Assembly (NCBI GenBank): GCA_029781865.1
Contig: JAKOVW010000090.1
Coordinates: 1-64,000, forward strand
DNA from: Bacteroidota bacterium
GTDB taxonomy: Bacteria; Bacteroidota; Bacteroidia; Chitinophagales; Saprospiraceae
Length of the DNA stretch: 64,000 bases
Direction of reading: 5' to 3'
Shown here piece after piece: positions 1 through 64,000 of the stretch; within the stretch, counting starts at the first letter, position 1; the number at the start of each line of letters is the position of its first letter. A model generated the notes under the pieces. That model was not told the DNA's origin. It did no database searches and worked only from the letters and a program-made list of their open reading frames with translations. The translations under genes and the position numbers were made by a program.

Positions 1-126
1 CAGTTAGCAGTTAGCAGTTAGCAGTTAGCAGTTAGCAGTTAGCAGTTAGCAGTTAGCAGTTAGCAGTTAGCAGTTAGCAGTTAGCAGTTAGCAGTTAGCA
101 GTTAGCAGTTAGCAGTTAGCAGTTAG
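1..126. repeat. Perfect heptanucleotide array, 18 x CAGTTAG
   Basis: Eighteen uninterrupted copies of a 7-base unit (equivalently AGCAGTT) fill the first 126 bases. The window starts inside the array, so its full length is unknown. It is the only perfectly homogeneous member of a dispersed family; the other arrays are degenerate. A facing array of the opposite strand sense follows at 193-234 after a 66-base AT-rich spacer. Confidence 0.95.
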
Positions 127-192
127 ATTAAAAATAAATAACAAGATACGAAATTAATTTTTTTTCACAATTTAATTTCCAACGTATAGTGT

Positions 193-234
193 TCATCACT
201 CATCACTCATCACTCATCACTCATCGATCATGGA
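193..234. repeat. Heptanucleotide array, TCATCAC type
   Basis: Six in-phase heptads: four TCATCAC followed by two diverged units. On the minus strand this reads ATGAGTG, the AGT-centred heptad of the family. It ends nine bases short of the TAA stop (244-246) of the minus-strand pseudo-caspase gene, with the AGT strand reading away from the gene. Confidence 0.85.
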
Positions 235-243
235 TCAGATCTC

Positions 244-2211
244 TTATTTAGAGTCTTCAATTTCGAGTGCAATGCCATTCACGCTACTGATTTCTGAAGC
301 CTTGATTTTAAGATCTGTTCCTGTAGCTAACGGATGTTCGATATACATATGTCCAACAAATAACTCGAAAGGATTTTTGGTTTTATTGGTTTCGATTAAA
401 TTGGATACCCCACGTGTGGCGATTACCGGTCTCAAATCGAGAGGTGTAGGCATCATAATTAATTTGATGACTTCTGATCCCAGGGGAAGGCCTACCTGCA
501 AATCAAAATCGGTGGTATAGCTTTGACCAGGAGCCAGGTAATACGATTCAGCCGGTTTGTCATAAGGAATGATCACATTGATTTGATTGTCAGACTGGAT
601 ATTCATCACGCTGAAATACTGGCCAAAATTTTCATTATTAGTAATTCGCAATTTTATTTTGGATCCTAATTTTATTTTATTTTTAAGATCATCTGCAATG
701 ATTTCTTTGCCCTCGTTGAGTTGAACGATTTGAATGTCTGCGTTGCCACCATAATTGTTGATTTCCAGATTCCGCAGAAAATTTGCGCGGACGTATTCTG
801 CGATAAGATCACTAATCGTAAAGGGAATTTCATTCAAATGAATTTCTTTCAGTGCTTTTTTAAAAAGTACTTCTCCCTGTCTGGTTTTCAATATTAAATA
901 ATCCTTATTCAATTTAGTAATAATCAATTCAGGTTTCAATGCATCCTTAATAATGAATGGAGAAAAAGCAAAATGAGCAAGCAGTTTTTGTTCCAATGCA
1001 TTTCCATTCAAATCGATCTGCAAACGCACTGCGAGTGGTTTGTAATGATAAGTTGAAATATATGCTTTTGTTTTTTTACTCAGGGTCTGAACGGTTGATT
1101 CAAGAATTCTGAGATCAGATTCAGTAAGTTTAGCATCCTCAACCACGGCTTTCGCAATGGGTTTAACTCCGGTTGTATCTGTAACGGATTCGTCGTAGAG
1201 AACAAACTCAGTTCCTTTTTCAATTTTATTGAGTTTGCCACCATCCAACAATACCAGGTCTTTTCCGTAAATTTTAGAGATATTGAAATACGGTCTTCTT
1301 CCTGATAACTGTCCGTTAAATACAGATAGCATTTTATCTCCTAATAGGACCGGTTCCTGCAGAGTAGAATTCTCGTTCATGATGGATTTGAGTTTCTGAA
1401 ACCAGTCTTTATATGTTGCATTGCTTTTTAGTTGCAGTAAGCTTTTGCATAGTGCAAAACTAAAAAGTCCATAATACTCATTGTCTTCACCGTAGTATTC
1501 ATCATTGAGTTGATTGAAAGATGAACTATAAAAACTAATCAAAGGAGCTATATCTTTTTTGGCAGATTGAATGGAAAAAAAGGAATTCAGATGTTCAGCA
1601 ATTGAAACTGAAGAATTTTCGTCCTGCATTTTTGCATCTCCTCCTCTGGCTGAAGTGCGACCATTTAGATTTTCTGGAGCTGTGGAAGCATCCATGGTGA
1701 CAAATAGCTGACCATTTGGTCCAAGTGCTTTGCGGATTTGTAAAAAATAATGCTCAAAATCATCATCCAGAACAAATGAACCGGGAGCATAGCTGCCCTG
1801 TATTTTTTTTGCCGGAGCATCGAAAGGAACAATCGCTTTATCAAATCCATCTGATTCGTCCCCGTCCAGATCCCTAACCTGCTGTGCAAGTCCGGAAAAA
1901 TGAATGTATACGGACATCCCGCCTTTAAGTTTTGGAAGTATATATGAACTGAATGCATCTTCAATGCCTTTTCGTGTACATGCATTGTCAAGTAAAGTAT
2001 AAATTGATTCCGGTTTATAACCTTGTTGAATCAGCGTTTCTTTGATGAGGTTCAAATCGTTGTAAGCATTTGTGGAAGCCCAGCCGGATTCAGCGGGATA
2101 ATCCCCAACACCCATCAGTAATGCCAATTTCTCCTGTCCGGTTAAAGCATAACCCTGGACAACCAGTAGCAGAAGCATCATGCTTCTGTATATTCCTAAT
2201 CTACTCTTCAT
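244..2211 (-). CDS. Secreted caspase-like (C14) pseudoprotease with DUF4384-like C-terminus
   Basis: This 655-residue protein has an N-terminal signal peptide (about residues 1-25). A prokaryotic caspase fold follows: a first strand ALLMGVGDY near 30-38, SGLAQQ at 106-111, a DLDGDESDGFD loop near 114-124, and the second catalytic strand near 170-180. Active family members carry SGHG and D-x-C-H-S-G; here the His is Leu108 and the Cys is Ser176 (DASTAP), so both catalytic residues are gone and proteolysis is unlikely. The last 160 residues resemble the DUF4384 beta domain often found after bacterial caspases. It lies 171 bases downstream of a secreted HEXXH protease gene on the same strand and probably shares its transcript. 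Likely a binding or scaffold protein in the envelope; its partner is unknown. Confidence 0.75.
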   Translation of the reverse strand: MKSRLGIYRSMMLLLLVVQGYALTGQEKLALLMGVGDYPAESGWASTNAYNDLNLIKETLIQQGYKPESIYTLLDNACTRKGIEDAFSSYILPKLKGGMSVYIHFSGLAQQVRDLDGDESDGFDKAIVPFDAPAKKIQGSYAPGSFVLDDDFEHYFLQIRKALGPNGQLFVTMDASTAPENLNGRTSARGGDAKMQDENSSVSIAEHLNSFFSIQSAKKDIAPLISFYSSSFNQLNDEYYGEDNEYYGLFSFALCKSLLQLKSNATYKDWFQKLKSIMNENSTLQEPVLLGDKMLSVFNGQLSGRRPYFNISKIYGKDLVLLDGGKLNKIEKGTEFVLYDESVTDTTGVKPIAKAVVEDAKLTESDLRILESTVQTLSKKTKAYISTYHYKPLAVRLQIDLNGNALEQKLLAHFAFSPFIIKDALKPELIITKLNKDYLILKTRQGEVLFKKALKEIHLNEIPFTISDLIAEYVRANFLRNLEINNYGGNADIQIVQLNEGKEIIADDLKNKIKLGSKIKLRITNNENFGQYFSVMNIQSDNQINVIIPYDKPAESYYLAPGQSYTTDFDLQVGLPLGSEVIKLIMMPTPLDLRPVIATRGVSNLIETNKTKNPFELFVGHMYIEHPLATGTDLKIKASEISSVNGIALEIEDSK

Positions 2212-2382
2212 AATCAGTACCCCTAGTAAATAAAAAATCTATCACTATTTAATACCGGAATCAAACTTTGGTTATCACATCCAAAATGCCATTTCAGGCA
2301 ACAATTGAATGTAATTTTTGCCTGTTGAATGGTCTAATTGGGTTACAACTTTAGCCGGAATGACTTAATACCTGGTCATTCT

Positions 2383-3936
2383 TTAAGGTTCCACTTCATT
2401 ATAATGGTGATAACGGATAATAGTCACTACTTCATTTAATTCATTGAGTATATATGCTTCATTTTCTTTTCTGCAATGGAAGATCCATTGGTTGTTGCCA
2501 AAGGATTGGAGTGTAAGCGACCCGATATCCAGTTTTATCGCGGATTGTAAGGGGATGACCTGAATTTTAGTCAGTTTCAGGTCATTAGCTAAACTGGAAT
2601 AGAAGGTGGAATTATTTATCTTTTTCTTTTTCAGGGTATATATCGAATCCAGCGCAATCCAATTTTCAGTATCAACACTTCGCAGTTTGATGGCGTATTC
2701 AGGTATGTTCCTGAAATCAGCATATGGGCACTGATTTTCAGATTTTTTCATAGGGCCCGGCTTGCTTTTTAATAAGTAGGCCAGATTTTGCTGTGCCTGA
2801 GTGGAAATGATGGTATTCTTCACTTTGGATAAATCGTTATAGATTTTTATAGCCTCATTTGTATTGTTCATTTTTGCATTGAGGATAGCATTCGCCAGCT
2901 TTATTTTTAGTGGCAAATCATTTAGAGTGGTCTTATTAATCTGACTTTTCAGGTATTTGTTATAAAAGTCCCTTGCATTTTTTAAATCATCCATCATGAT
3001 CAGTACAGTAAATAAATTTAAATCAGCCAGGTGGTAATCCGGATCCAATTCTGATGCCAGAGCAAAATTGTCTTTTGCTTTCCTGAACCATTGTAACTGC
3101 GCTAATTTCTCAAGGGGGTCCAGGTCTTCTTCTCCTCTTCCAGTTTTGGGTTTTTTAATTCTCGAATTCCAATCCAGTTCAATCGGGTATATAAAGGATT
3201 CCGTATTGCGTTTAGTAGAATTTAAAGCCATAAGCGCGCTATTAATCCCCAAATTATTATAGACTTCTTTTCCCTGGTAGTATTTGGCAATATATTCAAG
3301 GCATTGAATGGAAGTTTGGTATCCTTCAACAACTGTCATTTGATTCGCCAGGTTAAATAATTCGATGAGTTCATTGGCTTGTTGAATCACTATTTTGTTG
3401 GATTGCTTACGCTCTTTCTCTGTAGGATATCCTTTTATTTTTTTGTCGCGCAATCCATAACTGGTATACATTTTTTCGATGATCAGGGGAATGAGTTGTA
3501 TGGTTTTATATCCAGCAAGATAACTTACAAAAATGCCTTGCACATCCGCATTCTGTTCGATCTGAAGTGAACTTTTATAGCTTCTGTCATATGAGATAAA
3601 ACTGGTTTTAGGCAATTCATTATTTATTTGTAAGGCATGAATCAGTTCATGACCTAAAATAAAAGCCAGTGCATCCAATGAGTCCCTGCCGAAGGATCGG
3701 CATAGCTGATATGCCTGTTCTTCAAGTTGAATCGTATTTTTCGATTTAAGATACATGGCGATATTCTGATTGCCTTTAGTGATTTCAAGCTTCGGCTTGT
3801 TCGGATTGAAATGACCATGAATCTTGTATAGTTTGTCTAAAACGGATTGGGCTGTTTCATGAGGATTTGTTGCACCCAGAAAACAAGGTGTAATCCATAA
3901 TAGAATATGTACTGGTATTTTTTTAAAATATCCCAT
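2383..3936 (-). CDS. Secreted M48-like HEXXH metalloprotease with TPR-like repeats
   Basis: A hydrophobic N-terminus (about residues 7-22) suggests export. Residues 96-100 form HELIH, and a second motif, E127-x-x-A-D131, lies 27 residues later, which matches the zinc ligands of M48-type gluzincins. The region about 215-385 is helical and repeat-like (TPR-type), and the C-terminal 100 residues are unassigned beta structure. The gene diverges from an ECF sigma factor 450 bases away and is followed by the pseudo-caspase. The start is ATG with a TAACTTTG promoter box only four bases upstream, so the mRNA is probably leaderless. The substrate is unknown; an envelope protein or the neighbouring anti-sigma-like protein are possibilities (inference). 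Confidence 0.7.
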   Translation of the reverse strand: MGYFKKIPVHILLWITPCFLGATNPHETAQSVLDKLYKIHGHFNPNKPKLEITKGNQNIAMYLKSKNTIQLEEQAYQLCRSFGRDSLDALAFILGHELIHALQINNELPKTSFISYDRSYKSSLQIEQNADVQGIFVSYLAGYKTIQLIPLIIEKMYTSYGLRDKKIKGYPTEKERKQSNKIVIQQANELIELFNLANQMTVVEGYQTSIQCLEYIAKYYQGKEVYNNLGINSALMALNSTKRNTESFIYPIELDWNSRIKKPKTGRGEEDLDPLEKLAQLQWFRKAKDNFALASELDPDYHLADLNLFTVLIMMDDLKNARDFYNKYLKSQINKTTLNDLPLKIKLANAILNAKMNNTNEAIKIYNDLSKVKNTIISTQAQQNLAYLLKSKPGPMKKSENQCPYADFRNIPEYAIKLRSVDTENWIALDSIYTLKKKKINNSTFYSSLANDLKLTKIQVIPLQSAIKLDIGSLTLQSFGNNQWIFHCRKENEAYILNELNEVVTIIRYHHYNEVEP

Positions 3937-3940
3937 TTGG

Positions 3941-3948
3941 CAAAGTTA
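3941..3948 (-). promoter_or_regulatory. Bacteroidota -7 box (TAACTTTG) of the metalloprotease gene
   Basis: On the minus strand TAACTTTG fits TAnnTTTG and ends four bases before the ATG at 3936. No good -33 TTTG at 19 bases is visible. Confidence 0.45.
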
Positions 3949-4184
3949 TACGATGCTATATAAAATATACCTAAATTGATCATTGGTTATCATCGATAAT
4001 TCGCTTATTGACTGTGGTCGTTAGGTATTATTTTCTCAGGAGGAAGGAAACGGGTAATATTCAGATGACGATTTAATAAAGCTGAAAAATAATTCATTAA
4101 TTTCTTATTTCTTTCATTTGTATTACCAACCAAATTATAGCTAACTTCTACAGTCTACTGAACTATGTCTGCAAATTAAGGCAT

Positions 4185-4275
4185 ACTACAACCTATAACC
4201 TAATAGCCTAACAGCCTAACAACCTACAACCTAACAACCTAACAACCCACAGCCTATTATCTACTTCCTATAATA
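4185..4275. repeat. Octanucleotide array, CCTAACAA type
   Basis: About eleven degenerate units of 7-8 bases (CCTAATAG, CCTAACAG, CCTAACAA, CCTACAA and others) lie in the 451-base region between the divergent protease and sigma-factor genes. The G-rich strand (TTGTTAGG) is the minus strand and reads away from the nearer gene, the sigma factor. The rest of this intergenic region (3949-4184, 4276-4387) shows nothing I can name. Confidence 0.8.
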
Positions 4276-4387
4276 TTGGATTTCAATAATTTAGGCGAAA
4301 TGTTAAGAATTTTGACTAATTTTTTTGAAAGTTTCGAATAAATTCAACAGATAGGTGATAACTTGAGCTGAATAATTGTATTTACTT

Positions 4388-4948
4388 ATGAAAATTAAAA
4401 CTTCGATGGCAGACGACCCTGAATTGTTGGAGTTGTTGAGGAAGGGAGATTCCAGAGGATTTAAAGAAATCTATCTGCGGACTTTCAAATCAGTATCTCA
4501 TTATGTAGTTGATAATAGCGGTCGGGTGGAAGATGCGGAAGATATATTCCAGGACAGTTTGATCGCTTTATTAAATAACATAAGAAAGATGGACTTCCAG
4601 CTGACGACGAGTGTAGATAACTATTTTTTATCCATCGTCAGAAATCTTTGGTTGGGTCAATTGAAAAAGCGGAAGATGAAAAATGTGGAAAATCTGGATA
4701 GCCTGAGTGAGCAATGGATAAACATACCTGAGGAAGATTTGGATACCATGGCTCTTGAGAATGAGCGGCAGGAGAAACTTTACAAGGAATTCGCACTGTT
4801 GGGAGAGGATTGTAAAAAGTTGCTAACGGGTTTTTATTATAACCATAAATCATTAGAGGAGCTTTCGAAATTGATGAATTATACGTACGATTTTATAAAG
4901 GTGAAAAAATTCAGGTGTATGAAGGAGTTAAAAAGTAAATTGATTTAA
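4388..4948 (+). CDS. ECF (sigma-70 family) RNA polymerase sigma factor
   Basis: A small sigma factor of about 187 residues. Region 2 has the usual AEDIFQDSLIALLNN segment after a GFKEIYLRTF helix. Region 4 is a short helix-turn-helix (SLEELSKLMNYTYDFIKVKKFRCMKELK) that recognises the -35-type element. The ATG at 4388 is chosen over a possible TTG at 4376; a second ATG at 4406 would also be plausible. Nineteen bases downstream begins a single-pass membrane TPR protein, the usual place of a sigma regulator. Divergent from the metalloprotease/pseudo-caspase pair, which is a candidate regulon (inference). Confidence 0.9.
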   Translation: MKIKTSMADDPELLELLRKGDSRGFKEIYLRTFKSVSHYVVDNSGRVEDAEDIFQDSLIALLNNIRKMDFQLTTSVDNYFLSIVRNLWLGQLKKRKMKNVENLDSLSEQWINIPEEDLDTMALENERQEKLYKEFALLGEDCKKLLTGFYYNHKSLEELSKLMNYTYDFIKVKKFRCMKELKSKLI

Positions 4949-4966
4949 ACACTTTAAATACAAGTA

Positions 4967-5734
4967 ATGGAACAATTAGATTTTTCTAAAATACTGGAAA
5001 AGATAGGACCTGATAAGGATTTGACAAAGTTGAATGAGGAGGAATTGCTGTTTTATGATATGGTCAGGGCAATTCAAAGCAGGTCCGCAGATGATGAGAA
5101 GCAAATAATACAACAGGTCTTAAAGCAATTTAAAAATCAACAATTTATCGTAAAAACAAATGAAAATCGAATCAATATGAAATCAACTAACAAAATATGG
5201 ATTGGAATTGCAGCTGGAGTTGCCATTCTGGTAGTAGCTTATTTCTTTTTATCAAAGCCATCGGCATCCACAGACGAATTGTTTTCTGCCAATTTTAAAC
5301 CGTCCAAAGAATTTGTAGCAAAATCAAAAGACAAAGCCATGTCATATGGAATGGCAAGTACGGGTACGGAATCCAGAGATTCATTTCTGAAAGCATTGGC
5401 CCTATATGAAAGTAATGAATATGATCAGGCCATGAAAATATTAGGCCCTTATGTAGAAAGTTATCCAACTGATAATGAAGCCAGATTCCATTTGTCGATG
5501 TGCCAGATTTACAGAGAAAAATATGCACCGGCATTAGTCAACTTATCCAAATTGAATGAAGTGTCCAAAGATCTGGATCCGAATCTGGCAGAAGAAATTA
5601 AATATGATTTGGCTCTTTGTTACCTTAAAATGAATGACGGTAAAAAGCAAGCAAAAATATTATTTGAGCAGTTAGTATCAATGGATGGTAAACATGCCAA
5701 AACAGCAAAGGGTATACTTGAAATGATGAAATAA
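4967..5734 (+). CDS. Single-pass membrane TPR protein, candidate anti-sigma regulator
   Basis: A 255-residue protein with a cytosolic N-terminal segment of about 74 residues, one membrane helix (WIGIAAGVAILVVAYFF, about 77-93) and a C-terminal part with at least two TPR-like helix pairs (about 130-250: ALALYESNEYDQAMKIL, ARFHLSMCQIYREKYAPAL, YDLALCYLKMNDGKKQA). The sigma-then-membrane-protein order suggests that the short N-terminal segment holds the sigma factor while the TPR part senses an envelope partner, but no canonical zinc anti-sigma motif is visible. A strong hairpin with a T-run follows at 5804-5881. Confidence 0.7.
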   Translation: MEQLDFSKILEKIGPDKDLTKLNEEELLFYDMVRAIQSRSADDEKQIIQQVLKQFKNQQFIVKTNENRINMKSTNKIWIGIAAGVAILVVAYFFLSKPSASTDELFSANFKPSKEFVAKSKDKAMSYGMASTGTESRDSFLKALALYESNEYDQAMKILGPYVESYPTDNEARFHLSMCQIYREKYAPALVNLSKLNEVSKDLDPNLAEEIKYDLALCYLKMNDGKKQAKILFEQLVSMDGKHAKTAKGILEMMK

Positions 5735-5799
5735 AAGAAATTATATATTTAGTCAGCTTAACGCAAATAACACTTCGAATTTACAGATATCGATTCATA

Positions 5800-5881
5800 A
5801 AAGTGCAACGCCAGGGAGTCAAATCTTCAAAACCTATCCCGGTTTTCAACTGATTCCAATCAAGGTGTTGCATTTTTTTTT
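5800..5881 (+). terminator. Three-stem nested hairpin with T9 tail: terminator or small RNA
   Basis: Three nested stems: 5804-5812 with 5864-5872 (9 bp, one G.U), 5815-5821 with 5851-5857 (7 bp, one G.U), and 5829-5834 with 5841-5846 (AAAACC/GGTTTT, loop TATCCC), followed by nine T. It lies 70 bases after the TPR gene stop. It can act as the operon terminator, but it is more elaborate than a simple terminator, so a processed small RNA is possible. The remainder of 5735-6075 shows nothing else apart from the array at 6034. Confidence 0.7.
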
Positions 5882-6033
5882 ATCGAGAAAATTATGAATG
5901 AATAAAGATCAGACTAAAGTATATCGGGATCAATCAGATTTCTGAAATTCAGGTAAGCCGGAAATAAAGTGAAGAACTAAATTAAACAAACAAAGTCCAA
6001 ACGCAAATAGAGTTTATATCTATTGATTAATTC

Positions 6034-6065
6034 CCTAACGACCTAAAATCCTAAAACCCTAAATC
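6034..6065. repeat. Octanucleotide array, 4 x CCTAAnnn
   Basis: Four exactly 8-base units, CCTAACGA, CCTAAAAT, CCTAAAAC, CCTAAATC, end 10 bases before the stop (6076-6078) of the minus-strand TonB-C gene. The TTAGG strand reads away from that gene. Confidence 0.75.
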
Positions 6066-6075
6066 CCCCCAAATA

Positions 6076-6597
6076 TTACTTCATCAGTTTAAACTTAACC
6101 GGTAAGGTGATCTGAACTGGTACTGCTTTTCCATCCTGAAAACCGGGAGTATAAGCCGGGAGGGTTCCAATAAAGCGGAGCACTTCTTCGTCGCAACCAC
6201 CTCCGATGCCTCTTTCAACGCGAATATTGCCCAGGCTGCCATCGGTTTTCACCACATATTTGGCATATACAATTCCCTGAATGCGTTGCTTTTTGGCCTC
6301 GTTTGGATATTTAATGTTGTTGTAAAGTAAATCGATCAGCTTTTTTTTGCTGCATTCTTCCGGATCTGAGTCCGTTTCACAGCCGATGAGCACCGGCATT
6401 TTTTCAACTTTTTTGTATAAAGTGGTCTTAACTAATTTAAAATCTTCTTTGCCGCCACCGTTTTTTACGCTCCATAAGGTATCGATGTGATCACCCACAA
6501 TTTCAGGCCTGACCGTAGCACTGGCTTCCAACTGGGAGTTGGCCTTGGTATTGATCAGGAGACAATAAAGAATTAATATGTAAATTCTATAATTCAC
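6076..6597 (-). CDS. Exported protein with TonB C-terminal domain
   Basis: A 173-residue protein with an N-terminal hydrophobic export segment (about 4-20) and a C-terminal TonB_C-like domain (about 80-172: IKYPNEAKKQRIQGIVYAKYVV, then GSLGNIRVERGIGGGCDEEVLRFI and VQITLPVKFKLMK). It lacks the long Pro-rich spanner of a classical TonB, so it may be a periplasmic TonB_C protein rather than the energy transducer itself. The start codon is GTG at 6597; no ATG lies in frame nearby. A TAGATTTG promoter box lies about 54 bases upstream and a 13-base palindrome sits between them. Confidence 0.75.
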   Translation of the reverse strand: MNYRIYILILYCLLINTKANSQLEASATVRPEIVGDHIDTLWSVKNGGGKEDFKLVKTTLYKKVEKMPVLIGCETDSDPEECSKKKLIDLLYNNIKYPNEAKKQRIQGIVYAKYVVKTDGSLGNIRVERGIGGGCDEEVLRFIGTLPAYTPGFQDGKAVPVQITLPVKFKLMK

Positions 6598-6623
6598 AGC
6601 TTGGTTTGAAATAAATTGAAAAT

Positions 6624-6636
6624 GGGACCAGGTCCC
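6624..6636. promoter_or_regulatory. Palindrome GGGACCAGGTCCC in the leader of the TonB-C gene
   Basis: A perfect 6+1+6 inverted repeat between the candidate -7 box (TAGATTTG on the minus strand, 6652-6659) and the GTG start. It could be an operator or a leader hairpin; no regulator is identified. Confidence 0.4.
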
Positions 6637-6867
6637 TGATCATGGGTTGCACAAATCTAAATAAAAATCCGGGAATTAATTTCAGTAAAAAATTTCAATA
6701 AATTATTCATGTTGGGCCCGAATGTTCGGCGTCCTCAATTCAATGACTATAGATAAGCCCGTAAATAGGCAAGCTAAATTCGACAGGCTGTTTCTTTAGA
6801 AGTATATCCGGCCGATATTAAACAATGTTTTTCCCGGATCGGCTAAGTCCTTACACTGCCGTTCTGG

Positions 6868-8385
6868 TTAGGTATGTTCAAAAAGGTAGGTTGTAAACTC
6901 GACAAAGTCATCGCAGGAAACCCTTACAGCTTTAACCTTGTCTCCGGAAACTTCGAAGGGAAAAACCTTAATTCCCAGGAGCGGATTGCTGTAAGTGCAA
7001 AGAAAACGGTTGTTGCCCATGTGTTCAAGAATAGCATATTGGTTAGGATGGTGCTCGAAGGTGGCTTTCAGATGATTGCCTTCCTGGCGAATCTCCATTT
7101 TTCCATAAACTTCGTTGACGAATTTCCCGGTGAAATGATGTAGAGGTATTTCAGTTGCTTTTGCCTGATTTACTGAATCCATAACAGAGTGATACCATTC
7201 CATTTTTTTCTGTTGGGTTTTCATATATCCGTTCAAAGCAAAGGAACTGTAATTTCTATAAGGTAAGCCCAGATAGGAGTCCAGAATTTCCCATTTCAAA
7301 GCCTGGTAAAAATTATTTGCGTCTGTATTGGTAAATACTAAAATACCTAACTCCTCTTCAGGTAATAAAGTAACGGAGGTAACAAATCCATCTGCTCCAC
7401 CGGAATGGGATACCAGTTTTTTACCTTGATATTCTTGTATGGTCCAGCCTAATCCATAAAGTGTAAAATGACCGGTATTAAAAGGATGACTAAATGGACC
7501 TCGAACAGAAACCGGTTCCATACTTTTTCGAATGGCTTTTTCAGGAATGATTTCCTGATCCTGAAATTTGCCTTTATTTAAAATCATCTGAATCCATTTG
7601 CTCCAATCTGAAACCGAGGTGCAAATGCTGGTGGCAGGTGCCAGGTTATCGATATTGGGAATATTCATCTTGATGAGATTGTTTTTATAAATCGTATGCG
7701 GGTTGCAGTGATTGGGGGTCGAATTAAAGTTCCGGGTTAAGGGCAAAGTTTCCTTCATTCCCATTCGTTTAAAATAGTTTTCAGTAACATAATCTTCCCA
7801 ACTTAAACCGGTAGCTATTTCAATGATTGCACCAGCCACGTCATAACCCGCATTGCAATATCCCCAGGTATCGCGGAATTGGTAAACCGGTTTAATTTTT
7901 CCCATTCGCTGCATAACTTCTTTCCTGGTAGCACTGGTGGACCAATGGCAAAAATCTCCCTGAAAGGTTTCAAATCCGATGCGGTGAGTAACCACATCTT
8001 TGATGGTGACCATTGCAGTTGCTTCCGGGTCATATAATTTAAACCAGGGCAACCACTTTGTGACTTTATCGTCGAGTGATAATTTTTGTTCTTGTTCCAG
8101 TTTAGCCAGGGTGGTACCCGTGACTTCTTTCGTATTGCTTGCAATCATAAACAAACTATGTTCGTCAACAGCTTGTTTGGTATCGATATCTCTAATGCCA
8201 TAGCCTTTGGCCAAAATGATTTTTCCATTTTTTATTATGGCGACCGCACAACCCGGAATCCGCCAGTCGTTTAAAGCTCTTTGTACATAGCTATCCAGGC
8301 TGTCACGAATGAATGCAGGTGTTTCATTTTGTGAAAATGCAAAGAAAGGTAAAAAGAAAAAAATAAGGTATCGAAATGAGGGCAT
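6868..8385 (-). CDS. Serine hydrolase, class C beta-lactamase/D-alanyl-D-alanine peptidase family
   Basis: A 505-residue protein with a signal peptide (about 1-18). The fold signature is complete: Ser-x-x-Lys in ASNTKEV, Tyr-x-Asn in YCNAGYD, and the HSGGADG segment replacing K-T-G. The C-terminal 110 residues form a beta domain of the DUF3471 kind. Such proteins act in the periplasm on peptidoglycan peptides, D-amino-acid peptides or esters; the substrate cannot be told here. The ATG at 8385 is 17 bases after a TATCTTTG box (8403-8410, minus strand). Single-gene unit. Confidence 0.88.
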   Translation of the reverse strand: MPSFRYLIFFFLPFFAFSQNETPAFIRDSLDSYVQRALNDWRIPGCAVAIIKNGKIILAKGYGIRDIDTKQAVDEHSLFMIASNTKEVTGTTLAKLEQEQKLSLDDKVTKWLPWFKLYDPEATAMVTIKDVVTHRIGFETFQGDFCHWSTSATRKEVMQRMGKIKPVYQFRDTWGYCNAGYDVAGAIIEIATGLSWEDYVTENYFKRMGMKETLPLTRNFNSTPNHCNPHTIYKNNLIKMNIPNIDNLAPATSICTSVSDWSKWIQMILNKGKFQDQEIIPEKAIRKSMEPVSVRGPFSHPFNTGHFTLYGLGWTIQEYQGKKLVSHSGGADGFVTSVTLLPEEELGILVFTNTDANNFYQALKWEILDSYLGLPYRNYSSFALNGYMKTQQKKMEWYHSVMDSVNQAKATEIPLHHFTGKFVNEVYGKMEIRQEGNHLKATFEHHPNQYAILEHMGNNRFLCTYSNPLLGIKVFPFEVSGDKVKAVRVSCDDFVEFTTYLFEHT

Positions 8386-8402
8386 ATCATTTATTTAGAT
8401 CC

Positions 8403-8410
8403 CAAAGATA
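8403..8410 (-). promoter_or_regulatory. Bacteroidota -7 box (TATCTTTG) of the serine hydrolase gene
   Basis: Exact TAnnTTTG on the minus strand, 17 bases upstream of the ATG. No clear TTTG at the -33 distance. Confidence 0.5.
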
Positions 8411-8505
8411 AACGCTTGGTTGCCGGGATTGGAGTAATTCAATCAAAAGGGATTGAAAATTTTTAGCCGCGGTATTCAGGATAAGCTTATTTTCACGGAG
8501 TTGAT

Positions 8506-8856
8506 ATGATCACTCTGGTAAGCCGGTTTTTATTACAAACGTTAACGGGAAGCTTTGCTTCTTCAATTGTTTTGTGGCCTTTCGTCATCGTACGCGATAG
8601 AAAGCATTTAAGCGATAACGTATTGATCAATCATGAAAAAATTCATATTCGTCAGCAAATTGAATTATTGGTGATTATTTTTTATATCTGGTATATTCTG
8701 GAGTATTTATATTACAGATTACGTGGCATGGATTCAAAATCCGCTTATCGCAATATTCGATTTGAACGGGAAGCTTATCAACATGAATCCAACAGCGAAT
8801 ACCTTAATAACCGAAAGTGTTATGCTTATATCAGAAAGCAACATAATAGAAAATAA
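8506..8856 (+). CDS. Small membrane protein with HEXXH motif, function unknown
   Basis: A 116-residue protein with a hydrophobic N-terminal helix (about 8-28), HEKIH at 43-47, a second long hydrophobic helix (about 52-70) and an Arg/Tyr-rich tail containing FEREAYQHE (86-94). HEXXH followed by a Glu about 40 residues later could be a minimal gluzincin-type zinc site, or a structural motif of an uncharacterised Bacteroidota family. The gene is convergent with the cytochrome genes; 23 bases separate the stop codons. No function is proposed. Confidence 0.65.
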   Translation: MITLVSRFLLQTLTGSFASSIVLWPFVIVRDRKHLSDNVLINHEKIHIRQQIELLVIIFYIWYILEYLYYRLRGMDSKSAYRNIRFEREAYQHESNSEYLNNRKCYAYIRKQHNRK

Positions 8857-8879
8857 CAGATACGATCATCGGTTCTTTC

Positions 8880-9803
8880 TTAATCATCATGGTCTTCCAT
8901 ATGATCTTCTTCCTTTGAATGGTGTTTAGAGTTTTCGCGATTGGTTTTGTGGGGCCCATTATTTTGTAAATCGCCTGGTTGACGAATATCGTGTTCATTT
9001 CCGCTCCGGTGACAACTTGCGCATTTTTCTATATCTGCTATGCCATGCTCGCTGTGTTCTTCCAGAATTTTGTTTTGTGAATGCTCATGACAATTATAGC
9101 AGCTGTAATTTCCATAATCATTATTGATGTGGCATGTTTTACACTGAGCATTGTGATTTTCATCCAATATGAAAAATGCGGAATGATCAAATGTGGACGG
9201 AATCCATTTATTGGTAGAATGACATTTAATACAGTCTTTACCGACCTGGGAATGATAAGAATCAGTGGGAACGTTATGGCATAAGATGCAATTCGTTTTA
9301 TCCGGTTCCTGGATCATGTCATGATTAAATGTCGAATTCGATTTCCAGCTTTTAGTAAGATGGCAGGTATTACACGAAGCGTTGAATCGGTTGTGGATCC
9401 GGTCAGTTGGTTTCTCATGACAGTCTATACAATTACTTATAATGGTTTCTGGTAAGAGTTCGTGCCTAAATGAGGATATAGAGACTGATGCTAAAGAGCC
9501 TTTGTGATCCGTGTGACATTTGATGCATGTTATGCGGGAAATTTTTTCATGAAATTGAAGGGATGATTTAGCTTTGGATTCTTCAGAATGGGGCGTACGG
9601 ACTTTTGGAATATCGGAAAGTGCATGGCAGGATATGCATTTTTCATTTGCAATTCCATTGAAAAGTGTATGACATGCAAGGCACTTATCCTTAATTTCCT
9701 GATGTACGATGACCAGTTCACCGGGATTAATCATTTTCCGTGGATACTGGAAAATGAAAAATCCAAACACCAGTAGTATCGCCAGTCCGATAATTTTGTT
9801 CAT
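8880..9803 (-). CDS. Ten-heme c-type cytochrome
   Basis: About 307 residues with an N-terminal membrane anchor or signal (IIGLAILLVFGFFIF) and ten CxxCH heme-attachment motifs: CLACH, CISCH, CIKCH, CIDCH, CNTCH, CILCH, CIKCH, CKTCH, CYNCH, CASCH. Many extra His residues between them suggest bis-His ligation as in class III/cytochrome c7-type chains. The start at 9803 (ATG) makes a four-base ATGA overlap with the upstream b-type cytochrome gene, indicating translational coupling; a longer frame from 9887 is rejected. Likely carries electrons from the membrane cytochrome into the periplasm or outward. The terminal acceptor is unknown. Confidence 0.9.
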   Translation of the reverse strand: MNKIIGLAILLVFGFFIFQYPRKMINPGELVIVHQEIKDKCLACHTLFNGIANEKCISCHALSDIPKVRTPHSEESKAKSSLQFHEKISRITCIKCHTDHKGSLASVSISSFRHELLPETIISNCIDCHEKPTDRIHNRFNASCNTCHLTKSWKSNSTFNHDMIQEPDKTNCILCHNVPTDSYHSQVGKDCIKCHSTNKWIPSTFDHSAFFILDENHNAQCKTCHINNDYGNYSCYNCHEHSQNKILEEHSEHGIADIEKCASCHRSGNEHDIRQPGDLQNNGPHKTNRENSKHHSKEEDHMEDHDD

Positions 9804-10372
9804 TTTCCAAACATTATAATTGTTATTACATGCAACACTGCCAGTATAGCTAATATTAAAGTAAGGGGAATGTGCACATCTCTCCATTTTTTCATGACGC
9901 TCACGGTAATGGAATCCATAAAAATCCTTTTCTCTGCCTCCGCCATAGTTAAACCATTTCCGGTCAAATCCCTTTGTTTATCGCGAAGTTGTTCAGTAGC
10001 TTTTTTTAAAATGAATTTTCCAATTAGCCCGCTTGCTACTACGATAAGGAGCATTTGAATTGCAAGCCATGGCAATAAAGCATTAAAATGTATGCCGGCA
10101 TGTATCAACAATAAAATAGAACCCAGCCATGCTAAATATTCGTGTTGAGTTAAAAGAAGCTTTGGAGAACTTATTTGGATCAGCTTTCTTTTTCGCAGGG
10201 AATACAGGAAAGAGAAAAGGATTATAGTAGTTCCTGCCAGGCCAAGATAGCGTCCAACATAAGCCATGTTCCATTGATGTAGTAAATAATCAGCACCCAG
10301 TGCCAGGATAATCATCAATGTATACCACTGTAGGAATGGAATTATGTACTTAATAATTAGTGATGATTTCAT
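9800..10372 (-). CDS. Membrane b-type cytochrome-like subunit (cytochrome b561/NapC-partner type)
   Basis: A 190-residue protein with about five membrane helices. Paired His residues fall in membrane segments: HEYLAWLG and LIHAGIHF, then DVHIPLTLILAILAVLHVI near the C-terminus, spaced as heme b ligands. Its stop overlaps the start of the ten-heme cytochrome gene. Together they look like a quinol-oxidising membrane cytochrome feeding a multiheme c-type wire (inference from composition and coupling). No reductase gene is adjacent. Confidence 0.7.
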   Translation of the reverse strand: MKSSLIIKYIIPFLQWYTLMIILALGADYLLHQWNMAYVGRYLGLAGTTIILFSFLYSLRKRKLIQISSPKLLLTQHEYLAWLGSILLLIHAGIHFNALLPWLAIQMLLIVVASGLIGKFILKKATEQLRDKQRDLTGNGLTMAEAEKRIFMDSITVSVMKKWRDVHIPLTLILAILAVLHVITIIMFGK

Positions 10373-10745
10373 TCGAAAGTTATTTACAATTGCATGTTGT
10401 CAATAAACCTTTGTATAAGTTAGGTGAAACTTCCAATTACCCGTCTCTCTAATTAAATAAGGAAAAATAGCCCTTTGTATGTCAGATTGTTGCAAAGATT
10501 ACATGATAAACTCAGTGAAGGTATGACAGAAATCAAAGGTGACTATGATGGGTATCATAATGCAGCTATAATTTAGTTAGATTCAACAGGACATCTGTGG
10601 ACTCAATTATTTTTGAATTCAGCTTTACATTGAATCGAAGAAACAACTGTCTAGATATAAATATAGGAATACACGAATAGGAGTCAATAAATGAAAGGAA
10701 ATTAATTAAAACAAGAAATTAAGTGGATACTTGCTCGTAATAAAA
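10373..10745. other. Intergenic region without recognisable feature
   Basis: It lies upstream of the cytochrome pair and downstream of the ACMSD gene. AT-rich; I see no coding potential, no clear hairpin and no full TAnnTTTG promoter. The cytochrome promoter must lie here but I cannot place it. Confidence 0.5.
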
Positions 10746-11744
10746 TTAAGCTAACATGCCCAGCCAGGATTCTGCAGCTCTGTAATTCAGCCAGCTTTTT
10801 TCGTCTTCATCATATCCGGATTCTGCAATCAATTTACCGGGGCTTAGTTCTCCGAGGGGAAATGGATAATCACTTCCCAATGCAACCTTATCAATGCCAA
10901 ATAAGGAAATTAATTTATCGAGCATGTCTATATCATGTACCAGGGAATCCACCCAAAATTTTCCAAGATATTTGTCCGGATGATTTGGATTATCAACTGC
11001 GACAAGATCAGGCCTTACTTCATATCCATGCCTGATTCTACCATAAGAACCGGGAAAAGCACCACCACCATGAGCAAAAGCAATCCGCAGTTTTGGAAAC
11101 TGCTCAAACACTCCACCGAATAACATACTGCATATGGCCAGTGAAGTTTCTGCTGGCATGCCGACAAGCCAGGGCAACCAATATTGTGGCATTTTTTCTT
11201 TGGCCATCATATCCCAGGGATGTACAAACAGACACAGATCCAATTCTTCTGCTGCGGCATAGATTTCAAATAATTCTTTGGCATTTAAATTCCATTCGTT
11301 GATATGCGAACCGATTTCAATACCTGCCAATCCGAGGGTTTCGGCACAGCGATGCATTTCCAGGATCGCTAGTTGCGGGTCCTGCATGGGTAGGGTGCCA
11401 AGTCCAATAAAACGCTCCGGAAATTTTCTTACTATATCTGCGACATGATCATTTAAAAATCTGGAGACATCATAAGCGTCTTTAGGCTGCGCCCAATACG
11501 AAAACAAAACTGGAATTGTGCTCAATACCTGTAAATCAATACTGTGCTCATCGCACTCTTTCAGGCGTTGTGCAGCATCCCAGCAATTACTTTGAATCTC
11601 GCGGAAAAATTTTCCGTCAATCATCATTTTAGCCGAGCAGTTTGTATGGTGATCCAGATTAACAAATCCACCGTATCCAAATTTTTCCGCCCACCTCGGC
11701 AAATGCTCCGGTATAATATGCGTATGTATGTCAATGCGTTTCAA
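10746..11744 (-). CDS. 2-amino-3-carboxymuconate-6-semialdehyde decarboxylase (ACMSD)
   Basis: A 332-residue amidohydrolase, the usual length of ACMSD. Metal ligands are visible: HTH at 7-9, His in FVHPWDM (middle), the substrate or metal His in FAHGGGAFP, and Asp in LGSDYPFPLGE. The enzyme decarboxylates the ring-opened product of 3-hydroxyanthranilate and steers tryptophan carbon away from NAD synthesis towards 2-aminomuconate. It lies 102 bases downstream of tryptophan 2,3-dioxygenase and an aminomuconate-deaminase-like gene, on the same strand, which supports the assignment. Confidence 0.9.
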   Translation of the reverse strand: MKRIDIHTHIIPEHLPRWAEKFGYGGFVNLDHHTNCSAKMMIDGKFFREIQSNCWDAAQRLKECDEHSIDLQVLSTIPVLFSYWAQPKDAYDVSRFLNDHVADIVRKFPERFIGLGTLPMQDPQLAILEMHRCAETLGLAGIEIGSHINEWNLNAKELFEIYAAAEELDLCLFVHPWDMMAKEKMPQYWLPWLVGMPAETSLAICSMLFGGVFEQFPKLRIAFAHGGGAFPGSYGRIRHGYEVRPDLVAVDNPNHPDKYLGKFWVDSLVHDIDMLDKLISLFGIDKVALGSDYPFPLGELSPGKLIAESGYDEDEKSWLNYRAAESWLGMLA

Positions 11745-11783
11745 AAAATTTTCGTTTTAAAAGGATGATTGATAAAACAAATA

Positions 11784-11796
11784 ACCCCGAAGGGGT
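11784..11796. repeat. Short REP-like palindrome ACCCC-GAA-GGGGT
   Basis: A 5-bp stem with GAA loop in the 102-base gap between the dioxygenase and ACMSD genes. It may be a dispersed palindromic element or a weak attenuator; only one copy is in the window. Confidence 0.4.
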
Positions 11797-11846
11797 GGCA
11801 TGATTATATTCCGAAATGTTATTTTGAATCGCAGGCATTCTTAAAA

Positions 11847-12950
11847 TCAGTTAGAATAATTAAAGTGATAACCCAATGCCTTCTTAATTTCCAATGGTAA
11901 TTCCGGTAATTCTGATCTTGGAATCAACAATGTGGATATATTGTGAAAATCAATAAAGATCTGATGTTTTTTTACTGTTTCCATAAGGTAATCATGTCCG
12001 GATGACCCACCGGTTCCGGATTTCCTTCCCAACATGCGCATGACCATTTGGGCATGGCGGTAACGCCAGCCGGTTAACAGTTCATCCATTTCAGTAATAA
12101 CATTTAACAGGCGGTAAGGCAATTGCAGTAAAGGTTCAGTTCCATATAATTCAATAAGCAAAGCAGCAATAGTTGCCTTATAAGACAAGCGCATTTTGCC
12201 TTCTGCGATCATTTGGTTGTGAAAATCTTCATTGAAAACATTGGCAAAGAATGTATTGCTGTCCCCATTCATTTTTAAGCGCATGGCTTTTTCCTGCTCG
12301 GATAGGTAATCAGAATTCTGTATAGCATCCCGTTCCCTGTTAATCATATGTTCAACAGCAGTCATGTATTTGGACTTAAAGTCAAAACCTTTCAGATCGA
12401 TAAACGGTGTGCGTTCCAGCCAGGATTCTATTAAGGTAAATAAACTCTCCTGCGATTCCAGTTCAACAATTTCCTTTTGATTTTCTTCCGAAAATTCATG
12501 GTAGTAATGATAGGGTGTGTAGCTGATTCTTTTTTCAATTTTCAATCCCAACATCACTTCCAGTTTGCGGAATTGAAAGGACTGAAATCCGGAAGCCGGA
12601 AAGAGGTATGATCGAAAATCCAAAAAATCCAAAGGGGTCATGGTTTCAATCACCCTTATTTGTTGAATCAGTAATTTCAAAATTTCATTGACCCGCTCCA
12701 ATCGAAGAACAGCAATGTCAATATTTTTTTCATCTACATTTTTGGTTTTGAATAATTCCATCACAGATGACACTTCGTGTAAAATCTGTTTGAACCACAA
12801 TTCATAAACCTGATGTACAATGATAAACAAGGTTTCTTCGTGGGCCTCCTGTCCAACTTGTTTGCTCCGGGGTTCCTGGGCGTTTAATATTTTGTCTAAT
12901 CCGAGATAGGATCCGTAGTGTATCGAACTGTATTTTTTTTCGTCGCTCAT
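11847..12950 (-). CDS. kynA: Tryptophan 2,3-dioxygenase
   Basis: A 367-residue heme dioxygenase that opens the indole ring of tryptophan to N-formylkynurenine. Family signatures are present: F-x-x-x-H-Q-x-Y-E-L-W-F-K near residue 45, [10 protein letters not shown] with the substrate-carboxylate Arg, WRYRHAQMV with the proximal heme His, and the GTGGSSG substrate loop 14 residues later, the spacing seen in other members. Its ATG overlaps the stop of the upstream RidA-family gene by four bases (ATGA). First committed step of the kynurenine pathway. Confidence 0.95.
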
Positions 12951-13369
12951 AAGGGTTTGTATGCAATGACTTTAATTTCAATCAATAAATGGGGATGCGG
13001 CAATTGATGAACGGCGACCGTAGTTCTCGTCGGTCCATCATAATCAAAGTAGGAATTATAGACTTCGTTGTAATCTTTGAAATCATTCATGGAAACCAGG
13101 TAGGTAGTCACCTCTACTATATCAGCTAAATCTGCGTTTACACTTTTCAAAATATCCCGGATATTTTCAATAACCGCTTTGGTTTGCTTCTTCATATCCA
13201 GATTGGTCGTACCCATTTCATCTACCTCCACCCCTTCAAATGTATTATCCGGCCTTCTGCTGCTGGTACCAGAGACAAACAAAAAATCACCTGCACGGCG
13301 TACATGCGGGAACTTGCCACGTGGTGTGGCCTTGCCTTCTACAACTTTGGATTTTGTGGGATCTGACAT
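12947..13369 (-). CDS. RidA-family deaminase, probable 2-aminomuconate deaminase
   Basis: A 140-residue member of the YjgF/RidA family. The segments [47 protein letters not shown] are what I associate with the 2-aminomuconate deaminase branch rather than with generic RidA. In the pathway it would release ammonia from 2-aminomuconate, two steps after ACMSD. First gene of the operon with kynA and ACMSD; the aminomuconate-semialdehyde dehydrogenase is not in the window. A TATCTTTG box ends five bases before the ATG. Confidence 0.8.
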
Positions 13370-13374
13370 GGGTT

Positions 13375-13382
13375 CAAAGATA
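13375..13382 (-). promoter_or_regulatory. Bacteroidota -7 box (TATCTTTG) of the kynurenine operon
   Basis: Exact TAnnTTTG on the minus strand, five bases before the ATG, so the transcript would start at or next to the start codon. No TTTG at the -33 distance. Confidence 0.5.
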
Positions 13383-13499
13383 AAAAACTTAGGGTAAACT
13401 GGAAGTAAGTTGTATAGTATGCTTAGGGCTTGAGAGAATAATTAATTGGAGATTGAAAGGCACAGATGAGTCAGATTTGTTTTAGTAGGTTTTTTAAAT

Positions 13500-13592
13500 C
13501 AATTGGCTAAAGCCAATTGTTATTGACGTTTTGAATCCACTTTAAGAGTTCGTCTTAATTAATGATCAATTCACTTTGGCTTTAGCCAAAGT
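13500..13592. repeat. Pair of inversely oriented REP-like palindromes
   Basis: Two hairpins with the same core occur: 13500-13519 (CAATTGGC-taaa-GCCAATTG) and 13573-13592 (ACTTTGGC-ttta-GCCAAAGT). The cores TTGGCTAAAGCCAA and TTGGCTTTAGCCAA are reverse complements of each other, so the pair forms a head-to-head unit like bacterial BIMEs. It lies between the helicase stop and the kynurenine operon and may also terminate helicase transcription. Confidence 0.7.
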
Positions 13593-13598
13593 TTAATT

Positions 13599-16500
13599 CT
13601 ATTCATCTTCCTCGAATTCCTCTTCAATCTCCACCAAATTAATTTCCACTCCCGAATTCACATATCGACACCATTCACAAGTGGGTTTTCCGCAACCGGG
13701 TGTGAATTGTTTGTTTTTTATTTTTTCATAAGTACTTGAGATGAGCTCTTCCACCTTTTGAATGTGATCTGAAGTCGGGCTTACTTCTGATTTTTCATAC
13801 GTCTTATCGGATGTTTGGTTTACAAAGTAAAACGCAGACGAGATCGCATTGGATCCACTTGAAAACACAGAGGATGCCGAATTACCCTGATGTTTTAATA
13901 AGATGGCATAGAAGATCATTTGTAGCCAATAGTCACTTCCGTTGGGATATTTGTCGTTAGGTGCAACTACTTTTCCTTTCGGATCCGGTTTACCGGTTTT
14001 GTAATCAATGACGCGGGTGCCTTCTTTTGTTTTGTCTATGCGATCGAGTTTGCCGGAAATCGGAATGGAATTGAATTCGGTATTTATTTTTTGTTCAATT
14101 TTTACTTCAATGGCCTGGCTCCATTCTGCCGAAAAAGTTTCTAAAAATCCGGGTAGAATGTTTGTCCCTTCCTCAAAATACCGATTGTATTCAAAATCGG
14201 TAAAATGGGATTTGTATTTTTCCATGCCCTTCTGAAAATATTTTTGAATGATATCGTATCTATGATCGCGAAGGTTGAGAGGATTCCGCATAAAGAGTTC
14301 GAGTGCATAATGCACTGCATTTCCAAATCCAAGGGCCGCGGTTCGGGCACCTGGTACCTGGAGTACTTTTTCATAATAAAAACTAAGCGGGCAATCCAGG
14401 TATTTGGTCAGCGCTGTAGGATTCAATCGAAAGCGTTCGATGAATTTTTCAAACAATTGATTTTCCAACGCTTCATAATTTTTCTTCAAAGGACTTAAAT
14501 CGATTATCAGTTGATCCACTAATTCATTTTCATCCGGTACGTGTTTGCGTTGATCAATCAATCCACTGCTCAGCATTTCCGTTACATATTTACAAACGGT
14601 GTTTGGTTTTTTATCAATACCAATGTGGTATGATACATAGATGCCAAGTTTGGCCCGGGTAAGACCAACATAAAACAAACGTCTGTTATCTTCATCGGAG
14701 TTCACTTCTTCGTTGAGATAACCCGGAGGTAATTTAAAACCGGAAGAGCTATGTGACGTCCATTGTTTGTTGGAATTATTGATCATGAATACATATTCGT
14801 ATTCCAATCCCTTGGATCCATGTATGGAAGAAAGATTTACCCCTTTCCTCGTTCCGATGAATTGATTATTGGCTATGACGATGTTGTTTTTGTGATGCTC
14901 GTCAATGAGATTCATAAAATCAATCAAATTCAGACCCGCATTTTTTCTGGTTTCGTTTTTCAAAAACTCAAAAAAAGAATTCACGATTTGAAGCAATTGA
15001 ATTTTATCCTTGTGGGTCAGCAAATAATGGAGAATATTAAATTCCTGTAGTATTTTTTCAAGCATTCCCTGTGGCGTGAAATCATTGATCTGTTTATTGA
15101 GTGAATTCAATTGCTTATGTACCTGTATACAGGCCCCAATATTGCTGATGCCTGCAGATTTTAGTTCCGGTTCATTTCCAAGGATATAAGTCAATGTGTA
15201 TTCCGGAGTTTGCTCGTTTTTTTCGGCGAAATCTTTGCGCTTGTTCTGAAGATACCAGGCCAGGCGGGACAGGTCTTCTGTTTGCAGCGGAATATAAGGG
15301 GCATGAAGGATTTTAAATAACAGTCCATCCTGCTCAAATCCATGTTGGTATTCTTTAACAATAAACTCAACAATATTCAGGATATGGCCGATAAGCAAAT
15401 CATCCAGGATATTGATTTGGCGATTGGTTTGATAGGGTATATTTTTAGATTCAAATAATTTGATAAAGGGTTCTGCGTCTGCATTTTTTCTGAACAGTAT
15501 GGCAATTTCATTAGGACTTATTCCGCCGGCCATTAATTTTTCAATCTGATTGGTGATATCGAGAACTTCAGCTTTGGGATGTTGATATTCAGAAAAGACT
15601 GGCTTTAAGACATAAGAGGAATGGTCAGCAGAAGAGCGTAATTTTTTAGACAGCGAAGAATCTTTATTGATTAACCTTTCTTTATTGTGTTCTATTACCG
15701 AGTCTGCTGAATCGAGAATGATCTGGGTCGAACGATAATTGTTTACTAGGACAATCTTTTGAGGATGATAGAGTAAATCGAAATCCATCATGTTTTGCAC
15801 ATTAGCACCCTGAAACCGGTAAATAGCCTGGTCATCATCACCTACGGCAAAGACATTGGCAGATTCAAAAAAGGACAGAAGATGAAAAAGAATTTTATTC
15901 TGTGCTCCATTGGTGTCCTGATATTCATCCACCAAAATGTATTGAAATTTTTCCTGGTATTTCAACAACAAATCTTCATCGCTTTCAAATTTTTGAATGA
16001 CCCATTGGATCATGTCTTCATATTCATATCGCTCCAGTTTGTCAAGTTCTTCCTGATACTTGAAATAGAGCCGGAGTCCGGATTTGGTACGTTCAAAAGA
16101 TTTCCGGAATTTTTGATATTTCTTTTCATTAAAATCGCCTTTGGCATTTTCTCCGGTTTTTTTCTTGTAAATCATCGACTCATCGGTTCTCATTTCTTCT
16201 ATATGCCTGTCAATATCCCTGATCATACTTTCCGGTTTCCAGTTTTCCTTTTTGATATTGTCAAACAAGGCGCTTAAATTTCTGAATTCGTGATCGTACT
16301 TGCCGTGGTATTTATACAAGACATCATCACGGTCCAAGCCTTCAAGGATTTTTAAAAGCAATTGACTTTTTTCCAATTCAGAAATCACTTCATAATCGCT
16401 GTATTGTTCGAATACATCCGGATTTTCCCTGATGATAGCATTGCAGAAAGAATGAAAGGTGCATATCGTAACTTCATAAGCAGTAGGCCCGATAAATTGA

Positions 16501-16748
16501 ATAAGCCTTTGCCGCATTGCGGTAGCGCCGGATTCGGTATAGGTGAGGCAAAGAATGTTTTTTGGATCTGTATCTGTTTGCAACAGAATATTACCGATTC
16601 TGATGGCCAGTATCTGGGTCTTACCGGTGCCGGGTCCGGCGATAACCATAAGCGGACCTTCGAGTACATCTACCGCCTTTCGTTGCTCTGTATTTAATTC
16701 TGAATAGGCTTTATCAAATTCCTGTGTACTCCTGATGTTTATGCTCAT
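13599..16748 (-). CDS. UvrD/PcrA-type helicase fused to a PD-(D/E)XK nuclease with Fe-S-type cysteines
   Basis: About 1049 residues. Superfamily 1 helicase motifs in order: GPGTGKT near 38-44 (Walker A), VDEYQDTN (Walker B), GDDDQAIYRFQGA, SSIHGSKGLEYEYVF, RRLFYVGLTRAK. The C-terminal 300 residues carry a RecB/AddB-type nuclease: LDCPLSFYYE, GKLDRID, VIDYKTGK, and a final PGCGKPTCEWC which with LDC supplies four Cys for an AddB/Cas4-like iron-sulfur cluster. Probably a DNA repair or recombination helicase-nuclease. The ATG at 16748 overlaps the TauE-family stop by four bases; an upstream TTG frame is rejected. Confidence 0.92.
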   Translation of the reverse strand: MSINIRSTQEFDKAYSELNTEQRKAVDVLEGPLMVIAGPGTGKTQILAIRIGNILLQTDTDPKNILCLTYTESGATAMRQRLIQFIGPTAYEVTICTFHSFCNAIIRENPDVFEQYSDYEVISELEKSQLLLKILEGLDRDDVLYKYHGKYDHEFRNLSALFDNIKKENWKPESMIRDIDRHIEEMRTDESMIYKKKTGENAKGDFNEKKYQKFRKSFERTKSGLRLYFKYQEELDKLERYEYEDMIQWVIQKFESDEDLLLKYQEKFQYILVDEYQDTNGAQNKILFHLLSFFESANVFAVGDDDQAIYRFQGANVQNMMDFDLLYHPQKIVLVNNYRSTQIILDSADSVIEHNKERLINKDSSLSKKLRSSADHSSYVLKPVFSEYQHPKAEVLDITNQIEKLMAGGISPNEIAILFRKNADAEPFIKLFESKNIPYQTNRQINILDDLLIGHILNIVEFIVKEYQHGFEQDGLLFKILHAPYIPLQTEDLSRLAWYLQNKRKDFAEKNEQTPEYTLTYILGNEPELKSAGISNIGACIQVHKQLNSLNKQINDFTPQGMLEKILQEFNILHYLLTHKDKIQLLQIVNSFFEFLKNETRKNAGLNLIDFMNLIDEHHKNNIVIANNQFIGTRKGVNLSSIHGSKGLEYEYVFMINNSNKQWTSHSSSGFKLPPGYLNEEVNSDEDNRRLFYVGLTRAKLGIYVSYHIGIDKKPNTVCKYVTEMLSSGLIDQRKHVPDENELVDQLIIDLSPLKKNYEALENQLFEKFIERFRLNPTALTKYLDCPLSFYYEKVLQVPGARTAALGFGNAVHYALELFMRNPLNLRDHRYDIIQKYFQKGMEKYKSHFTDFEYNRYFEEGTNILPGFLETFSAEWSQAIEVKIEQKINTEFNSIPISGKLDRIDKTKEGTRVIDYKTGKPDPKGKVVAPNDKYPNGSDYWLQMIFYAILLKHQGNSASSVFSSGSNAISSAFYFVNQTSDKTYEKSEVSPTSDHIQKVEELISSTYEKIKNKQFTPGCGKPTCEWCRYVNSGVEINLVEIEEEFEEDE

Positions 16749-17521
16749 GGGTGAAATAACCAATTTAGGAAACCAAATAATTTAAGCAAGGTAACAATCA
16801 TGATGAAGATTAAAAAACGATAGGCCCAGGTTTCAGCATTTTTTGTTTTACCGGACATGTGTGCAGTCAGCCAACCTCCGAATCCCTGGCCGATTGCAAT
16901 GGTCAGACCAATCTTCCAGTTGACCAGTCCAAAATAGTGAAACATCGGAATGGCGATACCCGTGTAGGTCGTAACCATAATGATCTTTAATGCATTTGCT
17001 TCGATCAGTGGGTATTTCATGTAGAAAATCATAAAGGCCAGTATGAATATTCCCATTCCCATTTGAATAAAACCGCCATAGAAACCAAAACAAAAAAAGA
17101 TGGGGATATAAATCCAAGGAGACATTGTCAATTCAGGAAGATCAGTGTGAATTGCTTTTTTACCCTGAAAGATCATGAATAAAAACAAAGCCAGTAATAA
17201 ATACTTATATACGATGATAAAACCGGATGCTGAAATATTGATAGCAACGATGGTACCTGCAATAGCTCCAAACACTCCCCAGATTAAATATTTCCAGGCA
17301 TTGCCAAGCGGAATTTTTTTGTTTTTGTAAAATGCCTGCAGGCTGCTGATTCCCTGCGTGATGATTCCAAGTCGATTAGTGCCATTGGCAACATTTCCGG
17401 GTAAGCCCATTACTTCCGTAAGAAATCCAAGCGTTATGACCGAACCATTTCCTGCCAGAGTATTTACACAACCTGCTATAAAACCACCTATAATTGCGAA
17501 ACTGATTTCGTATACACTCAT
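16745..17521 (-). CDS. TauE/SafE (DUF81) family membrane permease
   Basis: A 258-residue protein of about eight membrane helices. GGFIAGCVNTLAGNGSVITL at the N-terminus, NGTNRLGI, and a second-half repeat AIGQGFGGWLTAHMSGKT are typical of the family, which exports sulfite, sulfoacetate or other small organosulfur anions. Substrate unknown here. Its last codons overlap the ATG of the helicase gene, an operon of unrelated functions. A heptad array begins 42 bases upstream of its start. Confidence 0.9.
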   Translation of the reverse strand: MSVYEISFAIIGGFIAGCVNTLAGNGSVITLGFLTEVMGLPGNVANGTNRLGIITQGISSLQAFYKNKKIPLGNAWKYLIWGVFGAIAGTIVAINISASGFIIVYKYLLLALFLFMIFQGKKAIHTDLPELTMSPWIYIPIFFCFGFYGGFIQMGMGIFILAFMIFYMKYPLIEANALKIIMVTTYTGIAIPMFHYFGLVNWKIGLTIAIGQGFGGWLTAHMSGKTKNAETWAYRFLIFIMIVTLLKLFGFLNWLFHP

Positions 17522-17563
17522 GGGGGAAAATTACGAATTATTAATTATGAACGGGTAATAGTT

Positions 17564-17633
17564 GGCAGTTAACAGTTGGCAGTTTACAGTTGGCAGTTAA
17601 CAGTTCTCAGTTAACAGTTCTCAGTTTACAGTT
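17564..17633. repeat. Heptanucleotide array, 10 x NNCAGTT
   Basis: Ten exactly in-phase heptads: the last five bases CAGTT are constant while the first two vary (GG, AA, GG, TA, GG, AA, CT, AA, CT, TA). It starts 42 bases upstream of the TauE-family start codon. The AGT strand (plus) reads away from that gene and faces the opposite-sense array at 17651. Confidence 0.93.
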
Positions 17634-17650
17634 TATTTTGGGTGTGAATA

Positions 17651-17762
17651 ATTACCAATTACTAATTAACAATTACTAATTACTAGCTCCTAACTCATCA
17701 CTTCTAACTTCTAGTTCCTAACTCCTAACTCCTAACTCTTCACTTCTCACTTCTCACTTCTT
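17651..17762. repeat. Heptanucleotide array, 16 units, ATTACTA/ACTCCTA/ACTTCTC type
   Basis: Sixteen in-phase heptads grade from ATTACTA to ACTCCTA to ACTTCTC. On the minus strand they read TAGGAGT or GAGAAGT. The array runs through the stop codon (17747-17749) and the last codons of the methylmalonyl-CoA epimerase gene. Confidence 0.93.
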
Positions 17763-18163
17763 CCCATTTCCTGGCAAAGTTCGATCAGAACGCCATTTGC
17801 AGATTTGGGATGGACGAAGCACACCCATTTATTATCCGCTCCCTTGTATGGCTTCTCGCTGAGTAACTGAAATCCTTGTTCTTTTAATCGTTTCATCTCA
17901 TGTTCTATATTATCCACGGCAAAAGCGATATGATGAATGCCTTCTCCTCTTTTCTCAATAAATTTTGAAATAGCGCTTTCCGGATTTTTGGATTCCAGCA
18001 ATTCGATTTTGTTGGTACCTGTTTTAAAAAAAGACGTCGTTACTTTTTCGGAATCTACATATTCTTGCTTATATGGTTTTTCATTCAGCAATTTCTCATA
18101 CAAGTCATTGGCAGATTCCAGGTCTTTAACAGCGATACCAATATGCTCAATTTGATTGATCAT
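17747..18163 (-). CDS. mce: Methylmalonyl-CoA epimerase
   Basis: A 138-residue vicinal-oxygen-chelate protein of the usual epimerase length. Metal ligands are visible: His in IEHIGIAV (first strand), His in GEGIHHIAFAV, and Glu in GVLIELCQE. It interconverts (R)- and (S)-methylmalonyl-CoA for propionyl-CoA metabolism. The last codons after ELCQEMG (RSEK and TGA) are written in sequence belonging to the heptad array, so the native C-terminus may have been replaced or extended; the catalytic core is intact. Confidence 0.93.
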   Translation of the reverse strand: MINQIEHIGIAVKDLESANDLYEKLLNEKPYKQEYVDSEKVTTSFFKTGTNKIELLESKNPESAISKFIEKRGEGIHHIAFAVDNIEHEMKRLKEQGFQLLSEKPYKGADNKWVCFVHPKSANGVLIELCQEMGRSEK

Positions 18164-18279
18164 GGGTTTTGAAATTTAAAGTTGATGTAATCTCAATGGG
18201 CTAAACATTTAATTATATTCTTTCAATAATTAGCTTCCCAGTCTGGAAACTATTTTCTGGATTGGAAATTTACTTTGGA

Positions 18280-19287
18280 TCAAACAAACCACCATCCCAA
18301 AAAGATTACGGTAATGGATACAATTAATAAAGTGATTGAATAGACCGAACAGATTGCCATCATACGCAGGATTGTGCGCCAACGGCTTCCCTGAAAATTA
18401 TATCTCAGGGCTTTACCCAGATAATACAACAAACCGAGTGCCACAAAGAAATTGATCCAACCCGGGATGGAGAAAAATATGCTGAGCAAGATGATAATAC
18501 TACTAAATAAAAAAATAACTGTGTGATAATGCAGTGAGAAAATCAAATATTCATAATAGTATTTTTTTCGATTGAAGTAGGCCAGATAAACCAGGAATGC
18601 GAAAAAAGGCATCAGGAAAAACAATGAGATCGATCCGAATTTAATAGATTTCTCTTTTATCCGTTCGGTGAAGCTTTCGTCCGCATCGTAGGATTTGAGA
18701 ATTTGCTGAATCAGGGTCCGGTTAAAATAATTGGGCGTTTTATTTTGGCTAAGGATTAAAGAATCTATTTGTTCCGGTTTGGCATTTTTAAATTTGAGCA
18801 TTTCAGCCTTGCTCATATTTATTTTAAGTCCCAAAATGTTTTCTGTAACGATGGTGTCCTGCAAACTATCTCTCGTGATGGTGGAAGATTCGTCTTTCAA
18901 TTTTTGTTCTTTATGCGGGCCATCCAAAATGACCGGGGATTTGGCTTTTTCATGATCCACAATTTTGTAAATGGTAGATGGAAACTGAAGCAGCACAAAA
19001 AAAACAAAGCTGATAAAAATATAAAGTCTGACAGGTGGTGTAAAACGGGCGCGCATGTTATCATTATAATCACGGGTAATTTTACCGGGATACATCAACA
19101 TGGTCTTTATAGTGAGTAAGACTTTGGAATCCAGATGTAAGGTAGACTCAATTAATTCGGCGGTGTAATGGCGTATTGGTTGATTGGGACTATGATTTTC
19201 TTGTCCGCAATTCGGGCAAAAATTTTCGCCTTCATTGAACGAATGATTGCAATTAGCGCATATATGTTGCCGGATTTTACGAGCCAT
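18280..19287 (-). CDS. DUF3667 zinc-ribbon membrane protein
   Basis: A 335-residue protein. An N-terminal zinc ribbon has CANC and CPNCG (about residues 10-28). HLDSKVLLTIKTMLMYPGKITRDYNDNMRARFTPPVRLYIFISFVFF is the DUF3667 signature, split by a polar loop of about 110 residues and then three to four more membrane helices. Function unknown; probably an inner-membrane protein with the ribbon in the cytosol. A six-unit heptad array begins 17 bases before its ATG. Confidence 0.85.
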   Translation of the reverse strand: MARKIRQHICANCNHSFNEGENFCPNCGQENHSPNQPIRHYTAELIESTLHLDSKVLLTIKTMLMYPGKITRDYNDNMRARFTPPVRLYIFISFVFFVLLQFPSTIYKIVDHEKAKSPVILDGPHKEQKLKDESSTITRDSLQDTIVTENILGLKINMSKAEMLKFKNAKPEQIDSLILSQNKTPNYFNRTLIQQILKSYDADESFTERIKEKSIKFGSISLFFLMPFFAFLVYLAYFNRKKYYYEYLIFSLHYHTVIFLFSSIIILLSIFFSIPGWINFFVALGLLYYLGKALRYNFQGSRWRTILRMMAICSVYSITLLIVSITVIFLGWWFV

Positions 19288-19303
19288 GGTTTAAAGATAA
19301 GTT

Positions 19304-19345
19304 GGCAGTAGGCAGTTTACAGTTTGCAGTTGCCAGTTTACAGTT
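19304..19345. repeat. Heptanucleotide array, 6 x NNCAGTT
   Basis: Six in-phase units (GGCAGTA, GGCAGTT, TACAGTT, TGCAGTT, GCCAGTT, TACAGTT) directly upstream of the DUF3667 start. The AGT strand (plus) reads away from the gene, towards the facing array at 19496 across a 150-base AT-rich spacer that shows nothing else. Confidence 0.9.
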
Positions 19346-19495
19346 TTTATTTAAAGTTAACATTGATGTATAGTAATGTTCATTGGAATTACAATAAAAC
19401 ATAAATCGCTATTGAACAATTTAAGTTTAATACTAAAGATAATGAAATATTGCTTATCATGAATTTAATTATATGAAGCTAACAAATCCATTTTT

Positions 19496-19663
19496 CACTC
19501 CCAAATCCTAGCTCCTAGTTCATCACTCCTCACTCCTCACTTCTAATTCCTAACTCCTAGCTCCTAGTTCCTAGCTCCTAGTTCATCACTCCTCACTCCT
19601 CACTTCTAACTCCTAACTTCTAACTTCTAACTCCTAACTTCTCACTCCTAGTTCCTAACTATC
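19496..19663. repeat. Heptanucleotide array, 24 units, ANYTCCT type
   Basis: Twenty-four in-phase heptads (CACTCCT, AGCTCCT, AGTTCAT, CACTTCT, AACTCCT and similar). A higher-order duplication is visible: the series AGCTCCT, AGTTCAT, CACTCCT, CACTCCT, CACTTCT starts at 19510 and again at 19573, nine units apart. The last unit shares two bases with the stop codon of the dCTP deaminase gene (19662-19664). On the minus strand the unit is AGGAGTN. Confidence 0.95.
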
Positions 19664-20198
19664 AAAACTTATTCTTCCACATCATGCTTTCCACCGGTCT
19701 CGTCGTCCGTTCATTATATTTTGCATTGGACTTTCGATTGTAATAATTGTCAATTTCTCCATTCACTTCAAAATAGATCAATTGGCCGATAGGCATTCCT
19801 GCATAGATTCGTACGGGTTGCACGCAACTGATTTCCAGGGTCCAGGTATTGCAAAATCCAACATCTCCTTTACCGGCTGTGGCATGAATGTCAATACCCA
19901 ATCGACCGATACTGGACTTTCCTTCAAGAAAGGGAACCGTATGATGTGTTTCCGTATATTCCTCTGTTACGCCCAGATATAATACGCCGGGCTGCAGTTC
20001 AAATCCATCTTCCGGTATATCAAAGTAAGAAATGGTATTGTGTTTTTTAGCATCGAGCACTCTGCCATTATAAACGGCTAAAGTTTTACCAAGATGGACG
20101 TCATAGGAATTCGTGCCGAGGCAGGACAGATCAAAGGGTTCGATTAAAATATTTCCGTTTTGAATGGCTTCGAGTATTTTTTTATCGCTGAGAATCAT
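19662..20198 (-). CDS. dcd: dCTP deaminase
   Basis: A 178-residue trimeric-dUTPase-fold enzyme that deaminates dCTP to dUTP for thymidylate synthesis. Signatures: SYDVHLG near 31-37, FLEGKSSIGRLGI (a Lys replaces the Arg found in the Escherichia coli enzyme), the catalytic Glu in WTLEIS, and PIGQLIYFE. The gene is enclosed by repeats: the heptad array touches its stop codon and an octad array starts 12 bases upstream of its ATG. Confidence 0.94.
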   Translation of the reverse strand: MILSDKKILEAIQNGNILIEPFDLSCLGTNSYDVHLGKTLAVYNGRVLDAKKHNTISYFDIPEDGFELQPGVLYLGVTEEYTETHHTVPFLEGKSSIGRLGIDIHATAGKGDVGFCNTWTLEISCVQPVRIYAGMPIGQLIYFEVNGEIDNYYNRKSNAKYNERTTRPVESMMWKNKF

Positions 20199-20210
20199 AA
20201 GGGAGTGGAG

Positions 20211-20287
20211 TTTAGGTTTTTAGGTGGTTAGGCTGTTAGGTTTTTAGATTGTTAGGTTTTTAGGTGGTTAGACTGTTAGGTTGTAGG
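20211..20287. repeat. Octanucleotide array, NNTTAGGN type
   Basis: Eight exactly 8-base units (TTTTAGGT, GGTTAGGC, TGTTAGGT, TTTTAGAT and so on) with partial units at each end. The four-unit series from 20218 recurs at 20258. It sits 12 bases upstream of the dcd start; the G-rich strand (plus) reads away from dcd. Confidence 0.9.
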
Positions 20288-20399
20288 AAAGAGTTTATTT
20301 TATTGATTTGGGCAATTATCGAAAATAATTATGATTGACGTTAAATAAAAATTTTTTAAACAGTAAACATTTGATTCCTGTCAGCTTGTTGTGCGGCGG

Positions 20400-21314
20400 T
20401 TAATTTGTTATTTCAATTTTCCACGCAAAAATAGCTCCATCGTCACCGGCAGAATAAATTATGCGCTCCGTTTCATTCCATAGCAGGCTATTGACTGAAT
20501 GAATATGAGCGGCAAATTTAGGGCTAGAAATCTCTTTAGCCAAACTCCAGTCGGTTTTATCCCAAATGCGTATGGTTTTGTCCCTGCTGGCTGTGGCTAT
20601 AAAATTTGTTCCGGATAATGGACAAAGGTCGTTGACGCAATACCAATGGGCATTTAAGTCATGGAGAATGGCATTGTTGTTATCTGTGACTTTAATGTGG
20701 GCATCCAATCCACCGCTTATTAATAAGTGTTCATGAGAAAGGTAAGCAAGGGAAAAGACGGTTTTTGAGTGAATATTTTCCAGTTTTTGAATCAGTTCTA
20801 AATCGGGCAACTTTAGTTTCCAGATATGGCCATTGCCATCGCCGGCAAACAAGATGTCCTGTTCAGCATCAATAGCAAGGCTTCTCAATTTTTGGTGGCT
20901 GATTTTTAAATGATAGCGGATACTACCGTTTTCCGGATTCCAGATGGCCAAGATACCATCACCTCCTGCCGTGATAATGCTTTGATTCCAGGGTTTAATG
21001 GAGTAAATGGAAGCCTGGTGAAAGCGAAATCGTTTCACCTGTGGTTCGTTCAAAATGTTCAAAAGAAACAAATCGCCCTGCATGCTTCCTGCAAAAATCA
21101 TTTTTTGATCCGGCAGTGCCAGCAAACTAAATATGCGTTCTCCTGTTTGTGCAATGACCAGACCGTTATTGCTTTGGGCTGGATTCCATTGACAGATCAA
21201 ACCATCACTTCCTGCACTCAGAAAGCTACCTTTTTCGATACCAGCACATAATTGATAAACAGCGCCTTTGTGACCCTTGTAAGAATTAAGAAAATGAATC
21301 TCTTCAATGCGCAT
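20400..21314 (-). CDS. WD40-repeat beta-propeller protein
   Basis: About 304 residues made almost wholly of WD40-type blades, with endings such as SDGLICQWN, GDGILAIWN, GDGNGHIWKL, RDKTIRIWD and GDDGAIFAWK; seven blades fit the length. No signal peptide, so probably a cytosolic scaffold. Start taken as ATG at 21314 (MRIEEIHF); a TTG 15 bases upstream is in frame but not needed. Function unknown. Confidence 0.85.
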   Translation of the reverse strand: MRIEEIHFLNSYKGHKGAVYQLCAGIEKGSFLSAGSDGLICQWNPAQSNNGLVIAQTGERIFSLLALPDQKMIFAGSMQGDLFLLNILNEPQVKRFRFHQASIYSIKPWNQSIITAGGDGILAIWNPENGSIRYHLKISHQKLRSLAIDAEQDILFAGDGNGHIWKLKLPDLELIQKLENIHSKTVFSLAYLSHEHLLISGGLDAHIKVTDNNNAILHDLNAHWYCVNDLCPLSGTNFIATASRDKTIRIWDKTDWSLAKEISSPKFAAHIHSVNSLLWNETERIIYSAGDDGAIFAWKIEITN

Positions 21315-21391
21315 AGTATGAAAATGCAAAATGGGCTAAATGGTTTGAGGAAAATGAAATGGCTGTATGGAAAATAAATTTTAATACAAAT

Positions 21392-24300
21392 CTACTTTAT
21401 GACTGTAAGATCCCCTTTCTTAAAAATAGCAGTACCATCTTGAAGAGCAATCTGCGCCAACCAAACATAAACTCCTGGTAATACATTCTGATCCTGGAAT
21501 TTTCCATTCCATCCTAATTGAAGATCATTGGCAGGAAAATCATGCTTTTGCCAAACCAGTTCTCCCCAACGATCAAAAATGGATAGAGATGTTATTAAAG
21601 AAATTGTATTACCATTGTCAAATAATGTAAACCATCCATTTATACCACCTGGATGGATGACATTGGGGTAGTAAATTCCAACATCCTTTTTAATAATCAG
21701 AAAAAGAATATGAATTGAATCACAACCGCCGGTTGAGGTAAAATACTCCTGGTAAGTTCCTGAGATAGGATAGGTCTGGTGATTGATAGGCCAGGTATAA
21801 GTGGTATCTGTGATAACCGTATCCGTTTTTTCAAAATCATGATTCACGATCAAATCCAATTTGATGATGGAATCACAGCCTTGATTTGTTTTTAACGTAT
21901 AGGAATATTCACCTGATTGGGTTAATACCGTTTTATTAACCGGCCAGAAGTATTCCTTGCAGACTTCCGCCTGTTGTATCAATTCGAAACTTTTGAGAAT
22001 ATTCAAATCCAATAAATAGATTGAATCGCAGCCAAAGCTGTTGGTATATTTTTCTAAATAGACACCGGAAAGGTCGTATGTCTGACCATTGACCATCCAG
22101 GTGAATGGGACGCAGGTAGATACAGGATTGTTATAGACTTCCGACCTGATATTCAGACTTAGGTTGATTACAGAATCGCAGCCATCGGCATTTTTAAGTA
22201 AGAAGTTATAATTTCCATTTGCTTTTAATATTTGCCCCAGAAAACTAAGACTATCACAAACTGATATTGCAATATTTGATCTACTTGATTTGTTAATCGT
22301 GAGATTTAGATTCATTATACTGTCACATCCGAAACTATTTAAAGTCTGGTATTGATAGCTGCCACTTTGGTCATAGGTATTTCCATTCCAGGTATAATGA
22401 TCACATGCAGACTGATTTAACTGCAGGCTATCTGATGAATTGACGATCAGATTCAATGTAGCTATGCTATCGCATCCTTCCGAATTTTGTGTTATATACT
22501 GATAACTGCCAGTTTGATTATAAGTTACGCCGTTCCATGTATAACTACTACAAGCGCTCGTAGATGTGTTTGATGTACTCGATTTAATTATAGTAAGTTG
22601 CAGTGTAGCTATGCTATCACATCCGACAGCGTTTATTGTTTTGTACTGATAGTTACCACTTTGACTATAGGTAATTCCATTCCATGTGATGCTGTCACAG
22701 GTTGTAAGTACAGAAGTTGAATTGTTGGCCTTATTAATAGTAAGTTGCAATGTTGTAATACTGTCACAGCCTTGTTGATTAATGGTTTTAATTTGATACG
22801 AACCACTTTGTGTATAGGTGTTACCATTCCAGGTATAAGTATCACATCCAGTATATATGATGCTCACATTGATGATTGAATTTATAGTTAAGTTTAAAGT
22901 GACAGCGCTATCACATCCAAACCTGTTGATAGTATCAAATTGATATGAACCACTCTGGGTGTATGTTTGTCCATTCCAGAAATAATTATTGCATGCAGTT
23001 TTATTAATCAATTGATTGTCTGAATTATTGATGGTGAGTGCGAGTGCTGTAATACTATCACAACCAAATATATTTACTGATTGGTAGGAATAGATACCAC
23101 TTTTGCTATATGTTTTGCCATTCCAGTTAAAACTATCGCATGCAGTATGAAAAGTATTTATTGCATCGGAATTGTTGATCACGAGTTCTAAAGTCGTTAT
23201 ACTGTCACAACCAAAACTGTTTAAAGTGTCATGTACAAAAATACCACTTTGCATATATGTGCTGCCATTCCAATTGTATTTGTCACATGCTCTGATAGAT
23301 TGACTTGCATGAACGGTATCCACAGTTGCTAATTTCAAAATTGAGACCAGGCTATCACAACCGGTTAGTGTGGTTAGTTTATTATAGTACACTCCAGCAT
23401 CATGTATCACCTTACCAAAGAAATTATACTCTTCTCCTTTACAGATTGAAGCATTTAGTTTTTCAATCTTTGGTAAATCAAGTGTATGAAAGGTATTATC
23501 GGTATAATCGCATTCCGCAATAGAAAAATCAGTAGTATTAAATTGCCCGGACCCATTCCGTTTAGTGTTGACCACCATAAATAGATCGCTGAGATTGACT
23601 GTGGAGAATTTGTATTCTAAATTCAAAAGACTGTCTCCGCTTTCTATTTTTTTAAGAGTATAATATGTGCTAATCAAAATACCTCCTGCCGCAGGATCTC
23701 CATTGTAAAAAGAAACGGGCATACTGGAATCTGCATTGAAAGAAGCATCGAAACGATTGTATATATCAAAGATTACGGTGTACTCATTATTTAAAGGATC
23801 ATAATTAATGCATTTGATTTTACCTGCAAGACTTGCTGCTCTCTTTACATACATTCCATTACTATCCAGTAGTGATTCCTGTACATAAAAGTTATTGTAT
23901 TTGCCATTCTTATATGTGGCGTTATTTTTTTCAACTCGTGGAACCGTGAGGTCGTCATTGATATTCAGGACATGGTAGTTGTATTGATTCCATACTCCAC
24001 GGGCAGGTGCCCAGCCGGGGAGGTTACTAGGCGCACCAAAGACTATGAGTTTACCTACAAGATCAATCAGTAATCCTTTTGGATCTGTTGGTCTATTAGC
24101 ACAAGGAATACAGATTTTTGCATGACCGGATAGATCTAAATCTCCGACTATCGGGTATTCACTTCTTGTAGCCCCGTAGCAAGAGTTGCTTGATAAAACA
24201 ATTGGAGGAATTGTTGATCCATCTATTACTCTTAGCTCAGTTTCATCACGATACACGATTTCCTGAATGCCATCATTATTGAAATCAAACATAGTAACTC

Positions 24301-27300
24301 CTGTTACACCCGAGTTATCTGTGGTAAACAAGGACCAGTCACGTTTAAAAGTTGTAGTACCATCATAAGAATAGGAATTTAATTCTTTAACTCTTGTGAA
24401 AAGTATAGAAGGTTTACCAGCACCCTTGATATCGCCAATAAAAGCAGGTCCCATATGAGGTTTAGTATTTCCTACATAAGCTTTTGCTATAAGCTGCGGT
24501 GATCCATTGAATAAGCGATAAGCGTATAATAAGCTGACAACTCCAGGAGAAGTTACTACGACATCAAGTTTCCCATCAGAATCAATATCGCCGACGGTTG
24601 TAAAGCCATCTTTGAAAGTATTATCAATCTGAATATTGTAAGGTGTCATACTGTTGCCATTCATGCCGTTTGGATTTATGATCTTAACTTTATAGATTGT
24701 ATATCCTGCAGCTAGCTCTAAATCAGAAGGATCATCATCTAGCTGTGCAGCGATACTTAGTGCATCTGGGTAAAATCCGGGCTGAACGTCTTTTCCTAAA
24801 CCATTCGCACCGCCACCGGCTAGCTTGACTCCTGTGCGGGCATTAAATATTTTATTATTGACATAAATTTCTGGAATCCCATCTTGGTTGAAATCAGCCA
24901 ATGCTGGAGTGCCTCCTGCAATTTCATCTCTGGGATTATTAGTATCGTTAACTGTTTGGTCTGATACCCATATAAGATTTCCTCGTGCGCTATAACAATA
25001 TAACCTTGCACCACCATTTGCAGGAGAATCAATAGCTATTCTGGTTTCTAAAAAAATTTCTGGAATCCCATCCCCATCAATATCTGCAACGGCAAGACCA
25101 GCCAAATCAAAATCAATGGGTGGTGTAATAAATGACCATTTAGTAATGCCAGTCTTAGAGTCAATAATGAAAATTTGATCCCATTTTAAACCCCCATAAT
25201 TTTCACCTGTCACAATGAATTCTGGTATACAGTCTCCATCCATGTCTGCTAAAAGCACAGGCTGATTACCGGAAACCAAATCCTTACTTCTCAGTTTTTC
25301 AGTTATTGCAAATTTTGATATTGGAAATTTTTCTTTTATATAACATAAATTAGTATCAAATGTGCTTACATGACAAGTATTTACTTTCTGATTCTTTGGC
25401 AAAACCAGTGTATGAAATGTATTATCAGTATAATCGCATTCGGCAATTGTAAAATCAATAGGATTAAAAGCACCAGTATTATTCCGTGTAGTATTAATCA
25501 CCATAAACAGATCGCTGAGATTATTAGCATAGAATTTATAAACTAAATTTAACAAACTATCTCCGGGTTCTATTTTTTTAAATGTATAATAAGTGCTAAT
25601 CAATATGCCGGAAGTTACAGGATCACTATTGTAAAAAGAAACAGTTAAATTTGAATCAGCTCGTGCAGTAGCATCGGCGCGATTGTATAAGTCAAATACA
25701 ACGGTATATTGATCATTTATTGAATCATAAGTAACTGATTTGATTTTTCCCGTAAGGCTTGCAGCTCTCTTTACATACATCCCATTGCTATCGAGCAGAG
25801 ATTCTTGTACATAAAAGTTATTGTATTTGCCATTTTTGTAGGTGGCATTGTTTTTTTCTATTCGTGGTACGGTGAGGTCGTCATTGATATTCAGGACGTG
25901 GTAGTTGTATTGATTCCATACTCCACGGGCAGGAGCCCAGCCGGGTAAGGAGTCAGGGGGTCCGAAGACGGTAAGCTTGCCATCGCCGTTATAAATATTT
26001 GATGAGCATGGCACACAGATCTTCGAATGACCGGAATTATCAATATCGCCAACAATAGGGTATTCATAATAAGTCCCTGCATAACAAGGTATTTGTGCTA
26101 ACAATTTTGGTGGTTTTGATTGTCCATTGAGAATATTAAGACCTGTCATGTCCCGATAAACAATTTCTTTGATGCCATCATTATTAAAATCAAAAAGAGT
26201 TAAACCTATTGAACCAGATGAATCTGTTGTAACCTGTGCCCAATCATTTTGAAGTATAAAAGAGCCATTATAAGAATAGGCATGCAAGACTTCATCTGTC
26301 ATAAACAAGATCGATGGTTTACCTGAGTTATTTATATCGCCAACAAGAGGAGGCCCAATGTCTAACTCAGAACCTCCAAATGAGGATTGCGCTATTAGTT
26401 TTGAGGATCCATTAGAAAGTGTGTAAGTATATACAAGTATTGAATGAGTTGAACCTTGTGATGTTACAACGACATCAAGGTTTCCATCCAAATCAATATC
26501 AGCTACAGTAGTATATCCATCTCTATAATTAAAATTTACCCTTATGTTGATTGGAGTCAAAGTATTACCTATTGTACCGTTCGGATTCGTAATTTTTACT
26601 TTATAGATAGTATATCCCGCGGCCAATTCCAAATCCGTAGAATCCTCATCCAGCTGAGCAGCTATTGTAATTGCGTCGAAACTATTATCATCGGTCCCTT
26701 TACCATTGGAACCTCCATCTGCCAGCTTTATTCCTGTTTGTGCATTGAAGATAATATTGCTTATATAGATTTCGGGTACTCCATCTTGATTAAAATCTGC
26801 CAAAGCTAGTTTTCCAGCAAGTTCATTTTTAGGATCTAAGTAATATTTTTGATCAGAAATCCATCTTATACTTCCATTAGCATTATAACAAATCAGCTTT
26901 CCTAAAAGATTAGCAGGAAAATTAGCTGTTGCAGTTCTGAGAAATATTTCAGGTATACCATCATTGTCTATATCTGCGATTGCCATACCACTGCGAAAAT
27001 AACAAAATGGAGTATTGATTTCCCATTTGGTCAACCCTGTTCTTGAATCGATAATGTGAATCTTATAGTCATTATCATCAGGTGCAATCAGCTCTGGAAT
27101 GCAATCGCCATCCATATCTGCTAATAATGAAATTTCATTTGAAAAAACGTTACCAACAGATTCTAATTTTTTTTCTATAGCAAAAATTGAAGCAGGAAAT
27201 TTTACTTTACTATAGCATAAGCTTGAAGAAGTATCAATTTGGCCACAAATCTTTACCTGTCCAATGCTTGGTTGAATACAAAGTAAGAATATCAGAAAGA

Positions 27301-27316
27301 TGTATAATCTGAACAA
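21392..27316 (-). CDS. Giant T9SS (type B) surface protein: duplicated FG-GAP propeller plus 12 Cys-paired repeats
   Basis: 1974 residues. A signal peptide is followed by two tandem copies of a region of about 630 residues (about 20-648 and 649-1287). Each copy has VCBS/FG-GAP-type Asp-rich loops (ADMDGDCIPE, DFNQDGVPEIY, DFNNDGIKEIVYRD) and a C-terminal CARDB-like part. Residues about 1288-1876 hold twelve repeats of 47-50 residues with pattern C-x-x-[YF]-x-W-N-G-x-T-Y-x-x-S-G-x-Y ... GCDS. The end (FDRWGELVWQ ... PGVYVW ... GDLTVIK) is the CHU_C gliding-type sorting domain. Probably a secreted adhesin or surface-layer protein. The start is TTG; an in-frame TAA lies three codons upstream and no ATG is available. 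Confidence 0.88.
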   Translation of the reverse strand: MFRLYIFLIFLLCIQPSIGQVKICGQIDTSSSLCYSKVKFPASIFAIEKKLESVGNVFSNEISLLADMDGDCIPELIAPDDNDYKIHIIDSRTGLTKWEINTPFCYFRSGMAIADIDNDGIPEIFLRTATANFPANLLGKLICYNANGSIRWISDQKYYLDPKNELAGKLALADFNQDGVPEIYISNIIFNAQTGIKLADGGSNGKGTDDNSFDAITIAAQLDEDSTDLELAAGYTIYKVKITNPNGTIGNTLTPINIRVNFNYRDGYTTVADIDLDGNLDVVVTSQGSTHSILVYTYTLSNGSSKLIAQSSFGGSELDIGPPLVGDINNSGKPSILFMTDEVLHAYSYNGSFILQNDWAQVTTDSSGSIGLTLFDFNNDGIKEIVYRDMTGLNILNGQSKPPKLLAQIPCYAGTYYEYPIVGDIDNSGHSKICVPCSSNIYNGDGKLTVFGPPDSLPGWAPARGVWNQYNYHVLNINDDLTVPRIEKNNATYKNGKYNNFYVQESLLDSNGMYVKRAASLTGKIKSVTYDSINDQYTVVFDLYNRADATARADSNLTVSFYNSDPVTSGILISTYYTFKKIEPGDSLLNLVYKFYANNLSDLFMVINTTRNNTGAFNPIDFTIAECDYTDNTFHTLVLPKNQKVNTCHVSTFDTNLCYIKEKFPISKFAITEKLRSKDLVSGNQPVLLADMDGDCIPEFIVTGENYGGLKWDQIFIIDSKTGITKWSFITPPIDFDLAGLAVADIDGDGIPEIFLETRIAIDSPANGGARLYCYSARGNLIWVSDQTVNDTNNPRDEIAGGTPALADFNQDGIPEIYVNNKIFNARTGVKLAGGGANGLGKDVQPGFYPDALSIAAQLDDDPSDLELAAGYTIYKVKIINPNGMNGNSMTPYNIQIDNTFKDGFTTVGDIDSDGKLDVVVTSPGVVSLLYAYRLFNGSPQLIAKAYVGNTKPHMGPAFIGDIKGAGKPSILFTRVKELNSYSYDGTTTFKRDWSLFTTDNSGVTGVTMFDFNNDGIQEIVYRDETELRVIDGSTIPPIVLSSNSCYGATRSEYPIVGDLDLSGHAKICIPCANRPTDPKGLLIDLVGKLIVFGAPSNLPGWAPARGVWNQYNYHVLNINDDLTVPRVEKNNATYKNGKYNNFYVQESLLDSNGMYVKRAASLAGKIKCINYDPLNNEYTVIFDIYNRFDASFNADSSMPVSFYNGDPAAGGILISTYYTLKKIESGDSLLNLEYKFSTVNLSDLFMVVNTKRNGSGQFNTTDFSIAECDYTDNTFHTLDLPKIEKLNASICKGEEYNFFGKVIHDAGVYYNKLTTLTGCDSLVSILKLATVDTVHASQSIRACDKYNWNGSTYMQSGIFVHDTLNSFGCDSITTLELVINNSDAINTFHTACDSFNWNGKTYSKSGIYSYQSVNIFGCDSITALALTINNSDNQLINKTACNNYFWNGQTYTQSGSYQFDTINRFGCDSAVTLNLTINSIINVSIIYTGCDTYTWNGNTYTQSGSYQIKTINQQGCDSITTLQLTINKANNSTSVLTTCDSITWNGITYSQSGNYQYKTINAVGCDSIATLQLTIIKSSTSNTSTSACSSYTWNGVTYNQTGSYQYITQNSEGCDSIATLNLIVNSSDSLQLNQSACDHYTWNGNTYDQSGSYQYQTLNSFGCDSIMNLNLTINKSSRSNIAISVCDSLSFLGQILKANGNYNFLLKNADGCDSVINLSLNIRSEVYNNPVSTCVPFTWMVNGQTYDLSGVYLEKYTNSFGCDSIYLLDLNILKSFELIQQAEVCKEYFWPVNKTVLTQSGEYSYTLKTNQGCDSIIKLDLIVNHDFEKTDTVITDTTYTWPINHQTYPISGTYQEYFTSTGGCDSIHILFLIIKKDVGIYYPNVIHPGGINGWFTLFDNGNTISLITSLSIFDRWGELVWQKHDFPANDLQLGWNGKFQDQNVLPGVYVWLAQIALQDGTAIFKKGDLTVIK
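21688..23455 (-). repeat. Twelve tandem repeats of about 49 codons in the surface protein
   Basis: Each unit encodes a short beta domain with Cys near its start and GCDS near its end. Units 2-8 are the most alike; units 9-12 diverge, and unit 12 lacks the first Cys. Confidence 0.9.
23456..27260 (-). repeat. Two tandem copies (about 1.9 kb each) of the FG-GAP/CARDB-like region
   Basis: The copies at about 25375-27260 and 23456-25370 align throughout. The DNA is almost the same over short stretches, for example around 23985-24020 against 25905-25940 (GCCCAGCCGGG and neighbours), while the propeller parts have diverged. Confidence 0.85.
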
Positions 27317-27362
27317 GTTGCAGCTTTAGGTAATTATAATATTTGTTTAACCATCATTAAAT

Positions 27363-28778
27363 TTATTTCAACAATGCCTCCAAATCTTTTTTAATATTTC
27401 CGCTAGGTCTGTCCGCATTGATTATAGCAAATTTGCCTTCTTTGTCTATAAGATTATAGTAAGGCACTGCATTCACATTGTAAAGTTTGCAAATCTCGGA
27501 ATCAAAACTGCCTTTTGAAATCAAATGAACTCCCGGTAATTCTTTGTCCCTGATGATTTTTTTCCAGGATTCTTCATCGTCATCAATCGATACACACAGA
27601 AATACTATGTCTTTACCTCTCATTTCTTCTTCCAGTTTTTTAGCATAGGGGATTTCCATTCTGCAGGGTCCGCACCAGCTTGACCATATGTCCAGGTAAA
27701 CAACTTTGCCTTTAAAATCAGATAGTGAAACTTTCTTTCCCTGCATATCTAGTAAGGTAAAGTCCGGCGCAGGTTTGTTGACAACCAATCTGGACGCCTT
27801 TACCATGGCCTTATCCAGCAAATCCAGATATTTTTTACTTCGGGATAGTTTCTTGTATTTTTCATAGATAGCCTTTCCGTTATCCAGGTCATTTAAGCGG
27901 GCAAAACAATCATAGGACCATTTGGCCAGTAAAAATTCCCTGACCTCACCGGAAAAATGCTGCTCAATCATTTCCGCTTTCAATACAAATCGATTCAGTG
28001 TAGTATCTTTTTTTATCTTTTTATCCACTAAATCATAAATGTATTGTTCAATAAATTGCACATAAGCTTCCGTGATAACTGATTTTGAATCCTGAATGAT
28101 GACCGTTTTTAGAAAATCAAAGTACGAATCAGGTGTTTCCAAATTATATGGCAGATGATTCAAATAGGAATAAATGCCCGGGTATTCCAATTTAGCGGTC
28201 GCCCATTCGCACAGAATTTCAGATTCTTCTTCTTCTACATACTTTCGTATGGTTGAGCTTTTATTTTTGGAATTGGAAAAATAGGTGTCTATGAAATTCT
28301 GCTTTACTTTGCGGATTGAATCATTTCTTCTATTAAAGGATGCCTCGCTTCTATTGTACAAAGTATTAAAATCGTCCGGGTTTGAAAAGACGCGCATTTT
28401 ATTTGCAAGGTAATTGTTGATAAACTCTCCTTTTCCCTGATAATGTAAAGTTTCATCAAATTGTTTTGCGTCAAGGGTCATCTGCAGACTATCACCGGGA
28501 ACGATAAACAGTTTTGTATATTCATTTCCGTGATAAAAAAGTGCATGTATCGGATGATCACACGAAAAGGTCATGGAGAAATTTCCATTGCTGTTTAACT
28601 CAGCAGAATCCAGGTAGACAAGTTCATAATTGATCAGATTGTTATAGGAACCAATAAAAACCTTCTTGACAGTGGGATTGGCGATTTTGCCATACACCGT
28701 TACAGCATTATGACTTAAACCAATCTGCATAACCGCAATTTGAACAAACAATAAAAAAATAATTTTTGCGCAATTCAT
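27363..28778 (-). CDS. Periplasmic TlpA-like thiol-disulfide oxidoreductase
   Basis: A 471-residue protein with a signal peptide (about 1-22). The N-terminal third is a beta domain like DUF4369 and the middle is helical. The C-terminal 140 residues form a thioredoxin fold with the active site WCGPC after PDFTLLDMQGKKVSLSDFKGKVVYLDIW and a cis-Pro in NAVPYY. In Bacteroidota such proteins reduce cysteines of envelope proteins. It is 46 bases upstream of the Cys-paired surface protein on the same strand, so a role in that protein's disulfides is possible (inference). Confidence 0.87.
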   Translation of the reverse strand: MNCAKIIFLLFVQIAVMQIGLSHNAVTVYGKIANPTVKKVFIGSYNNLINYELVYLDSAELNSNGNFSMTFSCDHPIHALFYHGNEYTKLFIVPGDSLQMTLDAKQFDETLHYQGKGEFINNYLANKMRVFSNPDDFNTLYNRSEASFNRRNDSIRKVKQNFIDTYFSNSKNKSSTIRKYVEEEESEILCEWATAKLEYPGIYSYLNHLPYNLETPDSYFDFLKTVIIQDSKSVITEAYVQFIEQYIYDLVDKKIKKDTTLNRFVLKAEMIEQHFSGEVREFLLAKWSYDCFARLNDLDNGKAIYEKYKKLSRSKKYLDLLDKAMVKASRLVVNKPAPDFTLLDMQGKKVSLSDFKGKVVYLDIWSSWCGPCRMEIPYAKKLEEEMRGKDIVFLCVSIDDDEESWKKIIRDKELPGVHLISKGSFDSEICKLYNVNAVPYYNLIDKEGKFAIINADRPSGNIKKDLEALLK

Positions 28779-29103
28779 AGTTTAAATGTTTCTGAATGAA
28801 TATAAGTAGAACCCTTAAAAACCACCTTACCTTACTTCAAATAATCTGGATCTCATTCAAGATTAAGGTCTCCTCCATTTTGGTCATTAATACAAATGGT
28901 ATACTATTCATCTGCCCGATCTAAAACAATAGACACCCCTGGTTTTATTTTCGTGGTATCCGTTCTGATAATGAGCTCTAAGCTAAGAGAAACCGTTCAA
29001 AAATAAAATAATATGACAGGGATATTTTTTCAAAATCCATTTTGCCCTAGCTATGAAACTGATTCTTTAAATAAAAAGCTTAAATCAATTTCAAAACTTA
29101 ACT
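28779..29103. other. Intergenic region without recognisable feature
   Basis: AT-rich sequence between the TlpA-like gene start and the deiodinase gene end. No ORF, hairpin with T-run or convincing promoter was found; the TlpA-like promoter is presumably here. Confidence 0.45.
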
Positions 29104-29150
29104 CCTACAGCCTAATCACCTAATAGTCTTAAAGCCTAACATCCTAAATT
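29104..29150. repeat. Octanucleotide array, CCTAAnnn type
   Basis: Six units (CCTACAG, CCTAATCA, CCTAATAG, TCTTAAAG, CCTAACAT, CCTAAATT), all but the first eight bases long, ending 16 bases before the stop of the deiodinase gene. The TTAGG strand reads away from that gene. Confidence 0.75.
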
Positions 29151-29166
29151 CTTTTGCCTTTTCTCA

Positions 29167-29829
29167 TCAGTAGTAAACAGCAATTTCGTCCAATGGCTTT
29201 CGATGAATGGCAGGCACATACACTTCATCTGCAGGATATCCTACCGGAATTAATAAATAGGGCTTTTCATTTTCGGGTCTTTGCAGTATTTCCTGCAAAA
29301 AATTCATCGGGCTTGGTGTATGCGTAAGACATACTAATCCGGTATACTGAATGGCGGCGATTAAAAATCCGCAGGCAATGCCAACAGATTCCTGCACATA
29401 ATAATTTTTGCGCTTTACACCATTGACCAGGTCATAGCTTTTTCTGAATACCGCAATTAAATACGGTGCAGTTTCAAGAAATGGTTTTTGCCAATCCGTC
29501 CCAAGTATTGACAAATCATCCAACCATTCTTGTGACATTCGTCCATTGTAGTTTTCCTGTTCTTCCTTTTCTGCAGCTTCCCGGATTTTCCTTTTTATTT
29601 CCGGATTGCTGATGATGCAAAAAGTCCATGGTTGTTTGTTTGCACCGGATGGTGCAGTACCGGCAATTTTAATGATTTGTTGGATGATCTCTATAGGTAC
29701 AGGTCGTGATGAAAATTCGCGTACTGTTCTTCGGTAATCCATGATGCCATGAAAATCATTGACTCTGGAAAACATTTTGTCTTCCAGAAATTGAATGGCT
29801 TGATAACGGATAAAACCAGGCTGCTGCAT
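29167..29829 (-). CDS. Iodotyrosine/halotyrosine deiodinase-type flavoprotein (nitroreductase superfamily)
   Basis: A 220-residue FMN enzyme. It matches the animal iodotyrosine deiodinase far beyond the generic nitroreductase fold: RRTVREF for FMN phosphate, GTAPSGANKQPWTF, and the substrate lid with the zwitterion-binding triad Glu90, Tyr94 and Lys115. Tyr to Lys is 21 residues, exactly as in the human enzyme (Tyr161 to Lys182). LPVGYP-like IPVGYPADEVYVP and a RKPLDEI end also match. It should reductively remove iodide, bromide or chloride from halotyrosines. A characterised bacterial member comes from Haliscomenobacter hydrossis. Eleven bases separate it from the upstream SDR gene, so they form an operon. 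Confidence 0.88.
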   Translation of the reverse strand: MQQPGFIRYQAIQFLEDKMFSRVNDFHGIMDYRRTVREFSSRPVPIEIIQQIIKIAGTAPSGANKQPWTFCIISNPEIKRKIREAAEKEEQENYNGRMSQEWLDDLSILGTDWQKPFLETAPYLIAVFRKSYDLVNGVKRKNYYVQESVGIACGFLIAAIQYTGLVCLTHTPSPMNFLQEILQRPENEKPYLLIPVGYPADEVYVPAIHRKPLDEIAVYY

Positions 29830-29840
29830 ACGATTTGATT

Positions 29841-30542
29841 TTAGAGATCGCCAAGCTGCGGGCGTAAGATTATTTCTTCCAGCACTGCTGATGGACTTAG
29901 TTCAATGGCGCATACGATCACTTTTGCAACATCTTCGGCTTGCATGAGCCTTTCTTCCGGTAAATCGGCCCCTTTCCAGGAATCAGACCAGGCAGCTCCG
30001 GGAAGGATGGAAGTAACACGGATACCCGAATCTTTTAATTCTTCGCGCAGACATTTGCTGAATCCCAGCAAAGCAAATTTGCTGATGCCATATGAACTTC
30101 CATTGGGATAAGCTGCCAGACTGGCAATCGAACACATGTTGATGATATGTCCGGATTTTTTGTGCAACATGATGGGCAGGAGCGCACGGGTGAGGTGATA
30201 AGCACTGTAGAGGTTGGTATTCATCAGTAGTTCAAGATTGTTTTCAGGTTCATCCACTATATTACCTGATAGAAATAGTCCTGCATTATTAATCAGGATA
30301 TCAACATCCCGGAACACAGACAATATGGATTTAGACAGAGCAGAAACCTGATCGCGCATCGAAATATCACAGGCATAGTAAAACACTTTGATGGATGGAT
30401 TGATGGCAAGTAATTCCTGCTTGGTTTTGTCAAGGTCTCCTTCAGATCTCGATGTGATAAATAAATGGATGCCTTTTTTTGCAAGGGCTATGGCTATGGC
30501 TTTGCCTAGTCCTTTACTGGCACCGGTAATAACAGCATTCAT
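29841..30542 (-). CDS. Short-chain dehydrogenase/reductase (SDR)
   Basis: A 233-residue classical SDR: cofactor motif TGASKGLG near the N-terminus, NNAG near residue 90, and the catalytic Ser (MCSIAS) with Tyr-x-x-x-Lys in YGISK. TSR after the second strand suggests NADPH preference. The substrate cannot be predicted. It sits between a T9SS protein gene (23 bases upstream) and the deiodinase gene (11 bases downstream) on the same strand. Confidence 0.9.
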   Translation of the reverse strand: MNAVITGASKGLGKAIAIALAKKGIHLFITSRSEGDLDKTKQELLAINPSIKVFYYACDISMRDQVSALSKSILSVFRDVDILINNAGLFLSGNIVDEPENNLELLMNTNLYSAYHLTRALLPIMLHKKSGHIINMCSIASLAAYPNGSSYGISKFALLGFSKCLREELKDSGIRVTSILPGAAWSDSWKGADLPEERLMQAEDVAKVIVCAIELSPSAVLEEIILRPQLGDL

Positions 30543-30565
30543 GGCTGCAAGATAGACAAGAGGAA

Positions 30566-32536
30566 TTATTTGATTTCAAGTAATTCGCTCAGGTTTGATC
30601 CGTTTTCCCGCGTACAGTTAAGAATATAGATTCCTGTAGATAGATTCTGCAGATTCAATTCCTGATTACTGTGCAAGGTTCTACTTAAGATCAGTTTGCC
30701 TTCCGGATTATATAATTTAACTTCCAGCTTTGCAAAATTGAAGTTGAAATGTATGCGATCATTTGTTGGATTGGGGAAGAAAAAAGTTGAGCCAGAAGTA
30801 GCGCTTTGATCTTCTGTACTTATTTTCAAACCGTAAACATTCAAATCTGAATCATACCATTCTGCAGCAATTTCAGTATCTTCTTTTAATTGTTCTGCGT
30901 TGGATGATTGAATATAAAATAAGGGTTGATCCTGGTTCCACTGCAAAGCAGTTCCGGTACTCCAGCTAACTGTTACTGCATTGTCTTTCGCAAAAATGAA
31001 GGATTCATCCAATTGATTATTTAATAGTTTCAAGGATTGATTCGAAATATCCCGGAGTTTAAACTGAATTCCATAGAGGTCTTTTGTTGATTTGAGATAG
31101 ACTGGAATCCATTTTTCATTGTTGATAATGATTCCCGCATGTAAATCGAGTTTGACTTCATCTGATTTTGCCCGGGATTCCAGCTGGTTATTCTGAAGTC
31201 CATTATAACTCAAATCAATATCGGCCATTTTCAAAACAAAAATATCGACATTGGTCAATGGAAAATTGGGCACGTTGACTCCTTTAAATTCAATATCTGA
31301 AATAGGTTTGTTGGGTTTGGCAACTGCTCTCCAGTCTTTGCGCAAAAAGTACCATGGTTTGACATAGGTAAAATTAGCTTTGACACCCAGGATCAGTCGC
31401 CGTATTTCTGAAATATCCGAAGCGGTGATATTAAAATTGTTATTGACATCCGCAGCGATGTATTGCAGGGTGTCTGTAAATTTAGTGATGCCGAGAATAT
31501 GTCGTTGAATGAGTACAATATCTTTCGTCGTTATCCCATCCAGTGGCCCGGTATTCCGGACGAGGTAATAATTGTATTGCCCGGTTTTTCTGGTCTTCAA
31601 CGTAAATCCGTAATGCAGACCACTTGCCTGTGAAATACACAATTTACTGATCAGTGATTCATTCTCAAATACCAAAGAATCTGGTATGACACGAATACCA
31701 TCATCCGTCGAAATTCGTCCACCAATATCTGCGCGCTGTGACATGGACACCAAATCATAGACCTGGCTAACCGTGCAACCGAAGCCGTCCGTAACTGTCA
31801 GTGAATAACTGCCTGCCGCCTTGTTGAAGATCGATGGCAAACTGTCACCTGAATTCCATTTGTATTTGTAAGGAGTAAATTCGCCAACAGGCGTTAATGT
31901 GATAAAACCATCATCGGCACAAACTGCATCTGTTTTTTTAATGATTTGTTTGAATTCGTTGTAAAATTTATGCACGTTCATAAATGTCGTTGCATTTTTG
32001 GTTGCACCTGAACAAATATCTTCAAGTAACCATTGTCTGCGTATGCGCACCGGAATATTACAATTTTGAGAAACGCGGGTGTCGGTGTAAGTCAATTTAA
32101 GAGATCCAAATGATTTCGGAATAGTCAGTAAGGTATTGGTCAAAGTAGTCAGACTGTCGGGGTAATCGACAGTTGTATCTGATGGGAAGTACACATCATT
32201 TACGGTAAGATGTTTTATGGTAATATTTTGATTGCATCTGACTTCTTCACCACTTGCATTGCGCACGGTAAAAAGTCTGGTCACCTGATCTGCATGATTT
32301 TTACAATCTCCTTTTTGATAAACTTCCAGCCAGGTTATGCTTACTGCACCTCCGTTATTTGAAGTGATTTTTGGTGCGCCGGTCACGGACGTGTCATATT
32401 TCATACCTTCTATCAAAGTAACCGGTGGCGGACAGTCCGCTGTAAGCGTACATGGGCTTTTTGGTTTCGGATATAAGCCTTTGCTTATGCCAATAAACGG
32501 GAAAAGGAAGATGAATAAATAAAAGCTACGTCTCAT
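30566..32536 (-). CDS. Secreted T9SS (type A) protein with dockerin-like segment
   Basis: A 656-residue protein with a signal peptide (about 1-20). Ig-like and SprB-type beta modules (PYKYKWNSGDSLPSIFNKAAGSYSLTVTDGFGC near 220-250) precede a dockerin-like pair of helices (ITTKDIVLIQRHILGI and ITASDISEIRRLILG, about 350-400). The end FFFPNPTNDRIHF ... STGIYIL is the Por/type A sorting domain that directs T9SS export and surface anchoring. Binding partner unknown. Confidence 0.85.
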   Translation of the reverse strand: MRRSFYLFIFLFPFIGISKGLYPKPKSPCTLTADCPPPVTLIEGMKYDTSVTGAPKITSNNGGAVSITWLEVYQKGDCKNHADQVTRLFTVRNASGEEVRCNQNITIKHLTVNDVYFPSDTTVDYPDSLTTLTNTLLTIPKSFGSLKLTYTDTRVSQNCNIPVRIRRQWLLEDICSGATKNATTFMNVHKFYNEFKQIIKKTDAVCADDGFITLTPVGEFTPYKYKWNSGDSLPSIFNKAAGSYSLTVTDGFGCTVSQVYDLVSMSQRADIGGRISTDDGIRVIPDSLVFENESLISKLCISQASGLHYGFTLKTRKTGQYNYYLVRNTGPLDGITTKDIVLIQRHILGITKFTDTLQYIAADVNNNFNITASDISEIRRLILGVKANFTYVKPWYFLRKDWRAVAKPNKPISDIEFKGVNVPNFPLTNVDIFVLKMADIDLSYNGLQNNQLESRAKSDEVKLDLHAGIIINNEKWIPVYLKSTKDLYGIQFKLRDISNQSLKLLNNQLDESFIFAKDNAVTVSWSTGTALQWNQDQPLFYIQSSNAEQLKEDTEIAAEWYDSDLNVYGLKISTEDQSATSGSTFFFPNPTNDRIHFNFNFAKLEVKLYNPEGKLILSRTLHSNQELNLQNLSTGIYILNCTRENGSNLSELLEIK

Positions 32537-32740
32537 CTCAGTGGTTTTAAAGAGTTTAAAAATACGAAAGCCTGCTCACTTAACAAAAGGCATCATTACA
32601 TGCATTTGTTAATTTTAAATATTAAAAAATGGAGTGATCTGTACTGCGGTTTTTTGACGAGGCTTACCCAACAGAAAATAATGTATATGAACAAAAAAAA
32701 TGTCTATAAGGTTGATGGCGGAGCTCAATTTGCCGGTAAA

Positions 32741-33673
32741 TCAGTTTGGAATTGAATTTTTGACAAATCGGATATTGCGTTGAATTCCCTCCAGTTTGGT
32801 CCGTTTAAGCGGTGTTTCTCCGAATAAAAAGTGGAATTCTTCCTCCGTCATATCCAGCCAGTTTTCAAAACTCAGGCTGCTGATATGATTTGTTTCGTCG
32901 AACTGTTTTTCGCGGGTATTTGACGAAAACCGGTTCCAGGGACAAACCTGCTGGCAGATATCGCAGCCAAAAATCCAGTCATTCATCTGTCCTTTAAATT
33001 TATCGGGAATTTCCTTTCTCAATTCAATCGTCAGATAAGAAATGCACTTACTGGCATCCAACAGGTAACCATCTGTGTGAAATGCCTGTGTAGGACAAGC
33101 GTCGATGCATTTTCGGCAGGTACCACAAAAATCTTTGATCGGGTGATCGTAGTCAAATTCTATATCAGTAAAAAGACAACTCAGAAAGAAATAGGAACCC
33201 GTTTTCGGATTGATCGATAAGGTATTTTTTGCAGACCAGCTTATTCCTGCTTCCCTGGCCCAGGCTCTTTCCAAAACAGGTCCGGAGTCAACAAACGATC
33301 GTGCAAGTACATCACCATAATTCAATTTCATCCACCGTATAATTTCTTTAGTTTTTTTACGGATGACCTTATGGTAATCTTTACCATATGCATACATTGA
33401 GATATTCGGATGATCATCACTGATTTTTTTTTGCTCCTGGTAATAATTAATTCCCAGTACGATGATCGATTTTGTTCCGGGCAATACTTTGGAAGGATCT
33501 ATGCGCAAATCAAAGTAACGCTCCATATAACTCATTTCACCCTGGTAATTGTTATGTAGCCATTGTTCCAATTGACGGGCTTCCTGGTCCAGTGGTTTGG
33601 ATTTGGCGAATCCAACCCATTCAAATCCCAGCGAATGAATAAAATTTTTTAATGGAGCTTTATCTTTTAACAT
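32741..33673 (-). CDS. queG: Epoxyqueuosine reductase
   Basis: A 310-residue iron-sulfur cobalamin enzyme that reduces epoxyqueuosine to queuosine in tRNA. Two 4Fe-4S binding segments are visible: CGTCRKCIDACP and CDICQQVCPW, with the isolated CISY Cys between them. The N-terminal part has GFAKSKPLDQEA, MSYMERYFDLRIDP and SIIVLGINYY, typical of QueG. It lacks the C-terminal HEAT-like extension of longer members, which is normal for Bacteroidota. Confidence 0.95.
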   Translation of the reverse strand: MLKDKAPLKNFIHSLGFEWVGFAKSKPLDQEARQLEQWLHNNYQGEMSYMERYFDLRIDPSKVLPGTKSIIVLGINYYQEQKKISDDHPNISMYAYGKDYHKVIRKKTKEIIRWMKLNYGDVLARSFVDSGPVLERAWAREAGISWSAKNTLSINPKTGSYFFLSCLFTDIEFDYDHPIKDFCGTCRKCIDACPTQAFHTDGYLLDASKCISYLTIELRKEIPDKFKGQMNDWIFGCDICQQVCPWNRFSSNTREKQFDETNHISSLSFENWLDMTEEEFHFLFGETPLKRTKLEGIQRNIRFVKNSIPN

Positions 33674-33876
33674 GAATGCTGCTCAGGAATTTAATTTTAT
33701 TGAATGATCCCGTCTAAAGGTATTCAATGTAAATGGAAGCTTTTGAATCAGCGACAAATATGCAACATTTTCATTTGATAACAGGACAGTTTGATGAGCT
33801 AAGAAAAATTCATGCACCGTTTATCAACAGCTGTAAACGGTTGAAACATGTATAAAAAGAATAGTCCCTGTTCAAA

Positions 33877-35289
33877 CTATTTAATATGCAATTTTCCGGA
33901 TCGAACTAACTTGTTATTTTGGATCAGGTGATAATAAAACAAACCATTCGGAATAGGTAGATTAAATTCTGATTTGTGATTATGAATTTCAGTTTGAAAA
34001 AGTCTTGCGCCAAAAAGAGTATAAATTTCAAATACTCCGGTTTGCTCTGTTTCCAAAACAAATTTTCCATTGGAGGGATTTGGATAAATACGACACAATG
34101 AATTTAAATCCGTATTGTTGCTGTTCGTTGGATTGACCATTTCAAACGGTGTGGAACAGGTCATTCCATTGTATACGGATTTAAAAATGTATTTCCCTGC
34201 TGCGGTGGGTAATTTTTTAGACCAACCCTGTATTCGTGTTTTATTGTCGGATGGACTGCTGTAGGTCCATGTCAGAAAATTACTTCCATCCGGATTGATA
34301 ATGCTCATATCAGCATTTAAACCCGTTTTTTCATTTCTGATGAAGATGTAAAATTTTGCATAGCCGGCGGGTAAACCGCTGCCCTGAAAGGGAATTTGAA
34401 ATACACTGCTTTCATTGGGAATTTCAGTGGCCGGACAAGGAGGTAAAACCAAATCAGTCGTATTTACGGAAGCTTTAATGATGGCTGTTTCCGTATAAGT
34501 TTTCTGATTGGCCCACCAGGATTTTTGGTTCAAGCTATTACAACTTCCGGAAAACGGGTCGATACGAGTGGCCACTGTGCTTCCACTCCAAACTTCAAAA
34601 TGTAAATGAGGTCCGGATGCATTTCCGGAACTGCCAACGATACCTAAAACTTCACCGGCCAAAACAGCTTGTCCAATCGCTTTTGTGGTCAGCGAATTTT
34701 TTTTCATGTGCCAGTAGAGTGCACGCGATCCATCGTCATGTTGAATGACTAGATAATTAGCCATCATTGAATTAGTCGCGCAATTCTTATCAAATTCTCC
34801 ATCGTGTTTATCGACTATGGTTCCGGTTGCAGCAGCAATTACAAGAACCAGATTATTATCCATTTTATAAAAATTGTAGGGCCAGGTCGAAATATCCGTT
34901 CCGCGGTGACTGTCGTAGGTATTGGTACCACAGTTAAAATCCTGAATGGCGCCAGTTGCTACATTTTGATCTACATACGCTGAAATATAATAGTAGCTGC
35001 AATCATGCAGAGCCTGCGCAGCTTGTAAGGGCCAGTTTAATAATACACTGCCGGGAGTCACTGTAGTTTGAAGTTCTAATGAAAAAGCATTTGCGTTGCA
35101 ATTTTTTTGAATCGTTTGATATTCATCATCAGTGATGCAGGGATGCAGCGCATCATTTTCCCGGATCCATTCATTATCATTTGGTATTGAATGCATGGAT
35201 TCAGACAATTGACTATAGCAATTCAGTATAAACAGGTAGCATACACAAATGCTGATTATACATTTTGAAGCAGGAAGGCGAGGTATCAT
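33877..35289 (-). CDS. Secreted M23 (lysostaphin-type) peptidase with T9SS sorting domain
   Basis: About 470 residues. A signal peptide precedes an M23 domain: HRGTDIS (zinc His and Asp), YWHMKK and HLHFEVW, with GSSGNASGPHLHF. A beta domain follows, and the end IYPNPSNGKFVLETEQ ... PNGLFYYHL is a type A sorting domain. Likely a secreted or surface glycyl-glycine or peptidoglycan endopeptidase, perhaps acting on other bacteria. ATG at 35289 is chosen; a TTG 27 bases upstream is unnecessary because the signal peptide starts here. Confidence 0.87.
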   Translation of the reverse strand: MIPRLPASKCIISICVCYLFILNCYSQLSESMHSIPNDNEWIRENDALHPCITDDEYQTIQKNCNANAFSLELQTTVTPGSVLLNWPLQAAQALHDCSYYYISAYVDQNVATGAIQDFNCGTNTYDSHRGTDISTWPYNFYKMDNNLVLVIAAATGTIVDKHDGEFDKNCATNSMMANYLVIQHDDGSRALYWHMKKNSLTTKAIGQAVLAGEVLGIVGSSGNASGPHLHFEVWSGSTVATRIDPFSGSCNSLNQKSWWANQKTYTETAIIKASVNTTDLVLPPCPATEIPNESSVFQIPFQGSGLPAGYAKFYIFIRNEKTGLNADMSIINPDGSNFLTWTYSSPSDNKTRIQGWSKKLPTAAGKYIFKSVYNGMTCSTPFEMVNPTNSNNTDLNSLCRIYPNPSNGKFVLETEQTGVFEIYTLFGARLFQTEIHNHKSEFNLPIPNGLFYYHLIQNNKLVRSGKLHIK

Positions 35290-35455
35290 AAAGAATAAGA
35301 GCTCAAATGTGTTCAAAATGCTGCCTGAAGTTAGACGACTGAAACACTTTCAAAAAATAGATTTGAAGATCAGTTTAAATGGATAGGCAAAAATAGAATT
35401 GAATGCAATTTTATAATGAATAAACGTAGTTCAGAAAAATAGAAAATTGAATCAA

Positions 35456-36499
<1,044 letters not shown>

Positions 36500-36608
36500 T
36501 CAAACTTCGAATATACTCTAAGAATTCACATTTATTGTAATAATCAGTTCAAGTCTTTAATGAACAACTAAAGGCTTGCAAACTTCTTTAAAAAACTTCC
36601 GGTAAAAA

Positions 36609-37154
36609 TTATCGAGAGTTTATTGTCAACCATTCCGGTTTAGTTAGTTCCAGCCAGTCTGTCAGGATTCCATCCTGTTCAAAAAATTCCACATGTCGAA
36701 ATCCCATTTTGCGAAGTACGTTTTTTGAAGCCAGATTACCGGAATCTGCAGCCGCATAAATCACCGGAATATTTAATTGATGAAAACCATAATCCAATGA
36801 AGCACGTGCGGATTCAGTGGCATAACCGAGGCCCCAGTATTTCTGAATGAGCCTGTAGCCCAGGTCGTAATAATTTTGATGATTATTTACCTTGTCTCTT
36901 ACCAATTTAAGACCGGTCCATCCAACAAAATGATTGGTATTCTTTTCTATTATCGCCCAACGTCCGATTCCATTATCAAGGTATTGCTGCCTAATGTATT
37001 GAATGACTTGTCGGATTTGTTCGATATTACTAACCGGATTATTTCCCAGATACCGGTGAACTTCAGGATTTGAGTCAAGTTCAAACAAACCCGCATCATC
37101 TTCAGGATAGATTTCTCTTAGCCATAGTCTTTCCGTTTCTACGATAAATTTCAT
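36609..37154 (-). CDS. GNAT acetyltransferase of the RimJ/RimL type
   Basis: A 181-residue protein with the GNAT pattern: TERLWLREIYPEDD at the start, RWAIIEKNTNHFVGWTGL, the acetyl-CoA loop YRLIQKYWGLGYATES and ENSK-like SGNLASKNVLRKMGF. Closest in kind to N-acetyltransferases of ribosomal proteins or amino-group substrates; substrate not determinable. Confidence 0.9.
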   Translation of the reverse strand: MKFIVETERLWLREIYPEDDAGLFELDSNPEVHRYLGNNPVSNIEQIRQVIQYIRQQYLDNGIGRWAIIEKNTNHFVGWTGLKLVRDKVNNHQNYYDLGYRLIQKYWGLGYATESARASLDYGFHQLNIPVIYAAADSGNLASKNVLRKMGFRHVEFFEQDGILTDWLELTKPEWLTINSR

Positions 37155-37573
37155 TTGGTATCATTTGAAACCGAATGTAAGGAAAGTTTCGAATTGTATT
37201 TTGATTTAGAGTGCAATCGGAAAACTTAAAATAGTTCAATCCAGATCGCGATGATCAAAACCATACAAGAAGGCATCCCATTTAAGAACTTAAAAGAATA
37301 AAAAAATCAGCCCGCTGATCCTTCGACCGGCAGGCTTACCACATTATGAAGAAAGTCAAACGAAACTTATAGTTCTTTATATGATGATTTTGTTTGAATC
37401 TAAAAACGGGTATTTAACGCTTTAGAATTTTTGGGGATTGTTTTGATTTCTTTTTTTCCAGGGATTTAAGTTTATTTTAACAATAACGATCGCAGGGAGG
37501 CAGGGAGGAAAGGAGACTTTTTTATCAATCTTTCCTTTACTTGACTTCATTTCTTTTTGCTTTTTACTTACAT
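37155..37573. other. Intergenic region with a weak minus-strand terminator candidate
   Basis: No ORF or promoter is convincing. At 37306-37319 ATCAG-CCCG-CTGAT is followed on the minus strand by seven T. That would be a weak intrinsic terminator, 255 bases downstream of the coiled-coil/barrel protein gene. Confidence 0.4.
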
Positions 37574-38674
37574 TTAAAAATCGACCCAGATTCCCGTTTC
37601 AATATTTTTGATATCGTTGTCTTTCCAAAGTTTATTCAAATCAAAATTGGCAAACAATTTCAGCGCGCCAATATCTAATCGCGCACTCAAGCCATAGCGG
37701 AAATCTTTAAATCCGAAATCTTCATTGGTTTCGATATCGCGATCCGGAGTTGCGGTTTCCGTTTCCAGTTCCTGATGCAGCAATATGCCGGCATAACCGC
37801 CGATTCCAAATCCAACGTCGCCCAGACCCTTGATCCTGTTGCTTTTCCAATAGATGCTAAGTGGTATTTGCAATTGATGAATGACGAATTGTGATTGTTT
37901 CAAATTGTCATCTTTGTGATACACCAGGGTTTTATTCGGATCAAAATCAATTTTTTCTTTGAATTCAAATTGCCCGATTCTCCATCCTAATCCGGTCATC
38001 AACATTAAGTGCGGGGTGCCCAGGTAAATTTTCGTCGGAAGGAAAGTAAACGTATAGGTCCAGGATCCCCAGGTTTTTAATTTCAGATCGTCTTCCATTT
38101 GCTTTGGAACAGAACTGCCAACATTTAAAAGATTAACGCCAAAATCAAAATCCAGAAAGCTGATATCGGCAGCTTTGTGTCCTTTTTTATCTTTTTTCTT
38201 TTTTAAATTGAAGGTCAGTTTATTGCCATCCGGAGATTGGTTTTCTTCATTTTCCTGAATGGATTCTTGTTCCATTTCTTTCTTAGCCTCTTCCAATTCT
38301 TTTTTTGATTCTTCCATATCCTGTTTGGAATGCTCCATATCGAATTTTGCATTCTTGAGATTTTCTTTTAATTCTTTCATGCTTTTTTCCAGATCTTTTT
38401 CCCAATCCGCTTTTCCTTCACCCGATTTTTTTTCATCATTATCGATAATCATGATTTGTTTATCACCGATTGAGATGATGGTGGTATCCGGTTTATGTGG
38501 AGGACTGGTATTTTCAGGTTGAGGAGTTGAAGGTGGCAAAGGTGGTTTAGGAGCAGTTGGTGAACTCATCGGTGGAGTGGGTGGAGTAGGAGCCGGTTTT
38601 GGCGTTTCTTGTGAATGCAGCAGGCTGATATTGAAAAAGCAGCTAATAGCAAATAGGATCAAATTATTTTTCAT
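37574..38674 (-). CDS. Pro-rich/coiled-coil protein with outer-membrane barrel-like C-terminus
   Basis: A 366-residue protein. A signal peptide (about 1-22) is followed by a Pro-rich stretch (25-60), a charged coiled coil (about 85-140) and a C-terminal 190-residue beta-rich part (FLDFDFGVNLLNVGSS, LMLMTGLGWRIGQFEF, YGLSARLDIGALKLFANFDLNKL, ending in WVDF), typical of small outer-membrane barrels. Third gene of an operon with an ECF sigma factor and its membrane regulator; probably a target or sensor of that system in the envelope. Not a recognised named family. Confidence 0.7.
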   Translation of the reverse strand: MKNNLILFAISCFFNISLLHSQETPKPAPTPPTPPMSSPTAPKPPLPPSTPQPENTSPPHKPDTTIISIGDKQIMIIDNDEKKSGEGKADWEKDLEKSMKELKENLKNAKFDMEHSKQDMEESKKELEEAKKEMEQESIQENEENQSPDGNKLTFNLKKKKDKKGHKAADISFLDFDFGVNLLNVGSSVPKQMEDDLKLKTWGSWTYTFTFLPTKIYLGTPHLMLMTGLGWRIGQFEFKEKIDFDPNKTLVYHKDDNLKQSQFVIHQLQIPLSIYWKSNRIKGLGDVGFGIGGYAGILLHQELETETATPDRDIETNEDFGFKDFRYGLSARLDIGALKLFANFDLNKLWKDNDIKNIETGIWVDF

Positions 38675-38701
38675 GGTAAAATAGTTTTATTGTGAATTGA
38701 A

Positions 38702-39646
38702 TTATTCTCCGAAAGAACCAAGATTGATATCTTTTGATATTTCAATCTTGTCATTTTTATAATGTAGTGCCAAAACGGTATAATCGCCGTTATCGGAATT
38801 TTTTATTGACAGTGTATTTCCCGTTAATTTCTTAGCGTTTTTCGAAAGAAATCCAAAAATTCCTTTCTTAATAGTGGATTGAAGAGAGTTGTCCTGTTCG
38901 GTATCCTCCTCGGCAAGATCTTCTGATTTTTTACTCTTTTGCAGAGATTCGGATTTGGACGAATTTGCAACAGGTAATGATGCAATTATTTTTGCGCCTT
39001 CAGGCATTCTCGAAACCTGGTTTGCCATGGTTGGATTTTGAGTCATTGAAGGTGCAGGATCATTGGAAGTCACGTTTGATTGCAAACTAATTTTTTGATC
39101 TGAATTTGACGTTTCGGCAATTTGTTCATTCACTTTTGGTTCGTCGGTGATTATGGATTGAATAGGCTTATGTGCAGTTAAACTATTGCTTTGTAAAATT
39201 GCAGGTAAACGTTCATTGCTTGGAATTGCAGTTCTGTTGTTTTTGGATTTTAGTTGGGCTACAGGAGTTTGGTCTGTTTTATTGTTTGTTCCTTTTTCAA
39301 TTTGAATGTCCTGTTCTTTTCCCGCTGTCGATGTGGATGAAATTTCATTCGTTATTATAGCTTGATTCTTTGTTGTTATAATTGGCCCGGAAGCAACTTG
39401 AGTATTCTGGATATAGATTGGTTTATTTGAATAAAACAAAAACCAGCAGCACGAAATTAAAAGGGCAAGACTTGCTGCAACAGCCAACCAGTTCATTCTT
39501 GTGGATATCAATTTTTTTCCTGCAACCAAAGGAGTTTGCTCAGTATCCATATTTTCCATAATCTTATCAAAAAGATCAGGCCGTGGTTCCTCCCGGTTAA
39601 ATTCAGTTTTAGATCGCTGAATAAATTTTTTCAATTTGTCTTCCAT
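38702..39646 (-). CDS. Membrane anti-sigma-like protein
   Basis: A 314-residue protein. About 47 cytosolic residues containing FNREEPRPDLFDKIMENM precede one membrane helix (WLAVAASLALLISCCWFLFY) and a long low-complexity Ser/Gln/Asn-rich periplasmic stretch (70-250). Its start lies 38 bases inside the sigma-factor gene in another frame, so the two are translationally linked. The arrangement is that of an anti-sigma factor, although no zinc motif is visible. Confidence 0.7.
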   Translation of the reverse strand: MEDKLKKFIQRSKTEFNREEPRPDLFDKIMENMDTEQTPLVAGKKLISTRMNWLAVAASLALLISCCWFLFYSNKPIYIQNTQVASGPIITTKNQAIITNEISSTSTAGKEQDIQIEKGTNNKTDQTPVAQLKSKNNRTAIPSNERLPAILQSNSLTAHKPIQSIITDEPKVNEQIAETSNSDQKISLQSNVTSNDPAPSMTQNPTMANQVSRMPEGAKIIASLPVANSSKSESLQKSKKSEDLAEEDTEQDNSLQSTIKKGIFGFLSKNAKKLTGNTLSIKNSDNGDYTVLALHYKNDKIEISKDINLGSFGE

Positions 39647-40181
39647 GGTGTTTATTTTTTTTTATGATTTCAATCAGTTTTTGTTTGGCTCTCAGGTATT
39701 GGCTTCTCGATGTACCTGAAACAATTCCCAGCATTTTGGATATTTCTTCGTGGCTATACTCTTCCATGACATGCATGGTAAAAACCACCCTGTAGCGATC
39801 CGGTAATTTTTGAATGGCATCATAAACCAGATCCAGGTTTTGCTGGTATTCTTCTTCATGAATGATTTCATCTTCATCATGCAGATTGATCATGGTAGGC
39901 TGATCATCGAGTTCGTCAAATTTCAGCTTCTTATTTTGTTTCAAGGCCTGAATGGCGGTGTTGGTACAGATTCGTTTTATCCAGGCACTCAGTAATTCTT
40001 TGTTATTGAGTTGGCCAATGTTTTCAAAGATTTTAATAAAACTTTCCTGCAACACATCATTTGCATCGTCGTGATGATTCAGAAACCGGAAACATAAATT
40101 GTACATGGGCTTTGCATATAGATCATAAAGCTCTTTATAAGCCTTGTGATCTCTTTGTTTAACCCTGTCCACCAGATGCAT
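39609..40181 (-). CDS. ECF (sigma-70 family) RNA polymerase sigma factor
   Basis: A 190-residue ECF sigma factor with a clear region 2 (ELYDLYAKPMYNLCFRFLNHHDDANDVLQESFIKIF) and region 4 (LPDRYRVVFTMHVMEEYSHEEISKMLGIVSGTSRSQYLRAKQKL). It is followed by an overlapping membrane anti-sigma-like gene and an envelope protein gene. Second sigma/regulator pair in the window, distinct in sequence from the one at 4.4 kb. Confidence 0.94.
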   Translation of the reverse strand: MHLVDRVKQRDHKAYKELYDLYAKPMYNLCFRFLNHHDDANDVLQESFIKIFENIGQLNNKELLSAWIKRICTNTAIQALKQNKKLKFDELDDQPTMINLHDEDEIIHEEEYQQNLDLVYDAIQKLPDRYRVVFTMHVMEEYSHEEISKMLGIVSGTSRSQYLRAKQKLIEIIKKNKHHGRQIEKIYSAI

Positions 40182-40473
40182 GATTCTGATTTTCGTTCGA
40201 TTTATGGTTTAAGGAGCGACGAAATTAGGATTCGTTGCATGGATTTGAATAAATTTTATTTTTTTTAATGAACCTCCATTCTATTCCAACATTCAGCAGG
40301 TTTATTCAAGCAGCATTGATTGGTTTTCAATGGCAACCTGCCGTATACTTAGTATCTGGACCTGATCTATATTTAAAAATGATTCATTCTAAAAAAGCAA
40401 CAGATTTAGATTAGCAGAGTCGATTTAGATAGGTTCAAAAATTTCCTCCATATTCCGATATCCCATATCCCCA
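40182..40473. other. Intergenic region upstream of the sigma operon
   Basis: 292 AT-rich bases before the heptad array. No ORF, no exact TAnnTTTG on the minus strand and no facing NNCAGTT array, unlike the other array-bearing gaps. Confidence 0.45.
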
Positions 40474-40606
40474 AGTTCCTCACTCCTCACTTCTAGCTCC
40501 TAGCTCCTAGTTCCTATCTCCTATCTCCTATCTCCTCACTTATCACTTATCACTTATCATTCATCACTCTTAACTCCTAACTCCTCACTTCTAACTCCGA
40601 ACTTCT
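40474..40606. repeat. Heptanucleotide array, 19 units, ANYTCCT/CACTTAT type
   Basis: Nineteen in-phase heptads (AGTTCCT, CACTCCT, AGCTCCT, ATCTCCT x3, CACTTAT x3, CATTCAT, AACTCCT and others). The last unit ends on the first base of the TCA that is the stop codon (40606-40608) of the YgjP-type gene. On the minus strand the unit is AGGAGTT or ATAAGTG. Confidence 0.94.
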
Positions 40607-41358
40607 CACCAATTACATCCTTCCCCATGCTTATTGAGCCATTGCTCCGCCTTTTCATATTCAGGCATAACTTTCCTGACCAGGTCCCAAAATCGTTTGG
40701 AATGATCCATATGTACGAGGTGAGCCAGTTCATGGACAATGATATAATCAGTAATGAATTGCGGGGTCAACAGAAGCCTTGAGGATAGATTGATTATTTT
40801 ATTGGTACTGCAGCTCCCCCAATTGCTCACATTGAGTTTTAAGCGAATGCTTTTTATTTCTTTGTTGAAATGAAGTTTGTTGATTTCGTGAACCCTTCTT
40901 TTTATTTCAGGAAGAAAAACAGAGGACATGATTCTGCTGATGATCGTACTGCATAATTTGTGTTTTTGGAAGGCATCGATTCCATTGGGAAGATGAATAA
41001 CCAAAATATTCGATTTCAAACTTCCCATAGCGGTTTTTCGCTCTACATCTTCGATTACTTCCAGGATGAATTCGCGATTTCTAAGCTGTATTTTTTGTCC
41101 GGTTTGATAGTTTTTTGGAATATACCGGTTCAGCAATTTGGGATCCGTCTCTAACTTTTTTCGCAGCCAGTTGTGTGCCCAATCCAAATGCTTTTCTTTT
41201 TGCGGAGTGCTAAGGAGTAATGGCAAGCGTAGAATAGCTTTATGTTTAGCCAGACTGATGCGTGCTGATCTCCGGTTTTCATAAACGGTTTGAAGTTGAA
41301 GCGAAAAATGGCGAAACTGAATAAGGGTATACTCAGAATGGGTCTTAAGACTAGGCAT
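40606..41358 (-). CDS. YgjP-type (DUF45/WLM) metallopeptidase
   Basis: About 250 residues. The C-terminal SprT/YgjP-like zinc site is complete: HELAHLVHMDHSKRFW (HEXXH plus a downstream His). WGSC before ILNLSS-like INLSSRLLL is also typical of the family. Substrate unknown. Start taken as the ATG at 41358, which overlaps the serC stop by eight bases (ATGCCTAG), so it is probably coexpressed with serC. Its 3' end touches a heptad array. Confidence 0.88.
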   Translation of the reverse strand: MPSLKTHSEYTLIQFRHFSLQLQTVYENRRSARISLAKHKAILRLPLLLSTPQKEKHLDWAHNWLRKKLETDPKLLNRYIPKNYQTGQKIQLRNREFILEVIEDVERKTAMGSLKSNILVIHLPNGIDAFQKHKLCSTIISRIMSSVFLPEIKRRVHEINKLHFNKEIKSIRLKLNVSNWGSCSTNKIINLSSRLLLTPQFITDYIIVHELAHLVHMDHSKRFWDLVRKVMPEYEKAEQWLNKHGEGCNW

Positions 41359-42418
41359 ACTTCTTTTCGAATTCTTGCATAACGGCAATCAGCACATCCA
41401 CGCTATCCTGTTCGAGTGCATTGTACAAGGATGCCCTGAAGCCACCTACAGAACGGTGACCAGAGAGTCCTACGCAACCCGCTTCTTTACAAAGATCCAG
41501 AAAGGCGGACTCCAGTTCGGTTTTATGCGCTCTGAATACCACATTCATCCAGCTCCGGTCTTCCTTTTGCACGGTGCCATAAAAGCAGGAATTGCGATCG
41601 ATTTCAGCATATAAACTTTCAGATTTCTTTTTATTTCGTGCCTCCAGTGTACTCAGTCCCGTTTGTTTAATCCAACGCAGGGTTAGTAGAGTTACAAAAA
41701 TCGGAAACACGGGTGGGGTATTGTACATACTGCCTTTCTCCAGGTGGCTGCGATAATCCAGCATGGAAGGCATTTTGCGGCTAACTCTGCCGAGCATTGA
41801 TTTTTTGACGATAACCAGGGTCACCCCTGCGGCGCCCATATTTTTCTGCGCACCGGCATAAATTAATGAGAATTTCGAAAAATCGAGTTGACGGCTTAAA
41901 ATATCACTGGACATGTCACATACCAAAGGGATCTGTGTCTGAGGCCACCAATGGTATTGGGATCCATAGATCGTATTGTTGGAAGTGATGTGCAGATAGC
42001 TGGCATCTGAAGGTACCTGATAGTTTTTAGGGATATGATTGAAATGATCTGTTTCCGAACTGGCCAAAACGTCGATCTGTCCAAATAATTTAGCTTCCTT
42101 AATGGCCCCTGTTGACCAGACGCCGGTATTTACGTAACACGCTTTTTCAGATTCATTCAGGAGATTCATAGGTACCATGTAAAATTGGCTGCTGGCACCT
42201 CCTGAAAGCAAGAGCACGGCATATTCATCTCCAAGACCCATTAATTCCCTGGTCAGAGCCTGCACTTCATCCATAACAGCTTCAAAGGGTTTACTTCGGT
42301 GGGAAATTTCCAGTATGGATAATCCCATATTCGCAAAATCCTTGATTCCTTCTGCTGCTTGTTCTAAAACAATGGATGGAAGTATCGCCGGACCGGCATA
42401 AAAGTTATGTTTTTTCAT
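41351..42418 (-). CDS. serC: Phosphoserine aminotransferase
   Basis: About 355 residues. PLP-dependent transaminase of serine (and pyridoxal) synthesis converting 3-phosphohydroxypyruvate to phosphoserine. HNFYAGPAILP at the N-terminus, SHRSKPFEAVMDE, the PLP Lys in YAGAQKNMGAAG, and the C-terminal GLSGHRSVGGFRASLYNAL are diagnostic. The start at ATG 42418 has a TTTC-N19-TACCTTTG promoter just upstream; an in-frame upstream extension to 42439 runs through that promoter and is rejected. Confidence 0.95.
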   Translation of the reverse strand: MKKHNFYAGPAILPSIVLEQAAEGIKDFANMGLSILEISHRSKPFEAVMDEVQALTRELMGLGDEYAVLLLSGGASSQFYMVPMNLLNESEKACYVNTGVWSTGAIKEAKLFGQIDVLASSETDHFNHIPKNYQVPSDASYLHITSNNTIYGSQYHWWPQTQIPLVCDMSSDILSRQLDFSKFSLIYAGAQKNMGAAGVTLVIVKKSMLGRVSRKMPSMLDYRSHLEKGSMYNTPPVFPIFVTLLTLRWIKQTGLSTLEARNKKKSESLYAEIDRNSCFYGTVQKEDRSWMNVVFRAHKTELESAFLDLCKEAGCVGLSGHRSVGGFRASLYNALEQDSVDVLIAVMQEFEKKYA

Positions 42419-42436
42419 GTATATTAATCTGAGGGA

Positions 42437-42467
42437 CAAAGGTAATATAAATGGATGGAGCTTGAAA
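42437..42467 (-). promoter_or_regulatory. serC promoter, TTTC-N19-TACCTTTG
   Basis: On the minus strand TTTC (42467-42464) precedes TACCTTTG (42444-42437) by exactly 19 bases, one base from the Bacteroidota consensus. The ATG follows 18 bases later. The remainder of 42468-42785 shows nothing else. Confidence 0.6.
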
Positions 42468-42785
42468 CAGGCTTTGATTTAGTTACGCCTTGCAGTTCCG
42501 TTCGTGTGTGATAACAGGAGGTAATTAAGTCAATGAAGACTTTCTAAATAGAAAATTGGGATTGCTTTGACCCTGATACCAATTCCGGATTGAATTCAAA
42601 TCATTTAAATTCTTCAAAATGAAAGCATTAATAGAATAATCAGATTGATTTCATATTAAAAAATTAAATTATACGTGGTTTTTTGCAAAAATAATGGGTG
42701 AATTCATCCATCAAAAAGGGGGTTTCACATAATCATTTACTACCCGCCTCATGTCAAAACTACTTTTGGGTCTTTAATCCAAGAT

Positions 42786-43262
42786 ATGAGTTACTTATTA
42801 GCCAAAACCAAACAAGCCCAGCAAGGCGCATTACAGTTGACGAAAACTGGATTTTTCAGTTTGCCTCTTGTAATCAAAATCAATCGCTTTAGTCTCTTCA
42901 TCGTCTTTTTCTGGTTTGGCATTTTAAAAGTGCTTTCTATCTCTCCGGCGGAAACTTTAGTGATTCGCTTGCATGAGGTTACATTAGGACATCTCATCTC
43001 CAAGGAAAGCTTTTTGCTATTGCTTGGTTTGGTAGAATGCTTTATCGGAATATTATGGTTATTTCCTAAGTATACAAAGCTGGCTTTTTTCCTTTTTACT
43101 GCTCAGATGTTCACCACATTTCTCCCCATGATATTCTTGCCTAAAGAAACCTGGCAGAGCACTTTTGTGCTGACATTAACCGGTCAGTATATCATTAAGA
43201 ATTTGGTTTTGGTTGCAAGTGCAATCTCCATTTATAGTCATTTTAAAACCAATACCATATAA
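42786..43262 (+). CDS. DoxX/DUF417-like membrane protein
   Basis: A 158-residue protein with four membrane helices. The FFWFGILKVLSISPAE segment after the first helix and GLVECFIGILWLFP are typical of DoxX/DUF417 proteins. Function unknown; some relatives are linked to respiratory or quinone metabolism. It is 43 bases upstream of an outer-membrane barrel gene on the same strand, probably an operon. Confidence 0.72.
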   Translation: MSYLLAKTKQAQQGALQLTKTGFFSLPLVIKINRFSLFIVFFWFGILKVLSISPAETLVIRLHEVTLGHLISKESFLLLLGLVECFIGILWLFPKYTKLAFFLFTAQMFTTFLPMIFLPKETWQSTFVLTLTGQYIIKNLVLVASAISIYSHFKTNTI

Positions 43263-43305
43263 TTAATCAACTAGATTTAAATTCCAACTATTCTAAATTA
43301 AACTC

Positions 43306-44514
43306 ATGAAAAAAACGAAGCTTTACTCGCTTTCGATACTTAGTATATTTATGGTACTGAGTGCGTTATCAACCTTGAAAAGCCAGGGTTGTGTGGCTGT
43401 GCGCCAAATGGGTGGACTGAGCATGTGTTCATCCAATTCATACAACCTTCAAAATGGTGATTTCCAAATGGGTCTGAATTACAGATATTTCCATTCCTGG
43501 CGCCATTTCGTTGGAACAGACGAACAACCCCAACGTCAGATTACCGGCGGTGGACATGATGCAAATGGCAATGATCGCGGAAATGCGGTGAATATTTATT
43601 CTCATGCATTGGACTTCAACTTTTCTTATGGTCTTAGCAGCCGTTTACAATTGAATGTAACTTTACCTTATGTTCATAATGAGCGTTCACAAGTACTGAG
43701 ACAGACTGCTCCGAAAGCAGATACGTTTCGTTATAGCGTATACGCTGCAGGAATGGGTGATATCCGTTTAGGTTTGAACTATTGGGTATTTGATCCGGAA
43801 ACAGCACATAGAGGAAATCTTATGGTTGGTTTGGGAGTTAAATTGCCTTCTGGTCAATTCAATGCAACCGACAATCAGGTACCACAGGCAGACGGTTCAA
43901 AATTGGATTTCCAGGTTATGGATCAGGCCATTCAACCGGGAGACGGTGGATTGGGCTTTTCCGTGGAATTACAGGGTTTCAGACAATTGTTCGGAAACGT
44001 ATATGGATTCGCTAATGGATATTATATGTTTAATCCGAAAGAAAACAATGGCACTTACAAAAGTTCCCCGGATATCGTAGTCAAAAATCCTTTAGATAGC
44101 AAAGTGACTCTTGCCACTTTATCAGGTTACAACAGATATGCTTGTCCTGATCAGTTTTTTGTTCGCGGGGGATTAATGACAACGATCTTTGATAATTTGA
44201 GCGTATCAGCAGCACTAAGATGGGAAGGTATTCCGGCCGAAGATGTTTTTGGTAGCAATAATGCATATCGTCGTCCGGGTTATGTAGTTTCTGTTGAGCC
44301 GGGTATTGCTTATCGTTTGGGTAATCATAATTTCTCTCTTTATGTTCCAAAGAACTTCATCAGAAACAGAGTTAAAAGTCACAATGACCTGGCTTCAGAA
44401 GCCATTCAAAAAACAGTAAAACCAGATGCAGATGTTCATGGAGATGCAGCGTTCGCAGACTATTCCATCAGCTTTGGTTATACGTACCGGTTTGCCTTAG
44501 GTCATAAAATGTAA
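43306..44514 (+). CDS. Outer-membrane beta-barrel protein (transporter-like)
   Basis: A 402-residue protein with a signal peptide (about 1-26) and alternating aromatic strands throughout (FQMGLNYRYFHSW, ALDFNFSYGLSSRLQLNVTLPY, GDIRLGLNYWVF, LMVGLGVKLPSGQF), ending in YSISFGYTYRFALGHKM, a barrel C-terminus. It resembles the MetA-pathway phenol-degradation porin-like family. Cargo unknown. A strong terminator follows at 44595. Confidence 0.75.
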   Translation: MKKTKLYSLSILSIFMVLSALSTLKSQGCVAVRQMGGLSMCSSNSYNLQNGDFQMGLNYRYFHSWRHFVGTDEQPQRQITGGGHDANGNDRGNAVNIYSHALDFNFSYGLSSRLQLNVTLPYVHNERSQVLRQTAPKADTFRYSVYAAGMGDIRLGLNYWVFDPETAHRGNLMVGLGVKLPSGQFNATDNQVPQADGSKLDFQVMDQAIQPGDGGLGFSVELQGFRQLFGNVYGFANGYYMFNPKENNGTYKSSPDIVVKNPLDSKVTLATLSGYNRYACPDQFFVRGGLMTTIFDNLSVSAALRWEGIPAEDVFGSNNAYRRPGYVVSVEPGIAYRLGNHNFSLYVPKNFIRNRVKSHNDLASEAIQKTVKPDADVHGDAAFADYSISFGYTYRFALGHKM

Positions 44515-44594
44515 AAGATTCTAAACGATTGGATGTATTTACGATTGATAAGTACTTAATCGATAAATAAGATTTAAATACCATTTTTGAAAAC

Positions 44595-44627
44595 AGCTCT
44601 TGCAATTCATTTTGCAAGGGCTTTTTT
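44595..44627 (+). terminator. Intrinsic terminator after the barrel protein gene
   Basis: Stem AGCTCTTGCA (44595-44604) with TGCAAGGGCT (44613-44622), one G.U, loop of eight bases, then a run of six T. It ends the DoxX-like/barrel operon and insulates the kinase promoter at 44696. Confidence 0.85.
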
Positions 44628-44695
44628 CTTTGCATCCGTCAAATAAACAATAATCCGGATTTGATTTTGCAAATTGCCACTTAGCCAGCTTAGTC

Positions 44696-44726
44696 TTTGT
44701 AGCTTACCGATTGCCTCTTATCTTTG
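44696..44726 (+). promoter_or_regulatory. Consensus Bacteroidota promoter TTTG-N19-TATCTTTG
   Basis: TTTG at 44696-44699 and TATCTTTG at 44719-44726 are separated by exactly 19 bases. The ATG of the kinase gene follows five bases later, so transcription should start at or beside the start codon and give a leaderless mRNA. This decides the start at 44732 over an upstream TTG. Confidence 0.75.
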
Positions 44727-44731
44727 GGTTC

Positions 44732-47368
44732 ATGCCCAGAATATCCATAACTGCAAAAAATGCGGTCGTTTACTTTATATTACTGGTATTCACTTCAGTA
44801 ATATTGGGGTATTCTATTTATCGGATCAGTTCAAATAAAATACTGGAGAATGCCACCTTGTCGCTCAATCACAACAATGAAGCAGTTGTGACCCAGTTTA
44901 AGACATTTTTGAAAGATGTCAAGAGGGATATCTTGTTCATGTCCAAAAATCCTTTTCTCTATCAGTTTATTGAAAATCCGGGCAACAATGATTTAAAAGA
45001 CAAATTATCGAAGGAATTTCTGGCGTTATTGTCCACCAATAAAAAATACCTGCAATTCCGATTGATCGGAATCGAAGATGAAGGAAAAGAAATCATCCGT
45101 GCGGAAAAATTTCCAGACAGTTTTGGTTTGGTAACAAGTGATCATTTACAAAAAAAAGGAGATCGCGATTATTTTATTGAAACGATTCGCCTGCCGGAAG
45201 ATTCCATTTATTATTCGGAGATTAATCTGAATCAGGAATTTGGAAAGATTGCGATACCCATGGTGCCGACCATGCGAATGGCCAAACCGGTTTATCTGAA
45301 GGGCAAACCGTTTGGGATCATTATCGTCAATATTGATTTGAGTTATGTATTTGACGAACTCAAAAAAATTGCGGGCAAACAATTTACGCTTTCGCTATTT
45401 AATGATAACGGTTATTACCTGATTCATCCGGACAGCAGTAAGTTATTCGGTTTTGAATTCAATAAACCTCCGGCCATTGATTTGTTACATTTAAGGAAGG
45501 AAGGTGTGGAATACAAATCCGGCGAAAATGAAGAAAATGAATTGTATTCCATTATTCATTATGCCTATCCAAAACCCGATTATCTGTTGTTCTTTAGCAT
45601 GAGTGCGGATAAAAAGATGTTGTTGTCCGTATTTAATCAATGGAAGTCAGATCTTTTTTTGCTGACGATCATTATGACACTACTTTCATTGGCTATTGCC
45701 GTATGGTGGACTCAAAGACAATCCAAAGTATTTAAATCACTGACGGCATCCATTATTAATTTTGGCAGGAACCCGGAAAACGTAATGTTGCAGATCGACA
45801 GGGATGATGAAATAGGCGATTTGTACAAGTCCTTCCGCGAAATGGCAAATAAAATAAATATGCATCTCAGCGAACTGGAGATAGCGAAAACAGATGCAGT
45901 TGAAGCCAACAAAGCCAAACAGGAATTTTTGGAAAACATGAGTCATGAAATCCGCAATCCCTTGCAATCCATTCTTGGAATTACGGGTATGTTGTCGCAA
46001 AATAATCCCAGACCGGATCAGCAGGTGTTTATTGAAACTTTAAAATTCAGTGCAGAAAATTTATTAACTCTGGTCAATGATATTTTGGATTATCGGAAGC
46101 TGATCCGCGGACAGATTGAATTGCATTTCGAAGATGTAAGGATAAAGGAGTATTTGGATAATATTATCAAGAGCCATTTATTTGATGCGGTCAATAAAAA
46201 AGTGAGGCTGAGTTTGAAGTTGGATTCGTCATTAATGACCAAAAATTTTTCAACGGATTCCGTGCGACTGAGCCAGATATTGCACAATCTCATTTCCAAT
46301 GCCATCCGAAATTCACCTCAGGGTACTGAAGTGCAATTAAATGTTAAACCATCTGATCAGGAACATATTGAATTTTCTATAGTAGATCATGGAACCGGTC
46401 TCTCTCAGGATAATATTGAAAATATTCTGCAACAAAAGCCGGTCACAGGCGATTCCAGGCAGTTTCAGAATGTCGGTCTGGGATTGCCGATTGTGATCAA
46501 TTTGCTGAAATTATTTGGATCGCAACTTCACATCGATTCTGCGTTACAAAAAGGATCTGTTTTTCGATTTAATTTAGCATCCACATTAAGTGAAGCTTCG
46601 CAAAAATCAATAAACGAAGAAGTCAGCGTACACTATCTGGATGCCTGGCTTAAAGACATCGCATGCATTGAAGATGATATTCAGAATTCCTTTTTTTATC
46701 AGCAGTTATTTAAAAAAATTAATGTCGAAGCAGATCTGTTTGACTCGCCGGAGTTATTTATCGGTAATGCAGCTAAGAAATATGACCTGATCATTACCGA
46801 TTTGAATTTTGCAGATTCACAGTTGAGTGATCATTTTGATCTGATCCGGAAGTCTTTGTCAGATCATGGTTTGATTGTTTTGATTTCTGCCACGGATGCC
46901 GGCATTCAGTCTTACCCTGATGAAAAGCGTTTGTATGATGCACGTTACATTAAACCAATTGCATCTGAAATGTTATTAAATGAATTATCAAGACTGGTGT
47001 TTGCTAAATATTTTGAATCGCCGCAATTGAATCATCTTTATCTCAATTATGATTATCAAACCGATAAAGTAATACAGGCATTTGAACTGATGATCATTGA
47101 ATGGAAAGATATGTTTGCCAGGATTGTCCAGGCCATAGAAAAGAGAGACATTGTATCTTTTGACAAGGTGTATCATAAATTGATCAATGCTATGCGAACA
47201 TTTGAGCTCTCTTCACTGCAACGCATGCTGGATGAAATCAGGACTCAAATGTTGCAGGACAATTGTAATCGCATTCAGCTTTCCCATAAAGCATCATTGC
47301 CTTTGTTTTTTTATTTGAAACTATTTGAAGCAGAGATTGAAAAATTGAAACGAAGCGGATCTAATTAA
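44732..47368 (+). CDS. Hybrid sensor histidine kinase (Cache-HAMP-HisKA-HATPase-REC-Hpt)
   Basis: About 878 residues. Membrane helix (about 8-28), a periplasmic Cache-like sensor (about 35-290), a second helix (LFLLTIIMTLLSLAIAVWW), HAMP, and a HisKA domain with the phospho-His in FLENMSHEIRNPLQ. The ATPase has N-box NLISNAIRNSP, DHGTGLS and GLGLPIV. A receiver follows with acidic pair EDD, phospho-Asp in IITDLNF, Thr in LISAT and Lys in YIKP. The C-terminus has an Hpt-like helix with HKL in VYHKLINAMRTF. So a full internal phosphorelay is possible. It is convergent with a LytTR response regulator 170 bases away, the likely partner. Ligand unknown. Confidence 0.92.
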   Translation: MPRISITAKNAVVYFILLVFTSVILGYSIYRISSNKILENATLSLNHNNEAVVTQFKTFLKDVKRDILFMSKNPFLYQFIENPGNNDLKDKLSKEFLALLSTNKKYLQFRLIGIEDEGKEIIRAEKFPDSFGLVTSDHLQKKGDRDYFIETIRLPEDSIYYSEINLNQEFGKIAIPMVPTMRMAKPVYLKGKPFGIIIVNIDLSYVFDELKKIAGKQFTLSLFNDNGYYLIHPDSSKLFGFEFNKPPAIDLLHLRKEGVEYKSGENEENELYSIIHYAYPKPDYLLFFSMSADKKMLLSVFNQWKSDLFLLTIIMTLLSLAIAVWWTQRQSKVFKSLTASIINFGRNPENVMLQIDRDDEIGDLYKSFREMANKINMHLSELEIAKTDAVEANKAKQEFLENMSHEIRNPLQSILGITGMLSQNNPRPDQQVFIETLKFSAENLLTLVNDILDYRKLIRGQIELHFEDVRIKEYLDNIIKSHLFDAVNKKVRLSLKLDSSLMTKNFSTDSVRLSQILHNLISNAIRNSPQGTEVQLNVKPSDQEHIEFSIVDHGTGLSQDNIENILQQKPVTGDSRQFQNVGLGLPIVINLLKLFGSQLHIDSALQKGSVFRFNLASTLSEASQKSINEEVSVHYLDAWLKDIACIEDDIQNSFFYQQLFKKINVEADLFDSPELFIGNAAKKYDLIITDLNFADSQLSDHFDLIRKSLSDHGLIVLISATDAGIQSYPDEKRLYDARYIKPIASEMLLNELSRLVFAKYFESPQLNHLYLNYDYQTDKVIQAFELMIIEWKDMFARIVQAIEKRDIVSFDKVYHKLINAMRTFELSSLQRMLDEIRTQMLQDNCNRIQLSHKASLPLFFYLKLFEAEIEKLKRSGSN

Positions 47369-47537
47369 AAATCGGAAGCCGGGCATAGCCTATGGCGAAC
47401 TTCTGAAATTATATTCTATTTTATTTCAAACAGGTAACCTATAGTCATTGGACTAAAAGTTCGAACTTAAAATGCAGCAGTAATCCTTATCACATGTGAT
47501 GTAATTCAGGCAGGAATGAAATTGAACCGAATTTAAT

Positions 47538-48230
47538 TTAAAACTCCTGAATGGTCTTCAGCAATTCAGCTTTGTATTTTTCTCCGATTGGAATGCGCTT
47601 GTCTTTAATGACAATTTCATCCTGAAGGATAACCTGGATTTTTTTGGCATTGACGATAAAAGAACGGTGTACACGGATGAAATCGGGTGGCAACTTCGAT
47701 TCCAGATCTTTCATGCTCATCAGGCTCATCGTTTGATTCTGTTCTTGTACAAAGTTTGCGTAGTTGCCTTCTGATTTAATGAATAGCAGTTCGTCATAAT
47801 CTACCCGCACCAGTTTGGTCCCATCTTTAATGAATATGGATTTTTCTTTAATTACCGGTTTTACGGCTTCCGGTTCGGAACCCTGAGCCCGTTCAACTGC
47901 TTTCAAAAAGCGGTCAAAGCTGAGCGGCTTGACCAAAAAGTCTACCACCTGATCATATTCGTAGCTTTTGGCTGCGAAATCGGATTCTGAGGTGATCATA
48001 ATGACCGGAATCTGGGCTTGCATGAGTTCAAGAAATTCCTGACCCTTCATATCAGGCAAGTTATAATCGAGGAAAATGAGGTCTAATCCGCCTGCAGACA
48101 ATAGGTTTAGTCCATCCAGGGCTGAAAGAGCAGTAATGCAAAAGCTGATTTTGTCCGTTTTGGAGCAAAAATGTTTGACTAAATCACCAATCAGGGGATC
48201 ATCGTCTATTACAAGGCATCTGAGTGACAT
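47538..48230 (-). CDS. LytTR-family response regulator
   Basis: About 230 residues. The receiver has IDDDP (acidic pair), the phospho-Asp in LIFLDYNLPD, Ser/Thr in MITSES and Lys in FLVKPLSF. The C-terminal LytTR DNA-binding domain begins at KSIFIKDGTKLVRVDYDELLFIKSEGNYANF and ends with RVHRSFIVNAKKI, its typical HRS/IN motif. Start taken as ATG 48230. Convergent with the hybrid kinase, so likely its output; it probably binds paired direct repeats upstream of targets. Confidence 0.93.
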   Translation of the reverse strand: MSLRCLVIDDDPLIGDLVKHFCSKTDKISFCITALSALDGLNLLSAGGLDLIFLDYNLPDMKGQEFLELMQAQIPVIMITSESDFAAKSYEYDQVVDFLVKPLSFDRFLKAVERAQGSEPEAVKPVIKEKSIFIKDGTKLVRVDYDELLFIKSEGNYANFVQEQNQTMSLMSMKDLESKLPPDFIRVHRSFIVNAKKIQVILQDEIVIKDKRIPIGEKYKAELLKTIQEF

Positions 48231-48496
48231 ATCGAGCTCTAAAATACGACAAACCAACAGGAATCATGCCATCCTTTTACATCGGGAAAAGGCCGGTTTA
48301 TCAATTTTTAAGCAGGATTCAAAGATTTCAGCCCATCAACTTACCCAAGCTTTTTTAACTTTGACGCACAATTAAGAAAATCGGCAAATCCTAACGTGGA
48401 TTTTAATTAAAATACTCAATTTGCTTCGCCGGTCTGGCCATATTTTGAGACTAGTTAAACTTTTATTTTCATATTAGTAGTTTTGGAAAAAACGTT

Positions 48497-48566
48497 CTCA
48501 GTCATCCAAAAACAATCTTCAGAAATAATCTGAATGAATTGGTGGTTTTTGGATGGCTGGGTGTTT
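48497..48566. other. 17-bp inverted repeat with inner 6-bp hairpin between divergent genes
   Basis: 48497-48513 pairs with 48545-48561 (17 bp, two G.U). The 31-base loop contains TTCAGA-aataa-TCTGAA (48518-48534). T-runs flank both sides (GTGTTTTTATTT on plus; CGTTTTTTCC on minus), so it could end transcription in either direction. It lies in the 575-base gap between the divergent response-regulator and haloperoxidase genes, where no upstream gene needs a terminator. The rest of 48231-48805 shows nothing I can name. Confidence 0.75.
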
Positions 48567-48805
48567 TTATTTCATTGCCTGAGCCTAGCCAAAGTCAGGA
48601 TAATATTTAATAAAAGCTTTGCGTGGATATAGAAAATCAAAGAAATAGTCTTTTTGGGTTTCAAAATCCTTTATCGCAAACAGAATTCAATATTCTGTAA
48701 TTTATAAGCTAAGGCATGCAGACAAATAATTATCTGGTAGCCAGATGGAAAAAATATTATTGTTTTAAAATTAGATAAAACCATTCTTTAATCAAAAACC
48801 GGAAG

Positions 48806-50260
48806 ATGAAAAAGATTATCTACGCATTCGTCCTGGGGGTTCTTTTTTTAGCGACAAGCGCCAGGAGTCAAAAAACCCAAACGTACAAACCAAGCTTAGC
48901 TACTAAATGGCTGGATATAGCCCTTGAAGTAACTGCAAATGATGTGGACAGGGTGGGAGCCAAGCCTACAGTTCAATCAAGAACATTGGGCATCGCTGTA
49001 ACTGCTATGTATGATGCCTGGGCAGCTTATGACAATAAGGCCGTTGGAACACGCATGGGAGGAAAATTAAGAAGGCCTGCAGCAGAACGAACTCTTAAAA
49101 ACAAAGAAGCTGCAATCAGCTATGCCTTGTATCATGTTTTGCAGGATCTCTACCCGTTGGACAAAAAGTATATTGAAGATGAATTTAAAAAAATGGGTTA
49201 TGACCCAAAGAAAACGACAAAGGACAAAACAAAACCGGAAGGAATCGGAAATTTGATTGCTGAAGCAACAATTAATTACAGGCACAATGACGGAGCCAAT
49301 CAATTGGGCAATGAACCTGGATCAGATGGTACCCCTTACTCTGATTATACCTACTATAAACCTGTCAATACCTATAAGCATGTAATTGACCCGGATAAAT
49401 GGCATCCTTTGCCATTTGTAAAGCCAAATGGCGATACTTTTCTGGTCAGTTTTCTTACACCTCATTGGTATCGGGTTAAGCCATTTGGCTTAAAGTCAGC
49501 CTCTCAATTCAGAGCTCCGGATTATCCAAAAGTTGGTTCCGAGCAGTTGAAAAAGGAAGTGGACGAAGTCATTGACTTTAATTCACATTTAGATCACGTG
49601 CGCAAATCTACAATTGAGTTTATGAGAGATGGCCCAAGGTCCACTGGACAGGCAGGGCATTGGTTGCGATTTGCTGAAATGGTTTCTGCCCGCGACCAGA
49701 ATGATCTGGACAGAGATGTAAAAATGTATTTTGCAGTGGGTAATACAGCTATGGATGCCTTCATAGCATGTTGGGAAACCAAGCGTTTTTATGACAGTGC
49801 ACGCCCATGGACATTGGTGCGATATTATTATAAAGGACAAATGATTCAAGGCTGGGGTGGCCCGGATAAAGGAACAGTTACCATTCCTGCGGAAAGATGG
49901 CATCCTTATTCGCCAGCTAATTTTGTGTCGCCTCCTTTCCCGGCCTATGTCTCAGGTCACAGTACTGTAAGCGGAGCATGCGGAAAAATGCTCGAATTAT
50001 TTACCGGAAGTGATAAATTTGGTGAAACAGAACACAGGGTTTGTGGTGTAATAACGGAGACTCCTGTAGGTGATCCGATCTCACTGCCATTACCAACATT
50101 TTCTGCAACATCTGAAATGGCTGGAATCTCAAGGGTTATGGGTGGCTATCATATACAAACCGATAATATTGAGGGATTGAAAATGGGTCGCAGTGTAGCT
50201 AACTACCTGTGGAATGAAGTTATTCAGAAATATTTCGACGGTACTTACAAAGAGAATTGA
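48806..50260 (+). CDS. Vanadium-dependent haloperoxidase/PAP2-superfamily protein
   Basis: A 484-residue secreted protein (signal peptide about 1-22). All vanadate/phosphate-binding motifs are present: Lys326 with Arg333-Pro334 in KRFYDSARPW, Ser383-Gly384-His385 in YVSGHST, and Arg443 with His449 in SRVMGGYHIQTD. Together these match the vanadium haloperoxidase group, which oxidises halides with hydrogen peroxide. An acid-phosphatase activity of the same fold cannot be excluded. Monocistronic, with a terminator 110 bases downstream. Confidence 0.85.
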   Translation: MKKIIYAFVLGVLFLATSARSQKTQTYKPSLATKWLDIALEVTANDVDRVGAKPTVQSRTLGIAVTAMYDAWAAYDNKAVGTRMGGKLRRPAAERTLKNKEAAISYALYHVLQDLYPLDKKYIEDEFKKMGYDPKKTTKDKTKPEGIGNLIAEATINYRHNDGANQLGNEPGSDGTPYSDYTYYKPVNTYKHVIDPDKWHPLPFVKPNGDTFLVSFLTPHWYRVKPFGLKSASQFRAPDYPKVGSEQLKKEVDEVIDFNSHLDHVRKSTIEFMRDGPRSTGQAGHWLRFAEMVSARDQNDLDRDVKMYFAVGNTAMDAFIACWETKRFYDSARPWTLVRYYYKGQMIQGWGGPDKGTVTIPAERWHPYSPANFVSPPFPAYVSGHSTVSGACGKMLELFTGSDKFGETEHRVCGVITETPVGDPISLPLPTFSATSEMAGISRVMGGYHIQTDNIEGLKMGRSVANYLWNEVIQKYFDGTYKEN

Positions 50261-50369
50261 TCATAGTGGATTAAATCGCAAGTTATTCTTACAAAAAGTA
50301 AAGACGTTGTAATGAATATCAGAAATTGATTTTACGATAAAATTTAAAATAGCTTTTTCAAAAAGTATT

Positions 50370-50404
50370 AAAATGGCGCATTATTCAATGCGCCATTTTT
50401 TTTT
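50370..50404. terminator. Bidirectional intrinsic terminator
   Basis: Perfect 12-bp stem AAAATGGCGCAT/ATGCGCCATTTT with loop TATTCA and nine T on the plus strand; the minus strand also ends in TTTTAATAC. It serves both the haloperoxidase gene (plus) and the phosphate operon (minus), which converge here. The rest of 50261-50586 holds nothing recognisable. Confidence 0.9.
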
Positions 50405-50586
50405 GTGCGAATTTCATTTGATTTAATAAAGACCTTAAGTCGTTACGGAATTAATCTTTGTCTACAAATTCAGATCTTTAAATAAAATGAATTCATGGAA
50501 TGCGAAGATTTTTTCTAATGCGCAAAGATTAAAAAGTATGAATTGATCTTTAGAGATTACAATGACAAAAGAGCCTTAATTGAATT

Positions 50587-51252
50587 TTACTTGTCGCTCT
50601 TTTTATGTTTTACCACTTTTGCATCGATGTAAAAAATAATTTCCTCAGCGATATTTTTGGATTGGTCTCCGACGCGTTCCAGTTTACGAATGATGGACAG
50701 CACATGCAGAGTTTGTCTGCGTTGTTGTGGATATTTATCAAGGCATTCAATGGCTTTATAGCTGGCAACATCATTGAGCTCATCAAGCATTTTATCGCGT
50801 TTGTATACGGTGCGTGCCAGTTTGGTGTTTTCCAATAAGTATGCTTCGCGCAGATCTTTGACCATTTCAATTGAAAGGTAGAGCATCTTATCAGCCTCCA
50901 TATGCGAGATAATATCTGCGTTGACTTCTTCGTCGGTATCGGAGATAAATTCTGCGATTCCGCAGGCTATGTCGGCAATGCGTTCGAGATTGGTATTGAT
51001 TTTTAAAGTAGATAGAACAAAGCGTAGATCAGAGGCTACCGGCTGTAGTAGTGCGATAAAGTCTTCACAGGCCCGGTCAATGGTAAGTTCGTAAGCATTT
51101 ACTCTTTTTTCCGTTTCCTCGATTTCCATAGCGAGATCGCGGTCAAAAGTTTTGAAGGATACTTCGGTTTTATCCAGCTGTTTGATCACCAGATCCCACA
51201 TGGACAAGAGTTTGTCTCTGAGTTCCTGAATTTCATTTTCTAAGTGAAGCAT
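50587..51252 (-). CDS. phoU: Phosphate-transport regulator PhoU
   Basis: A 221-residue all-helical protein of two PhoU repeats. FDRDLAMEIEETEKRVNAYE and RDKMLDELNDVASYKAIE are the metal-binding acidic helices, and SDLRFVLSTLKINTNLERIADIAC and HVLSIIRKLERVGDQSKNIAEE the conserved repeat ends. It represses the Pho regulon under phosphate excess through PstB. Last gene of the pst operon, 15 bases after pstB. Confidence 0.95.
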   Translation of the reverse strand: MLHLENEIQELRDKLLSMWDLVIKQLDKTEVSFKTFDRDLAMEIEETEKRVNAYELTIDRACEDFIALLQPVASDLRFVLSTLKINTNLERIADIACGIAEFISDTDEEVNADIISHMEADKMLYLSIEMVKDLREAYLLENTKLARTVYKRDKMLDELNDVASYKAIECLDKYPQQRRQTLHVLSIIRKLERVGDQSKNIAEEIIFYIDAKVVKHKKSDK

Positions 51253-51267
51253 GCGTAATATTATTTT

Positions 51268-52026
51268 TTAGCCAAAACGACCGGTGATATAATTTTCTGT
51301 TTGTTGCTTAACCGGATTTGTAAAAATCTTTTTGGTTTTATCAAATTCGACCAGATCTCCCAATAAAAAGAAACCGGTAAAGTCACTAACCCGACTGGCT
51401 TGTTGCATATTGTGAGTTACAATCAGAATGGTAAAATTATTTTTGAGTTCGTAAATCAATTCTTCAATTTTACTGGTGGAGATCGGATCAAGTGCAGAAG
51501 CGGGTTCATCCATCAGCAATACTTCCGGTTCTACTGCAAGCGCACGTGCAATGCATAAACGCTGTTGCTGACCACCGGATATTTCGAAAGCAGATTTTTT
51601 AAGTTTATCTTTTACTTCTTCCCACAAGGCTGCCTGTTTAAGCGATTTCTCTACCTGTTCTTCTATTTTTTTTCTGTCGTGAATTCCATTGACCCGTAAA
51701 CCGTAGGCAACATTTTCAAATATACTTTTGGGGAATGGATTGGGTTTCTGAAATACCATTCCGGTATTTCTGCGCAATTGATCGACTTCCGTGGTTTTGA
51801 TTTTATAGATGTCCTTGTTGTCTATCAATATATCTCCTTTGATCTTTACACCTTCGATCAAATCATTCATGCGGTTGAACAGTCGTAGAAAAGTCGATTT
51901 GCCGCAGCCCGATGGGCCAATTAGCGCGGTGACAGTTTTCGGGGTAATCTGCATGCTCACATTTTTTAAAGCATGAAAATCGCCATAATACAAATCTACA
52001 TTTCTGGTTTCTATCTTATAGCTCAT
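51268..52026 (-). CDS. pstB: Phosphate ABC transporter ATPase
   Basis: A 252-residue ABC ATPase. Walker [11 protein letters not shown]-loop [10 protein letters not shown], signature [17 protein letters not shown], Walker [14 protein letters not shown] and the switch His in [11 protein letters not shown]-terminal [15 protein letters not shown] and FNRMNDLI are typical PstB. Three bases separate it from pstA. Confidence 0.97.
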
Positions 52027-52029
52027 GAG

Positions 52030-52911
52030 TTATTTCATTTTTACTTTTCGGCTAAAATAATTGCGTAAAAAATTGGCCAGTAAATTTACAAACAATACAA
52101 TCGCAATCAGAACTACTGCAGTGCCATAGGCAATAGGCCTGCTGGTTTCAATGTCGGTGCCGCTCGTGGATATGACGTAAAGATGATAGGGCAAGGCCAT
52201 GCACTGATCAAACACAGAATTCGGTAACCTCGGTAAAAAATAAGCTGCGACGGTAAAAAGTATCGGAGCCGTTTCTCCCGAAACTCTACCTATGCCCAGG
52301 ATCAATCCAGTAATGATATTAGGAAAAGCAATGGGGACGACTACTTTGCGAATAGTATATAATTTGGAAGCACCCAGGGCATAACTGGCATGGCGAAAGG
52401 TATTGTCTACTGCCTTAAGACTTTCTTCCGTGGTACGTATTATTAAAGGCAATGCCAGTAATGCAAGTGTAAGTGAACCAGCGAGTATGGAAGCGCCAAA
52501 GTTTAACTGATTGACAAACAAAGCCATTCCAAACAAACCAAATACGATGGAAGGAACGCCGGCAAGATTATTCGTCATCAATTTGATAAATCGTTTTACC
52601 TGTCCTTCGCGTGCATATTCATTGACATAAATACCGGATAACATTCCAATCGGAAATGCAATGATCATACTTCCTGCAACCAGGTATAAAGTTCCGATGA
52701 TGGCTGGTAGTATTCCACCTTTAGTCATTCCTTCTTTGGGCATAGTGCTGAAAAATTCCCAATTGATCACTCCGATACCGCGCTTCAAAATAAAAAACAA
52801 GATCAGAATTAAAATGGCAATGATGGAATAAGATATGCCGCGAGCGATCCAAAACATGATTCGCTGGTTTCTCATTTTTATCTGGTCGATATTTTTTGGA
52901 AAGGCAAGCAT
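52030..52911 (-). CDS. pstA: Phosphate ABC transporter permease
   Basis: About 293 residues, six membrane helices, with the EAA-type cytosolic loop in ASYALGASKLYTIRKVVVP and the family ends AGVPSIVFGLFG and VSGETAPILFTVAAYF. The ATG at 52911 follows the pstC stop by four bases and is preferred over an upstream in-frame ATG at 52953, which would overlap pstC by 38 bases. Confidence 0.93.
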   Translation of the reverse strand: MLAFPKNIDQIKMRNQRIMFWIARGISYSIIAILILILFFILKRGIGVINWEFFSTMPKEGMTKGGILPAIIGTLYLVAGSMIIAFPIGMLSGIYVNEYAREGQVKRFIKLMTNNLAGVPSIVFGLFGMALFVNQLNFGASILAGSLTLALLALPLIIRTTEESLKAVDNTFRHASYALGASKLYTIRKVVVPIAFPNIITGLILGIGRVSGETAPILFTVAAYFLPRLPNSVFDQCMALPYHLYVISTSGTDIETSRPIAYGTAVVLIAIVLFVNLLANFLRNYFSRKVKMK

Positions 52912-52915
52912 GGCT

Positions 52916-54106
52916 TCAGGATAATTTTCGTTTAGCAGAGATTCGTTCGGCAATAATATTGGTCAACATCGTAATCAAAAAAAGCATACAGGCAAGGGCA
53001 AACAAGGATTTAAAATGAAGACCACCGTAAGGTGCTTCTCCTAATTCCGCAGCTATGGTTGCAGGAATGGTTCGTACCGGTTGAAGCAATCCATGTGGAA
53101 TGGTAGCTGCATTTCCGGTGACCATTAAAACAGCCATCGTTTCTCCAATGGCCCGACCAATCCCAAGAATCGATGCTGCCGTAATACCGGAAGAGGCATA
53201 AGGCAGGATAACTTTCCATATGGTTTGCCAATGGGAGGCACCTAAGGCCAGGCTGGCTTCTTTCATGGCTCTGGGGCAGGTGCGTATGGCATCTTCGGAT
53301 ACTGTAATTATGGTAGGAAGCGCCATGATGGCGAGTAAGATGGATCCGGCTAAAGCCGTTTCGCCTACTGCTAAATGAAAAACCCGCTGTAAAAAAGGAA
53401 CTATGACTACCAGACCAAAAAATCCATAAACCACAGATGGAATACCTGATAATAATTCGATGATGGGTTTTAAAATTTTACGGATTCGTTCATCTGCGAT
53501 TTCAGCAAGGTAGATTGATGCTGCCAGTCCTAATGGCAAAGCAAAAAGGATCGCAAAAAAACTGACAATAAGGGTACCTAATAATAAGGGCAGTGTACCC
53601 ATAATGGAAGCCGGTTTTGCGGTTGGAAACCATTCCTCACCACTGAGAAAACTCCATAAACTAATCTTATCAACTTCAATTTCTTTGGTTCCGGAAGAAA
53701 TGCTAAGGAGACGTTCGGAAAAAAAGGCTAAGGTGCCCGGTATGCTGTCGATATAGTGATTGATGCATATACTGAGGTACTCATAGTTGGTTCCCAATTG
53801 CTCTTTGGTAAATATCGATTCAATATTATTGATATCAATGGTCCGGATGGAATCATTGCGCCAACCTAATTGGGACCAGTTGGTTATTTTTTTGTCAAAT
53901 ATATTTTTGATTTGCAGGTCGGTAAGCTTCCGTACAGGATTATTGACACTGACAAATAAACCGTAATTTTTTTCTAAAGGGGATGAATTTAAAAACGATA
54001 TGCCCTCCTTAAACAAGAAGAGCACTATCATTAAAACAATAAAAGCTGAGATAAATCCGCAGCCTTTAATGATCCATTCTATGAGATATTCTAAATATCT
54101 TTTCAA
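52916..54106 (-). CDS. pstC: Phosphate ABC transporter permease with inserted PstS-like segment
   Basis: 396 residues, about 100 more than typical PstC. After the first membrane helix (about 15-33), residues about 45-145 form a periplasmic insertion. Its start (NNPVRKLTDLQIKNIFDKKITNWSQLG in part) clearly mirrors the PstS encoded next door (VEKLTREQLEKIFTGEITNWKDLG in part). The normal PstC sequence then resumes at LWSFLSGEEWFPT, with EAA-loop KEASLALGASHWQTIWKVILP. The insertion may dock PstS or bind phosphate itself (inference). Confidence 0.93.
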   Translation of the reverse strand: MKRYLEYLIEWIIKGCGFISAFIVLMIVLFLFKEGISFLNSSPLEKNYGLFVSVNNPVRKLTDLQIKNIFDKKITNWSQLGWRNDSIRTIDINNIESIFTKEQLGTNYEYLSICINHYIDSIPGTLAFFSERLLSISSGTKEIEVDKISLWSFLSGEEWFPTAKPASIMGTLPLLLGTLIVSFFAILFALPLGLAASIYLAEIADERIRKILKPIIELLSGIPSVVYGFFGLVVIVPFLQRVFHLAVGETALAGSILLAIMALPTIITVSEDAIRTCPRAMKEASLALGASHWQTIWKVILPYASSGITAASILGIGRAIGETMAVLMVTGNAATIPHGLLQPVRTIPATIAAELGEAPYGGLHFKSLFALACMLFLITMLTNIIAERISAKRKLS

Positions 54107-54118
54107 GTATTTGAACTT

Positions 54119-54967
54119 TTACATTAATGGAATATATCCAACGTCCTGAACCAATTTCTGTCCTTCTGCAGACAAGCAATAGTCAATATATGACTTGACT
54201 TTTTCGGTTTTTTTGACATCGTAAATATAGTATAAAGGCCTTGAAATCGGGTAGGATTTATCTTTAGCCGATGCGATACTCGGGGCTACAAAGGTCTTGC
54301 CTTCGTCATATGAAACATGGACTGCTTTTACTTCAGGAGACATATAGGCCAGGCCGATGTAACCAATGGCGCCTTTGGTCTGACTTACGGATTGCACTAT
54401 GGCTCCTGTTGCCGGCATGTTTAAAACAGAGCTCGCGTAATTCTTTTTAGACATTACGTGTTCTTTAAAAAATTCATACGTTCCGGAACTGTTTTCTCTG
54501 GAATAGACCACAATTTTTGCGTCGTCTCCACCCAGATCTTTCCAGTTGGTTATTTCACCGGTAAATATTTTTTCCAGTTGTTCACGGGTAAGTTTTTCAA
54601 CTTTGTTTTCCGGATGAATGATTACAGCCAGAGCATCAACTGCAATGGTTTTAATTTCGAGATTCATTTGTTTTTCCTGGAATTTCAATTTCTCTTCACC
54701 TTTTAAATCTCTGGATGCCATGGCTATGTCGGTATTGCCATCCATTAAAGCAGTGATTCCGGTACCGCTTCCGCCGCCTACAACAGTGATGGATACATCA
54801 GCATGCATTTTCATAAATGCTTCTGCTGCTTTTTGGCCAAGAGGCAAAACGGTGTCGCTCCCTTTAAGCTGAATGGATTTTGAATCTGCATTTTTTTTGT
54901 CCTGATTCGAGTTTGTACAGGAAATAATTAATAAAGCGGATAATAAAAACAAGTTTGATAATTTCAT
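54119..54967 (-). CDS. pstS: Phosphate-binding lipoprotein
   Basis: A 282-residue periplasmic binding protein with a lipobox (LIISC, Cys17). Phosphate-binding segments: KGSDTVLPLG, GGGSGTGI, MASRDLKGEEK and SRENSSGTYEFF. It delivers phosphate to PstCA. Twelve bases upstream of pstC. The segment VEKLTREQLEKIFTGEITNW recurs in diverged form inside PstC. Confidence 0.95.
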   Translation of the reverse strand: MKLSNLFLLSALLIISCTNSNQDKKNADSKSIQLKGSDTVLPLGQKAAEAFMKMHADVSITVVGGGSGTGITALMDGNTDIAMASRDLKGEEKLKFQEKQMNLEIKTIAVDALAVIIHPENKVEKLTREQLEKIFTGEITNWKDLGGDDAKIVVYSRENSSGTYEFFKEHVMSKKNYASSVLNMPATGAIVQSVSQTKGAIGYIGLAYMSPEVKAVHVSYDEGKTFVAPSIASAKDKSYPISRPLYYIYDVKKTEKVKSYIDYCLSAEGQKLVQDVGYIPLM

Positions 54968-54977
54968 AAACAGTATT

Positions 54978-56213
54978 TTAAAATTTAAATTGAGTTCTTA
55001 TGGTCAATACATTGTCTTTGATATCATTTTCAAATCCGGCAAGATTGGGTGCTTTTTCATTTTTGATGATATCATAATATACCATGAAGTACATATTGTG
55101 ATAATAGTAATTAAGTCCTAGTCCGAGTGTCGAATATTTAACATCTGTTGCTCCAAGTCCGGATCCGGCTTTACCTAAGTCATTGGCATCAGCTTTGGTA
55201 TTCGGATCATACCAGTCATATTTAACCACGAGTTGGAAATTGGAACTTCCTATCATTTGAAGAAAATAACCGGTGAAGCCGTCAAATTTTCTGGAGTAAG
55301 TATCATAGTTGGGTGCCGTACTTGATTTAGGACTTTCAGAACTAGTTGTTGAACCTGGTTGCGTACCACCTATATATTCTGCCCGCAGCGTAGTGCGACC
55401 TAACGAAGTATTAAATCCGTATTGAATATCGGCTCCATAGTATTGCCTTAAGGCAGCAGAACCTTTTGTATTGACAATTGAATCCTGTAATACAAACTGA
55501 ATTAAGTTATTCTGATTTTTGGTTTCAAGCAAATGATTGGTACCCTGCATGATTCCACCGTGGTAAAAAGACAGACCACCTGATAGGTTGGAAGTGCCCA
55601 TTTTTTTATCGTAAGCTATTCTTGCGATTACATCTTTAAAAGAATCAAAATCACTTGCTGTTGCTGTTCCGTTAAAGACACCAATCTCAAATGTGAATGG
55701 TTTAAGATCTAAATAACTTAGTTTAATTCCAAGATCTGCTTCTGTTGGTAATATGGTGGAAGAAAATCTCGAACGTTCAGGTCCTTCATGGACACCTGAA
55801 GAGTATTGTTCTTCAAAGCCAAAAGGCCTGGGAAATAGTCCGGCGGTATATTTCAACCCGATTTTTTCAAACGTATAGGACGCATAAACATCATGTATGC
55901 CAAAGCTCTTTTCGGTATTTTCTGTGACTAATACCACTTCAAATGGTTTAGAATTATAAGCGACTTTTAAGCGGGCACGTCTCAGCAAGAATCGTTTATC
56001 TACATTGGGTTCGAAATCGCGGCCGGGATTTTTAACGCCCTTAGATTCAGCTATCTGAAATTGAGGTTGAAAATAACCGCTCAAGTGAATTTTTTTAAGC
56101 GTTTTGATCGCATCTGAATTTTCTTTAATCAAAGAATCCACTGTGGAACCACTCTGAGCAAAGGTCATACAGGAATAAAATAACGGGATAACAAGGAATA
56201 GGACAGTTTTCAT
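54978..56213 (-). CDS. OprP/OprO-type phosphate-selective porin
   Basis: A 411-residue protein with a signal peptide (about 1-19), a short coiled segment (SLIKENSDAIKTLKKI) and a 16-stranded-type barrel: HLSGYFQPQFQI, FLLRRARLKVAYNSKPFEVVL, GLKYTAGLFPRPFGFEEQYSSG, ending in VLTIRTQFKF. First gene of the phosphate operon, 10 bases before pstS; supplies phosphate through the outer membrane. A candidate Pho box lies upstream. Confidence 0.88.
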   Translation of the reverse strand: MKTVLFLVIPLFYSCMTFAQSGSTVDSLIKENSDAIKTLKKIHLSGYFQPQFQIAESKGVKNPGRDFEPNVDKRFLLRRARLKVAYNSKPFEVVLVTENTEKSFGIHDVYASYTFEKIGLKYTAGLFPRPFGFEEQYSSGVHEGPERSRFSSTILPTEADLGIKLSYLDLKPFTFEIGVFNGTATASDFDSFKDVIARIAYDKKMGTSNLSGGLSFYHGGIMQGTNHLLETKNQNNLIQFVLQDSIVNTKGSAALRQYYGADIQYGFNTSLGRTTLRAEYIGGTQPGSTTSSESPKSSTAPNYDTYSRKFDGFTGYFLQMIGSSNFQLVVKYDWYDPNTKADANDLGKAGSGLGATDVKYSTLGLGLNYYYHNMYFMVYYDIIKNEKAPNLAGFENDIKDNVLTIRTQFKF

Positions 56214-56233
56214 TTTACACTTTTTTTACGCCA

Positions 56234-56241
56234 CAAAGGTA
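56234..56241 (-). promoter_or_regulatory. Bacteroidota -7 box (TACCTTTG) of the phosphate operon
   Basis: Exact TAnnTTTG on the minus strand 20 bases before the porin ATG. No TTTG occurs at the -33 distance, as expected of an activator-dependent promoter. Confidence 0.6.
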
Positions 56242-56270
56242 GATCCGGTAACCAGGGAATGGCGGAAACC

Positions 56271-56290
56271 AATATTAAGAAATGGTTAAG
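56271..56290 (-). promoter_or_regulatory. Candidate Pho box: CTTAAC-N5-CTTAAT direct repeat
   Basis: On the minus strand CTTAACCATTT is followed by CTTAATATT, an 11-base-period direct repeat. PhoP/PhoB-type boxes use TTAACA- or CTGTCAT-like repeats of the same period. It lies 29 bases upstream of the -7 box. Confidence 0.45.
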
Positions 56291-56325
56291 TCTTGAAAAC
56301 CGTAATTTGAAACCGTGAATTGGGT

Positions 56326-58599
56326 CTAATCAATAAATAGCTTAATGTGCTCGACCTTTAGAAATAAAGGATCTCTGATTTCCAAAAAGTAAAATCCGGA
56401 AGCCAGTCCTTTTTCAGTAATATTAAATTCGTTGTTTCCCTGATTCAGAGAAATTTGGGTTGTACGCACCAGTGCGCCCTGGTAATTCCATAATCTCATT
56501 TCTGCAAAGTGTGATGATTTTGGATTCCAAACATATACTTTAAACTCGCCTTTTTTCTGGAGATAAGAAAATCCAATTCGCAACTTTTCTTCGTTCTCCG
56601 ATTTATTGGCTTGTTTTGTAAATACTATGGTGCATCCGGTGGTACTGTTAATCAGACTGTTGATATCATTAATAGTACCATCGATACATTTGATAATCAA
56701 ATCCATTTTAGCATTGTTGTTTACTTTGGATTTTAGTGTTTCAAAAATGGAACGCAGCACGCAAAGATCTTTTTTGTACTCTTTCATGGCGTCCGGAGTC
56801 ATGCGGTCGCGTATATACACTGGTGGTCCGGAGGAACCAGAAACAAGAGGTTCTAATGAAATGATATCACCTGCTCCAATGGCATGTTCAAAATAAAGAT
56901 CTTCTGCTTTGATAAACAGATCTGAAAGATATTGCAGCGTGAAGGTGTCAACCGGTTGATAAATTTCATTGAGAATATTCTTCAATTCCGTTTCCCATTT
57001 CAGAGAAGGATTTTTTTCCAGTGTAGCAGCCAGCAACAGTGAAACTTCTTCGCCCGGATTTTTAATCAGATGCATGTAATTCTCCACGGCACGTGCACCC
57101 TGACTAAATAGGGATTTTGATGTCTGTGATCTTCTTTTAACCATTGGAAGAAACCAACGGTTGCGTTCCCAATGCATCGGAGGTTCTATGCCCGGTGAAC
57201 TGAGGTTACCGTAAGAGCAAGGACCAATAGTCTGTGCCAGATTACATAAATAAGAATTGCCCGGTATTAATGCTGTGTTGTTGACATCAATCAGATAATC
57301 GGCATGAGCGCACATTTTTTGCACTGATTTGAGATCAGATGGATTGCTCAGGCTCATTCCGAACGTATTTACTCCAACCAATTTACCGGGATAGTTCGTT
57401 TTAATGTACGCGGCCACCCGATCGTTGATGATGGCATGATAAGCAACGTCTGATAAGGCATCCAGCTCTTTGCAGTCTCTGCACCTTCCCTGGTCCGCAC
57501 TTTGCATGCTGACTCCGTCTACCGGGAAACTAAAGATATAATCGATGATTCGTTTTTGCCAATTCCATGCATCGGGATTATTGGGACACATGATGGAAAA
57601 ATTATTAGAACAACCAAGACTTGGATTTGCACGGATGATATCATCAAATCCCCAGCAATAAACTCCCAATCCGCTTAGCACTTTAATACCATGTTTGTGT
57701 GCCGCATCGATTATTTTTAAAACCTGTTTGGTGCGGTCGGCATCAATGGCGTGTTCAATATCCAAAGGCCAGGCTCTTGCCGCAAATAATCCCCAAATGG
57801 AAATTTCATTTAATCCGATGCGTTGCATTAAATCAAATGTGTTTTCATAATCCTGAATTAGTTCATCATTGATCCAGATTGAAGGCCAGTTATCATTTGG
57901 TCTGGGCGATGAAGCCAAATCATTTATCCAGCCCAGATAACCTCTGTGTATAAAAGTATCTGGTAATGCAGTGGATGGAGGACAAGCATCCGGTTCTGTT
58001 GAATAAAAGATGACATCGCGGAAATAATTTGATGCATTGAAACTTTGTGTCGGTAAAGTACCTGCATCACCATATAATCCATTGTTGCCATCGGCAACTG
58101 TTGTCAATGGACAAGATTTTGTTTCTGAAGATAAACCCTGAATGGTAGAAACATAATGTGAATTGCAATTTACAGAAACGATATAAACCGTATTTTTTGC
58201 GATGGTCAAGGCCTGATCTAAATTCTGCGTTTGCCAACCGGGACCTGATTCATTTTTAAAATCAACTGTTGCAAGTTGATTGCCATTTGCATCCCAGATT
58301 TTTCCGGTATGTAAACCGGACTCACTATCTGCCTTCCAGAATTTAATTCCAGTGATAATACCATTTTGAGATGTTTTGAATTTCATTCCAAGTTCATAGG
58401 ACCTGTTTTCTGAAAAATTGGTAATCGAAGGAGATTGACAAATGAATAAAGAGACTGGATGTGGGGTATTCGTTTGAAACTTCTTAGCTTGCTTATCGGA
58501 ATTTCTTAAGGTATTTGATTTCTGGGCATATGTTACCGAACACAGCAAAGTAAAAATCAAAATGAATGGATAAAACCGGTTATAGACCTGAGATGTCAT
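56326..58599 (-). CDS. Secreted DUF4082 plus glycosidase-like barrel protein with C-terminal sorting-like domain
   Basis: About 757 residues. Signal peptide (about 1-25), a DUF4082 beta-sandwich (about 45-200: YELGMKFKTSQNGIITGIKFWK ... YFRDVIFYST), then a domain of about 300 residues with TIM-barrel-like features of glycoside hydrolases (RGYLGWINDL, IGLNEISIWGLFAARAW, HKHGIKVLSGLGVY, FPVDGVSMQSADQGRC). A helical region follows, then a beta end like a type A sorting domain (GLASGFYFLEIRDP). Catalytic residues are not assignable. ATG 58599 is chosen. Confidence 0.65.
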   Translation of the reverse strand: MTSQVYNRFYPFILIFTLLCSVTYAQKSNTLRNSDKQAKKFQTNTPHPVSLFICQSPSITNFSENRSYELGMKFKTSQNGIITGIKFWKADSESGLHTGKIWDANGNQLATVDFKNESGPGWQTQNLDQALTIAKNTVYIVSVNCNSHYVSTIQGLSSETKSCPLTTVADGNNGLYGDAGTLPTQSFNASNYFRDVIFYSTEPDACPPSTALPDTFIHRGYLGWINDLASSPRPNDNWPSIWINDELIQDYENTFDLMQRIGLNEISIWGLFAARAWPLDIEHAIDADRTKQVLKIIDAAHKHGIKVLSGLGVYCWGFDDIIRANPSLGCSNNFSIMCPNNPDAWNWQKRIIDYIFSFPVDGVSMQSADQGRCRDCKELDALSDVAYHAIINDRVAAYIKTNYPGKLVGVNTFGMSLSNPSDLKSVQKMCAHADYLIDVNNTALIPGNSYLCNLAQTIGPCSYGNLSSPGIEPPMHWERNRWFLPMVKRRSQTSKSLFSQGARAVENYMHLIKNPGEEVSLLLAATLEKNPSLKWETELKNILNEIYQPVDTFTLQYLSDLFIKAEDLYFEHAIGAGDIISLEPLVSGSSGPPVYIRDRMTPDAMKEYKKDLCVLRSIFETLKSKVNNNAKMDLIIKCIDGTINDINSLINSTTGCTIVFTKQANKSENEEKLRIGFSYLQKKGEFKVYVWNPKSSHFAEMRLWNYQGALVRTTQISLNQGNNEFNITEKGLASGFYFLEIRDPLFLKVEHIKLFID

Positions 58600-58617
58600 A
58601 TTTTTGAGGATAGGCTG

Positions 58618-58648
58618 CAAAAATACTGAGTAATAACGGCTTAGCCAA
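58618..58648 (-). promoter_or_regulatory. Promoter of the DUF4082 protein gene, TTGG-N19-TATTTTTG
   Basis: On the minus strand TTGG (58648-58645), 19 bases, TATTTTTG (58625-58618), then the ATG 18 bases later. It also explains why a TTG frame from 58620 is not the start. Confidence 0.5.
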
Positions 58649-58698
58649 GATTTTAAACAGAACGTTTGCCGTTAAATCCAGGTGAAACGAATAAGCTT

Positions 58699-61065
58699 TT
58701 AGTTTCTCAGAGGCTTATTATTTTCGAGCATATATTGAATTCGTTCCAGCGTTTTTGGTTCGGTACACAAACTCATAAAAGCTTCCCGTTCGAGATCCAA
58801 TAGATATTGTTCATTCACAAGCTGAGCATAACTCAAATCACCACCGCATAATACATATGCGATTTTTTTTGCAATCTTGATATCATGTTCGCTTGCATAA
58901 CCACCGAGTTTAAGAGAATGTGCGGCGACGTATAAGGCGGCCAGTCCCTGTTGTCCAAGTACCATAATGTCTTCTCTGGGAATAGGCTTAACATAATGAG
59001 CTGCCAATTCCAAAACTTTTTGTTTAGCCAGATAGATTTGTTTCGTTCCGTTAATGCAAACTTCATCTCTTTTTTTGTCCAGATAACCCAGATCAAAAGC
59101 TTCATATGCAGAAGTACTTACTGCAGCTGTTGCAATAGTTTTGAATCGACTAATGAGTTGCGGAATTTGAACGTCTCCTTCTTTCCATTCATCACTTAGC
59201 CTGAGGGCAAATTCTTTTGTACCTGCTCCACCGGGAATAATTCCAACACCAACTTCGACTAAACCGATATAGGATTCTGCCGCACAAATTGCCGCATCGC
59301 AATGCATAGCCAGTTCGACAGCACCGCCAAATACATAGCCTTGTGTAGCGGCTACAACCGGAATGGAAGAATAGCGGCATCGCATGGATGTTTGCTGAAA
59401 CAGTCTTACAGCCTGATCCAGTTGTTCATATTCTTGTTGAAATGCGAGCATTCCAACCAGCATGAGATTGGCACCAACCGAAAAATGATTGGCATTATTT
59501 CCAATAACTAAACCGTTCCAGTTGTTTTCTTCAGCAATCCGAATGGATTCCTGTATGCCTCTCAGTATTCCTTCACCGATAGCATTGTATTTACTTTTAA
59601 ATTCAAGACACAAAACGCCATCGCCAATATCATGCAACTTTACTTCATCATTTGCATATACCGGAGGGTTGTCGTCAAAAACAGAAAAGCGGAATTCATA
59701 TTGTTGACCCGGAACAAGACCATATTCTTGCATTTTTAAATCATAGCAATAAAATTGTTTGTCTTTGATTTTATAAAAGCATGAATTCTTTTTAAGGATC
59801 ATGTTCTGTATCCAATCGGCAGGTGTTTCTCCTGATTCTTCAATTAATTTCAGTCCTTCCTCAAAGCCGATGGCATCCCAGTATTCAAAGGGACCCAATT
59901 CCCAGGCGTAGCCATTTTTCATGGCATGATCAATGGAATAAATGGAATCCGTTATTTCAGGAATGCATTGAGATGAATATGCGAATAAAAATCCCAATGA
60001 TTTGCGAAGAAGTATGGCGCCCGGATCATTTAGTTTGATCAATGTCTTCAATCGTCTTGGTAAATCGTCAATCTGTTTGGAAATGGCAATGCTTTCGAGT
60101 GTTGATTTTTGTTCCTGCTCATATTCAAGTGTGTTGAGATTCAGAGCGAGAAAAACCGGCTTGCCTTTATGGTCTTTCAATTCGGATTTTTCATAGAAGC
60201 CTTTTCCGGATTTATTTCCAATCCATTTATTTTGCAGAAGAAAGTCAATGCTTTTAAGCTTGCGAAGTCTTTGTACAATCTGATCATTCGGACAATTTTT
60301 TTTCAGATCGGATGTAACAAATGAGGCCGTATCGATTCCAACAAAATCCATCAAACGAAAGGTGCCCGATTTTGGTCTGCCGATAGCGAGGCCGGTTATT
60401 TTATCGGCGTCGGAAATGCGAATACCTAATTCTTCCGTCAATTCAAAAATTTTCGACATGCTGACGACTCCAATTCGGTTTGCAATAAATGCCGGAGTAT
60501 CATTACAGCGTACAGTTTGTTTGCCTAAATATTCTTTGCCGAACTCCATAAAGAAATCTATGACTTCTGTATTTGTTTCTGAAGTAGGAGTTATTTCAAG
60601 CAATTTCAGGTAGCGGGGTGGATTAAAAAAATGTGTTCCAAAAAAATGCGCTTTAAAATCAGAGCTTCTGCCTTTATTTAAAAGATGGATGGGAATTCCG
60701 GATGTGTTGGACGTAATTAAACTTCCGGGTTTACGGTATATTTCTATTTTTTCAAATAATGCTCTTTTGATTTCAAGTTTCTCCACAATGACTTCGATAA
60801 TCCAATCGCAGTCTTTTATATCCTTCAGGTTTTCATCAAAGTTTCCGGTTTTAATTCTGGAAACAAAATGTTTAAGATATATGGGAGAAGGTTTAGATGT
60901 CAGAGATTTATTGAGCGCGGTATTCACCAATTGATTTTTATCCTGTCCTTCTGCAGCTAAATCCAGCAATAATACCTGGAAGCCTGCACCTGCCAGATGG
61001 CAAGCGATTCCCGAACCCATAAGGCCTGAACCCAGTACAGCGATTTTGTTTATCTTGAATTTCAT
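58699..61065 (-). CDS. fadN: FadN-type 3-hydroxyacyl-CoA dehydrogenase/enoyl-CoA hydratase
   Basis: A 788-residue bifunctional beta-oxidation enzyme with the dehydrogenase first and the hydratase last, the reverse of FadB/FadJ and as in Bacillus FadN (similar length). NAD site GSGLMGSGIA near 14-23; catalytic His in FFGTHFFNPP with Glu in LLEITPT; a second dehydrogenase helical part around 180-400. Hydratase part: ANHFSVGANLML, GYVFGGAVELAMHCD (oxyanion hole) and EVGVGIIPGGAGT. Hydrates enoyl-CoA and oxidises 3-hydroxyacyl-CoA. Thiolase and acyl-CoA dehydrogenase partners are not in the window. Confidence 0.92.
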   Translation of the reverse strand: MKFKINKIAVLGSGLMGSGIACHLAGAGFQVLLLDLAAEGQDKNQLVNTALNKSLTSKPSPIYLKHFVSRIKTGNFDENLKDIKDCDWIIEVIVEKLEIKRALFEKIEIYRKPGSLITSNTSGIPIHLLNKGRSSDFKAHFFGTHFFNPPRYLKLLEITPTSETNTEVIDFFMEFGKEYLGKQTVRCNDTPAFIANRIGVVSMSKIFELTEELGIRISDADKITGLAIGRPKSGTFRLMDFVGIDTASFVTSDLKKNCPNDQIVQRLRKLKSIDFLLQNKWIGNKSGKGFYEKSELKDHKGKPVFLALNLNTLEYEQEQKSTLESIAISKQIDDLPRRLKTLIKLNDPGAILLRKSLGFLFAYSSQCIPEITDSIYSIDHAMKNGYAWELGPFEYWDAIGFEEGLKLIEESGETPADWIQNMILKKNSCFYKIKDKQFYCYDLKMQEYGLVPGQQYEFRFSVFDDNPPVYANDEVKLHDIGDGVLCLEFKSKYNAIGEGILRGIQESIRIAEENNWNGLVIGNNANHFSVGANLMLVGMLAFQQEYEQLDQAVRLFQQTSMRCRYSSIPVVAATQGYVFGGAVELAMHCDAAICAAESYIGLVEVGVGIIPGGAGTKEFALRLSDEWKEGDVQIPQLISRFKTIATAAVSTSAYEAFDLGYLDKKRDEVCINGTKQIYLAKQKVLELAAHYVKPIPREDIMVLGQQGLAALYVAAHSLKLGGYASEHDIKIAKKIAYVLCGGDLSYAQLVNEQYLLDLEREAFMSLCTEPKTLERIQYMLENNKPLRN

Positions 61066-61470
61066 GGATGGAATGTGTAACTAAAATAAAAGGAGATTCA
61101 TACTTTGTTGGAGCATGATAGCAAAGATAGGTATTTAATGCAATGATGCTGATGAATCTGATTGGATATGGTGATCTTGTATCTCAATGTAAAATTGAAC
61201 GGATTTCCCTGGTATGTTGATCTCCATTGATAAAGCCAGTATTTTGTGTAGGTAACTACTTGCTTAATTCTGTCGATAGTCTTCGAGATATTCTATCCCA
61301 TTTCTAGCCTACGATTTATAGTCCAAATGATATGGTTTCAATAAATGAATACTTGAAAGAAAGAATCCCATTAAATCCAACCAATTCATCCAAAGGATTT
61401 GCAGGCTCTTTGTATCTTTACCATTCAAATGATGACATTGCCATTTCGTTCATTGGAGTTGTGTTCATAA
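61066..61470. other. Divergent intergenic region without recognisable feature
   Basis: It lies between fadN (minus) and tmk (plus) and must hold both promoters. A near-match TATCTTTA at about 61412-61419 could be the tmk -7 box. No operator, hairpin or ORF stands out. Confidence 0.4.
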
Positions 61471-62091
61471 ATGAAAAAAAATCTATTCATTGCTTTAGAA
61501 GGAATTGACGGAAGTGGTAAAAGCACGCAAATGTCCCTGCTTGCCAATCAGTTTAAAATTGCAGGACACAAAGTGTACGTAACCTGCGAGCCCACTGACA
61601 ATCCAATTGGTGCATTGATCAGGGACATATTCAATCACCGGATGGAAGGAGATCATCGGACGATTGCCGGTTTGTTTATAGCAGATAGGCTGGATCATCT
61701 TCTGAATAGTGAATATGGACTATTAAAGAAGATGGAAGAGGGTTATACAGTAATTTCCGATCGGTATTATTTTTCTTCTTATGCATATCAGGGTGCGCAT
61801 ATGTCGATGGATTGGGTGATACAGGCCAATTCATTGAGTGCTGATTTATTGAGGCCGGATCTGAATGTTTTTATCGATATTTCTCCTGAAACAAGTATGC
61901 ATCGGATTCAAAAAGGAAGAAATTCAGTAGAGTTATTTGAAACTCTGGATAATTTGAATTTGGTACGTGCAAGCTATTTTGAAGCATTTCAACGACTAAA
62001 AAATTTGGAACGTATTTCAGTTATTGAAGGGGAACGTTCCCCGGAACTTGTAGCCGCTGATATCTGGTCGCAAATCGAAACGATCCTCTAA
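61471..62091 (+). CDS. tmk: Thymidylate kinase
   Basis: A 206-residue dTMP kinase. P-loop EGIDGSGKST, the DRY motif in ISDRYYFSSYAYQGA, FIDISPETSMHRIQKGR lid region. It phosphorylates dTMP to dTDP. Single gene, divergent from fadN. Confidence 0.96.
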   Translation: MKKNLFIALEGIDGSGKSTQMSLLANQFKIAGHKVYVTCEPTDNPIGALIRDIFNHRMEGDHRTIAGLFIADRLDHLLNSEYGLLKKMEEGYTVISDRYYFSSYAYQGAHMSMDWVIQANSLSADLLRPDLNVFIDISPETSMHRIQKGRNSVELFETLDNLNLVRASYFEAFQRLKNLERISVIEGERSPELVAADIWSQIETIL

Positions 62092-62208
62092 GCATTGCCG
62101 GTTTATTTTATTCCTGAATAACTTGCAGAGCCATTTCCGTTAAATGTTAAAATTGATGGTAACTATTTGTCGTGAATTACCTTTACGTTAATCAGGTAAT
62201 TTAAACAA

Positions 62209-63909
62209 TTGAAATTCCAAACGTTCAGGTTTACAAAGTACTTAGTGGTACTTTTTCATTTTTATAGTACAATTCTCATTGGACAACATGAGACAGACAA
62301 TTGGTATTTTTCCGATGGAGCTGCATTGCAATTCCGGAATGGAACGATTACTACTTTGAATAATAGCCAGATTGTTTTTGCTGAACCCGCTTCATCTATT
62401 TCCGATTGCAGGGGAAATTTATTGTTTTATACAGATGGCAATAAAGTGTGGAACAGTCAACATCGTTTGATGGTAAATGGATTTGGACTTAATGGACATT
62501 ATTCTTCGACTCAGGGAGCATTGATTGTGCCATGGCCCGGGAAATGCAATCTCTTTTACATTTTTACACTGGATGCCATTGAACATGGTTTTGCAAATGG
62601 ATTAAATTATTCTTTAGTCGATATAGAGCAACAAAATCAGGAAGGTGAAATTATCAGTAAAAATAATTTGCTCTATACTTTTGCTTCTGAAAAAATGACC
62701 GCAGTTCATCATTCTGATGGTATTCGTTTTTGGGTGATTAGTCACGAGATGCGATCCAACCGGTTTATGGTTTACCAGGTGAATGAATCCGGTCTGGATA
62801 CGATGCCGGTAATCAGTCAGACCGGTGGAGTATTATCGAATCCCAATATGGCATTGGGTCAGATGAAGGCTTCTCCGGATGGATCAAAAGTCGCTTTGGT
62901 TACATTGTATCCATCTGAAATTCATATACTCGATTTTGATTCTTCGACGGGAAAACTTTCAAATCCAAAAATATTGGATGCAGTCGGTTTAAATGGGAGT
63001 GCGTTATATGGCCTGGAATTTTCTCCGGATAGCAAGTTGCTTTATGTAGCGAGGCATGATATTGATTATATCAGTAAATCCGGATTTCTGTATCAACTGG
63101 ATCTGTCTTATTCTAATTCCACTGAAATTTTAAATTCAGCTCTGGTGGTGGGGATGAATACACCTCTTACGGATTTGCGCGGTTTGCAATTGACTAATGA
63201 TGGGCGTATTATGGTGTGTAAGAATTTATCGGATTATTATGGTATCATCCGGAATCCGAATGTGCGCGGTGCAGCATGTAATTATGAGGATCATGCACTG
63301 TCTACGGGAATTTTTTTATCGTATTGGACCTTTCCCGATTTTGTTGCTTCTTACTTTTCTAATGCGTACAACAGTGAAGTGAGTTCCAGAATAGAAATAA
63401 ATAATCCTGTTTGTACAGGAGAAATTTTGCAGGTTCAAAACAAATCAAATCATGCGGTGAATTATTTGTGGGATTTTGGCAATGGTGATTTTTCAACTGA
63501 AAAAAATCCGAATTATAAATTTGCAGATACCGGGAATTTTCAAATCCGATTAATTGCTTCGAATGATCATTGTTGTGCAGATACATCAATAGTAGAAATT
63601 CATGTAAAAACTTGTAATGAAAATTTGTTTGTTCCGAATTCATTTTCACCTAACGGAGATCAGATTAACGATTATTTCGGGATAGTTGGACCTACTATTA
63701 CGGGTTTTTCAATAGTGATTTACGACCGCTGGGGAAATCAGGTTTTTGAAGATTCACAAGTTCAATCCTATCTGAAATTAGACCGGATTTGGGATGGAAA
63801 GGCGCATGGGTATAAATGTCTTCCCGGAGTATACATTTATAAACTTGAGGCAAGTTTTGAGTCCGGAAGCAAGAAAATTATTGCCGGAAACATTACGCTT
63901 GTAAACTAA
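62209..63909 (+). CDS. T9SS (type B) secreted protein: beta-propeller, PKD domain, CHU_C end
   Basis: A 566-residue protein with a hydrophobic export segment (about 9-25). Residues about 28-390 form a propeller-like domain beginning NWYFSDGAALQFRNG and containing KASPDGSKVALVTL and EFSPDSKLLYVAR blades. A PKD domain follows (about 395-470: LWDFGNGDFSTEKNPNYKF), then the gliding-type sorting domain (FVPNSFSPNGDQINDYF ... IYDRWGNQVFE ... PGVYIYKL). Likely surface-exposed. The start is TTG at 62209 with an in-frame TAA three codons upstream and no ATG nearby. Confidence 0.85.
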   Translation: MKFQTFRFTKYLVVLFHFYSTILIGQHETDNWYFSDGAALQFRNGTITTLNNSQIVFAEPASSISDCRGNLLFYTDGNKVWNSQHRLMVNGFGLNGHYSSTQGALIVPWPGKCNLFYIFTLDAIEHGFANGLNYSLVDIEQQNQEGEIISKNNLLYTFASEKMTAVHHSDGIRFWVISHEMRSNRFMVYQVNESGLDTMPVISQTGGVLSNPNMALGQMKASPDGSKVALVTLYPSEIHILDFDSSTGKLSNPKILDAVGLNGSALYGLEFSPDSKLLYVARHDIDYISKSGFLYQLDLSYSNSTEILNSALVVGMNTPLTDLRGLQLTNDGRIMVCKNLSDYYGIIRNPNVRGAACNYEDHALSTGIFLSYWTFPDFVASYFSNAYNSEVSSRIEINNPVCTGEILQVQNKSNHAVNYLWDFGNGDFSTEKNPNYKFADTGNFQIRLIASNDHCCADTSIVEIHVKTCNENLFVPNSFSPNGDQINDYFGIVGPTITGFSIVIYDRWGNQVFEDSQVQSYLKLDRIWDGKAHGYKCLPGVYIYKLEASFESGSKKIIAGNITLVN

Positions 63910-64000
63910 AAAACATCCGGGTTCTGAATTAATGCAGTTAGTATTCAAATTATTCGATTAGCCCATTAAATCAATCACTTTAGACTATTGTAAAATGGTA

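Follow-up and report, generated by a model that had tools for sequence, protein, structure and literature searches.

The spacer at positions 17522..17746 of this stretch consists mostly of heptanucleotide repeat arrays that face each other from two neighbouring genes, which raises the question of how such arrays come to lie at gene junctions and what sets the strand on which they read. We addressed this in the window (the whole 64,000-nt stretch analysed, G000:C56:1-64000), in further contigs of the same 4.52-Mb, 93-contig assembly, and in other genomes.

Facing arrays of heptamers in the window

The spacer lies between a TauE/SafE gene (PF01925; 16745..17521, minus strand) and a glyoxalase/epimerase-like gene (PF13669; 17747..18163, minus strand) that GC skew places on the lagging strand. 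As an earlier note on this DNA had described, a plus-strand NNCAGTT array (class C; 17564..17633), which runs away from the TauE start, faces a minus-strand array at 17651-17762. When we cut the 16-unit minus array into units by eye, the 7-base phase was kept throughout and words switched without loss of register. Its description as TAGGAGT/GAGAAGT holds for 17690..17762 (class G), a segment that also supplies the last codons and the stop of the epimerase-like gene, but not for the distal segment at ~17649..17685, which reads TAGTAAT/TGGTAAT (AATTAGT, class N) in the same register.

The two other facing pairs given in that note, 19304-19345/19496-19663 and 1-126/193-234, are likewise present. 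At the first, a plus-strand CAGTT-type array (19300..19349) adjoins the start of a DUF3667 gene (18280-19287), and a minus-strand TAGGAGT array (19496..19663) touches the stop of a dCTP deaminase-like gene (19662-20198). At the second, a plus-strand array of 18 CAGTTAG units (1..126), truncated by the contig end, faces a GATGAGT array read on the minus strand (193..239), 4 nt from the stop of a caspase-domain gene (PF00656; 244-2178). One further minus-strand TAGGAGT array (40477..40603) abuts the stop of a YgjP-like gene (40606-41358 in our own gene calls, 40606-41388 in the ORF list). Anchoring at stop codons, which had been claimed for the layout as a whole, thus applies to the facing partners only; the CAGTT members of the pairs, at 17564 and 19304, are found upstream of starts.

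A period test over the 64 kb found seven period-7 and two period-8 stretches and none at periods 3-6, 9-13 or 15, with period 14 seen as a multiple of 7. The period-8 arrays (4188-4256 and 20212-20284; TTAGGTTG / CAACCTAA) lie close to start codons. The array at 1-126 is the very end of its contig, C56, and its left neighbour gene falls outside the window. Contig C2 ends in a plus-strand CAGTTAG array too (C2:26356-26527; L001), right after an ORF stop. Both contigs end inside such an array in compatible directions and, judging from their ends, may be neighbours; the assembly probably breaks at arrays.

Abundance of arrays and relation to known repeats

Our full sample covers 2.14 Mb, or 47% of a genome in draft assembly, from contigs mostly selected for containing arrays, and all layout and polarity counts for this genome use genes called with our own script. 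The sample holds 152 period-7 arrays, 145 of them mostly intergenic. Trimmed to spacers, 141 arrays remain against 0.1 in spacers shuffled within themselves, so that the arrays are real and far above chance; contig C79, included because of rpoB, is free of them over 100 kb. Period 7 dominates: in 1.264 Mb we counted 81 regions of period 7, 15 of period 8, 7 of period 9 and 0-4 for each of periods 3-6 and 10-12, with none at any period in a block-shuffled control.

The arrays are made of related heptamers, among them TAGGAGT, GAGGAGT, GATGAGT, TAGCAGT, TAGGAGC, TAGTAAT, TGATAAT and TGAATAT. Most of these contain one TAG or TGA per unit, and since each 7-nt unit shifts the frame by one base, three successive units place stops in all frames. 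As read from the sequence, the main units (AGTTAGG, AGTGAGG and NNCAGTT) have GG at most and no GGG tracts of the quadruplex type. We also considered a fixed order of words along arrays (in same-strand pairs, class G before S, N or I in 12 and S before G in one, beside eight class C or S-N pairs), which we dropped, as the pairs are too few and the order is partly a detection effect.

With head-to-tail 7-nt units above chance and mostly between genes, these arrays belong to the known heptanucleotide tandem repeats of bacteria (STRR, long SSR or LSSR, TAACTGA and GGGNATC repeats). We know of no polarity and no insertion at operon junctions for STRR/LSSR repeats. The facing, gene-anchored layout, which had been taken as novel, is published for Xanthomonas and Nostoc: in the parts of Rehm et al. 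(2015; PMC4692102) that we compared, GGGNATC heptamers are found either in the 50 bp before an ORF, in antisense, or within 50 bp of a stop, in sense, a convergent pair is shown, and repeats are under-represented between divergent ORFs. Those repeats share with ours the 7-nt intergenic unit, the G-rich strand pointing away from the gene, the convergent pair and the rarity between divergent ORFs; they differ in that the in-vitro quadruplex evidence there concerns GGG/GGGG words. Heptamer repeats are on record for Bacteroidota as well: TAACTGA direct repeats are reported from Beggiatoaceae, Cyanobacteria and five Bacteroidetes in the corresponding passages of MacGregor (2015; PMC4679880). They resemble the present arrays in their heptamer unit, patchy phylogeny, stops in all frames and occasional absence from the matching spacers of close relatives; unlike them, they consist of one fixed word before start codons (mainly so in the Beggiatoaceae genome), whereas the main AGTTAGG/AGTGAGG units in our genome lie after stops. 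Citing Mrazek (2007), the same passages state that, among genomes rich in longer repeat units, most have heptamers as their commonest class, and mention polymerase slippage as a proposed cause; in both respects STRR/LSSR repeats are like ours.

Insertion at gene junctions

In all seven congeners that keep the TauE and epimerase-like genes as a pair, the TauE start overlaps the epimerase-like stop or lies no more than 1 nt from it, and the 225-nt spacer found here is absent; in the eighth, there is no TauE match within the 1.5 kb examined. The same was observed in the ATP synthase operon, where heptamer arrays occupy G000:C37:35519-37237 (L109:15519-17237) with two arrays facing each other in the atpB-atpE junction (atpB and atpH are confirmed by Pfam, the other atp names come from sequence and gene order). 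Compared with all eight congeners, the atpB-atpE junction is 205 nt long against 32-95, atpH-atpA 148 against 9-88, and atpF-atpH 50 against 4-23, while the array-free atpE-atpF junction is similar (186 against 179-209). On these spacer comparisons, the arrays are lineage-specific insertions at gene junctions. In the congener G004, the atpH-atpA junction contains a short run of another heptamer, CAACTAA.

Layout relative to genes

The layout was scored in the first 1.264 Mb on 65 flanked arrays that could be oriented by their AGT core; outside this set are 23 merged arrays without orientation, two in genes and two at edges. The gene behind the AGT strand is the closer gene in 49 of the 65, and a 3' gene end lies behind that strand in 46. 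The rule that the AGT strand reads away from the adjacent gene is therefore a majority behaviour and not the strict one first proposed. Random orientation or random distance to genes, named in the earlier note as what would overturn the rule, is not what we see, since both are far from random in the 47% of the genome sampled. These 49 of 65 arrays are also those that conform to the layout of Rehm et al. (2015), with the G-rich strand antisense before starts or in sense after stops.

Most TAGGAGT arrays begin, in sense, no more than ~20 nt from a stop. This position would suit elements at transcript 3' ends, with facing arrays pairing into extended RNA hairpins by which transcripts coming from either side would be terminated or protected. 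Folding gives this some substance (z-scores from our own approximate dinucleotide shuffles, 60 each): facing pairs of the same word are very stable, as in three pairs between convergent genes of a Prevotellaceae genome, G439 (z -7 to -13), and at C37:124380 of our genome (z -10 and -9), and same-word pairs lose about half of their energy when one arm is flipped. The pairs at 17564 and 19304, however, fold on the transcribed strand at the level of shuffled sequence (z -0.5 and -0.3), on the untranscribed (top) strand of the window pairs a flipped arm makes them more stable, not less, and C28:133826 folds worse than shuffled. Moreover, arrays sit at three junctions inside the ATP synthase operon, where transcription should pass, which argues, indirectly, against terminators; weighed against this, a stop-codon-anchored terminator is not the reading we favour, and a facing, gene-anchored layout need not imply one. 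We consider 3'-end elements an unlikely explanation of the arrays.

Insertion between adjacent genes would also be expected of mobile elements, with a Y1 (RAYT-like) transposase mobilizing, or a reverse transcriptase generating, a MITE/REP-like unit that the facing arrays would bound on either side. REP/BIME elements are intergenic, lie at 3' ends and form inverted pairs, and single-strand transposition favours the lagging template. Among neighbouring class G, S and C arrays that share a spacer we found 8 facing, 11 pointing the same way and none back-to-back, an absence that fits such a unit. Yet the middle parts and the words differ among the pairs inspected, and the unit is a tandem heptamer where that of REP/BIME is palindromic. 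No dedicated machinery was found in these two families, neither of which distinguishes our genome from its congeners: Y1_Tnp matches number four here and 0-4 there, and RVT_1 is found in one ORF here and also in 4/8 congeners. Nor are the four Y1 genes flanked by repeats as in a REPtron (REP/RAYT); none has an array within 2 kb, the nearest being ~2.2 kb away (C37:193249) and one on C74 ~9 kb away. A mobile origin seems to us the least probable of the readings weighed.

Polarity of the arrays relative to replication

What the earlier note had missed, and what appears to be new here, is the polarity of the arrays with respect to replication. GC skew at 4-fold sites, taken as the half-difference between the two gene orientations, agrees in sign with that of array-masked intergenic DNA in 13/13 sampled contigs, and the G-skew strand was taken as leading because rpoB lies on it. 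In a count that uses no words, the G>C strand of skewed intergenic period-7 arrays is the lagging one in 109/133 cases (p = 4e-14) and in 69/79 at the strictest threshold; the purine-rich strand is lagging in 100/121 and 64/74, respectively. Skewed windows of array-free spacers (n = 1070), used as a control, gave 363 lagging and 707 leading, and the period-8 arrays of the sample showed no polarity (10 lagging, 17 leading). A lagging majority is seen in all 12 array-bearing contigs, including C56, C74 and C82 with their opposite skew. A light search of the open-access literature found no report of replication polarity for heptamer arrays. In the parts of the sources compared, the GGGNATC repeats of two Xanthomonas genomes are without leading/lagging preference (PMC4692102), and replication strand is not analysed for TAACTGA repeats, although a common chromosomal orientation is noted for eight Microcystis sets located between stop codons (PMC4679880).

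The polarity depends on the word. The lagging (C-skew) strand carries 44/49 class G (TAGGAGT) and 12/12 class N (AATTAGT) arrays, 11/15 of class S, 8/13 of class I and 14/24 of class C (CAGTT), in a set where 21 of 134 merged arrays have no class and from which the spacer counts below leave out three arrays in genes and three at edges. Class G is also tied to gene direction: a sense array lies no farther than 60 nt from the stop at 34/441 3' ends of lagging genes and 3/567 of leading genes (odds ratio 15.7, p = 8e-10), a bias that elements at transcript 3' ends would leave unexplained. TAGGAGT arrays are found in 21/260 lagging-lagging, 17/180 convergent, 6/388 leading-leading and 3/200 divergent spacers, and in convergent spacers 17/18 of them read in the same direction as the lagging gene. 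AATTAGT arrays are polar regardless of gene orientation, with five in '++' spacers, six in '--' and one in a convergent spacer.

The position of the arrays at 3' ends of lagging genes with the G-rich strand in sense, their strand in convergent spacers and their presence in an ATP synthase operon that is itself on the lagging strand could together suggest polar replication barriers or conflict signals, selected for slowing or preparing the fork ahead of its encounter with RNA polymerase in head-on genes. Such signals would hardly be expected to tolerate words as variable as those within and between arrays, or to be polar irrespective of gene orientation as AATTAGT arrays are, and they are not generally needed, as a strict search for class-G words gave no match in any of eight congeners. 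We regard this reading as improbable.

A bias in the starting words could have produced the same polarity, a reading that we set aside. Short TAGGAGT-type words outside arrays have no lagging excess: intergenic TAGGAGT occurs 9 times on the lagging and 17 on the leading strand, and AGTTAG 29 and 81 times; AATTAGTAAT occurs 4 times to 1 in favour of lagging, numbers too small to judge. The polarity therefore seems to come from growth or retention of arrays and not from the words that seeded them.

Polar expansion as the preferred explanation

In the classical orientation model, a loop on the nascent Okazaki strand is copied in and yields expansion, and a loop in the lagging-strand template is bypassed and yields contraction. 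We propose that the arrays arose as tandem repeats that expand in a polar manner on newly synthesized lagging strands, combined with selection for intact genes, and put the probability of this explanation at roughly one half. Insertions at gene junctions would have grown by 7-nt steps during DNA replication, and a polar step would make or keep arrays in which the nascent lagging strand is the purine-rich (G>C) one and its template the pyrimidine-rich one. In one simple version of this step, loops of the purine-rich strand on the Okazaki strand would expand an array, and the opposite orientation would contract it. Selection would purge arrays that break genes or promoters, leaving survivors mostly just past the stops of lagging-strand (head-on) genes, where a unit's TAG or TGA could act as a stop, and facing partners would arise where arrays occupy both ends of a spacer. 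The arrays themselves, their period, layout and polarity, and their insertion as judged against congeners are observed; the slippage or loop step, replication instead of selection as the source of polarity, and the gene-integrity filter are what we infer in this explanation.

Several observations count against this explanation. TAGGAGT arrays are scarce between leading genes, which polarity by itself leaves unexplained, so that an extra gene-related rule is needed, and the CAGTT arrays are hardly polar. Polarity is also not seen in the genome G439, and for Xanthomonas its absence is reported (PMC4692102). A more specific possibility, which we hold only tentatively, is that the arrays preserve a fossil trace of polar events specific to the lagging strand where head-on genes end, with 7-nt synthesis where forks meet transcription units; if so, the strand of an array would report the direction of replication gene by gene. 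The polarity of most arrays would make them a naturally kept trace of copying that favours one strand. The prevalence of 7-nt units and the patchy spread of bacterial tandem repeats are left unexplained in the portions of PMC4679880 and PMC4692102 compared, and an array-rich polar genome with insertion points visible against its relatives offers a testable question, namely whether strand can be predicted from replichore.

Arrays in other genomes

Among 31 other relatives, the strict class-G search gave matches in three (G020, G032 and G035), with equally many in the reversed control for G020, and a 35-nt search matched 5/395 members of the class, our genome included. By these searches, class-G arrays are patchily distributed. 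Cyanobacteria, Clostridia and planctomycetes are among the groups with TAGGAGT arrays, at 80 loci or more, and the recurrence of one word in many phyla is not predicted by slippage alone. Nor is the layout special to Bacteroidota: across phyla, among the matches listed, the gene behind the strand is the nearer one in 46/62 flanked clusters and presents its 3' end in 39/62 (genes from a crude ORF caller; of 95 rows, 17 lie within ORFs and 16 at locus edges). At least 10 plus/minus neighbours within 500 nt in G441 and G442, judged by eye among the matches listed, are all facing. Clostridia-type genomes (L250, L270, L272, L276) have facing TAGGAGT/GAGGAGT arrays ~70-210 nt apart.

A second polar genome was not found in the two that we examined: G035 has no usable skew in its short contigs, and the Prevotellaceae genome G439 has no clear skew in its stretches, with arrays on both strands and three spacers carrying the same word on both.

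In G035, the arrays read TAACTCC/TAACTCA in sense, mostly near start codons, which is similar to the TAACTGA repeats and in line with the post-transcriptional or translational regulatory sites proposed for those upstream of start codons (MacGregor, 2015, in the passages compared). For our genome we find regulatory sites an improbable explanation; the main class sits at stops and its polarity tracks replication, and in the parts of Rehm et al. (2015) compared, the authors were unable to identify a role in gene regulation for the GGGNATC repeats.

The long AGTTATG/AGTTAGG arrays of G035, a member of the same order, lie mostly upstream of start codons (L176-L187), several of them beside N runs. 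In G439 (L315-L317), the heptamers CATTATG and TTTTCAT occur alongside TAGGAGT arrays.
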